Source: Leptolyngbya sp. BC1307
GTDB taxonomy: Bacteria > Cyanobacteriota > Cyanobacteriia > Phormidesmidales > Phormidesmidaceae
Reading direction: 5' to 3'
DNA: 38,419 nucleotides
Assembly (NCBI RefSeq): GCF_002286735.1
Contig: NZ_NRTA01000038.1
Location: forward strand, 1-38,419
The notes beneath the pieces are model-generated. The model ran no database searches. It was given only the letters and a program-made list of their open reading frames with translations, and was not told the DNA's origin. The position numbers were made by a program, and so were the translations under genes. This document shows positions 1 through 38,419 of this stretch, one piece after another. Numbering within the stretch: position 1 is the first letter of the stretch; each line of letters starts with the position of its first letter.

Positions 1-125
1 GTTATACCCAAGGCAGATGGGCTCAGTTTTGGGCCAAAATTAACCAATATGGATTTTCTCTCGCTTTTTAAGCCTACATCAAATTCAGGTCACACCCCTA
101 TACGGAGCCTACACAGCCGTAGAAA

Positions 126-365
126 TTAGCCAATAGGTCTTCCATTATTCAGCGTATAGATATCTTCTTCTGCGTCTTGTAAAAATGCGAACGATGGATT
201 TTTTGCAGCCGCTTCGCGCCATTCTTGCTCGTCAATATCGCCATCAGGGGGTTCAGCCAGCAAAACGATCACGCGAACTCGCTGATCCGTGGCAGTATTT
301 AGTCGCTGGTCTAGCTGAAGACGGCCCTGATCATCAACTTTTCCAGTCGCTTCTATCGCTCGCAT
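126..365 (-). CDS. small conserved protein, possibly antitoxin-like
   Basis: This encodes 79 residues. The start reads MRAIEATGKVDDQGRL, followed by LQLDQRL and a hydrophobic strand RVRVIVLL, then an acidic segment (DIDEQEW) and a tail ending NNGRPIG. The pattern 'x-G-x-V-D-x-Q-G-x-L-x-L-D' followed by RVRVIVLL recalls small cyanobacterial proteins that often sit before a toxin-like gene; I infer an antitoxin-like role from memory only. No toxin ORF follows in the 125 bases downstream, so if this was a toxin-antitoxin pair the partner is lost or outside the window. The gene lies 43 nt downstream of the next minus-strand gene and could be co-transcribed with it. No good Shine-Dalgarno motif precedes the ATG. 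Function unknown. Confidence 0.6.
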   Translation of the reverse strand: MRAIEATGKVDDQGRLQLDQRLNTATDQRVRVIVLLAEPPDGDIDEQEWREAAAKNPSFAFLQDAEEDIYTLNNGRPIG

Positions 366-408
366 AGTGTCATCTTCAAAGATAGTGGGCCTTCCTATTT
401 TATAACCA

Positions 409-669
409 TCAACTCACCTCCACCCGCTTCGTCAAAATCGCCATCACCTCATCCGCTCGCCCGGTAGAGATGGGCCGACTCCACTCATTCGGCTCCGCAT
501 AGCCGAGCTTGTGCAACAGCCGAATGCAGCCCTGCACCGCAGCGGGCGTACCGAACAGCAGATGGCGCACCCGCTCGCGGGGGACGGGCAGTGTGGATGA
601 AGGGAGCGCTGCGGATGGGGCAGCTTGAGCAGTGGACGCTGTAGCGCCCTCATGGGAAGGGATAAACAT
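409..669 (-). CDS. conserved hypothetical small protein
   Basis: This encodes 86 residues if started at the ATG at 669, which has GGAG about 11 nt upstream; a longer reading would need a TTG at 717 and is less likely. The N-terminal third is low-complexity (Ala, Ser, Pro). The rest holds the core VRHLLFGTPAAV, then LLHKLGYAEPNEWS and the C-terminal EVMAILTKRVEV. I recall short cyanobacterial proteins with this 'RHLLFG(T/S)P...LGYA...EW...EVMxILTK' pattern, but no function is known to me. It appears soluble, with no signal peptide or membrane segment. It precedes the 126-365 gene on the same strand and lies downstream of the CHAT-protein gene, separated from it by a tandem repeat array. Confidence 0.65.
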   Translation of the reverse strand: MFIPSHEGATASTAQAAPSAALPSSTLPVPRERVRHLLFGTPAAVQGCIRLLHKLGYAEPNEWSRPISTGRADEVMAILTKRVEVS

Positions 670-969
670 GAGTGTCTGGTCTCCAAAAAGACAAGTTGGG
701 AGAAAACCAGAACCCAAGTGACCTTAGCAACGCCGCAAAACGTAGTGCAAATCGATGTAGCTAAGGTACAGTGCCCTTAAGCCACAGACTGGCATGATCA
801 GTTTGTGAGCCTAGCTGTCGGTGGGTGCTAGTAACACCTGCCGATAGCGCTTGAGTCAATTGAGTTCTGAGGAAAAGGTGCGATCTAAATCACAACCTTA
901 GCTACTGAAGATAGGCTGATTTTTGTGATGAGTCAAGTGCGGGCAAGCGATAGAGGCAGTAATATAAAG

Positions 970-1179
970 CAGAATTGATGCCGTCCAATGCAGAACGGTT
1001 CCCGGCCAGTTCAGAATTGATGCTGCCTGATGCAGAATGCTTCCCGACCAGTTCAGAATTGATGCCGCTCGCTACAGAACGGTTCTCTGGTGAAGCAGAA
1101 AGGGTGCTGCCCAGTGCGAAACCAGTCCTGGCTGATGCAGAATGCTTCCCGACTGCGACAGCTAGATCGCTCCAAGCAG
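970..1179. repeat. decaying 21-bp (42-bp higher-order) tandem array
   Basis: Ten consecutive 21-bp units begin at 970, 991, 1012, 1033, 1054, 1075, 1096, 1117, 1138 and 1159. Most begin CAGAA. Two alternating types give a 42-bp period: one starts CAGAATTGATGCCG, the other CAGAA followed by GGTTCCCG or TGCTTCCCG. Units 1-5 are most alike and later units drift. As the period is a multiple of three, open frames run on both strands with heptapeptide periodicity, but neither reading looks like a known protein. The array occupies most of the 533-nt gap between the small gene ending its 5' side at 669 and the stop of the CHAT-protein gene at 1203. Nothing else recognisable was seen at 670-969. Confidence 0.85.
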
Positions 1180-1202
1180 AAGATATAAAAACGGTAGTTT
1201 TC

Positions 1203-4200
1203 TTATTCGGACTGGTGGCTGTTGAACGTCTCAAATATTTGAGCGACTTCTTCAACGGTTGCATTCGAACATTTAGGAACGTCGGTTAAAAGATTATTTT
1301 CTTGGGTTATTTTGTGAAGCTTGGCGAGAACTCTCATCGTCGTTTCTATGTTGTGCTTATCCTTGAACTCAATAAAAATTTCCAAGGCTAGTTGTAAGTG
1401 TTCCTGAGCCTGTGAGTATCTCTCTTGTATCTCTGCTATTAGTCCTAAGTTATGGTAGACGCTCGCTTGGCTATAACGGTTCTTGTGTCCATAGATATCG
1501 AGCGCCTGTTGGTAATGCGATTGTGCTTGTTCGTACTCTGTCATTTCTTTGGCGACAGAGCCTAAGTTGTTATACGTACTCGCTTGACTACCATGGTCGT
1601 TGAATTCAATTTTGATATCTAATGCCTGCTGGAAGTATTCTCTTGCCTGTGCAAACCTTCCTAGTGTTAATTCGAGACTACCCAAGTTGTGGTAGACACC
1701 TGCTTGTTTGTATCGATTCCCAAACTCGTTGAATATTTTAATGGCTTTCTTATAATGGAATTTTGCTTGCTCGTGTTCCTCTAATGTTTGTGCGACTGAT
1801 CCCAACTGGCTGTGTGTAGCTGCTTGTTGATGACGAGCAGAGGCTGCTTTAAACATTTTAATGGCCCTTTTATAGTAATTTCTTGCTCCCTTATAATTAT
1901 TCAGTGCTTGCGCAGTCATTCCTAACTGATGATATATAGCTGCTTGGCTACGATAGTTTCTGGTCTTAATATAGATATCCAAGGAATCTTGATAGTGTAG
2001 TTGTGCTTCCTCAAAATTCCGCAAAACTTGGTCAACTCTTCCTAGTAAATGATAGGCGTCAGGAAGCAGTATTTCCTTCATTTCGTCATTAAGTGCAGTA
2101 GTATGGGTCACTAAACTTACTATCTTTTCACCTGTTTTTTGAGCTTTTACATACTCTTTAGAGTTTAGGTGCCCCCACCCTATCGTACTGACGCAGGCGA
2201 GATTCTGCATCTCTAAATCTGGAGTTCTGTCCTCAAGCGAATAAGTCTCCAAGCGAGACTGAATAAGTTTAGCGAGTTCGAACTTCTCTGAACTACTGTT
2301 GCCAGCTTCTAGATGTGCATTCAGGCAACTACTTATAATTGTGATAACCTCCTCTTTGTTTTCGAGAACAATTGTTAGAGATTTGTATAAGTTCTGGTAT
2401 TCTATGCGACAACATGCTAATCCTAGCCGCCGTTCATCTGAACTGCTAGAATTTACCAACTTAAAGTACATCGCTGCCAAATCTTGATAGTGATCTTTGA
2501 AGCTACTGTAGATAGCCTTCTGAGCGACAGAATCTGTGCGCAGCTTTACTTTCAAAAAGTAAGGAAGAATAGGCTGAATGTTTAAAAAGCCTAGTCCTAC
2601 CACTACAGTCTCGTAAGGTGATAACAATCCTAGCTTAATAGCTTCATCTAGAGCGCTGTCAAATTGTTCAAAACTATAGCCTTGAAAAACTTCATACTTT
2701 TGTAGTTTCTCAAAATAGTGCTTCGCAAACTCTCTTGTCAAAAAACTACTGAACGGTGCCAAACACGCCAACAACTTCTGCGCATCCATCGACAAATTAC
2801 TGTGCGAATATTCCACACACTTCAAAATATTATTTGTCTTCTCCTCACCCCCCACATCAAACCCTTCCACATTTGCCGCATCCAACCCATTCAGTACTTC
2901 CTGCGGACTCTGCCTCGTCAAGTTCCCCAACACAACCTCCATCGCCAACGGATACCCCGCTAACAACCTCATCAGCCGCTTAAATCCCTCATCCTTCCGT
3001 AACGCCGCAATCCGCTTCGCATCTTTCACCTGCGCCGCCAAAATTTTCTCCGCCAGCACCGTCCGAGACTCCGGATCTAACCCACCTAACACATACCGAT
3101 TCTCTCTTCCCTCAGCCGCAAACACATCCGCCAGCCACTCCTCACCGCCACGAGAACCCAGCACCACCTTCGTTCGCCCACCTTTCAACAGCTTCAAAAA
3201 GTCTCTTACCTGTTCTCTTTCTTCTTCCGGCAGCGTATTCTGAATCGCCAACGCCTGACCCGTCACCGACTCCAAATTATCCAACACCAACCCATAAGGC
3301 TCCGCCCGCAGCCGATCCGCTACATCCACCATCTGCGCCGCCAGCGGCATCGCCTCAAACTCAGCAAACGCATACTCATTCGCATACAGCCGCTTCCCCA
3401 TTACCCGTAGCATCTGCTGAAGCGTATATGCCCGCTCGTCATAGCCAAAATAAAACACCTCCCGCGCAAACCCTGTCCGCTGCCACCACGCCCGCAAATA
3501 GTTCAGCAGCGTCGTCTTCCCCGTCCCGCCCATCCCCCGCAGCAGCAGCATATTATGCCGTAGCAGCGCCTTCTCAATCTTCAAAATCTCCAAATCCCGA
3601 CCCACAAATCCATAAGTCGGCTCCTCAAACCGATAGCGCTGACCCTTCTCCATCAGCGCCTCAGCCTTCGCCCGCCCACTCAACGGCTCCAGCCGCAAAT
3701 CCACCTCACCATTCACATACACCACCGGCAGTAGCCAATCCTCTAGCTCCACCATCTGATTGAAATAAACCCGCCGATTCTTCTCTTCATGCAGCTCTTT
3801 CCGCCCTAGCCGAATCGCCTCCGGCACGCCCTTCTCCTCAAACAGCGCCTCATACAACCTCTGCATCATCAGCGCCGCCGCGCTCACCGTTACGCTGTAG
3901 CCCATCGCCACCACCGTCTGCACCCCAGCCGCCATCAACCGACTCCCCAGGCTGGTTTCTCGCATCTCGCCATCTGGCAAAACGCTATTCACCTGTTTCC
4001 CCGACTGACAAGCATTCAAAATGCAAACCGGAATCCCTTTATTCACCAGCAAATCCGCCAGCTCCTGTGCCTCCACCGGATCCGCCTGCCCCTTCTGCTT
4101 CCCCTCCAAAAACAAAAAAGACTTCTCCCCCTCATAGGGCGCAATATCTGGTCGCCCCCGCCGCGCCTGAAACACATAGCGATCGCTCTGCGCCCCCGCC

Positions 4201-4895
4201 ATATATTGTGCGTAGCTCATCAGCCCGCCATGCGCATCAAAATGAACAATGTGATAAAACCCTGCCTTCCGCTCCAAATGCTCGCTCAGCGCCACAAACG
4301 TCCCCGGCCTCAGCAGCTCCACATTCACCTGCTGCCGCCCCTGCTCAATCGCCTCAATCAAGGGCCGAGAAATCGTCCGATAACCCACGTCGCTCTCCTC
4401 GTCTGGCCTCGCCGTCACCACCAGCAAATTAATCTTACTAGACGGCTTCAGCCGAATCCGCAACCCACTCTCCTGAAACCGCTTCCGCGTAAAAACGCAC
4501 TCCACCGCCAGCGGCCTCGGCAAATCCGGATCCTTCAGCGCCTCCCAATGCAACGCCTGAAACGCAGGAGAACCCCCCTCAATCTCAATCCTCAGCTCGC
4601 TCAGCCCATCCTCACAGGCCCGCTGATAATCGCTATATGCCTTGCGATCGCCAAACACATCCTCAAACAGATGCTCGCCGTAGTCCTTCACGCTCGCCGC
4701 CGCCCGCTGCGCTCTTACCTGCTCATCAAACGGAAACCGAATCCACTCTTCAAAATAAAACTCTAAATCCCGCTCCTGCTTACTATCAAACGGATCGCGT
4801 ACCGTAATGTCGTGCCGCGTTTGGTCATCAATGCTCACCGTCGCCGCAAATCCATCCTCACTCTGCTGGCTCTCACGGATAACAATCGTATGCAT
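1203..4895 (-). CDS. CHAT protease - STAND NTPase - TPR protein
   Basis: This encodes 1230 residues from the ATG at 4895; in-frame codons continue to 5117, but homologues as I recall them begin like MHTIVIRESQ. The N-terminal half carries a CHAT (caspase HetF-associated with TPRs) peptidase domain: VHFDAHGG (H222) and LNACQSG (C296) supply the His-Cys dyad. Next is a STAND-type NTPase: YGFVGRDLEI at 428, Walker A GMGGTGKTT at 454-462, Walker B LVLDNLES at 536-543 and a GYPLA motif at 647-651. From about 942 to 1183 there are six 40-residue tetratricopeptide repeats (e.g. YHNLGSL...ALDI). This is the layout of bacterial NLR-like proteins: ligand sensed by TPRs, NTP-driven oligomerisation, protease output; roles in cell death or phage defence are inferred. 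The part encoding residues beyond about 690 is much more AT-rich than the rest. Confidence 0.9.
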   Translation of the reverse strand: MHTIVIRESQQSEDGFAATVSIDDQTRHDITVRDPFDSKQERDLEFYFEEWIRFPFDEQVRAQRAAASVKDYGEHLFEDVFGDRKAYSDYQRACEDGLSELRIEIEGGSPAFQALHWEALKDPDLPRPLAVECVFTRKRFQESGLRIRLKPSSKINLLVVTARPDEESDVGYRTISRPLIEAIEQGRQQVNVELLRPGTFVALSEHLERKAGFYHIVHFDAHGGLMSYAQYMAGAQSDRYVFQARRGRPDIAPYEGEKSFLFLEGKQKGQADPVEAQELADLLVNKGIPVCILNACQSGKQVNSVLPDGEMRETSLGSRLMAAGVQTVVAMGYSVTVSAAALMMQRLYEALFEEKGVPEAIRLGRKELHEEKNRRVYFNQMVELEDWLLPVVYVNGEVDLRLEPLSGRAKAEALMEKGQRYRFEEPTYGFVGRDLEILKIEKALLRHNMLLLRGMGGTGKTTLLNYLRAWWQRTGFAREVFYFGYDERAYTLQQMLRVMGKRLYANEYAFAEFEAMPLAAQMVDVADRLRAEPYGLVLDNLESVTGQALAIQNTLPEEEREQVRDFLKLLKGGRTKVVLGSRGGEEWLADVFAAEGRENRYVLGGLDPESRTVLAEKILAAQVKDAKRIAALRKDEGFKRLMRLLAGYPLAMEVVLGNLTRQSPQEVLNGLDAANVEGFDVGGEEKTNNILKCVEYSHSNLSMDAQKLLACLAPFSSFLTREFAKHYFEKLQKYEVFQGYSFEQFDSALDEAIKLGLLSPYETVVVGLGFLNIQPILPYFLKVKLRTDSVAQKAIYSSFKDHYQDLAAMYFKLVNSSSSDERRLGLACCRIEYQNLYKSLTIVLENKEEVITIISSCLNAHLEAGNSSSEKFELAKLIQSRLETYSLEDRTPDLEMQNLACVSTIGWGHLNSKEYVKAQKTGEKIVSLVTHTTALNDEMKEILLPDAYHLLGRVDQVLRNFEEAQLHYQDSLDIYIKTRNYRSQAAIYHQLGMTAQALNNYKGARNYYKRAIKMFKAASARHQQAATHSQLGSVAQTLEEHEQAKFHYKKAIKIFNEFGNRYKQAGVYHNLGSLELTLGRFAQAREYFQQALDIKIEFNDHGSQASTYNNLGSVAKEMTEYEQAQSHYQQALDIYGHKNRYSQASVYHNLGLIAEIQERYSQAQEHLQLALEIFIEFKDKHNIETTMRVLAKLHKITQENNLLTDVPKCSNATVEEVAQIFETFNSHQSE

Positions 4896-5236
4896 AGCAA
4901 GGCAAGTAGGAATAACGACTAAAGGAAATAAATGTTCTTTGATATTAACCGCTTCAAACTGCCCCTCACCCTTTCCGGTAGCTCCTCGAAAATAGGCCAG
5001 TTGCGATCGCTCCTTCAAAAGTAAGCTTGCACCCGCCCGCACGAACCCTACAGGGCGTGAAACAGGGCGTGAAATCCGTACCGCATTCAGCAAAAACGGC
5101 TGCCACGACATCGGCAATGTAATTTACAATGTTTAACAGTTGGTACCATTGCCAGATGCATTAACCAGTTCATTTTGTAAGCACCGCCCAGAAAGCGGTG
5201 TGCCGACCGTTTCCAGAACTCAAATAAAGAATCACC
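4896..5236. other. divergent intergenic region (CHAT gene / fusA)
   Basis: This 341-nt stretch separates two divergently transcribed genes and should hold both promoters. It contains a HIP1 site (GCGATCGC, near 5006) and a 12-bp direct repeat CAGGGCGTGAAA starting near 5051. A TACAAT hexamer lies at 5125-5130 on the plus strand without a convincing -35. The minus frame is open through most of it, but the codons do not resemble the family N-terminus. No RNA gene was recognised. Confidence 0.5.
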
Positions 5237-7327
5237 ATGAAAGACCTGAAGCGCTACCGCAATATCGGTATCTTTGCCCACGTAGATGCGGGCAAAACCA
5301 CTACCACCGAAAGAATTTTGAAGCTCACCGGCAAAATCCATAAGATCGGTGAAGTTCACGATGGTGCGGCAACCACAGACTTCATGGATCAAGAGCAGGA
5401 GCGCGGCATCACCATTCAGTCTGCGGCCACCACCTGCTTCTGGAAAGACCATCAGCTCAACATCATTGACACCCCTGGCCACGTGGACTTCACTATTGAA
5501 GTTTATCGCTCGCTGAAAGTGCTCGATGGCGGTATCGGCGTGTTCTGCGGTTCCGGCGGCGTGGAGCCTCAGTCTGAAACCAACTGGCGCTACGCCAACG
5601 ATTCCAAAGTATCCCGAATCATTTACGTCAACAAGCTCGACCGCACTGGCGCAGACTTTTACAGCGTCGTTAAGCAGGTCGAAGAAATTCTGGTGGCTAA
5701 GCCGCTGGTGATGGTGCTGCCCATCGGCTTTGAAGAGAGCTTCGTCGGCGTCGTGGATCTGTTGACTGAGAAAGCTTGGATTTGGGATGACTCCGGCGAC
5801 CCGATGAACTACGAAATCACCGATGTCCCCGCAGATATGAAGAGCAAAGTCGCTGAATACCGCGAAGCGCTGATTGAACTGGCCATCGAAGTCGATGACG
5901 CTGTGATGGAAAGCTACCTCGAAGGCGAGGAGCCCAGCATTGAAACGCTCAAGCGCTGTATTCGTAAAGGTACCCGCGACCTGACCTTCTTCCCGACTTA
6001 CTGTGGGTCTTCTTTCAAAAACAAGGGTGTGCAAAATGTCCTGGATGCAGTGGTTGACTACCTGCCTAACCCGACTGAAGTCCGGCCTCAGCCTGAGGTT
6101 GACCTAGAGGGTAACGAGACCGGTGGGTTTGCCAAAATTGACCCAGCAGCTCCTTTGCGAGCGTTGGCGTTCAAAATTATGGACGATCGCTACGGCGCGC
6201 TGACCTTTACCCGGATTTATTCCGGTACGCTCAACAAGGGTGACACGGTTCTCAATACCTTTACCGGTAAGTCCGAGCGGATTGGTCGCTTAGTCGAGAT
6301 GCACGCCAACTCCCGTGAGGAAATCGACACCGCTCAAGCGGGCGACATTGTCGCGATTGTCGGCATGAAAAACGTGCAGACCGGTCACACTCTCTGCGAT
6401 CCGAAAGATCCGGCTACGCTCGAACCGATGGTCTTCCCCGATCCGGTGATTTCCATTGCGATTGAGCCCAAGCAAAAGGGTGGCTCTGAGAAAATGGGCA
6501 TGGCCTTGAGCAAAATGGTGCAAGAAGATCCCTCCTTCTATGTCGAGACTGACCAGGAAAGCGGCGAAGTCATCATTAAGGGCATGGGCGAGCTTCACCT
6601 GGATATCAAGGTGGACATTCTTAAGCGTACGCACGGCGTGGAAGTAGACGTGGGTAAGCCTCAGGTGGCCTACCGCGAATCTATCACCAAGCTGCTGACG
6701 GACACTTACGTTCACAAAAAGCAGTCGGGTGGTTCGGGTCAGTTCGCGAAAATTGACTACACCATTGAGCCGAGTGAACCGGGTGTGGGCTTTGAGTTTC
6801 AGTCCAAAGTAACCGGGGGTAACGTGCCCCGTGAATTTTGGCCGGCTGTAGAGAAAGGCTTTGCTAACAGCATGGAGAAAGGGCCGCTAGCTGGCTACCC
6901 CATGGTGGATGTAAAGGTCACGCTCACAGATGGTGGGTTCCACGCGGTGGATTCGTCGGCGATCGCCTTCGAAATTGCTGCCAAGTCTGCCTACCGTCAG
7001 TCCTTCCCCAAGGCTGGCCCGCAGATTCTGGAGCCAATCATGAACGTAGACGTGTTCACTCCTGAAGACCACATGGGCGATGTCATCGGCGACCTCAACC
7101 GTCGTCGCGGCATGATCAAGTCACAGACTTCTAACCCGATGGGCGTGCGCGTCAAAGCGGATGTGCCCCTGAGCGAGATGTTTGGCTACATTGGCGACCT
7201 GCGCACGATGACCTCTGGTCGTGGCCAGTTCTCAATGGAGTTTGGTCAGTACTCTCCCTGTCCTAAGAACGTCGCCGAAGACGTGATTAAAGAAGCCAAA
7301 GAGCGTCAGGAAGCTGCTAAGAAATAA
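5237..7327 (+). CDS. fusA: elongation factor G (non-str-operon copy)
   Basis: This encodes 696 residues, normal for EF-G, the GTPase that translocates tRNA and mRNA on the ribosome and aids ribosome recycling. GTPase motifs are intact: G1 [11 protein letters not shown] (14-24), switch region QERGITI (54-60), G3 DTPGH (78-82) and G4 NKLD (132-135). The C-terminal domains IV and V follow, with GELHLDI and the [13 protein letters not shown] motif. Cysteines C104 (VFCGSGG) and C241 match, with a one-residue offset, the redox-sensitive pair Cys105-Cys242 reported for Synechocystis EF-G Slr1463. No ribosomal protein or tuf genes flank it, so this is not the str-operon copy; most cyanobacteria carry more than one EF-G. 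The Shine-Dalgarno is weak. A hairpin terminator follows. Confidence 0.95.
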
Positions 7328-7348
7328 AACTAGCTTGAGCTAGGCAGC

Positions 7349-7381
7349 GCATCCTCCACCAACTGCTGGGGGATGCGTTTT
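7349..7381 (+). terminator. rho-independent terminator after fusA
   Basis: GCATCCTCC (7349-7357) pairs with GGGGGATGC (7368-7376) through nine pairs including one T-G wobble, followed by GTTTT. It lies 22 nt past the EF-G stop codon. Confidence 0.8.
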
Positions 7382-7439
7382 GCTATCAGCCACTGTTGCT
7401 AATACTGTCGCTAATACTAAGTATTGCTAGTATTTATTT

Positions 7440-7793
7440 ATGGAGCCTAAGTCTTTACCGACCGATATTCTTTTAGATGACTCTAAAACTGTCCTGAGTC
7501 AGACCAAGCTAGACCGCAGCTTTTCGCCAGGCACTTACCTGGAGCTTGACGGTCAGACGTATCAAATTCTCGTGCGCCGTCACCAGTACCACCTCAAGCT
7601 GGGCCGCTATCACCTGCACAAAGCTATTCTCCACGTTAAGCAAACCGCCGTTCCGAATGAGAGAACGCTGCTCAACGGCTGCTGGGTGATCGGCGACATT
7701 ACCTGCACCTACAATGCTCGCTCAGAGCTAATCCGCTGTGCCATCAACCCCAGTGGCCCCTGCAACAATTGCCGCCACTATCAAGCCCAATAG
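7440..7793 (+). CDS. DUF6464-like conserved cyanobacterial protein
   Basis: This encodes 117 residues. The middle part (LELDGQTYQILVRRHQY...LGRYHLHKA) looks beta-rich. The C-terminus is a cysteine-rich module: GCWVIGDITCTYNARSELIRC, then AINPSGPCNNCRHY. The 'C-x-YNARS-x-L-x-RCA-x-NP-x-GPC-x-x-C' signature is what I remember of the cyanobacterial DUF6464 family, whose function is unknown; the spacing of the cysteines suggests a metal site. No signal peptide or membrane span. It follows the fusA terminator, so it is likely its own transcription unit. Its last 66 bases overlap, on the opposite strand, a possible small membrane-protein ORF. Confidence 0.75.
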   Translation: MEPKSLPTDILLDDSKTVLSQTKLDRSFSPGTYLELDGQTYQILVRRHQYHLKLGRYHLHKAILHVKQTAVPNERTLLNGCWVIGDITCTYNARSELIRCAINPSGPCNNCRHYQAQ

Positions 7794-7928
7794 TCGCTGG
7801 TCAATTTCTAACAATAGTCCGCACAGAACAGCGAGGGCAGTAGCCAGAAAAGCTATCCAGGCTTTGGGGTTCAGTTTTTTATTAGCAGCCCCTGCCAAAT
7901 CTAATTCTCTGACGGTATGGCCGCTCAT
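7728..7928 (-). CDS. possible small membrane protein, coupled to upstream hydrolase
   Basis: This encodes 66 residues with two hydrophobic stretches, WIAFLATALAVLCGLLL and LLGLIVAAIVAGATGV, separated by EIDQR, so a membrane hairpin is plausible. Its ATG (7926-7928) overlaps the TGA stop of the epoxide-hydrolase gene as ATGA, a classical arrangement for translational coupling. Against it: the last 22 codons are antisense to the 3' end of the DUF6464-like gene, and I do not recognise the sequence. It may be a chance ORF; treat as tentative. Confidence 0.35.
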   Translation of the reverse strand: MSGHTVRELDLAGAANKKLNPKAWIAFLATALAVLCGLLLEIDQRLLGLIVAAIVAGATGVDGTAD

Positions 7929-8803
7929 TCACAAAGGCGATCGCGCTCTAGAAAGTCTCTGATGTACTGGTTGACTAGCGCTGGCTGCTCCTGCTGAACC
8001 CAGTGACTACAGTTGGCAATGTAGCGAATCGTAAAGTCCGTTACATAGGCTTCTGTTCCGTAGGTCAGTTCTTTGCCAAGGGCGGCATCGTTTTCTCCCC
8101 AAATCATCAAAGTCGGCACGCTCAGCATGCCCCACTGTTGATTGAGCAGACCTTCAGCGCTGAAGATATTGCGGTAGTAGTTCAGCATACTGGCGATCGC
8201 CCCTGGTTTAGCCGCCGCCGCGACCAGCGCCTCGATATCGGCTTCTGTAAACGCCTCTGAATTCACCGCCTGATCTCGAAACACAGATCGAATGGCAGCA
8301 TAGTTGCCCGCGCTCAACAGGAATTCTGGCAGCACAGGTAGCTGAAACAGACCGATATACCAGCTTCGCAGTAGCTGCTGAGGCGTCCGCAGACCCGCTG
8401 CAAACCTGGCTGGATGCGGCAGGTTGAGCACAATCAGTTGCTCAAGCATCGTCGGGTTGGCGTAGGCAAAGCTCCAGGCGATCGCCCCACCCCAGTCATG
8501 CCCCACCAGCGTACACCGCTCATAGCCCAGCGCCCGAACGGTCCCTTCCACGTCTTTGACCAGTTCAGACACCGTATAGGCAGACTTCTCTCTAGGCTTA
8601 TCGCTATCGTTGTAGCCGCGCAGATCCAGCGCTACCACTTTGTAATCGCGGCCAAATGCCTCAATCTGATGTCGCCAGCAGTACCAGAATTCTGGAAACC
8701 CATGCAGGAATAGCATCAAAGGGCCGTTCCCTTGAGTGACGTAGTGCAGTTGAATGCCGTTGGTGTTGAGATAGCCGTGCTGCATGAAGGAATGTCGACA
8801 CAT
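7925..8803 (-). CDS. alpha/beta hydrolase, soluble epoxide hydrolase-like
   Basis: This encodes 292 residues from the ATG at 8803; another ATG at 8785 and longer readings to 8899 are possible, but 8803 best fits the family's short lead before NTNGIQLHYVTQG. The fold is an alpha/beta hydrolase: oxyanion HGFPEFW (H34), nucleophile elbow GHDWGG with D103, acid D239 in WGENDA and base H267 in NCSHW. An Asp nucleophile plus lid tyrosines (SWYIGLF and LNYYRNI) point to epoxide hydrolase or a related haloalkane-dehalogenase-type enzyme rather than a serine esterase. It would act in the cytoplasm on small epoxides; the substrate cannot be read from sequence. It is divergent from the gene at 8922. A small ORF overlaps its stop by ATGA. 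Confidence 0.88.
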   Translation of the reverse strand: MCRHSFMQHGYLNTNGIQLHYVTQGNGPLMLFLHGFPEFWYCWRHQIEAFGRDYKVVALDLRGYNDSDKPREKSAYTVSELVKDVEGTVRALGYERCTLVGHDWGGAIAWSFAYANPTMLEQLIVLNLPHPARFAAGLRTPQQLLRSWYIGLFQLPVLPEFLLSAGNYAAIRSVFRDQAVNSEAFTEADIEALVAAAAKPGAIASMLNYYRNIFSAEGLLNQQWGMLSVPTLMIWGENDAALGKELTYGTEAYVTDFTIRYIANCSHWVQQEQPALVNQYIRDFLERDRLCE

Positions 8804-8921
8804 AGTCAATACGCCTATATTCGACTTCATGAGCGCGTTGGCTCTAACGTCCGGTACAGGCAATGCAGCGTAGTGTAGCGTTAGCATCAATTCTGTCAAT
8901 TATACTTTCCAGGCAGAGCTA

Positions 8922-9239
8922 ATGTCATCTCAATCAAACCAAGAGCCAGCGGCAGAGAAAACCACCTTATTCGACCGTATGTTTCGAGATGGCGAGGGCA
9001 ACATCGTGATTGCTCAAGCGCCTAATCTACCTGTTCTGGTAGGTATTGCGGCAACCTTCTTTCAGTACATACTTCCGAGCGGACAGCTACAGAGGGCCAC
9101 GGAATTAATCGCATTCGGCGCTTTGTTCACCTGGGCATGGCAAGAACTCTTCGAGGGCGTGAACTACTTTCGTCGAGCGCTGGGCTTGATTGGATTAGCG
9201 GGCCTAATCGCGTTAGGTCTGAAGTCTCTAAGCATGTGA
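8922..9239 (+). CDS. conserved cyanobacterial small membrane protein
   Basis: This encodes 105 residues. The hydrophilic N-terminus (about 40 residues) contains FDRMFRDGEGNIVIAQAPN. Hydrophobic segments follow at LPVLVGIAATFFQYIL, LIAFGALFTWAWQEL and ALGLIGLAGLIALGL, joined by the motif FEGVNYFRRALG. This suggests two or three membrane spans. I recall the pattern 'GNIVIAQ-x-PNLP...FTWAWQELFEGVNYFRR' from cyanobacterial genomes, without a known function. Only about 120 nt separate its start from the divergent hydrolase start, so the two genes share a promoter region. Confidence 0.75.
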   Translation: MSSQSNQEPAAEKTTLFDRMFRDGEGNIVIAQAPNLPVLVGIAATFFQYILPSGQLQRATELIAFGALFTWAWQELFEGVNYFRRALGLIGLAGLIALGLKSLSM

Positions 9240-9345
9240 GTGTCTGGAGTCTCTAGCGGCTCAATCGGCTGATAAACTACGGACTTTTCATACAGCCTCT
9301 AAGCTGTTGCTACTCAATATCCAATATTGCAAAGCCAAACCTGTC

Positions 9346-9390
9346 ACTATCCCGAAGTCTACTATCCCGAAGTCTACTATCCCGAAGTCT
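9346..9390. repeat. 15-bp tandem repeat, three perfect copies
   Basis: ACTATCCCGAAGTCT occurs at 9346-9360, 9361-9375 and 9376-9390 without a mismatch, followed by a partial ACTATC. It directly abuts the IS remnant that begins at 9397. Confidence 0.9.
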
Positions 9391-9396
9391 ACTATC

Positions 9397-9615
9397 TTGT
9401 TGGATAACGGATATCACCTCGATAAGCTGACCGAGGCGCTTGAGGCAGTCTATCCAGGAATCATGCGAAAAATCAGATTTGAGCTTTCCCCGAAGCCATC
9501 GAAAGCAGAGAAAGCAGCCCAAGGAAAACCAGGTTTTGTATCTGTTGTCGTAAGAGGGGTCGTTAAGCGTTCTAATGCCTGGATAGAACGCTGTAAGGGC
9601 TTAACGAAAAAATTT
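9397..9615 (+). pseudogene. transposase remnant (IS4/IS5-type DDE)
   Basis: About 73 codons resemble the C-terminal third of cyanobacterial IS5-family transposases: LLDNGYHLDKL, then IRFELSPKPSKAEK, KPGFV and VVKRSNAWIERCKGL. The catalytic Glu region is represented by the RSNAWIERCK motif (usually VERSNAWMERCK). The N-terminal two thirds, with the first catalytic Asp residues, are absent, and homology stops near 9615 (probable frameshift), so no active enzyme can be made. A longer frame stays open from about 9307 to 9843, but its flanks are tandem repeats and low-complexity sequence. The fragment lies in a 626-nt gene-poor gap and records a past insertion just upstream of the signalling operon. 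Confidence 0.75.
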
Positions 9616-9749
9616 ATGAAGCATACAACAGTAGCAGTGTTGTCCATCTTTAGTTATTTATACGCAAAAATCTCAGATTTAGTGGGGGTAAGGGGGGGTT
9701 GCCTCCTTCTCGGGAACTTCGTTCCTCAAGTCCATCCCTCACCAGTAGC

Positions 9750-9785
9750 GTTTTGCGTAAGTCCTGAGTTTTGCGTAAGTCCTGA
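9750..9785. repeat. perfect 18-bp tandem duplication before a -10 box
   Basis: GTTTTGCGTAAGTCCTGA occurs at 9750-9767 and again at 9768-9785 with no mismatch. The second copy ends directly at the TATAAT that begins at 9786 and provides the TG of an extended -10. The duplication therefore lies within the promoter of the signalling operon that starts at 9866. Confidence 0.9.
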
Positions 9786-9791
9786 TATAAT
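9783..9791 (+). promoter_or_regulatory. extended -10 promoter of the MetOD1-kinase operon
   Basis: TGATATAAT is an extended -10 (TG-N-TATAAT) with a consensus hexamer. The -35 is poor (CTGAGT at 9764-9769, spacer 16), which an extended -10 can tolerate. Initiation around 9798 would leave a leader of about 68 nt before the ATG at 9866. Confidence 0.55.
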
Positions 9792-9865
9792 GTGCCTTTC
9801 ACCAAATGGCATCCTAGTTTTGAGTAAATTTAATTTCTGCTGAACCTCCTTTACGAGATATTGCT

Positions 9866-10414
9866 ATGAATAGTTCTCTCAAGTCTGAAATACCCGTGAA
9901 GAATCTTACAATTCCTTTAGAGCGGGATGTGTTTTTACGTACCTTAATTCGAGAGTTGACAGGTACATTACAGGATGTCGTGGGCTTAGAGGAAGCCTCA
10001 GGGTTTATTAGTGTAGTGGGTCAAAACATAGGGAAGCAAATAAACCACGACTATAAAGCAGCTCTAGAGGTATCCCACCTAACGCGAGAGCAGGTAGCCG
10101 ATGTTTTAGTAGATTTGAAGAAGCGAATCCAGGGTGACTTTTATATTATCGAACAAACGGATGAAAAGATTGTCTTAGGGAACACTGCTTGCCCGTTTGC
10201 CGAAAAAGTCATTGGTCGCCCCGCCATGTGTATGATGACCTCCAATGTTTTTGGTTCCATTGCAGCGGACAATCTTGGTTACGCCAAGGTAGAACTGCAA
10301 GAGACGATTGCAATGGGTGCGTCCGGATGCCGGGTGGTCGTTTATTTGAACCCTACTCCGGAGGCAGAAGCAAGTCAAGGAAGAGAGTACTTCCAGGGAG
10401 AGGCTGACAGTTGA
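9866..10414 (+). CDS. MetOD1 (methanogen output domain 1) protein
   Basis: This encodes 182 residues. An alpha-helical N-terminal half (about 20-90, [21 protein letters not shown]) precedes a conserved C-terminal module: [19 protein letters not shown], then [19 protein letters not shown] and [13 protein letters not shown]. This is what I remember of the MetOD1 output domain, found beside or fused to sensor kinases in archaea and bacteria. C109, C122 and C155 could bind metal or sense redox state, which is inference. The stop codon overlaps the start of the downstream hybrid kinase by four bases (TTGA), so the two are translated together and probably act in one signalling route. A strong extended -10 lies upstream. 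Confidence 0.75.
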
Positions 10415-12072
10415 CTCCCGAGCAGTTTCTCGAATTTGCCAGACTTTTGCCAGAACCCATGCTCCTGATTGCGGGAAACGGTCAGATCCTGGCTACCAAC
10501 CCGTCATTCTCCAAGATGCTAGGGCTACACCGTCAGATACCGCAGGGGAAAATGCTCTTTGAGCTGGCAACCAATTCTCCTGATCAGGTTAAACAGTATC
10601 TACGCAATTGCTCCAGCAGCCGAGAAATGGTGCTTGGAGCATTAACCTTGAGTACCAGAACTTTGAGTGCCAGCAATGGAGAAACTTGCTTGTGTCGCTG
10701 TGAAGGGGCAGCTATCCGACCGTGGTCACCCGAATCGCCTGCACTCATTTTGCTGCGATTGAAAAACAGGGAATCCGCCAGTAGCCGATTCACCCTGCTC
10801 AATAAGAAGATTGATGAATTGGCTAAAGAGATCCGGCAGCGTCAACGAGCAGAAGAAGAGCGGGCTCAACTTCTGGTGCAGGAACAGAAAGCACGAGCGG
10901 AAGCTGAGAATCTTAATCGATTGAAAGATGAATTTCTTGCAACCGTTTCTCACGAGCTGCGAACCCCCCTGAATGCCATTCTCGGTTGGTCTCAGATCCT
11001 GCATAGCAAGAGGCTAGATGAAGTAACGATGAATCGGGCGCTAGAAACAATCGAGCGCAATGCTAGGTCTCAGGCCCAATTGATTGATGATCTTCTGGAT
11101 ATTTCGCGAATTATTACAGGTAAGATTCGTCTTAGCGTTCGAGCCGTTGAGCTGCTGCCAGTGATTGAAGCCGCAATGGATACGGTGCGGCCTGCCGCTG
11201 ATGCAAAAAATATCCGACTGCAATCGGTGCTCGATTCAGCAGTAGGTCCTATTTTAGGAGATTCCGAGCGTTTACAGCAGATTGTCTGGAATTTGCTCAG
11301 CAATGCAATCAAATTCACACCGAAACAGGGGCGGCTTCAGGTTTGCCTGCAACGAATTAACTCTCATGTAGAAATTGTTGTGGCGGATACAGGTCAAGGC
11401 ATCAGTGCGGAATTTCTCCCCCATGTCTTTGGTCGCTTTCGTCAAGCAGATAGTTCCATTACCCGCTCCTTTGGGGGGTTGGGGCTGGGGCTGGCGATCG
11501 TCCGCCAATTGGTAGAATTGCATGGTGGAACGGTACATGCTGAAAGCTCAGGAGAAGGTCAAGGATCAACCTTTACAGTAAAACTACCCCTGATGGCGCT
11601 TGGACCGAAAGCGATTGAACCAGAACGAGTGCATCCAGCAGTGGGAGGCAGCGTCCCGTTTGACGGCTCCCCTCGGCTAGATGGATTGAGGATACTGGTC
11701 GTAGATGACGATGCGGATAGTCGGGATTTACTTACCTACACGCTAGAGGTTTGTGGGGCAGAAGTGATGGCGGCAGCTTCAGCAGACGAAGCAATCTCAG
11801 TACTGACTGAATCTTCGACCCCGATGGATATATTAATTAGTGATATTGGGATGCCAGATGAAGACGGTTATGCGCTGTTGCGTCGAGTCAGAGCACTGAA
11901 ACCAGAGAAACAAGCAGGAATTCCCGCTATAGCCCTAACCGCCTATGCCAGAACTCAGGATCGCAGGGCTGCTCTTTTGGCAGGCTTCCAGTCCCATGTT
12001 GCCAAACCAGTTGAACCTGCTGAATTAATTGCAGTGATTGCGAATTTGGCTGGACGAATCAAAGACATCTAA
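10411..12072 (+). CDS. PAS-containing hybrid histidine kinase
   Basis: This encodes 553 residues from a TTG that overlaps the preceding stop. Order: PAS-like sensor (about 5-115, [21 protein letters not shown]), coiled coil (about 125-170, rich in Glu, Arg and Gln), HisKA with phosphoacceptor H181 in [15 protein letters not shown], HATPase with N box NLLSNAIKF (N298), G1 DTGQG and G2 GGLGLGL, then a C-terminal receiver domain with acidic pocket DDD near 432, phosphoacceptor D478 in [10 protein letters not shown] and K532 in AKP. No membrane segment or signal peptide is visible, so it is a cytoplasmic sensor. Receiver-terminated hybrids need a downstream phosphotransfer partner or act on the receiver itself; none is encoded nearby. 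Its coupling to the MetOD1 protein suggests that protein supplies input or reads output. Confidence 0.92.
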
Positions 12073-12329
12073 TACCAATTTGCGATTTTGGATTTGGCTG
12101 GAGGAATGTCTATGGTTACGGCATTTCCAGAGTGTGGTTTCTAGCTAAACTGTGGAAAACCAAGCAGAGCTGCACCTCCCATGAACAAAAGCGACCGATG
12201 AGAAAGATCATACTTAGACGAAGTCATAGTGACTACGCATTTTAGGGTGGCCGCGCTACGCTGGTAGAAAGCCCTGTCTCTCAAGCGCATCAAAACTACC
12301 CGATATTATCAGAACGAATATCGAAAACC

Positions 12330-13226
12330 ATGGCCCATCTTAAAGACCGCCGTTCTCAAAACGTCAAAGGCGATTTTTACGTCGATAGCAGCTGTATTGA
12401 CTGTGATACCTGCCGTTGGCTCGCCCCTAAAGTCTACAGCCGTGAAGGCAGCCAGTCAGCAGTACACCATCAGCCCACCACAGAAGCAGAGCGCGTAGCA
12501 GCGCTAGAAGCATTGCTGGCCTGTCCGACTGCCTCCATTGGCACGCAAGAAAAACCCGCAGACATTCGCCAGGTTCAGCAACGCTTTCCGCTCAAGATTG
12601 ACGGCAACGTGTTTTACTGCGGCTACCACTCTAAAAAGTCCTACGGTGCAGCCAGCTATTTTATCCAGCGGCCCGACAGCGCAGGCGGCAATGTACTGAT
12701 CGATTCGCCTCGATTTACGCCGCCTTTAGTAAAACAGCTCGAAGCCATGGGCGGTGTGCGCTACCTGTATCTTACACACCGCGATGATGTCGCCGACCAC
12801 GAAAAGTTTCATCAACACTTCGGCTGTGACCGTGTTCTTCACCAGCAAGACATCACCACCGGTACTCAAGCAGTCGAAATTCAGCCGACGGGCGCTGAGC
12901 CGGTAGCCTTAGACGATGACCTGTTGATTATTCCGCAGCCGGGCCATTCGCGCGGCCATACCGTGTTGCTCTATCAGGGCAAGTATCTGTTTACGGGTGA
13001 CCACTTAGCCTGGTCAGCGCGGTTAGATCAGCTCTATGCTTTTCGTAACTTCTGCTGGGACTCCTGGCCACGCCAAATGGACTCCATGAAAAAATTGGCC
13101 AACCCTACGCAGAACTACGCTTTCGAATGGGTACTGCCGGGTCATGGCCGTCGGTTTCACGATCGTGCCGAAGCGATGAGCGCCCACATGCAGCAGTGCA
13201 TTCAGTGGATGGAATCGGTGGCATAG
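12330..13226 (+). CDS. [4Fe-4S] ferredoxin - metallo-beta-lactamase fusion protein
   Basis: This encodes 298 residues. The N-terminus is a ferredoxin-like module: C22, C25 and C28 in SSCIDCDTCRW, with C65 in ACPTASI supplying the fourth ligand and a CP tail typical of [4Fe-4S] proteins. From about residue 95 an MBL-fold hydrolase follows: THRDDVADH (H150, D156, H157), PGHSRGH (H206/H210), GDHL (D224) and PGHG (H272). The first motif is THRDDVADH rather than canonical HxHxDH: the first His aligns, the second position is Asp. The fusion resembles cyanobacterial proteins annotated only as MBL-fold hydrolases; a redox-linked hydrolase role is inference. The start ATG is embedded in CCATGG with no strong Shine-Dalgarno. 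It stands alone, facing the convergent PEP-CTERM gene. Confidence 0.85.
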   Translation: MAHLKDRRSQNVKGDFYVDSSCIDCDTCRWLAPKVYSREGSQSAVHHQPTTEAERVAALEALLACPTASIGTQEKPADIRQVQQRFPLKIDGNVFYCGYHSKKSYGAASYFIQRPDSAGGNVLIDSPRFTPPLVKQLEAMGGVRYLYLTHRDDVADHEKFHQHFGCDRVLHQQDITTGTQAVEIQPTGAEPVALDDDLLIIPQPGHSRGHTVLLYQGKYLFTGDHLAWSARLDQLYAFRNFCWDSWPRQMDSMKKLANPTQNYAFEWVLPGHGRRFHDRAEAMSAHMQQCIQWMESVA

Positions 13227-13233
13227 TAACCGC

Positions 13234-13260
13234 AAAACAGCCCAGTCATCGACTGGGCTG
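13234..13260 (-). terminator. terminator of the PEP-CTERM gene
   Basis: CAGCCCAGTC (13238-13247) and GACTGGGCTG (13251-13260) form a perfect 10-bp stem with a three-base loop. On the minus strand the stem is followed by TTTT, so it ends transcription from the PEP-CTERM gene; its position between convergent genes means it may also act on the plus strand, where no T run follows. Confidence 0.7.
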
Positions 13261-13304
13261 AATCCCCTACATGCTCGGATTATGAGTTTCTTAAAGTTAA
13301 GAGC

Positions 13305-13336
13305 TTAGTCTGCTAAAGCCGTTAGTCTGCTAAAGC
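13305..13336. repeat. 15-bp direct repeat duplicating the stop-codon region
   Basis: TTAGTCTGCTAAAGC occurs at 13305-13319 and 13322-13336. The second copy encodes the last residues and stop codon of the PEP-CTERM gene; the first lies just beyond the stop. Confidence 0.85.
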
Positions 13337-14128
13337 TGATTGGGTCTGCTGGCGGCGACGAGTTGCCAACGCTCCGATGGCGACCGCTCCCAAGCCAAGT
13401 AGAGCAGATGGTTCAGGCACATCGGCAGCGCTGCCGACAAGCTTAAAGTCGGGGCCATTGTAAGCTACGCCTTTGCTGTAAACTCGCAGCGCGTTGATGT
13501 AGCCGCCGGTCAGGCCAAGGTCAGCCAGGCTAACGCCGATAGAGCCCACTTCCTGATCGCCGTCGATTTCTTGAGTGTCGATGCTGAAACCAGCGTAGTT
13601 CCAGTTTTTAGAATTCAAGTTAAGGAGGTTGCCAATGAGATTGCCATTAGTATCTAGCGCCTGGACATCAAGGCGGCTGTTCATGCCTCTTTCCCAGATG
13701 AAGATATTGTCAACAGCCTTGTCGAACATGAGATCTAGAACAAAGCTACCGTGGTCTTCAGTGTCAATGATGTTGTTGAGGTTCAGATTGTTTAGGACTG
13801 ATGTGATCGCTTCAACATCAATGTTTTCTCGCTTGATGCCAGTCGTGGCTTTATCACCAATGTCGGAGCTCGCTCCGCCGGTATTCCCGCCTGTATAAAC
13901 GTCATTGGAAATGATTTTAGCGGCGTTGATTAGGCCGAAGCTGTTGATGACTTTGCCACTGCCCAGCGTTACCGAGTTGAGAAAAATATCGCCCTTAGAC
14001 GCATCTTTGCCGCTGAGTGCTGCTGTGTAGTTGGTCTGAAAAGAAAAGGCGTGAGCGGGTGCAGAAGAGAGTGCGATCGCACTGCTAAGGACGAGACCGA
14101 TACTAGCTGCAAGTTGGCGAAGTTTCAT
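13322..14128 (-). CDS. PEP-CTERM exosortase-substrate surface protein
   Basis: This encodes 268 residues. A Sec signal peptide (1-27, MKLRQ then a hydrophobic core ending APAHA) and a C-terminal sorting signal are clear: VPEP at 237-240, hydrophobic segment LLGLGAVAIGALA, then RRR. This is the PEP-CTERM signature, by which exosortase/cyanoexosortase processes proteins during export to the cell surface. The mature part is Asn- and Gly-rich with beta-type repeats (DLMFDKAVDNIFIWERGMNS) and lacks recognised catalytic residues; it is likely structural or matrix-associated. Start is the ATG at 14128. It reads in the same direction as polA but 306 nt away, so probably has its own promoter. Confidence 0.88.
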   Translation of the reverse strand: MKLRQLAASIGLVLSSAIALSSAPAHAFSFQTNYTAALSGKDASKGDIFLNSVTLGSGKVINSFGLINAAKIISNDVYTGGNTGGASSDIGDKATTGIKRENIDVEAITSVLNNLNLNNIIDTEDHGSFVLDLMFDKAVDNIFIWERGMNSRLDVQALDTNGNLIGNLLNLNSKNWNYAGFSIDTQEIDGDQEVGSIGVSLADLGLTGGYINALRVYSKGVAYNGPDFKLVGSAADVPEPSALLGLGAVAIGALATRRRQQTQSALAD

Positions 14129-14434
14129 AGCGTTTGGGATAATTGGGTAGAGTGACGATAAAAAGCTTCTCTAACAGAGACGAGCCTGCACGTTTCCGCT
14201 GATGTGAATTCATGGGTGAGGTGCGCTCGATATCATCAGGATGCACTTCACTCCTCAGGAAAGTCATCCCCCACCGGCTAAGCTTAAAGAATACTTTAAA
14301 GAGTCTCTAATTACGGAGACACTACTGACAAACAGCGCCCTGCCGACTTATAGAGAGTACGGCTATATGTCTTTAAACAAACGCCTATCTCAGTATATTT
14401 GCTTAATTGACGCTGTAGAGGTCAGCTGTTTGGC
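14129..14434. other. polA to PEP-CTERM intergenic region
   Basis: This 306-nt gap should contain the polA 3' end signal and the PEP-CTERM promoter on the minus strand. The only structure seen is a weak minus-strand hairpin near 14306-14328 (GTCTC pairing with GAGAC, then a T-rich run), a possible polA terminator. A plus-strand frame crossing into polA looks non-coding. Confidence 0.4.
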
Positions 14435-17356
14435 TTACTTAGCTTCCATCCAGTTCTTACCCATATGGGCTTCTACTTTGAGCGGTACTGCCAACTTCAC
14501 AGCCGACTCCATAGTGCTCTCAATTTTGGGCTTAAGTTCATCCCATTCGGCGGGCGGTACTTCAAAAATGAGTTCGTCGTGAACCTGCAGCAGCATGTTA
14601 GCTTCATGATCCTTGAGCAGATCGTACAGACGGATCATGGCTATTTTGATAATGTCGGCACTAGAGCCCTGAATGGGGGCATTAGCGGCTGCTCTTAGTG
14701 AGCCCGCATCGTAGCCGTTGGTGCGGAGTTTGCTGAGATCGATCTCTTTGGGGTCGGTACCCTTGAGCACCTGCAGACTGCGAGTAGAGAAGTTGAAGTA
14801 GCGGCGGCGACCGGAGATGGTTTTGACATAGCCGTGGGCGATCGCCTCTCGTTGCATCTGCTGCAGGTAGCCAAACACCTTCGGATAGCGCTCGTTAAAG
14901 CGATCAATAAACGTCTTAGCCTCTAGCCGGTGAACGCCGGCCTCACGAGCAAACCGGGCTGCCCCCATACCGTAGATCACCCCAAAGTTGATTACTTTTG
15001 CCAGGCGACGCTCTTCGACCGTGATGTCTGCTTTGGGCTTTTCAAATAGCAGCGTAGCCGTCAGACGGTGAACGTCTTCGTTATTGCGATAAGTTTCTAG
15101 TAAAATCGGCTCGCCGCTAAGATGAGCCAAAATCCGCAGCTCTATTTGAGAATAGTCAGCCGCAACTAAATGCCAGCCCTCCTTTGGTAAAAATGCCTGA
15201 CGAATCTGGCGGCTAAAAGCCGTGCGAGTCGGAATATTTTGTAGGTTAGGATTGGAAGAAGACAGCCTGCCGGTAGACGTGACCGCCTGGTTGAAATCAG
15301 TGTGAACCCGCTGAGTCTCGGGGCGAATGAGCGCCGGTAGCGCATCTACATAGGTAGATTTCAGCTTGGAGAGGGTGCGATATTCCACAATGGTATCGAC
15401 TACCGGGTGGTCGCCCTGCAGCTTTTCGAGCGTGGCCGCGTCGGTAGAGTAGCCGGTCTTATTTTTACGAGATTTGCGCTTATCTAGCCCTAAGGTGTCA
15501 AAAAGCAAAGTACTCAGCTGTTTGGGCGAGCCCAGGTTAAATTCTTCGCCAGCGGACTGGTAGGCTGATTTTTCGATATTAGCCAGATCAGTCTCTAGCC
15601 GTTTAGAAAATTCACCTAAATAAGCTTTATCAATCCGGATGCCGGTCGCTTCCATCTCCGCTAATGCAGGCTCGACGGGTAGCTCAATCTCGCTGTACAA
15701 CTTCTCTAATTCGGGAGTTTTAGAGAGTTCAGCCCTGAGCAAAGGAACCAAGCGATAAGTCGTATGAACATCACTGCCGCAATAGGCCGCGACTAAGTTA
15801 ATTTTTATCTCTCCGATAGTCTTGCCCTTAGGCACCAGATCGGTGTAGCTCACTGTCGTCAGCTCTAGATAGCGCAGCGATAGATCCGATAGGTTATGGC
15901 TGTTTTCGGGGTTGATAACATAGCTCGCCAGCATTGGGTCAAAGACAACGCCAGCTAGCATCACCCCGGCTCGCCTGAAGACTAAGCGGTCATATTTTGC
16001 GTTTTGCAGCGCTTTAGGATAGGCCTCGCTTTCTAATATAGGCCGTAGTGCCTCCACGACCTGATCGGTTGGTATCTGCTCGCCGCTAGTATGGCCAGTT
16101 GGAATATAAGCTAGCTCGGTCGGGCCGTCTCCCCAACAGCAGCCAATACCGACGATATCAGCTTCTAGCGGATCAATAGAGGTGGTTTCAGTGTCCCAGG
16201 CGACCGGCATCTCCGGATTAGTCAAGGTCTCTAGCTGCTTGACTAACGTTTTGAGCTGGGCTGTCGTCGTGATAATCTGCGGCTGAATGTCGACTTCGCT
16301 CAGGCCCATTTGGTCGAGCGCGTCCGTTTCATCAGCAGTAAAAAAGGCTAGATCTTCATCTTCAAAGTCTGGCGGCACCTCGACGGGAGCCGATGGTTGG
16401 CTCGGTTTATAGTCAGATTCGCCGCCAAAAAACGCCTGCAGTTTGCTCAAGCGATTGATAAAGTGCTGTAGCTCTAGCTTCTTGAGGATCGGCACGACCT
16501 CTTCAGCGTCAAAACCTTCTAGCTGGCAGGGGCTCAGGTCAGTCTCTACCGGGACATCCGTAATGATGGTGGCTAGGAATCGCGATTGTTCTGCTGCGGC
16601 TTTACCCGCTTCTAACTTTTTCTTGACTGCCCCTTTAATTTCGTCAATTGAGGCATAGATAGTATCGAGATCGCCGTAGGTGTCTAGCAGCTTGACGGCT
16701 GTCTTTTTACCAATGCCTTTAACCCCTGGAATATTGTCCGAAGTATCGCCGCACAGTGCTTTGTAGTCGATCACCTGATGGGGCCAGATCTCTAACTTTT
16801 CATGGACTTCTGCTACGCCATACTCTTTGGCAGATCCGTCATTGCGGGCGAAGGTACTGCCCAGATACATCACTCTGATTTGCTCTTCTGGGTCGATCAG
16901 CTGAAACAGATCCTGATCACCGCTGAGGATCTTAACCCGCTGACCGGCGGCCTTTGCCCGAGTCGCCAGAGTGCCGATCATATCGTCTGCTTCATAGCCC
17001 GGCTCGCAAAAAATCGGAAACTTAAAAGCTGTGAGCAGCGTCTTAAGATTTTCGACATCTTCTGTAAATTCTTCTGGCGTCTCGGGCCGTCCGGCTTTGT
17101 AGGTGTCCGTTTTTTCGTGGCGAAAAGTTGGCTCAGCCAGGTCAAAGGTGATGGCAACGCAGTCGGGTTTCTCGACTTCTAGAGTATCCATGAGCGCTTT
17201 GAGAAAGCCAAAGCAAACGCTGGTCGGAATGCCCGTAGACGTTCGTAACCCACCGTCGCGGCTGCGGGCAAACGCATAAAAAGAGCGAAAGGCCAAAGAG
17301 TGACCATCTACCAGCAGCAGAACGGATTTATCAGCAGAACTCAAATCAGTACCCAA
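14435..17356 (-). CDS. polA: DNA polymerase I
   Basis: This encodes 973 residues, a full three-domain Pol I for Okazaki-fragment processing and repair synthesis. The N-terminal 5'-3' exonuclease (about 12-300) has the LLVDGHSLAFRSFYA start, YEADDMIGTLA and CGDTSDNIPGVKGIGKKTA helix-hairpin region. The central 3'-5' exonuclease keeps its catalytic residues: D388 and E390 (WDTET), N452-x3-D456 and Y525-x3-D529, so proofreading is predicted. Polymerase motifs: A DYSQIELR (D734), B RLAKVINFGVIYG (F791) and C VHDE (D927, E928). Compared with E. coli, there is extra sequence between motifs B and C at about 855-885. No ATG is available upstream of the first domain; a TTG at 17356 (GAGG about 17 nt upstream) is the best start, with another TTG four codons on. 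Confidence 0.96.
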   Translation of the reverse strand: MGTDLSSADKSVLLLVDGHSLAFRSFYAFARSRDGGLRTSTGIPTSVCFGFLKALMDTLEVEKPDCVAITFDLAEPTFRHEKTDTYKAGRPETPEEFTEDVENLKTLLTAFKFPIFCEPGYEADDMIGTLATRAKAAGQRVKILSGDQDLFQLIDPEEQIRVMYLGSTFARNDGSAKEYGVAEVHEKLEIWPHQVIDYKALCGDTSDNIPGVKGIGKKTAVKLLDTYGDLDTIYASIDEIKGAVKKKLEAGKAAAEQSRFLATIITDVPVETDLSPCQLEGFDAEEVVPILKKLELQHFINRLSKLQAFFGGESDYKPSQPSAPVEVPPDFEDEDLAFFTADETDALDQMGLSEVDIQPQIITTTAQLKTLVKQLETLTNPEMPVAWDTETTSIDPLEADIVGIGCCWGDGPTELAYIPTGHTSGEQIPTDQVVEALRPILESEAYPKALQNAKYDRLVFRRAGVMLAGVVFDPMLASYVINPENSHNLSDLSLRYLELTTVSYTDLVPKGKTIGEIKINLVAAYCGSDVHTTYRLVPLLRAELSKTPELEKLYSEIELPVEPALAEMEATGIRIDKAYLGEFSKRLETDLANIEKSAYQSAGEEFNLGSPKQLSTLLFDTLGLDKRKSRKNKTGYSTDAATLEKLQGDHPVVDTIVEYRTLSKLKSTYVDALPALIRPETQRVHTDFNQAVTSTGRLSSSNPNLQNIPTRTAFSRQIRQAFLPKEGWHLVAADYSQIELRILAHLSGEPILLETYRNNEDVHRLTATLLFEKPKADITVEERRLAKVINFGVIYGMGAARFAREAGVHRLEAKTFIDRFNERYPKVFGYLQQMQREAIAHGYVKTISGRRRYFNFSTRSLQVLKGTDPKEIDLSKLRTNGYDAGSLRAAANAPIQGSSADIIKIAMIRLYDLLKDHEANMLLQVHDELIFEVPPAEWDELKPKIESTMESAVKLAVPLKVEAHMGKNWMEAK

Positions 17357-17409
17357 ATCGACAGCGACAAGCGCCTCATTTATTATCAGCTAGCTACGGG
17401 AAAATGAGG

Positions 17410-17439
17410 AAAAAAAAGCACCTGAAGCGATTCAGGTGC
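17410..17439 (-). terminator. strong rho-independent terminator upstream of polA
   Basis: On the minus strand GCACCTGAA pairs perfectly with TTCAGGTGC over a four-base loop (17418-17439), followed by eight T residues (17417-17410). It ends a minus-strand transcript entering from the right, yet no protein gene on that strand lies between it and 18876. Confidence 0.85.
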
Positions 17440-17597
17440 CTGGCTCGATTTCTAGTTAATAGTATTGATCTCTCAATAATGGAGAAAACGTAGCTGCGTG
17501 CTCCCACACAGCAGCAGATACAAGAAAACTGACACACCAAAACAGACGGCATTTGCCATCTCATTTCTTGGCGCGAGAAACTCTTGTCGAATCCCCG
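17410..17597 (-). ncRNA. candidate small RNA ending at the orphan terminator
   Basis: This is inferred, not recognised. The strong terminator has no visible gene behind it. About 190 nt upstream on the minus strand is a possible promoter: TACACT (plus-strand 17604-17609) with TTACCG 18 nt further up (17628-17633). A transcript would start near 17597 and be about 188 nt. It contains no known RNA motif that I can identify; the length is in the range of 6S RNA, but I could not establish the 6S fold. The rest of the 17357-17894 gap shows only a HIP1 site near 17676 and no ORF with coding character. Confidence 0.25.
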
Positions 17598-17894
17598 TTG
17601 AGTAGTGTATCAAGAATCACCGTTTCCCGGTAATAATTCTTCACGATTTTGCGGCGATGGCAACAGAGCCGGTGAGCGATCGCCCTACCACCATCCCCAG
17701 ATGACAGCCTGAAAGCCCGATGAATACTCAAAGCACGGCCCTTGATGGCTAGGTTACGACAGCAGGCAATGGATCTGTAGATCTAATTAGATATAAGGAA
17801 GTCATGACATGAGGCAGGCCATTGGCTGCCCCATTCGCATTGCCGGTAATCTCTGTCAATATAGATATGACGTGTTTGAGAATAATTCAAAGCT

Positions 17895-18857
17895 TTGCAG
17901 ATTACTTTTTTAGGAACCAGTTCGGGTGTACCGACGCGATCGCGCAATGTCTCTAGTGTGGCTCTGCGCCTGCCCCAAAGGGCCGAGGTGTGGCTATTTG
18001 ACTGCGGCGAAAGCACCCAGCACCAGTTTCTCAAAAGTGATTTCAAATCCAGCCAGATCCGGCGTATCTTCGTCACCCATATGCATGGTGACCACATTTT
18101 TGGGTTGCCAGGGCTGCTGGCTAGCTGTGGCATGGCGGGCACCGGCCAGCAGCAAATCGACCTTTACGGTCCGCCTGAGCTAGGCAAATATCTAGAAGCC
18201 TGTCGGCGCTATTCTAAAACCCAGTCTTCCTACCCAATTCGGGTGCATGTGACTGAGCCCGGCAAAGTCTACGAAGATGATGACTATATTGTCACCTGCC
18301 AAAAGCTCAAGCATCGCATTCCCGCCCACGGTTACCGCGTGGTCGAGAAAGACCGTACAGGCCACTTCGATGTCAAACGAGCGGCGACGCTGGGTATTCC
18401 GCCAGGGCCGCTCTACGGTCAGCTGAAGCGCGGTGAAGTCGTCACCCTGGCAGATGGCCGCAAAATCAATGGCGCAGATCTCTGCGGGCCGACGATTGTC
18501 GGGCGCAAGTTTGTTTACTGCACAGACACGGTCTTCTGCGAAAACGCCATCGAACTCGCCGACCGGGCCGATGTGCTGATTCACGAAGCGACCTTTGCCC
18601 ATCAAGATGCGGGCCTGGCCTATCAGCGGATGCACTCAACTTCTACCATGGCCGCTCAGGTCGCACTTGCCGCTCAGGTCAAGCAGCTGATCATGACCCA
18701 CTTCAGCCCTCGCTACGCGCCGGGTAACAGCTTAGGACTCGATGACCTGCTGGCTGAAGCCAGGGCAATTTTTCCGCACACGCTGATGGCCAGAGACTTT
18801 TTGACCTATGACATCGCCCGGACGGATGAGCAACCCAAAGTCGAGGCGGTTGTGTAA
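17895..18857 (+). CDS. rnz: ribonuclease Z (tRNA 3' endonuclease)
   Basis: This encodes 320 residues, typical of the short RNase Z form that cuts precursor tRNAs 3' of the discriminator base. The MBL fold is complete: start [21 protein letters not shown], metal motif [13 protein letters not shown] (H62, H64, D66, H67), the exosite arm around [21 protein letters not shown] (metal-bridging Asp) and a C-terminal THFSPRY His. The start is TTG at 17895, fixed by the invariant N-terminal strand; no ATG lies close upstream. Relevance here: the tRNA-Thr gene at 36858 does not encode its CCA end, so its 3' end would depend on this enzyme. It converges with the Cys-rich gene ending at 18876. Confidence 0.96.
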
Positions 18858-18875
18858 GTCGGCTGGCGACTAGGG

Positions 18876-19292
18876 CTAGTTTCTAGACTGCAGACGGTCG
18901 TTCATCTGACCAAGGTGGCGATGGCTGTCAACCGGTAGTCTAGGGTGGGGTAAGTCTACGTTAGGCCAGTTGGATAAGTCATCACACGGGCAAGGACGGG
19001 TGCTGAGTTGACTCTGCGACAGGGGGGCAGGCATACTGCAGCGGGCGCAGCTTTCAAAATCCCACTCGGAAGAGAGGAGTTCGGCGATGGTTTGATCGGT
19101 GCCGATTAAGTAGCAGCCTTTACCTTCTCCTTTGAGAATATCTGTCCAGCAGGCTTCAAATTCAGGGCTGAAGCGATCGCCTTGAATGATCTTTTCGAGC
19201 TTGTATATCGCTCGACCGTCATTGCTCACTATCTGCTTACCTAGCTGAAACCAGTGAGCTAGATAGTTTTTAACTTCAGTGCGAGAGGCCAT
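18876..19292 (-). CDS. conserved cyanobacterial protein with Cys cluster
   Basis: This encodes 138 residues. It begins MASRTEVKNYLAHWFQLGK and contains EKIIQGDRFSPEFEACW, TIAELLSSEWDFESC and a cysteine cluster: CARC followed about 18 residues later by CPCDDLSNWPN. The paired CxxC and CxC would suit a small zinc site. I recall homologues in many cyanobacteria with the same 'KNYLA-x-WFQLGK ... CARC-x-MP ... PC-x-C-x-DLS-x-WPN' layout but no assigned function. No membrane segment. It lies upstream of nothing on its own strand within 150 nt, and converges with rnz, with 18 nt between the stops. Confidence 0.75.
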   Translation of the reverse strand: MASRTEVKNYLAHWFQLGKQIVSNDGRAIYKLEKIIQGDRFSPEFEACWTDILKGEGKGCYLIGTDQTIAELLSSEWDFESCARCSMPAPLSQSQLSTRPCPCDDLSNWPNVDLPHPRLPVDSHRHLGQMNDRLQSRN

Positions 19293-19446
19293 AGTTTGAA
19301 GAATACCTTTACAGTTGCGCCAATTTTAGCGACCGTCTTCTGAGCTTTAATAATTCGATAAAAATATTTTAACGATCAAGAGAGCGTCAGCGCTGTCGGG
19401 CCTCAATTGCAGTTGAGCTGTTGCCTGTACTGGACGCTATAAGAAA

Positions 19447-19992
19447 CTATACGATTAGCTGTCCTAGTTCGGCAAGATTGATGGCATAGCCGCCGGTTGT
19501 AAGATAGACATCGGTCGAGATCGCCCCGACCGCGCGACTGAGACTGCCTAAGCGATCGCGAAAAGTTCGGCCCAGTTCATAAGCCGGCACGACGCCCCAA
19601 CCAGTCTCTTCGGCCACTAAGATCACCTCGGCTGTTGTCTGATTAAGGGCAGTAATGAGCTGCTGCTGGGCGATCTCCCAGGTTTCAGCTTCCTGCTCGA
19701 TCAAGTTGGCTAGCCAGGTGCCGAGAGAATCGACCAGCAGACAGTGAGTATGGTTGTGGTGAGCGATCGCCGCTGCCAGATTGACCGGCACTTCCTGACA
19801 TTGCCACTGCGCCGGGCGTCTCTGCCGATGTTTGGCAATGCGGGCCTGCCATTCAGCATCGCCAGGGTTTTTTCGGGCCGTGGCAATGTATACGACCTGT
19901 TGGCGCTTTTGGGCCGCTTTTTGCTGGGCCAAGCCTTCGGCCCATTCACTCTTACCCGAGCGGGCAGGGCCAGTTACCAGGGTGATCGTCAT
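19447..19992 (-). CDS. cobU: adenosylcobinamide kinase / guanylyltransferase
   Basis: This encodes 181 residues, the usual length. CobU (CobP) phosphorylates adenosylcobinamide and then transfers GMP to give adenosylcobinamide-GDP, the substrate of CobS. Visible motifs: P-loop GPARSGKSEWAE (8-19), YIATARKNPGD, the RIAKHRQRRP segment carrying the histidine guanylylated in the enzyme, LLVDSLGTWLANL and the signature VAEETGWGVVPAYELGRTFRD. The gene is separated from cobS (22722-23492) by ycf65 and the F1 operon, so the lower-ligand assembly genes are near each other but not in one operon. No B12 riboswitch was seen ahead of it. Confidence 0.95.
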   Translation of the reverse strand: MTITLVTGPARSGKSEWAEGLAQQKAAQKRQQVVYIATARKNPGDAEWQARIAKHRQRRPAQWQCQEVPVNLAAAIAHHNHTHCLLVDSLGTWLANLIEQEAETWEIAQQQLITALNQTTAEVILVAEETGWGVVPAYELGRTFRDRLGSLSRAVGAISTDVYLTTGGYAINLAELGQLIV

Positions 19993-20100
19993 AAGCGCGA
20001 ACTTAGTTTCCTAACTGTGCTAATTTTTGAGATCGATGGTGAAAATTTAGGATTATGGTATAGTAAAAAACTGTAGTTTCGCCCAATTTAGGGATCGCAA

Positions 20101-20107
20101 TTGGAGG
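20101..20107 (+). promoter_or_regulatory. Shine-Dalgarno fixing the TTG start of ycf65
   Basis: TTGGAGG ends seven bases before the TTG at 20115, an optimal spacing that supports the TTG start. Upstream, TATAGT at 20059-20064 is a plausible -10, without a convincing -35. Confidence 0.65.
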
Positions 20108-20114
20108 TTTTCGT

Positions 20115-20441
20115 TTGGAGTCTGTGGAATCGATTGAATCGGATGCTCGGTTCATATTAAAGGTACTTTGGTTAGATAAAGACGTAGCGCTAGCAGTCGA
20201 TCAGGTGGTGGGTAAAGGCACTAGCCCGCTCACTTCATACTTTTTCTGGCCTCGCAACGACGCTTGGGAGCAGCTCAAGGCTGAGGTGGAGTCCAAGTCT
20301 TGGATCACCGATGAAGAGAGCGTGGCCCTGCTCAATAAAGCGACCGAAATCATCAACTATTGGCAAGAAGAAGGCAAATCTAAGCCCATGAGCGAAGCTC
20401 AGAGCAAGTTTCCTGAAGTGGCCTTTACCGGTAGCTCATGA
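20115..20441 (+). CDS. 30S ribosomal protein PSRP-3 / Ycf65
   Basis: This encodes 108 residues. PSRP-3 (Ycf65) is a small-subunit ribosomal protein of cyanobacteria and plastids, absent from most other bacteria. Recognisable segments: [43 protein letters not shown], then the helix [24 protein letters not shown]. The C-terminal tail ([19 protein letters not shown]) is variable in the family. The start is TTG with a strong GGAGG seven bases upstream. It is monocistronic, ending at a long hairpin shared with the F1 epsilon gene on the other strand. The gene is a good lineage marker for this window. Confidence 0.92.
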
Positions 20442-20473
20442 TTGGGCTGCTCGGATGATAGGTATTGCCTAAT

Positions 20474-20528
20474 AAAAGTAAAGAAACCCCTCTGACGGTC
20501 AAATGTCAGAGGGGTTTCTTTACTTTTT
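20474..20528. terminator. bidirectional terminator between ycf65 and atpC
   Basis: GTAAAGAAACCCCTCTGAC (20478-20496) pairs perfectly with its complement at 20505-20523 over an eight-base loop. Flanking AAAA (20474-20477) and TTTTT (20524-20528) extend the stem and give a U tract on both strands, suiting the two convergent genes. Confidence 0.9.
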
Positions 20529-20555
20529 CGCATCATACATAATCGGCTGACGGCT

Positions 20556-20972
20556 CTATACGCTGCCACCAGCAGCCTGCAGTCGAGCGCGGGCCTTTTT
20601 CAACGCTTGGGTAGCCTGCATGAACGCTTTACGATCCTCGCTAGAGACACCGTCAGCGGTAGCCTGGGCTTCTTCGTAAGCTTTAGCAGCTTCTGTCTGG
20701 TCAATGCTATCTCCCCGCTCAGCGCCATTGACCAAAATAATCACCTCATCCGCTTCAACTTCGGCGAAGCCGCCCATCAGCGCAATAGAAATCCACTCTT
20801 TGCTGCCTTCAGTCGAGCGAACCCTTAAGACGCCCGTATCTAAGGCAGTTAGCAGCGGTGCGTGCCCACCTAATATACCCAACTGGCCGGTAGTGCTCGG
20901 TAAAATCACCTCTTCGGCTTCGTCATCCCAAACCGTTTTATCAGGCGCTACAACGCGCACGACTAAAGACAT
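20556..20972 (-). CDS. atpC: ATP synthase F1 subunit epsilon
   Basis: This encodes 138 residues from the ATG at 20972, which has GAGAG just upstream; a start four codons earlier (20984) is less likely. Called atpE in plastid-style naming. Epsilon links the F1 gamma rotor to the c-ring and inhibits ATP hydrolysis. The beta-sandwich half shows [43 protein letters not shown] in its usual order (P-S-x-x-G-x-L-G-I-L-x-x-H-A-P), and the C-terminal helices follow ([21 protein letters not shown]). It lies directly downstream of the beta gene with 69 nt between, as in other cyanobacteria where beta and epsilon form an operon separate from the other ATP synthase genes. Confidence 0.95.
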
Positions 20973-21009
20973 AGCTCTCTTCAAGTAAATAGTGTTTTAA
21001 AGCTGAAAT

Positions 21010-21029
21010 TTCCCCTCCGAAGAGGGGAA
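21010..21029 (-). promoter_or_regulatory. intercistronic hairpin between F1 beta and epsilon
   Basis: TTCCCCTC and GAGGGGAA form a perfect 8-bp stem with a CGAA loop, 12 nt past the beta stop codon. No T run follows on the minus strand, so it is more likely an RNA-stability or processing element, or a weak attenuator, than a terminator. Confidence 0.5.
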
Positions 21030-21041
21030 GTTAGCCAGTGT

Positions 21042-22541
<1,500 letters not shown>

Positions 22542-22721
22542 TCAATCGGTAAGATCTGCTCAAAGTGCCGTCTCTAAGGTTATCACTAGATGCCTCGCCT
22601 TTGAAAACTATGGAGATAAAATGGGTGAAGGGAAATCCAGCGCGGCTAATCCAATTTAAAGGAATAGGTGATGTACACCAGAAACTGTTTTACTGCCGCG
22701 CTTTATTTACCCGAAGCGAGA

Positions 22722-23492
22722 TTAGCACCCTACCGTTAAGCTACAGAGCAGCAAGGCTTCGGTCCACTCCACCACTGCGCCATAGGTATCGCCGGTATGC
22801 CCGCCTAGCCGCCGGTTAAAGTAAGCACTGGTTAATCCGGCAAAAATCAGGCCGCCAATCACCGTACGCCCGATCAGAGGCCACGGCACGAGGGTGCTAA
22901 CCCCTACTCCTAAGCTCAGCCCTAGCATCCCCACCAGACTGGGCAGCGTGTACCAGAGCGAAGGTAAAGCCGCTTGATGAAACGCCCCTTTGCCCTCTGC
23001 TTTGAGGTAGGGATAGCGGGCGATCGCCCACTGCTGACCCCAGCGTCCCCACATGGCGATCGCGATCAAAATAAAAGGCCGGTGAGCGGTCAGCGCCGCT
23101 AGTGCCGTCACCTTGAGAAGGATGAGCGCGATCGCTGCCATCCCCCCGAAAGCGCCCATCCGGCTGTCTGCCATCACCGCCAATCGCCGCTCCGCATCAG
23201 GCACAGCTAGCCCGTCGGCGGCATCCATGACCCCGTCTAAATGCAGCCCGCCCGTCAGGGCAATTCCCAGCGTGATCACCCAAGCGCTGCGCACGGTGTC
23301 AGGCACCTGGCAGGCAGTCAGCCCCCAATCAGCTAGCGCCAGTAAACCGCCCACCACCACGCCTACCCAGGGCACCCACTGCGCTACCCATCGAAACTCT
23401 AGCGGCCAGCCTGAGGGCACCGGCAAGCGCGTGTAGAACATCAGCGCTCCGTTCCAATTTGCCCAGAGAGTCCCGATAGCCGATTTGATCAA
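22722..23492 (-). CDS. cobS: adenosylcobinamide-GDP ribazoletransferase (cobalamin synthase)
   Basis: This encodes 256 residues. CobS is an integral membrane enzyme that joins adenosylcobinamide-GDP and alpha-ribazole to form adenosylcobalamin. The sequence is hydrophobic, with about six membrane segments, and has the acidic metal-binding motif LDGVMDAADGLAVPDAERRL followed by MADSRMGAFG. The N-terminus NGALMFYTRLPVP is typical. The first in-frame start is TTG at 23492; the next ATG at codon 18 would remove part of the first conserved helix, so TTG is preferred although no Shine-Dalgarno is evident. The 3' region ends SLTVGC just before the ATP synthase promoter region. CobU is encoded 2.7 kb away on the same strand. 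Confidence 0.93.
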   Translation of the reverse strand: MIKSAIGTLWANWNGALMFYTRLPVPSGWPLEFRWVAQWVPWVGVVVGGLLALADWGLTACQVPDTVRSAWVITLGIALTGGLHLDGVMDAADGLAVPDAERRLAVMADSRMGAFGGMAAIALILLKVTALAALTAHRPFILIAIAMWGRWGQQWAIARYPYLKAEGKGAFHQAALPSLWYTLPSLVGMLGLSLGVGVSTLVPWPLIGRTVIGGLIFAGLTSAYFNRRLGGHTGDTYGAVVEWTEALLLCSLTVGC

Positions 23493-23800
23493 CGTTTGTA
23501 TGTCCGAGCGATGTTTCTTCAGATTCTTAACTTAATATTTTTGACGAATACATTTTTGGCGAATAAGGAGAAAATGTTCTATCTGTAAGGCGGTTTATCA
23601 CGACGCTGACATCTAGCTTTTGGCCGAGCAGTTCATCAAGACAAAACCCTTCTCATGAAGTATTTCAAAATCTGCCAAATCTAACATTGCAAACTCTTAG
23701 ACTTCGTATATCGTTGAGTGTAGATTGCCGAATTTGTTGAGCTTTGCTTAACAGGTTTTCTCAAGTTAGACTGTTTATTGGCCTACGTATAGCCTTTCCA
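23493..23800. other. AT-rich divergent intergenic region
   Basis: This 308-nt gap lies between divergent cobS and the gene at 23801. It is AT-rich and has an imperfect direct repeat, TTTTTGACGAATACA then TTTTTGGCGAATAAG near 23539-23568. I looked for a cobalamin riboswitch on the minus strand ahead of cobS and saw no B12 box. No ORF with coding character. Confidence 0.4.
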
Positions 23801-24244
23801 ATGAACCACAAAAATTCCAGCGGTCTGCCTGCGCCCTGTATTGTTGATAGCGGTATCGTTGTTCATAAGACCGATATGCTCCGATTGCTGCAAGGTCTGC
23901 ATCGCGTCCGCTATGACCACCAGCAAGACGGGGAAATCACCAATACAGGCGAAGGCTGCGTAGTAGAAGCGTTTGACGACCCTCAGCAAGCAACGCTAGT
24001 AGCCAACCGCAGTCTTTACCTCAACGTTCACAGCTTCGACTATCTAGAGTTGGTGACCAACGGAGAAGAAACCAGCTTTGCCCTCGTGCAAGACACGCGC
24101 TGCCTGTGCCTGACGCCGATTGCTAGCCCTGCTGAAGATCGCTCAGCCCACCAGCTAGACGCAGCCGCTTTAGAAGCGATCGTCACAGAAGCACTCTCAG
24201 CCAGTTGGGATGCCTCTCTAGACGATGAGCGCTATCTGCCTTAG
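23801..24244 (+). CDS. conserved hypothetical protein
   Basis: This encodes 147 residues from ATG 23801 (an upstream in-frame start at 23744 gives a poorly conserved-looking extension). Readable segments: CIVDSGIVVHKTDMLRLLQGLHRVRYDH, NTGEGCVVEAFDDPQQATLVANRSLYLNVHSFDYLEL and a C-terminal region with Ala- and Asp-rich helices ending DDERYLP. The mix of short beta strands and an Asn-Arg-x-Leu-Tyr-Leu-Asn core suggests a small globular cytoplasmic protein. No known motif, signal or membrane segment was recognised. It lies 99 nt upstream of tgt on the same strand and may be co-transcribed with it. Function unknown. Confidence 0.65.
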   Translation: MNHKNSSGLPAPCIVDSGIVVHKTDMLRLLQGLHRVRYDHQQDGEITNTGEGCVVEAFDDPQQATLVANRSLYLNVHSFDYLELVTNGEETSFALVQDTRCLCLTPIASPAEDRSAHQLDAAALEAIVTEALSASWDASLDDERYLP

Positions 24245-24325
24245 CCATTTGGCAAGCTGTCTAAACTTACGCCATTTTACCCTCAGCGCAGAGTGCCCTC
24301 GGTGTATCGTGCCCTCAGTATCTAG

Positions 24326-25444
<1,119 letters not shown>

Positions 25445-25628
25445 CGGGTTGGTAAAGGCCAAGCTATTTGGCAAAGTATCGTAACAATATTAGCCAGCCA
25501 GCTTGAGCTGAAAGGCCCTGGCTGACAGGTGCTGGAGCCACTTCGACCAAGGTAAAGCGGACGCAAAGGCGATCGCAGATCGTGATAAAATGACATTTAC
25601 TATTACACAAGCACTTGGAGACACCGGA

Positions 25629-25769
25629 ATGATGGATGCCGCACTGCTGGTAGCAACTTTGCCCGAAGCCTACCGCGCCTTCGGACCGCTAATTGACGTT
25701 TTGCCCATTCTTCCTATCTTCTTTTTGCTGCTCGCTTTTGTATGGCAGGCGTCGGTGGGCTTCAGATAG
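25629..25769 (+). CDS. psbK: photosystem II protein PsbK
   Basis: This encodes a 46-residue precursor. PsbK is a single-span low-molecular-mass subunit of the photosystem II core, bound near CP43. The conserved mature part starts at [20 protein letters not shown] and continues through [16 protein letters not shown], a single membrane helix with the family's usual ending; the first eight or nine residues are the leader removed in maturation. Two adjacent ATG codons (25629 and 25632) are possible; GGAG lies 8-11 nt upstream. It is preceded by tgt and followed by a strong terminator. Its presence marks the host as an oxygenic phototroph. Confidence 0.95.
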
Positions 25770-25893
25770 TGCGCTTCGCTGTAGATGACTTGCCCGGTGA
25801 ATAAGCTGCCTGGCTTGAGCTGACGCCCGGTTTTCTAGTCGTCACACGTTTTTTTGAGTCGCACCATTTTTGGCCTGACAATTTGGCACCTGA

Positions 25894-25929
25894 AGGTGAG
25901 CGTTCACAAGTTGAGTGCTCACCTTTTTT
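25894..25929 (+). terminator. rho-independent terminator after psbK
   Basis: AGGTGAGC (25894-25901) pairs perfectly with GCTCACCT (25917-25924) over a 15-base loop, followed by a run of T residues to 25929. Confidence 0.85.
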
Positions 25930-26210
25930 AGTGCTCACTTTAAATGCGTTTTTTAATAAATGAATCGTCCGGGTTCGCTCGATTCACTTTATTGGTAATT
26001 GTTTTAGCAGCAGGCGAGTAAATGCCGATGGGTGAGCTGCTTGTGCCCGCATTTTTACCTAAATATCAACTTTCTTTGGACAATAAGCCGCTCTTTCCTA
26101 CGTCGTTTTTCGGTTTAGTTTAGCTTTAGCTTCGTGAGAGTATTTCATCAAGAACGCTATATGTAAATAAATTTGTTCTATCCATTTGCAAACAGCGTTT
26201 AGACGAGGTT

Positions 26211-26271
26211 GTCAGTTGGATCTAGCCGCTTGTTACCGACTTAACGTGACTGCCGGCTATGACCAACTGAC
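26211..26271 (+). promoter_or_regulatory. long inverted repeat in the leader of the TPR gene
   Basis: GTCAGTTGG...AGCCG (26211-26228) is complementary to CGGCT...CCAACTGAC (26254-26271), with a small internal mismatch of about four bases and a 25-base loop. It lies 85 nt before the TPR gene. No T run follows, so it is not a terminator. Apart from this, the 586-nt gap after psbK (25770-26355) shows only the psbK terminator and no convincing gene. Confidence 0.45.
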
Positions 26272-26355
26272 GAAGTGACACATATCTCAGCAGGCTTTGC
26301 CCGCCTACTTTCACACTGAACGTATGCCATCTCTTGCAAATGCGATATCTACATC

Positions 26356-27072
26356 ATGCAATCTCTAAACTCCGCTAGCTCCAGCTCTGTTGAATCGACC
26401 GCGCCACAGATGGGGCGATCGCCCCGCAAACCCACGCGCTGGCCCAATCGCCCCTATCGCTGTCGGCCCAATACCTGGCTTTCCCGCGCCGATGCTAGCC
26501 TGCTGCTCAAGCAACAAGCGCGCTGGCAAGCTCAGCAAAATAACCATGCAGCAGCGATTCAGACCCTCAATCAGCTCATGACCTATGAGCCGGACAACGC
26601 CGACCATTACGCCAATCGCGGGCTGATGCACTACAGCCTGCAGCAGTGGGATAGCGCCCTCGCCGACTATGACGCGGCCATTGCGCTTAACGGTGAGCTA
26701 GACCGGGCCTATAGCAACCGAGCCAACCTCTATGCCAGCCAGCAAAATTGGGTCGCGGCGATCGCCGACTACGACCAGGCCATCGACCTCAATCCGCTCA
26801 ATATTCGCGCCCGCCTCAATCAGGCCATCACCTTTCGGGAGATGGGTGACTATGAAGAAGCGCTGACCTGCCTGGATATTGCCCTCTTCTTCCGGCCAGA
26901 GAGCGCCACGCTGCATGCAGAGCGAGGCCGGGTGTATCATCTGCGCGGCGACTGGAACTGTGCGATCGCCGACTACAGAATCGCCCTTGCTCTATCGGCT
27001 AACCCTAATGATCTGAGTCAGGCTAGCGCTGTCAATTACCAGGTACTCGGCTGGATGAGCAGCCTTAGCTGA
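26356..27072 (+). CDS. tetratricopeptide repeat protein
   Basis: This encodes 238 residues. The first 40 are basic and Ser/Pro-rich, without a clear signal peptide. From about 48 to 217 there are five 34-residue TPR units, the best being NADHYANRGLMHYSLQQWDSALADYDAAIALN and the next, YSNRANLYASQQNWVAAIADYDQAIDLNP. These pack as paired helices and bind partner proteins or peptides. The low-complexity N-terminus and absence of a catalytic domain leave the partner unknown. The gene stands alone on the plus strand behind a structured leader and ends 22 nt before the stop of the convergent small gene. Confidence 0.85.
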   Translation: MQSLNSASSSSVESTAPQMGRSPRKPTRWPNRPYRCRPNTWLSRADASLLLKQQARWQAQQNNHAAAIQTLNQLMTYEPDNADHYANRGLMHYSLQQWDSALADYDAAIALNGELDRAYSNRANLYASQQNWVAAIADYDQAIDLNPLNIRARLNQAITFREMGDYEEALTCLDIALFFRPESATLHAERGRVYHLRGDWNCAIADYRIALALSANPNDLSQASAVNYQVLGWMSSLS

Positions 27073-27094
27073 ACAGCAGCCAGGGCTATCAGTA

Positions 27095-27310
27095 CTACTC
27101 AATATCGATCGACTTTGGCCCTTTAGGCGCAGCGGAGTTGGCGCTGTCTGGTGCGCCAGCAGCGGGGGTAGCGCCCTGTTTATTCAGCCAGCTTCTCACC
27201 GGGTCTTCGGTCAAATCTAAACGAAAAAGGCCGGAGAAAAAGCCACCGCAAAAAGCCACCGGCTGACGGGCTAGCTCCCGCATAAAAGGGGTAAGCTCAT
27301 CGACAAACAT
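27095..27310 (-). CDS. small conserved cyanobacterial protein
   Basis: This encodes 71 residues. The start MFVDELTPFMRELARQPVAFCGGFFSGLFRLDL is followed by EDPVRSWLNKQ and a Pro/Ala-rich tail. I recall small cyanobacterial proteins with the pattern MFVDELTP-x(2)-x-ELARQPVAF-x-GGF-x-SGL-x-RL-x-L-x-x-DPV-x-SWL and no known function. The QPVAFCGGFFSGLFRL stretch is amphipathic to hydrophobic and may associate with membrane. The gene lies downstream of the SpkB-like kinase gene on the same strand, past a 14-bp tandem array. Confidence 0.75.
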   Translation of the reverse strand: MFVDELTPFMRELARQPVAFCGGFFSGLFRLDLTEDPVRSWLNKQGATPAAGAPDSANSAAPKGPKSIDIE

Positions 27311-27381
27311 ACGCGCTGCTTCCTTAAACTGGAGTCGTACTCATTAGTTTAGCGGTCGAGCGCAGGTAAGAACTCAAAGCA

Positions 27382-27451
27382 CAAAATTTTCAGGGCAAAA
27401 TTCTCAGGGCAAAGTTCTCAGGGCAAAATTCTTAGGGCAAAATTCTCACCA
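27382..27451. repeat. 14-bp tandem repeat, five units
   Basis: Units based on CAAAATTCTCAGGG start at 27382, 27396, 27410, 27424 and 27438 with one or two changes each; the last diverges at its 3' end. The array lies between the stop of the SpkB-like kinase gene (27468) and the start of the next minus-strand gene (27310), so it would be in the 3' untranslated part of the kinase message or the promoter of the small gene. Confidence 0.85.
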
Positions 27452-27467
27452 AGAATTTTCTAGGAAC

Positions 27468-28991
27468 CTAGCGCAACAGCCGCCGCCCGTTGGTATGAAT
27501 GGTAGACCAGTTAGTCCGGGCTACAGCGAGCTGAGTGTCGCTAACAGTGGCACCGGTCAGATCGGCTCCACAGAGATTTGCATCGGTCAGATCGGCTAGC
27601 TCCAAGCTAGCGCGAGTGAGATTAGCGCCTCGCAGGTCTGCGCCGGTTAAATTAGTTCCGTCTAAGCGAGCGTTTTCTAGCTTGGCGTTTTTTAGCTTGG
27701 CCTCGCTCAGATTGGCCCGGCTCAGATTAGCTCTCGAAAGATCGGCGCTCAGCAGATTGGTCTTGCGGAAGGTCGCTTTGGCAAAGCTAGCCCCTGTGAG
27801 CGTTTGCTTTTGCAGGTCTAGCTGGCTAAAGATCTGGTTAGAAAAATCTCGCTGTCCTTTGTTGTAGGCCTCCTTTAGAGATTGGGCCGTCAGTTTTTTC
27901 GCGGCAGTGTGATTGACCTGCAGACGAGTTTCCCCCGTTTTCGACTGGCGCTCCCGCCTAGCCCGAATCGCCGCTGCCATGCGTGATGAGGGTGACAGGC
28001 CAATTTCTGAAGCATCCGTAACTTCCCCGGCCCTGACTTTTTCAGTTTTTGCCACCGTTGCAAAGGCTAGATTTTGCGAGAGGCTATCCAGGTAGGGCTC
28101 TAAGTCGAGGTCGCGCAAAACATCTCCGGCCATTTGATAGCGGTTGCGCACGGAGGTATCTAACATTTTGCACAGCACCTTGTTCAGGTGATCGCTGACG
28201 GGCGCATAGTCTTGCCAACGCAACTCCCCACTGCGCGGATCGTAAGGCAGGTCTTTGGGGGCTCTGCCGGTGAGCAGGTAGACGCAGGTGACGCCAACAG
28301 CATAGATATCGCTGGCATAGACCGGGCGCAGGGCCATCTGTTCGGGGGGCGCATAGCCCGGTGTGCCGATGGCATAGGCAGTCAGGGCTGTTTGCTCTGA
28401 GGCACCTGCCTGCAGCGGATTGACTTTGTCTTTGACTGCACCGAAGTCAATCATTACGAGCTGCTTATCTTCCTCGCGTCGGATGAGGTTGGCGGGCTTG
28501 ATATCGCGGTGAATGATCTTGTGGCTATGAATGTATTGCACAACCGGCAGGATTTCGGTCAAGAACTGCTTTACCCCGGCTTCGGTAAAGGGGCCGCCTT
28601 GCCTAACTTCTTTTTGCAGGGTAGCGCCCCTGACGTATTCCTGTACCAGGTAAAACTCTTGGGCTATCTCGAAGTAATCAAGCAGGCGGGGCAGCTGAGG
28701 ATGGTTGCCAATCTTGCCGAGGATACTGGCTTCCCTTTGAAAAAGATCGCGGGCCATCTCTAGCAGGTTGGGCACCTCAGTAGTGGGCCGCAGCTGCTTA
28801 ATCACACAGGGCGGATGCCCTGGTAGAGACTGATCGCGCGCTAAAAAAGTTGCGCCAAAGCCGCCTCGACCTAAGAGCCCTAATGCCCGGTAGCGATCGC
28901 GCAGCCATAGCTGACTACCGCAGGCTTTACAAAACCGGGCATTGGGTGCGTTTTTAGGTTGAGGGCAGCCGGTGGCTATGCAGTAAGTCAT
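27468..28991 (-). CDS. SpkB-like Ser/Thr kinase with pentapeptide repeats
   Basis: This encodes 507 residues from the ATG at 28991, giving the family start MTYCIATGCPQP. C4, C9, C21 and C24 form an N-terminal zinc ribbon as in Synechocystis SpkB. The kinase domain (about 34-300) is complete: glycine loop GRGGFGATF, K65 (VIKQL), HRDIKPANL (D163), DFG (182-184) and the GTPGYAPPEQ activation segment. A linker of about 80 residues precedes pentapeptide repeats (about 385-492; A-(D/N)-L-x-x units such as ADLSRANLSRANLSE). Hanks-type kinases of this form signal in stress and motility in cyanobacteria; targets here are unknown. It is divergent from pheT. It appears cytoplasmic, with no membrane span. 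Confidence 0.93.
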   Translation of the reverse strand: MTYCIATGCPQPKNAPNARFCKACGSQLWLRDRYRALGLLGRGGFGATFLARDQSLPGHPPCVIKQLRPTTEVPNLLEMARDLFQREASILGKIGNHPQLPRLLDYFEIAQEFYLVQEYVRGATLQKEVRQGGPFTEAGVKQFLTEILPVVQYIHSHKIIHRDIKPANLIRREEDKQLVMIDFGAVKDKVNPLQAGASEQTALTAYAIGTPGYAPPEQMALRPVYASDIYAVGVTCVYLLTGRAPKDLPYDPRSGELRWQDYAPVSDHLNKVLCKMLDTSVRNRYQMAGDVLRDLDLEPYLDSLSQNLAFATVAKTEKVRAGEVTDASEIGLSPSSRMAAAIRARRERQSKTGETRLQVNHTAAKKLTAQSLKEAYNKGQRDFSNQIFSQLDLQKQTLTGASFAKATFRKTNLLSADLSRANLSRANLSEAKLKNAKLENARLDGTNLTGADLRGANLTRASLELADLTDANLCGADLTGATVSDTQLAVARTNWSTIHTNGRRLLR

Positions 28992-29245
28992 TAGCAGATG
29001 AATCGCCCTAGTTGGCAGCAATCAGCTGCTGCCAGATCAGTTGGGTTGCGTAAGATGGCCGTACTTCAAGTGTTCCCGCATCCTGAGTGAGAAAATCGAA
29101 GGAGAAACATATTCAGAGATAGCGTAGTAGGATAAGTCGAGGCCGTTTGGTGCTGCCTTTTGAATCTGCTCTAAGGATAACTTTGGGGTTGGCTCTGCGG
29201 TTGCTGTCGGACTACTTTCGTTGTTGTCGCAATGTCAATCTTCTA

Positions 29246-31714
29246 ATGCGTGTTTCTGTTAACTGGCTCAAAGAATTTGTTGAGTTTGACCTGGGGCCAG
29301 AAGCACTGGCTGATGCGCTGACGATGGCAGGCTTTGAGGTTGAAGATATTGAAGATCGCCAGAGCTGGGCAGCAGGCGTGGTGGTTGGCCAGGTGCTCAC
29401 GCGCCAACCTCATCCCAATGCTGAGAAATTGAGCGTATGCACAGTTGATATTGGCGCGGCAGAGCCCGCTACGATTGTCTGCGGGGCCGCTAATGTCCGT
29501 GCTGACGCTTTTGTGCCGGTGGCGACAGTCGGTAGCTATTTGCCGCAGGTCGATCTCAAAATCAAGCCGCGTGAGCTGCGGGGTGTGCCTTCGGCGGGCA
29601 TGATTTGCTCTCTGGCAGAATTGGGTCTGGCTAAAGACTCAGAAGGTATCTATATATTTGATCCGGCTAGTTTTGATGCAGGGCAGGTTGCCGTCGGCCA
29701 AGATGTGCGCCCGCTGCTGGGGCTAGATGACTTTGTGCTCGATGTCAGCTCTACGGCTAACCGGGCCGATGCGCTGAGTATGGTGGGCATTGCCCGCGAA
29801 ATTGCGGCGATTACTGGCAATCCGCTTAAGCTACCGGTGGCTGACTCGTCAGTGAGTGCCCCGCCCGAGGGCGTTACCGTTACCCTGAGCGATCCCAAAG
29901 CCTGCCCGATCTACATTGGCAGCGTTTTAGAAGAAATTGAGATTGCGCCTTCGCCAATGTGGTTGCAGCAGCGGCTGACGGCTGCGGGCACTCGCGCGAT
30001 TAGCAATGTGGTGGATGTGACTAACTATGTCTTGATGGAGTGGGGTCAACCGCTGCACGCCTTTGATCTAGATCGGCTGACGGCGGCTGGAGCCGAGCAG
30101 TCGGTAACGGTGGGCGTGCGCTATGCCAAGGGCAGTGAAACCCTGACGACTCTGGACGATCAAAAGCGTCAGTTGGAACCACAAACGCTGCTGGTTACCG
30201 CTAATGACGTGCCGGTAGCTCTAGCCGGGGTGATGGGTGGCGCGGAGACGGAAGTTGATAGCGGTACGCAACGGGTATTTTTAGAGGCGGCCTATTTCGA
30301 TGCGGCGGCGATTCGGCGATCGGCTCGCTCTCAGGGTCTGCGAACGGAAGCATCGGCCCGGTATGAGCGGGGGGTTAATCCGGCGGAGCTGAAATTGGCC
30401 AGCGATCGCGCCTTGCAACTCCTCCAAGAAATTGCGGGTGCCCGTCTGGTGGGGCAAACCGAAGACCGGACAGAAAGCGGACGGATCACGCCTACTCGCG
30501 AGGTTTCCCTGCGTCTTAGCTGGATTAACCAGATGCTGGGGCCCATTACAGCCGCCGCTGATCAAATGACCGCTTTTGATCAAGCTACTGTAGAGACCCT
30601 ATTAGACAAGCTCGGCTGTAAAGCCACATCTACTGGAGCCGACAGTTGGACGGTAGAAGTTCCCCCCTATCGCTATCAAGATCTAGAGCGGGAGATCGAT
30701 CTCATCGAAGAAATCGCCCGGCTATACGGCTATGATCGCTTTGCCTATACGCTGCCGGCTCAGACTTCTAGAGGCTATCTCTCCGCAGAAGCGGCGCTCT
30801 CTAGGCAGCTACGATCCGCTTTTCGGGCGGCGGGGCTCACAGAGACTGTCCACTATTCGCTCACGAGCACCGACCCGACCGCTCAGCAACAGGTGGTGTT
30901 AGCTAATCCGCTTTTCAAAGAGTATTCGGCTCTCCGCACCAACCTGCTAGACGGGTTGATTGACGCCTTTCAGCTCAACTTAAACAATGGCAATGGCCCG
31001 ATTAACGGCTTTGAAATCGGGCATGTGTTTAGTAAGCCTAAAGACAATCCTCAGGGTGACCCGATAGAGGCAACCAAGGTCGCTGGCATTGTTGGCGGCG
31101 ATGCCCGGCGGGGGCGCTGGGTCACGAGCAATCAGGAAGCGCCGCTCACCTGGTACGAAGCAAAGGGGATTTTACAGCGGGTATTTGACAATCTGGGCCT
31201 GGCGGTAGACTACCGGGCTGACGAGAGTGACCCGCGCTTACATCCGGGGCGAACGGCCTCGCTGTGGGTGAGAGGGCGCACTCAATTAGGAAAATTCGGG
31301 CAGCTCCATCCGCAGCTGCGGCAGGCCCATGATCTGCCAGAGGCGGTGTATGTTTTTGAGCTAGATTGGGCGGTGCTGGTGACCTGTCTGGCCGGTAGCA
31401 GTCAGGCTGTGAAGTTTGCGGCTTACTCTACCTATCCGGCCTCGGATCGCGATCTGGCTTTCTTTGCGCCGGTAGACATTTCGGTGGCCGATCTGGCGCA
31501 GGTGATGAGTAAAGCAGGGGGTAAGCTGCTGGATTCAGTGACGCTGTTTGATGAGTATCGCGGCGAAAATGTGCCGACAGGGCAGCGGTCTTTGGCGTTT
31601 AGGCTGGTTTACCGGGCGGGCGATCGCACCCTCACAGACAAAGATATTGAGCCAGTTCATCAAAAAGTTCGCGCCGCTTTAGAAAAAGCCTACCAGGTTA
31701 GTTTGCGTAGCTAG
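29246..31714 (+). CDS. pheT: phenylalanyl-tRNA synthetase beta chain
   Basis: This encodes 822 residues from the ATG at 29246, matching the family start [14 protein letters not shown]; an open frame back to 29147 adds 33 atypical residues. PheT pairs with PheS to charge tRNA-Phe and carries editing and tRNA-binding parts. Visible: N-terminal helix, OB-fold tRNA-binding module ([19 protein letters not shown], then [14 protein letters not shown]), B3/B4 editing region ([23 protein letters not shown]), B5 region and the C-terminal anticodon-binding FDX-ACB module ([14 protein letters not shown]). pheS is not adjacent, which is usual in cyanobacteria. The stop lies 18 nt from the stop of convergent dnaX. 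The Shine-Dalgarno is weak. Confidence 0.95.
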
Positions 31715-31732
31715 GAAGGCGACTTCTCTGTG

Positions 31733-33742
31733 CTAAAACGGCACGTCTGGGCCAGGTTCAGATGATTTCGGGGCTGAGAGGCCAGAAAGATCGTCTGAAT
31801 CCTCGTCTAGATTGACAATTTGGCCATTAAAAAAGTTGGCAAACCGTTTGATCCTTTCCTGATCCTGGTCTATGCCTGTGAGCGCAGTGGGGGAATCTAA
31901 CCGAGCACTCGCGTCACTATCAGCAGGCGTAGAGACAGGCGGTGGCGGTAGCTGAGCGGCAGGCTCACGATCTGCTGGGTAGGCAGGCACGGTGCCGTTC
32001 GAACCTTGACTAAAATTTTGGCTGGTGTGTTGATTGAGATTTTGGCTGGGCAGCGGACTCGGCTGAGCTTTAGCAACTGGCGGCTGAGCAGTGGGGGGCG
32101 AATTAGCGCTAGCTGCGGTCGTTGCTTCGGCGGCAACAATCTCTAGAGAAACTTTAATTTTGCGATGAAAGACAGCTTCAAAGGCGGCTTCTAAATTGGG
32201 AATGCGATCGCGTGCCATTTTTTGCAGCGCTGCCGCCCGAAAGCCAACTTTTGCGCCCACCCCATCAAAGCCCAGCAATACCCCCTGCTGAGACATTACC
32301 ATTTGCGTGGGCCGAGGCTGCAGCGCCGCCAGTATCTGATTCCAAAGGTCTGACAGGTTACCAAAAGCAACTTCCTTTGGCGGCTCAACAGGCACAGTTT
32401 CAGCAGCAGAGTTGGCAGCCGCTTCAGCGACTGGAGCCGTCACGCCTTCTGAGGGGCTGACTGCCGGACTTGCAGCAGGCGCATCGGCAGTCAGAGGAGC
32501 CGCTTGCGGTGAAGTTGGGGAAGGGCTTACAGCTGGTGGGGACGCAATTGGCGGTGGCACAATCGGCGGCGGTACAATCGCAGTCGGCACTCTAATAGGC
32601 GCTTGGCCAGGCGCTTGGCCTGCACGTTCGCTAGCTAGACTGGCGGCGGCACCCAGAGCGCTGGGCAATAGTCCGGTGAGCGTAATTTCTAGCCAGAGAC
32701 GTGGCTGAGTGGTGTTTTTTACCTGAACTTCGGCTGACTGCAGTTTTTGTTGGCTCGCTAGCAGCTGCGCGGTGGCCAGCGTTTGGGCAAATTTCGTCAT
32801 CTCAGCCCAGGTCGGCGCGGTAATGGCGACCAGGTCATCGCGGGTGGGCGCGCTCTTGGCAACTAGCAAATCGCGGTAAAACCCGACTAGCCCCTGCAGC
32901 ACAATCAGCGGTTCACGGCCTTTGTCCATCAGGTTGCGAACCCGCTCTAGTAGAGCTGTGCTGTCATCGGCAGCGATCGCCCGCACCAAATTCAGTAGAT
33001 CGCGCTCAGGCACTGCGCCAACCAGATCCCAAACCGTATCAACAGTAATTTCATCAGCCTGCAAACTGAGCTGGTCTAGCAGGCTTTCAGCGTCGCGCAG
33101 TCCCCCTTGAGAAATTTGCGCCACTAGCTGCAAGGCGGGTTCGGCAATCTGAATGGCTTCCTGGCTGGCAATGTAGCTCAGATGCTTGATCATCGACGGC
33201 AGCGGAATCCGGCGAAAATCAAACCGCTGACAGCGAGAAATAATGGTCGGCAGCACCCGCTGCGGATCGGTAGTCGCCAGTACAAAGACCACCCGGTCTG
33301 GCGGCTCTTCTAATGTTTTGAGCAGCGCATTAAACGCAGCGGTACTGAGCATATGACATTCGTCGATGACATAGACCTTGTACCGGCACTGCACGGGGGC
33401 AAATTGCGCCCGCTCGATCAGCTCGCGGATATTGTCTACGCCGGTATTGCTAGCCGCGTCGATTTCGAAAATGTCAAGGGCGTTGCCGCGACTCACTGAC
33501 TGGCAGACATCGCACTGGCCGCAGGGCGCAGAAGTGGGCGCGTCAGCCTGCAGGCAGTTGAGTGATTTGGCTAAGATGCGAGCACTGGAAGTTTTGCCAG
33601 TGCCGCGCGGCCCGCAAAATAAGTAGGCTGGCGCAATCCGATTTTGCTGTAGGGCTTGAGTCAGAGTGGCGGCGATCGCTCTTTGACCGACAAGCTGAGC
33701 AAAGGTTTGCGGTCGATACTTATGGTGAAGAGGGGCGTACAA
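31733..33742 (-). CDS. dnaX: DNA polymerase III subunits tau/gamma
   Basis: This encodes 669 residues from TTG 33742, which has AAGG eight bases upstream and gives the family-like start YAPLHHKYRPQTF; the frame is open to another TTG at 33784. DnaX is the clamp-loader ATPase: Walker A GPRGTGKTSS (44-53), zinc cysteines C63, C74, C77 and C80, Walker B DECH (127-130), sensor motif SRCQRF. After the AAA+ and collar regions (to about 365) comes a Pro/Ala-rich tail of about 100 residues, a small folded region (VAFGNLSDLWNQILAAL) and a disordered C-terminus. No intein interrupts the Walker region, unlike the dnaX of Synechocystis PCC 6803. No slippery sequence for gamma production was seen. Confidence 0.95.
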   Translation of the reverse strand: MYAPLHHKYRPQTFAQLVGQRAIAATLTQALQQNRIAPAYLFCGPRGTGKTSSARILAKSLNCLQADAPTSAPCGQCDVCQSVSRGNALDIFEIDAASNTGVDNIRELIERAQFAPVQCRYKVYVIDECHMLSTAAFNALLKTLEEPPDRVVFVLATTDPQRVLPTIISRCQRFDFRRIPLPSMIKHLSYIASQEAIQIAEPALQLVAQISQGGLRDAESLLDQLSLQADEITVDTVWDLVGAVPERDLLNLVRAIAADDSTALLERVRNLMDKGREPLIVLQGLVGFYRDLLVAKSAPTRDDLVAITAPTWAEMTKFAQTLATAQLLASQQKLQSAEVQVKNTTQPRLWLEITLTGLLPSALGAAASLASERAGQAPGQAPIRVPTAIVPPPIVPPPIASPPAVSPSPTSPQAAPLTADAPAASPAVSPSEGVTAPVAEAAANSAAETVPVEPPKEVAFGNLSDLWNQILAALQPRPTQMVMSQQGVLLGFDGVGAKVGFRAAALQKMARDRIPNLEAAFEAVFHRKIKVSLEIVAAEATTAASANSPPTAQPPVAKAQPSPLPSQNLNQHTSQNFSQGSNGTVPAYPADREPAAQLPPPPVSTPADSDASARLDSPTALTGIDQDQERIKRFANFFNGQIVNLDEDSDDLSGLSAPKSSEPGPDVPF

Positions 33743-33902
33743 ACGAGCTGACCTTAGGCGAACAGCAGAGGCAACAGTAAACAAGCAGCGGCTGGCACCA
33801 CTGCGAGCACTGCTAATAAGATATCGTCTTCACCAAACGATTGAGTATGTATTTTGCTCGCTACCCGAGTCGCCCTAGGGGAGGCAGTCTAAAGGTATGC
33901 CA

Positions 33903-34271
33903 TCAGACTGCAATATAGCTAACGACCCGGTCAATGATGTAGGTATCTGCTTCGCTTGCAGCAGTCGGCTGCAAGGGCTGGCGCTGGCGGCGCTGTTGGG
34001 CTGCTAACAGGGCAGGAGAAACGGCTGGTGGCATAGGCGCTAGCTCATTCTCTAGCCAATAGCCATGTAAGTAAGCCTCTACCAGACGGTCAAATAGCTC
34101 TCTCAGCATAGCCGGTAGCTCTTGGGCAATTTCATCTTGGGTGGCGTAGTTGTCAACTAACCGTCCCATCGATTGCATCAGCAGACGATTCTCAGCAAGA
34201 TCGGTAGGATTGCCTGCTTTAAGCGATTGCCAGCATGCCTCAAATGCCTTAATTCCGGTGAGCATCATCAT
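33903..34271 (-). CDS. hypothetical protein
   Basis: This encodes 122 residues. It starts MMMLTGIKAFEACWQSLKAGNP and is largely helical by composition (RLLMQSMGRLVDNYATQDEIAQELPAMLRELFDRLVEAYLHGYW), with an Ala/Gln-rich linker and an ending DRVVSYIAV. Three consecutive ATG codons leave the exact start open; the bases upstream are A-rich with no Shine-Dalgarno. I do not recognise the family, and no motif, signal peptide or membrane segment is seen. It lies 160 nt downstream of nothing obvious on its strand and 160 nt from the dnaX start, which is on the same strand and further downstream. Coding status is supported by length and codon character only. Confidence 0.55.
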   Translation of the reverse strand: MMMLTGIKAFEACWQSLKAGNPTDLAENRLLMQSMGRLVDNYATQDEIAQELPAMLRELFDRLVEAYLHGYWLENELAPMPPAVSPALLAAQQRRQRQPLQPTAASEADTYIIDRVVSYIAV

Positions 34272-34482
34272 TTTTTTTCGCAGCCTGTAGATTACGTGAG
34301 CGCTAGGGCGATCGCCCTAACAGCGTCTGCCAACTGTTCAATTAGGCCGGCGCAAAAGTGCCCTCTCGCTATCGATGTATTCTTCAACGAACAGGCTCAG
34401 TCCGGATGAACCAACTCAGTGAAGATACTGAACTTATAGCTTTAGGTATCGCTAGAACTGCTATGTGCTGAAAACTAAGTGG

Positions 34483-35370
34483 CTAGCCGTCGTACGTTGG
34501 TGCAGCCTCTCCTTTGGAGCTATGCCTCTGACGACGGCTATATCGACTCTCCAGAATCACTTCTGCGCCTATTGCTATCTCTAAGGCTTGAGCCGCATTG
34601 CCGCCGCTACAGGCAACTTCCACCCAGCCATGGCTACCGACTAACGCTGAAAGGGTACCAGTTGGCACCTCGCTGTAGGTTTTTATACCGCTAAAATGGC
34701 GTAGACGACCAGCGGGCGTTTCTAACACAATCTGCCAGGGCTGATCAGGCACTGCCTGCCCCGGAATATTGCTAATCAGATTGCCAAATCCGTCAATGTA
34801 TTGCACGCTGCCAGTGCATCGCACCGCCTGCCCAGATCGCTCTGATCGCTGTGCAAAAGTTGGTAGCGCTGGCTGGACTAGCGTCGCCGGGTCAAAGCGA
34901 TCGCCTAGCGCCTCAATCGGCACACCGCCAGCTAAATGGGCAGCGGCAGGCGCAAAAATATCTCGCCCGTGAAAAGTATGACTCGGCTCTCTGACTCGCC
35001 AGTACTCAGCATTGGTCAGAGCCACTGCGGTCAAAACCGATGAGCTTTGTAAAACACCGCTAAACAGCCCATTGTCTGGACCGACTAAAAAACCGTGTGC
35101 GCAGCGAAGAGCGATCGCCCGCCGCGCCGATCCGACCCCTGGATCGACAACCGCCAGATGCACCGTCCCCTCAGGGAAATGAGGATAGGCCACCATCAGA
35201 TTAAACCGGGCCGCTAAAATGTCTTGAGGCAATATCTCATGTGTCAGATCGCACGTCACCGCCGCCGGACAAATAGACGCGATCACCCCCTTCATCACTG
35301 CTACATAAGCGTCTCTCAGGCCAAAATCGCTAAGCAATGTAATCACGAGCGACTCCCTGAACGTTGGCAT
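34483..35370 (-). CDS. SAM hydrolase / hydroxide adenosyltransferase (DUF62 family)
   Basis: This encodes 295 residues. The family hydrolyses S-adenosylmethionine to adenosine and methionine, and is related to the halogenases SalL and fluorinase. Family motifs: TLLSDFGLRDAYVAVMKGVI at the start, VVDPGVGSARR (D76, R83), FLVGPDNGLFSGVL and FHGRDIFAPAAAHLA (H134). D76, R83 and H134 correspond to the Asp-Arg-His triad proposed for the hydrolase activity and absent from the halogenases, so hydrolysis is the likely reaction. The C-terminal half has GFGNLISNI and a Ser/Gly-rich substrate region. No signal peptide. The biological purpose of this activity is not settled. It stands alone, with a 720-nt gap upstream. 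Confidence 0.9.
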   Translation of the reverse strand: MPTFRESLVITLLSDFGLRDAYVAVMKGVIASICPAAVTCDLTHEILPQDILAARFNLMVAYPHFPEGTVHLAVVDPGVGSARRAIALRCAHGFLVGPDNGLFSGVLQSSSVLTAVALTNAEYWRVREPSHTFHGRDIFAPAAAHLAGGVPIEALGDRFDPATLVQPALPTFAQRSERSGQAVRCTGSVQYIDGFGNLISNIPGQAVPDQPWQIVLETPAGRLRHFSGIKTYSEVPTGTLSALVGSHGWVEVACSGGNAAQALEIAIGAEVILESRYSRRQRHSSKGEAAPTYDG

Positions 35371-36091
35371 AAAAGCAGGTCGGTAATAATTGATACCAGA
35401 TCACTGTGATAGCGGTCATTGATTGTACGTAAGTGTTTAGCTTTTAATATAGTTAAGTGTGTTTAATCTGTTATTCAGATCGTCTAGCTGACGTGCGATC
35501 GCCATTAAAAGTGCGCATTGCCTCTTTCAGTCTGACTGACGTTAGATATATATCTTCCGTCTGCACATCTTCGCCTATGCTCGGCAAACTATCTTTAACT
35601 GCTGGAAAAGGTAGGGAGCTCAGCCAGGGTAAAAGCATCTAAAACAGCACTTGAGGTTGCCAGATAACTGACTATTCACAGACTGCCTAATCTGAGTGAT
35701 ATTATCTATATCTTGGGAATACTTGATGTGGCAATCTAGCCAATCATTGTTCTTACAGATAGAGACCATCTTTCTCTACAGCTATCGCTCACATAGCGCA
35801 GTAAACAAAGCCGTTTCGCTTAAGGAAACATCAATTGAAAAGCAGTTAAGTCAATTTCTCTCAGAGCTGTTTTCATCTCAGGTAGCTTTACTACCCTTCA
35901 TCCTATGATGACCACAAGCGCATGTGAAGACGGCAATCAAGTTAATTAAATCAGCTTAAAGCTATCGGGTAATTAACCCTTTTATCTATCGTAATAGGTT
36001 AGTCTGCAGCTTTTAGACTGCTTCAAACCATATTTTCTTTTCTACTCAGTACAAAACTCTTCAGTCAGAGGCAAGCGAGCGAGCACACGGC
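35371..36091. other. long AT-rich intergenic region
   Basis: This 721-nt gap lies between divergent genes. Short open frames at 35457-35642 and 35696-35908 have no coding signature and no Shine-Dalgarno. A small hairpin, GGTAG-CTTTA-CTACC, sits near 35881-35895. Sequence before the response regulator (35936-36010) is AT-rich and probably holds its promoter, but no consensus pair stands out. No tRNA or known RNA motif seen. Confidence 0.4.
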
Positions 36092-36739
36092 ATGAAAGAA
36101 GCTAACACAGGGGAACAGAAAAAGCTTTTACTTATAGATGATGACCCTAATCTCATCTTATTAGTAAAAGACTATCTAGAGTTTCGAGGCTATCAGGTAA
36201 TGACGGCTGGCAACGGTCGAGAGGCGCTTTCTGCCCTGATCGAACTATCGCCTGATATGATCATCTGCGATGTAATGATGCCAGAGATGGACGGCTATGC
36301 TTTTGTCGAGCAGGTTCGTCAGGATCCGGGCAAGAGCTGGATTCCGATTTTATTTCTCTCTGCCAAGGGGCAAAGCCAGGACCGGGTCAAAGGGCTAACA
36401 ACGGGCGCTGATGTCTACATGGTGAAACCCTTCGAACCCGAAGAACTGGTTGCTCAAGTAGAGTCTTCGCTGAAGCAGGCCACCCGCCTGATTCATCATC
36501 AAAATAGAGGGCCGAACTCCATCCCCACTATTCAGGTTCCTTTTGATGTAGAGCTCACACCTACCGAACTCAAGGTGGTACAGTTTGTCGCTCGCGGCAT
36601 GGCCAACCGCCAGATTGCCGAAGAGTTAAAAGTGAGCCAGCGCACTATTGAAAGCCATGTGAGCAACATGCTGGGTAAAACTGGGCTACATAACCGTACT
36701 GAACTAGCTCGCTGGGCAGTAGAAAACAATAAGGCTTGA
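36092..36739 (+). CDS. NarL/LuxR-type response regulator (Ycf29-like)
   Basis: This encodes 215 residues. The N-terminal receiver domain is complete: acidic pocket IDDDPN (D16-D18), phosphoacceptor D60 in ICDVMMPEMDGY, conserved LFLSAKGQ, and K112 in VKPFEPEELV. A linker leads to a LuxR-type helix-turn-helix (about 153-212): ELTPTELKVVQFVARGMANRQIAEEL, then KVSQRTIESHVSNML. The layout and sequence recall Ycf29-type regulators of cyanobacteria and red-algal plastids; I am fairly but not fully sure. It has no adjacent histidine kinase, so the partner is unknown. The ATG at 36092 follows CACGGC without a Shine-Dalgarno. The next feature downstream is the tRNA-Thr gene. Confidence 0.9.
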   Translation: MKEANTGEQKKLLLIDDDPNLILLVKDYLEFRGYQVMTAGNGREALSALIELSPDMIICDVMMPEMDGYAFVEQVRQDPGKSWIPILFLSAKGQSQDRVKGLTTGADVYMVKPFEPEELVAQVESSLKQATRLIHHQNRGPNSIPTIQVPFDVELTPTELKVVQFVARGMANRQIAEELKVSQRTIESHVSNMLGKTGLHNRTELARWAVENNKA

Positions 36740-36839
36740 GAGTGCAAGCCATGCTTTGAGGATCTGAATTGTAGGCGGCGACTACAGCCAAAACAGTTCG
36801 CACCTTTAAAGCTTGGCTTGCTAAATTACTCACAAGCTT

Positions 36840-36848
36840 TGATATAAT
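36840..36848 (+). promoter_or_regulatory. extended -10 promoter of tRNA-Thr
   Basis: TGATATAAT (TG-N-TATAAT, hexamer 36843-36848) lies 10 bases before the mature tRNA 5' end. A weak -35 (TTGCTA, 36818-36823) is 19 nt upstream. The same extended -10 occurs ahead of the MetOD1-kinase operon. Confidence 0.6.
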
Positions 36849-36857
36849 GATGGTTCT

Positions 36858-36930
36858 GCTGGTGTAGCTCAGTTGGTAGAGCAGCTGATTTGTAATCAGC
36901 CGGTCGCAAGTTCGAGTCTTGTCACCAGCT
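36858..36930 (+). tRNA. tRNA-Thr (anticodon UGU)
   Basis: The 73-nt gene folds as a cloverleaf: acceptor GCTGGTG pairs with CACCAGC (7 bp), D arm GCTC-AGTTGGTA-GAGC, anticodon stem GCTGA/TCAGC with loop TTTGTAA giving anticodon UGU (reads ACA), and T arm around GTTCGAGTC. The discriminator is T and CCA is not encoded, so RNase Z and CCA addition are needed. It is preceded by an extended -10 and followed by a terminator. The sequence just downstream carries direct repeats and an integrase fragment, so the 3' half of this tRNA probably served as an integration site. Confidence 0.95.
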
Positions 36931-36956
36931 TCCTTAGTAAATCAACGATTTCACAG

Positions 36957-36995
36957 TCCCTGCAAGGTTTACAACCCTTGCGGGGATTGCTTTTT
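36957..36995 (+). terminator. terminator after tRNA-Thr
   Basis: TCCCTGCAAGG (36957-36967) pairs with CCTTGCGGGGA (36976-36986) with one T-G wobble, followed by TTGC and TTTTT (36991-36995). Confidence 0.75.
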
Positions 36996-37057
36996 GAAGG
37001 GTGTCTAAAAAAGCCGTTGGACATTATTGGCTGCTTTTAGTCAGGTTTGGAAGGCAA

Positions 37058-37092
37058 TTTGGGGTAATTTTTGGGGTAAGAATTTGGAGTAA
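37058..37092. repeat. TTTGGGGTAA direct repeats (possible integrase arm sites)
   Basis: TTTGGGGTAA occurs at 37058-37067 and 37070-37079, with TTTGGAGTAA at 37083-37092 and a degenerate copy (GCTGGGGTGG) at 37095. Spacing is 12-13 bp, just over one helical turn. The position, about 130 nt past the tRNA 3' end and 76 nt before an integrase fragment, is where arm-type integrase binding sites would be expected. Confidence 0.5.
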
Positions 37093-37167
37093 GGCTGGGG
37101 TGGAAAAAATAAAAAGGATGAATATAATTTAGTAGATCATTTGTTCTGCTAATGAGGTAGCATCCTG

Positions 37168-37326
37168 ATGCAACCCACAAAATCCACGAAAAAAGCAAAA
37201 TATGGCTCGGTTCAAGTCAGAAACTCACACAATCGTCTACAGATAGTCTTTTCGGCCTGGTTCAAAAAAGGCCGATTTTGGGTAACACAGGTAGCTCCAA
37301 TTAGACCATCGTTGCCGATGGTCTAG
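37168..37326 (+). pseudogene. truncated tyrosine-recombinase (integrase) N-terminus
   Basis: The frame encodes 52 residues before a stop: MQPTKSTKKAKYGSVQVRN, then SHNRLQIVFSAWFKKGRFWV. The layout basic tail - (K)GSV-x-(V/I) - short gap - RLQI-x-F - GKR/GRF matches the arm-DNA-binding N-terminus of cyanobacterial phage-type integrases, as I remember them. The core-binding and catalytic domains are missing. Resemblance fades after about residue 41, and the stop lies in a palindrome at the putative edge of an inserted IS, so the gene is likely interrupted by the transposase element to the right. The remainder may lie past 38419. The ATG is chosen because an in-frame stop (37153) bounds it upstream. 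Confidence 0.5.
37302..37325. repeat. perfect 10-bp inverted repeat beside the transposase gene
   Basis: TAGACCATCG (37302-37311) and CGATGGTCTA (37316-37325) are exact complements around TTGC. It lies 20 nt past the transposase stop codon. No T run follows on either strand, so it may be an IS-end structure rather than a terminator. Confidence 0.6.
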
Positions 37327-37345
37327 TGAGCAATTAAGTCAGTCT

Positions 37346-38317
37346 CTACGCTCTTTGGAAACGCTTAAAACCCAGTAGCTCTAGCCAATGGGGATGAGCC
37401 TCACCAGTCAGCAGTTGCTTGGGACTTTTGCCCACCCGCTCTGGCTTCAGCGACCGCATGAAACAGCGGTGATTCAAAAAGTATTGCAAAAGGCTCAGGT
37501 AGGAATCGCCTAAACTCCGTCGCAGAAAGAAATAATTGCGCAGCCGTGAGTTGAGGTTCTCGACCATAGAGCTGGCCCTCGGCGTCTCTTCGAGCGCTTT
37601 GCCCACCGCCTCCATTACCCCATGAAATTTGCTAGATAGCTGGCTATGCAACTGGTTCCACCGTACCCAGTAGGCATTCGAGGTGTCGTGTTTTCGGTGC
37701 AGCAGGCAGACCTCCCGTACGGCCTGCGATGGTAGCTCAAAGTCCTCAGCGATCTTAGCCAGCTTCTGGTCAACGACACCCGCAAAGGCCAATAGCTGGT
37801 CGCGCTGATTATGCAGTGCCTTTCTGAGCTTGCGGATGGCAGGATAGCGCTCATCTTCTCGCTGTTGCAGTTCCAAAACAATGAAGTCAAAGAGTTCCTG
37901 ACGCACTGCCAGCGGTGGCCCAGCCAAGGCCAGCACATCATGAGAGAACCAGCCCAACAGCGTTTTGACATCCTGGGCTAGACAGATAAGTGCCTGCTCT
38001 CGTTGTTCTGCTAGCCACTGTTGACTGAGGAGTTTCTGCGCCACGATGTCTTTGAGGCGGGTGTTGGCCATCTGCTGCGCCTGCTTCAGCAGCCGTGCTG
38101 GCCCGCCTTGGATGCGACGAGTCAGACCATTGACCACTTGCTCAAACTGATGCTGGATATGGAATACATCGCCGTGGCAGGGTGTCTCTGGCATCACCGC
38201 TTTCTGTCCAGCCCGCAGACCACTACCGCCATCAGCGATGGTGTAGTCTGGGTCGAAGCCTTGCTCTATGACATCCAGCAGATGACAGCCCCAGGTATCT
38301 TCATCTCGGTGGTCCAC
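37346..38317 (-). pseudogene. 5'-truncated DDE transposase
   Basis: The frame encodes 323 residues from a GTG at 38317, with an in-frame stop five codons further up (38333-38335). Recognisable: IADGGSGLRAGQKAVMP followed by PCHGDVFHIQHQ (aspartates of a DDE core), a long helical insert (about 75-240), then SSMVENLNSRLRNYFFLRR carrying the catalytic Glu and ending PKQLLTGEAHPHWLELLGFKRF. I do not know the IS family; it does not look like IS3, IS4 or IS66. The N-terminal DNA-binding domain and first Asp region are missing: no minus-strand frame continues through 38318-38419, so the copy is truncated or frameshifted. The upstream piece may lie beyond the window. Confidence 0.7.
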
Positions 38318-38419
38318 CGATTGGGTATCAACTCAAGGCGGGAAAAGCAGAGCTTCTAGTCAAGTAACAAATAGCACATTGGCCAGGCGGATAGAAAAAG
38401 CTCTGCGGCGAAGCCCAGA

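What the first reader, a model, noticed from the sequence alone, without database searches (positions are those of the whole stretch)
36858..37326. tRNA-Thr island edge: arm-type repeats and an integrase stub
Within 470 bases: a tRNA-Thr, its terminator, three or four TTTGGGGTAA repeats at 12-13 bp spacing, and an integrase N-terminus broken near an inserted transposase element. This ordering suggests a mobile island integrated in the tRNA, with unknown cargo beyond the right end of the window.
Basis: partly seen in the sequence, partly recalled or inferred. Interest (0 to 1): 0.6.

Follow-up and report, generated by a model that had tools for sequence, protein, structure and literature searches.

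The report
Crippled phage-defence island beside a tRNA
The end of this cyanobacterial contig is one edge of a roughly 16-kilobase mobile island that inserted into a threonine tRNA gene carrying what looks like a sulphur-based anti-phage system, and a jumping element now sits where its integrase and half of that system used to be, so it is probably stuck and disarmed.

Summary
The other end lies on contig C39: an exact 44-bp copy of the tRNA 3' half (window 36888-36931 = C39:24232-24275) with its own TTGGGGTA doublet. That doublet occurs only twice in the 4.9-Mb assembly, at these two ends. The contigs join through a second IS with a 9-bp target duplication; the join gives one 501-aa transposase frame. 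The island is 15.65 kb plus the unassembled IS interior. No integrase remainder was found: the first IS abuts a truncated SspC/BrxC-like gene, so an IS-linked deletion probably removed the integrase body and phosphorothioation genes (SspD, SspB/DUF4007, SspC start). A NERD-kinase-kinase-PglZ-like fusion, BrxL and an SspA/DndA-like desulfurase remain; complete clusters occur in other cyanobacteria. The same arm doublets bracket tRNA duplications at Arg and Gly tRNAs in four other genomes. No empty site was found, and the far flank was not seen next to this tRNA in nine relatives. The island type is ordinary; the defence fusion and shared arm code are the new parts.

The parts
36858..36930 (+). 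tRNA-Thr(UGU), whole at the left junction (attL)
36888..36931 (+). 44-bp att core, anticodon loop to tRNA 3' end; exact second copy at C39:24232-24275 (minus strand)
36954..36989 (+). terminator hairpin on the island side of the core (inferred to come from the element)
37056..37092 (+). three arm-type repeats (TTTGGGGTAA type), inferred integrase arm sites of attL
37168..37253 (+). integrase N-terminal stub, 28 codons, by similarity the start of an Arm-DNA-bind_2 domain
   Evidence: related integrases carry PF12167
37254..38322 (-). left part of IS-A; C-terminal part of its transposase at 37346-38317. Other part at about C39:37616-38195
38314..38322 (.). 9-bp target duplication of IS-B; same 9 bp on the other side of IS-B on C39
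38323..38419 (.). left end of IS-B; found in five other contigs at 99-100%; the contig stops here

Best explanation
The site is attL of an integrative island that a tyrosine recombinase placed in tRNA-Thr(UGU). The recombinase exchanged strands within a 44-bp identity running from the anticodon loop to the tRNA 3' end. The host tRNA 5' half was completed by the element's own 3' half, which brought its own terminator, and the displaced 3' half is attR on C39. Direct TTGGGGTA repeats on both element sides are the sites bound by the integrase's Arm-DNA-bind_2 domain. Later, IS-A came to lie between codon 28 of the integrase and about codon 271-274 of an SspC/BrxC-like gene, with the DNA between them deleted; IS-B then inserted into IS-A. 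The island lost its catalytic integrase and so cannot excise on its own, and it lost the phosphorothioation genes sspD, sspB and the start of sspC. It retains a NERD-kinase-kinase-PglZ-like fusion, BrxL and an SspA/DndA-like cysteine desulfurase, probably a non-functional remnant of a phosphorothioate-dependent defence system. Shown: the two att copies, the arm doublets, the IS-B and IS-A junctions, and which genes are missing from the assembly. Inferred: recombinase action and arm binding, the deletion and the order of events, and loss of mobility and defence.
For: Exact 44-bp core on C39, no whole tRNA called there. Arm doublet only at these two places in the assembly. Same 9-bp duplication on both sides of IS-B, and one 501-aa transposase frame across the join. 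IS-A flanks show no target duplication (read), and SspC homology starts at residue 271-274 of about 1830 right at the IS-A end. No integrase remainder, second SspC, SspB or convincing SspD in the assembly, whereas the same SspB, SspC and SspD types of query find them in three relatives. In G001 the integrase side and the RHH/HNH side are joined across one tRNA core with arms on both sides, as expected of attP. Four other genomes show the same arms around 46-54 bp tRNA duplications. Island G+C 0.46 against 0.52-0.56 in the flanks.
Against: No empty tRNA-Thr site with the C39 flank was found. The flanking dppC was on another contig (7) or at least 0.2 Mb away (2) in the 9 relatives examined; several of those assemblies are fragmented, so adjacency across a contig gap is not excluded there. 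In 6 of the 9, dppC follows a cysteine desulfurase gene instead. So the far junction was rearranged or lies in a region without conserved order. The IS-B interior is not assembled. The 52-aa stub ORF gives no Pfam match. The G001 composite site has a truncated integrase, without an in-frame start that I could see, and may be a tandem relic rather than a free circle.
Confidence: 0.87

Rival explanations
1. Two different elements: C38 is the edge of one tRNA-Thr island and C39 the end of another; IS-A recombination joined them, so the present 16-kb unit was never one mobile element.
For: IS-A has other full or partial copies in the genome and no target duplication at its two flanks. dppC was not seen beside tRNA-Thr in 9 of 9 relatives.
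Against: The arm doublet occurs only at these two sites. In G001 the integrase side and the RHH/HNH side meet across one tRNA core, which marks them as the two ends of one element type.
Confidence: 0.1
2. A decayed prophage or plasmid remnant at the tRNA, not a defence island.
For: tRNA-borne tyrosine integrases are common in prophages (recalled).
Against: The large genes on C39:24276-37611 match defence families or the defence cluster of relatives. No phage structural gene was recognised among the ORFs scanned, but the PHROGs library was not run.
Confidence: 0.03
3. The retained fusion, BrxL and desulfurase still work as a stand-alone effector module without phosphorothioation.
For: The three reading frames are uninterrupted and align over nearly their whole length with relatives or family models.
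Against: SspD, SspB and the SspC N-terminus were not found in the assembly. In the same-genus genome G004 the cluster pieces held are broken into several frames, which suggests decay.
Confidence: 0.15

Closest known systems
tRNA-targeted genomic islands with tyrosine recombinases
   Same: Whole tRNA at one end, 3'-end duplication at the other, integrase beside attL, arm-type repeats
   Different: Integrase reduced to 28 codons with an IS in its place; arm sequence shared with islands at Gly and Arg tRNAs in other cyanobacteria
Type-4 BREX (phosphorothioate-based; PMC12839542: abstract, section 34 and term passages read)
   Same: BrxL, PglZ-like domain, BrxC/SspC-like ATPase remnant and cysteine desulfurase here; PAPS reductase and DUF4007 in relatives
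   Different: PglZ-like part is fused to a NERD-kinase-kinase N-terminus, not the iSTAND domain the paper describes; modification genes missing here
Ssp phosphorothioate system (SspABCD)
   Same: Relatives' proteins match PADLOC SspD (369 bits), SspB (55), SspC (54) from G333 and SspA (444) from G027
   Different: A PglZ-like fusion and BrxL follow the SspC-like gene; SspE was not looked for
[quoted passage not shown]
   Same: N-terminal NERD plus tandem kinase; NF047741 at 646 bits, cut-off 460
   Different: The C-terminal half is PglZ-like, and the neighbours are Ssp-like and BrxL genes; PglW's own model is far below its cut-off (192 against 990 bits)

Membership tests
tRNA-integrated genomic island | Whole tRNA at one junction | tested here: met
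tRNA-integrated genomic island | Direct repeat of the tRNA 3' end at the other junction | tested here: met
   44 bp exact
tRNA-integrated genomic island | Tyrosine integrase next to the tRNA | tested here: inconclusive
   28-codon stub only. Of 7 related integrases scanned, 6 pass the cut-offs of PF12167 and PF00589; the truncated G001 one passes only PF12167
tRNA-integrated genomic island | Arm sites on both element sides | tested here: met
   sequence pattern only, two places in the assembly; binding not tested
tRNA-integrated genomic island | Empty site in a relative | tested here: not met
   dppC flank not seen beside tRNA-Thr in 9 of 9 relatives; contig gaps limit this
Type-4 BREX | PglZ | tested here: inconclusive
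   PF08665 22.3 bits, cut-off 25; BREX-4 PglZ model 21 bits, cut-off 140; profile matches response-regulator structures, E 1.9e-6 (that these are PorX-type proteins with a PglZ domain is recalled)
Type-4 BREX | BrxL | tested here: met
   TIGR02688 442 bits, cut-off 329
Type-4 BREX | BrxC/SspC ATPase | tested here: inconclusive
   homology to relatives from residue 271-274 only; no family model matches the remnant
[quoted passage not shown]
   best match in the assembly E 0.0021 over 64 aa
Type-4 BREX | DUF4007 / SspB | tested here: not met
   no match in the assembly at E 0.01 or in window and L046; the same query matches three relatives
Type-4 BREX | DNA phosphorothioation | not testable with these tools
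   needs chemistry

The most novel reading that the evidence does not exclude
The cargo belongs to a cyanobacterial subtype of phosphorothioate-based defence in which Ssp-type modification genes are coupled to one effector protein that merges the NERD-kinase-kinase front of PglW/MAD6 with a PglZ-like nuclease, followed by BrxL. It travels, at least here, on islands whose integrases share one arm-site code while switching tRNA target.
Probability: 0.45. Interest if true: 0.6.

Novelty: new variant of a known kind. Interest (0 to 1): 0.45.

Why it matters
It turns a guess from a contig edge into a bounded island with both attachment sites, a cargo and a likely cause of its immobility. The arm doublet is a searchable marker that found both ends of such islands in five of six genomes where both kinds of site were seen. 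The NERD-kinase-PglZ-like fusion suggests that kinase and PglZ functions, on separate proteins in Type-2 BREX, can be one molecule in a phosphorothioate system, which can be tested in complete relatives.

Tried and rejected
Integrase paralogs: the matches to the stub region at C20, C89, C70, C90 and C100 looked like more integrases. Their contexts and alignment showed IS-A-type end sequences, so the stub was cut back to 37168-37253.

Single-repeat scan: only weakly above chance; replaced by the paired pattern with a backwards control.

Free circular element in G001: contig C93 has an attP-like site, but no end overlap and a truncated integrase. I do not claim a circle.

Empty site: no relative shows it.

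Pairing of the two arm clusters in G014 failed (11-bp shared block). G008's third cluster shares only 13 bp. The arm site at G010 tRNA-Phe had no integrase match.

Structure of the PglZ-like part: mean pLDDT 64, too low for a fold search, so none was run. Pfam scans of IS-A transposase pieces gave no family; NCBIfam gave only sub-threshold ISH6/ISKra4 matches.

Papers: PMC12839542 was read as abstract, section 34 and term passages, including all 6 places with 'kinase'; PMC10853773 as term passages; the others were seen only in search listings. PMC12914056 is not held. That the NERD-kinase-PglZ fusion is not in print rests only on searches and those passages.

Full report
WHAT IS THERE. The window is the end of contig C38 of an unnamed 4.9-Mb genome in 222 contigs. 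The nearest named records found with its cargo are cyanobacteria such as Oscillatoria sp. CS-180 and a Leptolyngbya MAG. A whole tRNA-Thr(UGU) lies at 36858-36930. It is followed by a strong terminator hairpin, three direct repeats of TTTGGGGTAA type 12 and 13 bp apart, and a reading frame whose first 28 codons are an integrase N-terminus. From 37254 the sequence is an IS end: similar sequence recurs in five other contigs in contexts where I saw no integrase.

THE OTHER END. A genome search with 36858-37326 found one other strong match to the tRNA 3' half, C39:24162-24278, 81% over 117 bp; a further weak tRNA match at C14 is a whole tRNA-Thr(CGT). The inner 44 bp on C39 are exact (window 36888-36931 = C39:24232-24275). 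ARAGORN calls no tRNA there. On the island side of that copy stands a TTGGGGTA doublet. The doublet pattern occurs exactly twice in the assembly, at these two ends; the backwards control gives none. The hairpin on the C39 side is weak (z -0.6), as one might expect of an orphan terminator, though the two copies may simply differ by origin.

JOINING THE CONTIGS. The last 97 bases of the window are the end of a second IS (IS-B) that also occurs in five other contigs. IS-B interrupts the transposase of the first IS (IS-A). The nine bases before IS-B in the window are repeated exactly on the C39 side. With IS-B left out, the two halves give one uninterrupted 501-aa transposase frame that aligns, in pieces, along other copies in the genome. 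So C38 runs through IS-B into C39 read backwards. The island is 1,532 + 14,118 = 15,650 bases plus the unassembled IS-B interior.

WHAT WAS LOST. IS-A has no target duplication that I could see at its two flanks. On one side it cuts the integrase after codon 28. On the other it abuts the SspC/BrxC-like gene, whose homology to relatives begins at residue 271-274 of about 1830. The assembly holds no integrase remainder: besides the stub, only two diverged integrases at 37% and 28%. It holds no second SspC, no SspB match at E 0.01, and as best SspD match 64 aa at E 0.0021. In relatives the order is SspD, SspB/DUF4007, a small ORF, SspC-like (about 1830 aa), the fusion, BrxL and a cysteine desulfurase. 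All seven are found in G202, G027 and G287, each with the fusion as one frame; in G202 SspD and the desulfurase stand apart from the rest, with other genes between. G333 has all seven but its fusion frame is broken (family matches). The simplest reading is an IS-linked deletion that removed the integrase body and the modification genes.

WHAT REMAINS. A 1593-aa protein has an N-terminal NERD domain, two kinase stretches (NF047741 MAD6, 646 bits, cut-off 460) and a PglZ-like C-terminus (PF08665 22.3 bits, below its cut-off of 25; BREX-4 PglZ 21 bits, cut-off 140). A five-sequence profile of that part matches response-regulator structures at E 1.9e-6; that these are PorX-type proteins with a PglZ domain is recalled. 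Next come BrxL (442 bits), an SspA/DndA-like desulfurase (PADLOC 442 bits; below the NCBIfam DndA cut-off), an HNH protein, and an ORF with only a weak RHH match (16 bits, cut-off 27). Among 388 genomes of the class, 10, own included, match the fusion protein at E 1e-200; 4 do so over the whole length without a stop (own, G202, G027, G287) and 6 in part. Among 39 loci found with the PglZ-like part, 35 are cyanobacterial by title. Of those 35, 9 have a stop-to-stop NERD-kinase-PglZ frame of 1495-1647 aa, 3 have it broken or partial, 16 have a 727-771 aa frame without NERD or kinase match at E 1e-6, and 7 are shorter frames, some at contig edges.

THE ARM CODE. In 38 genomes the doublet has 25 matches in 12 genomes against 4 for the backwards control, or 23 clusters after merging three overlapping ones. 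By (18 loci scanned), partly by eye: 8 follow a whole tRNA (Thr, Phe, Arg-CCT, Arg-CCG, Gly-CCC twice, Gly-TCC twice), 7 precede a tRNA 3' fragment, 1 follows such a fragment, 2 are inverted and lie within integrase reading frames, and 5 show no tRNA trace. At one of the 7 fragments, G022:C176, ARAGORN does call a tRNA-Arg; I count it as a fragment because it shares an exact 49-bp 3' block with the whole tRNA on C120. Of the 8 whole-tRNA sites, 7 have integrase similarity beside them, own stub included; G010 tRNA-Phe has none. In 5 of 6 genomes with both kinds of cluster, the two tRNA ends share an exact block of 44, 49, 46, 49 and 54 bp (maximum in 100 shuffles each: 10-11); the sixth, G014, shares 11. 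The distance from core to left arms is 116-129 bp in the five; from right arms to core it is 42-47 bp in four and 73 bp here. The right-hand G008 site is itself followed by another integrase-like stretch (32%), so elements may be stacked there. The 5 integrases tested beside such whole-tRNA arms pass the cut-offs for PF12167 and PF00589.

RELATIVES AND DOUBTS. Of the 30 best loci around the upstream response regulator (49 genomes matched), 24 show tRNA-Thr(UGU). Of these 24, 4, own included, have integrase homology in the 0.3-1.5 kb held downstream, and a fifth has a sub-threshold PF12167 match. G004 and G005 keep arm-like repeats after the tRNA, and G004 has a broken copy of part of the cargo. 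G001 has an attP-like composite with arms on both sides. Against the model: the far flank, dppC, was not seen beside tRNA-Thr in 9 of 9 relatives, some of them fragmented, and follows a cysteine desulfurase gene in 6. I therefore have both att copies but no empty site.

VERDICT. Observation confirmed, interpretation supported, cargo identified. As a tRNA island it is ordinary; the crippled hybrid defence cargo and the shared arm code make it a new variant. That crossover lies at the anticodon loop in many tRNA-targeting integrases is recalled knowledge, not a result of these calls.

Noticed in passing
G000:C43:21693-22607 (L143): A second PF12167/PF00589 integrase, 392-aa open frame, about 200 bp downstream of tRNA-Val(CAC): probably another tRNA island edge in the same genome.
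   Followed up: partly
G001:C93:10640-10960 (L114): attP-like composite: arms, tRNA-Thr 3' core, arms, truncated integrase; circle or tandem relic.
   Followed up: partly
G022:C120:5895-5914 and G048:C18:217174-217193: Inverted arm doublets inside integrase reading frames about 300 bp from the left arms, in two distant genomes; possible extra arm or autoregulatory sites.
   Followed up: no
G000:C19:28925-29743 (L108) and G005:C66 (L103): The RHH-like plus HNH gene pair of the island end occurs elsewhere at about 71-72% identity, without the arm doublet: perhaps a separately moving pair.
   Followed up: no
window 1203-5117: 1304-aa CHAT-AAA-TPR protein on the minus strand, possibly a defence or signalling protein.
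   Followed up: partly
G000:C20:56621-56693 and similar: Short IS-A-type end repeats without a transposase seen beside them (MITE-like) in C20.
   Followed up: no
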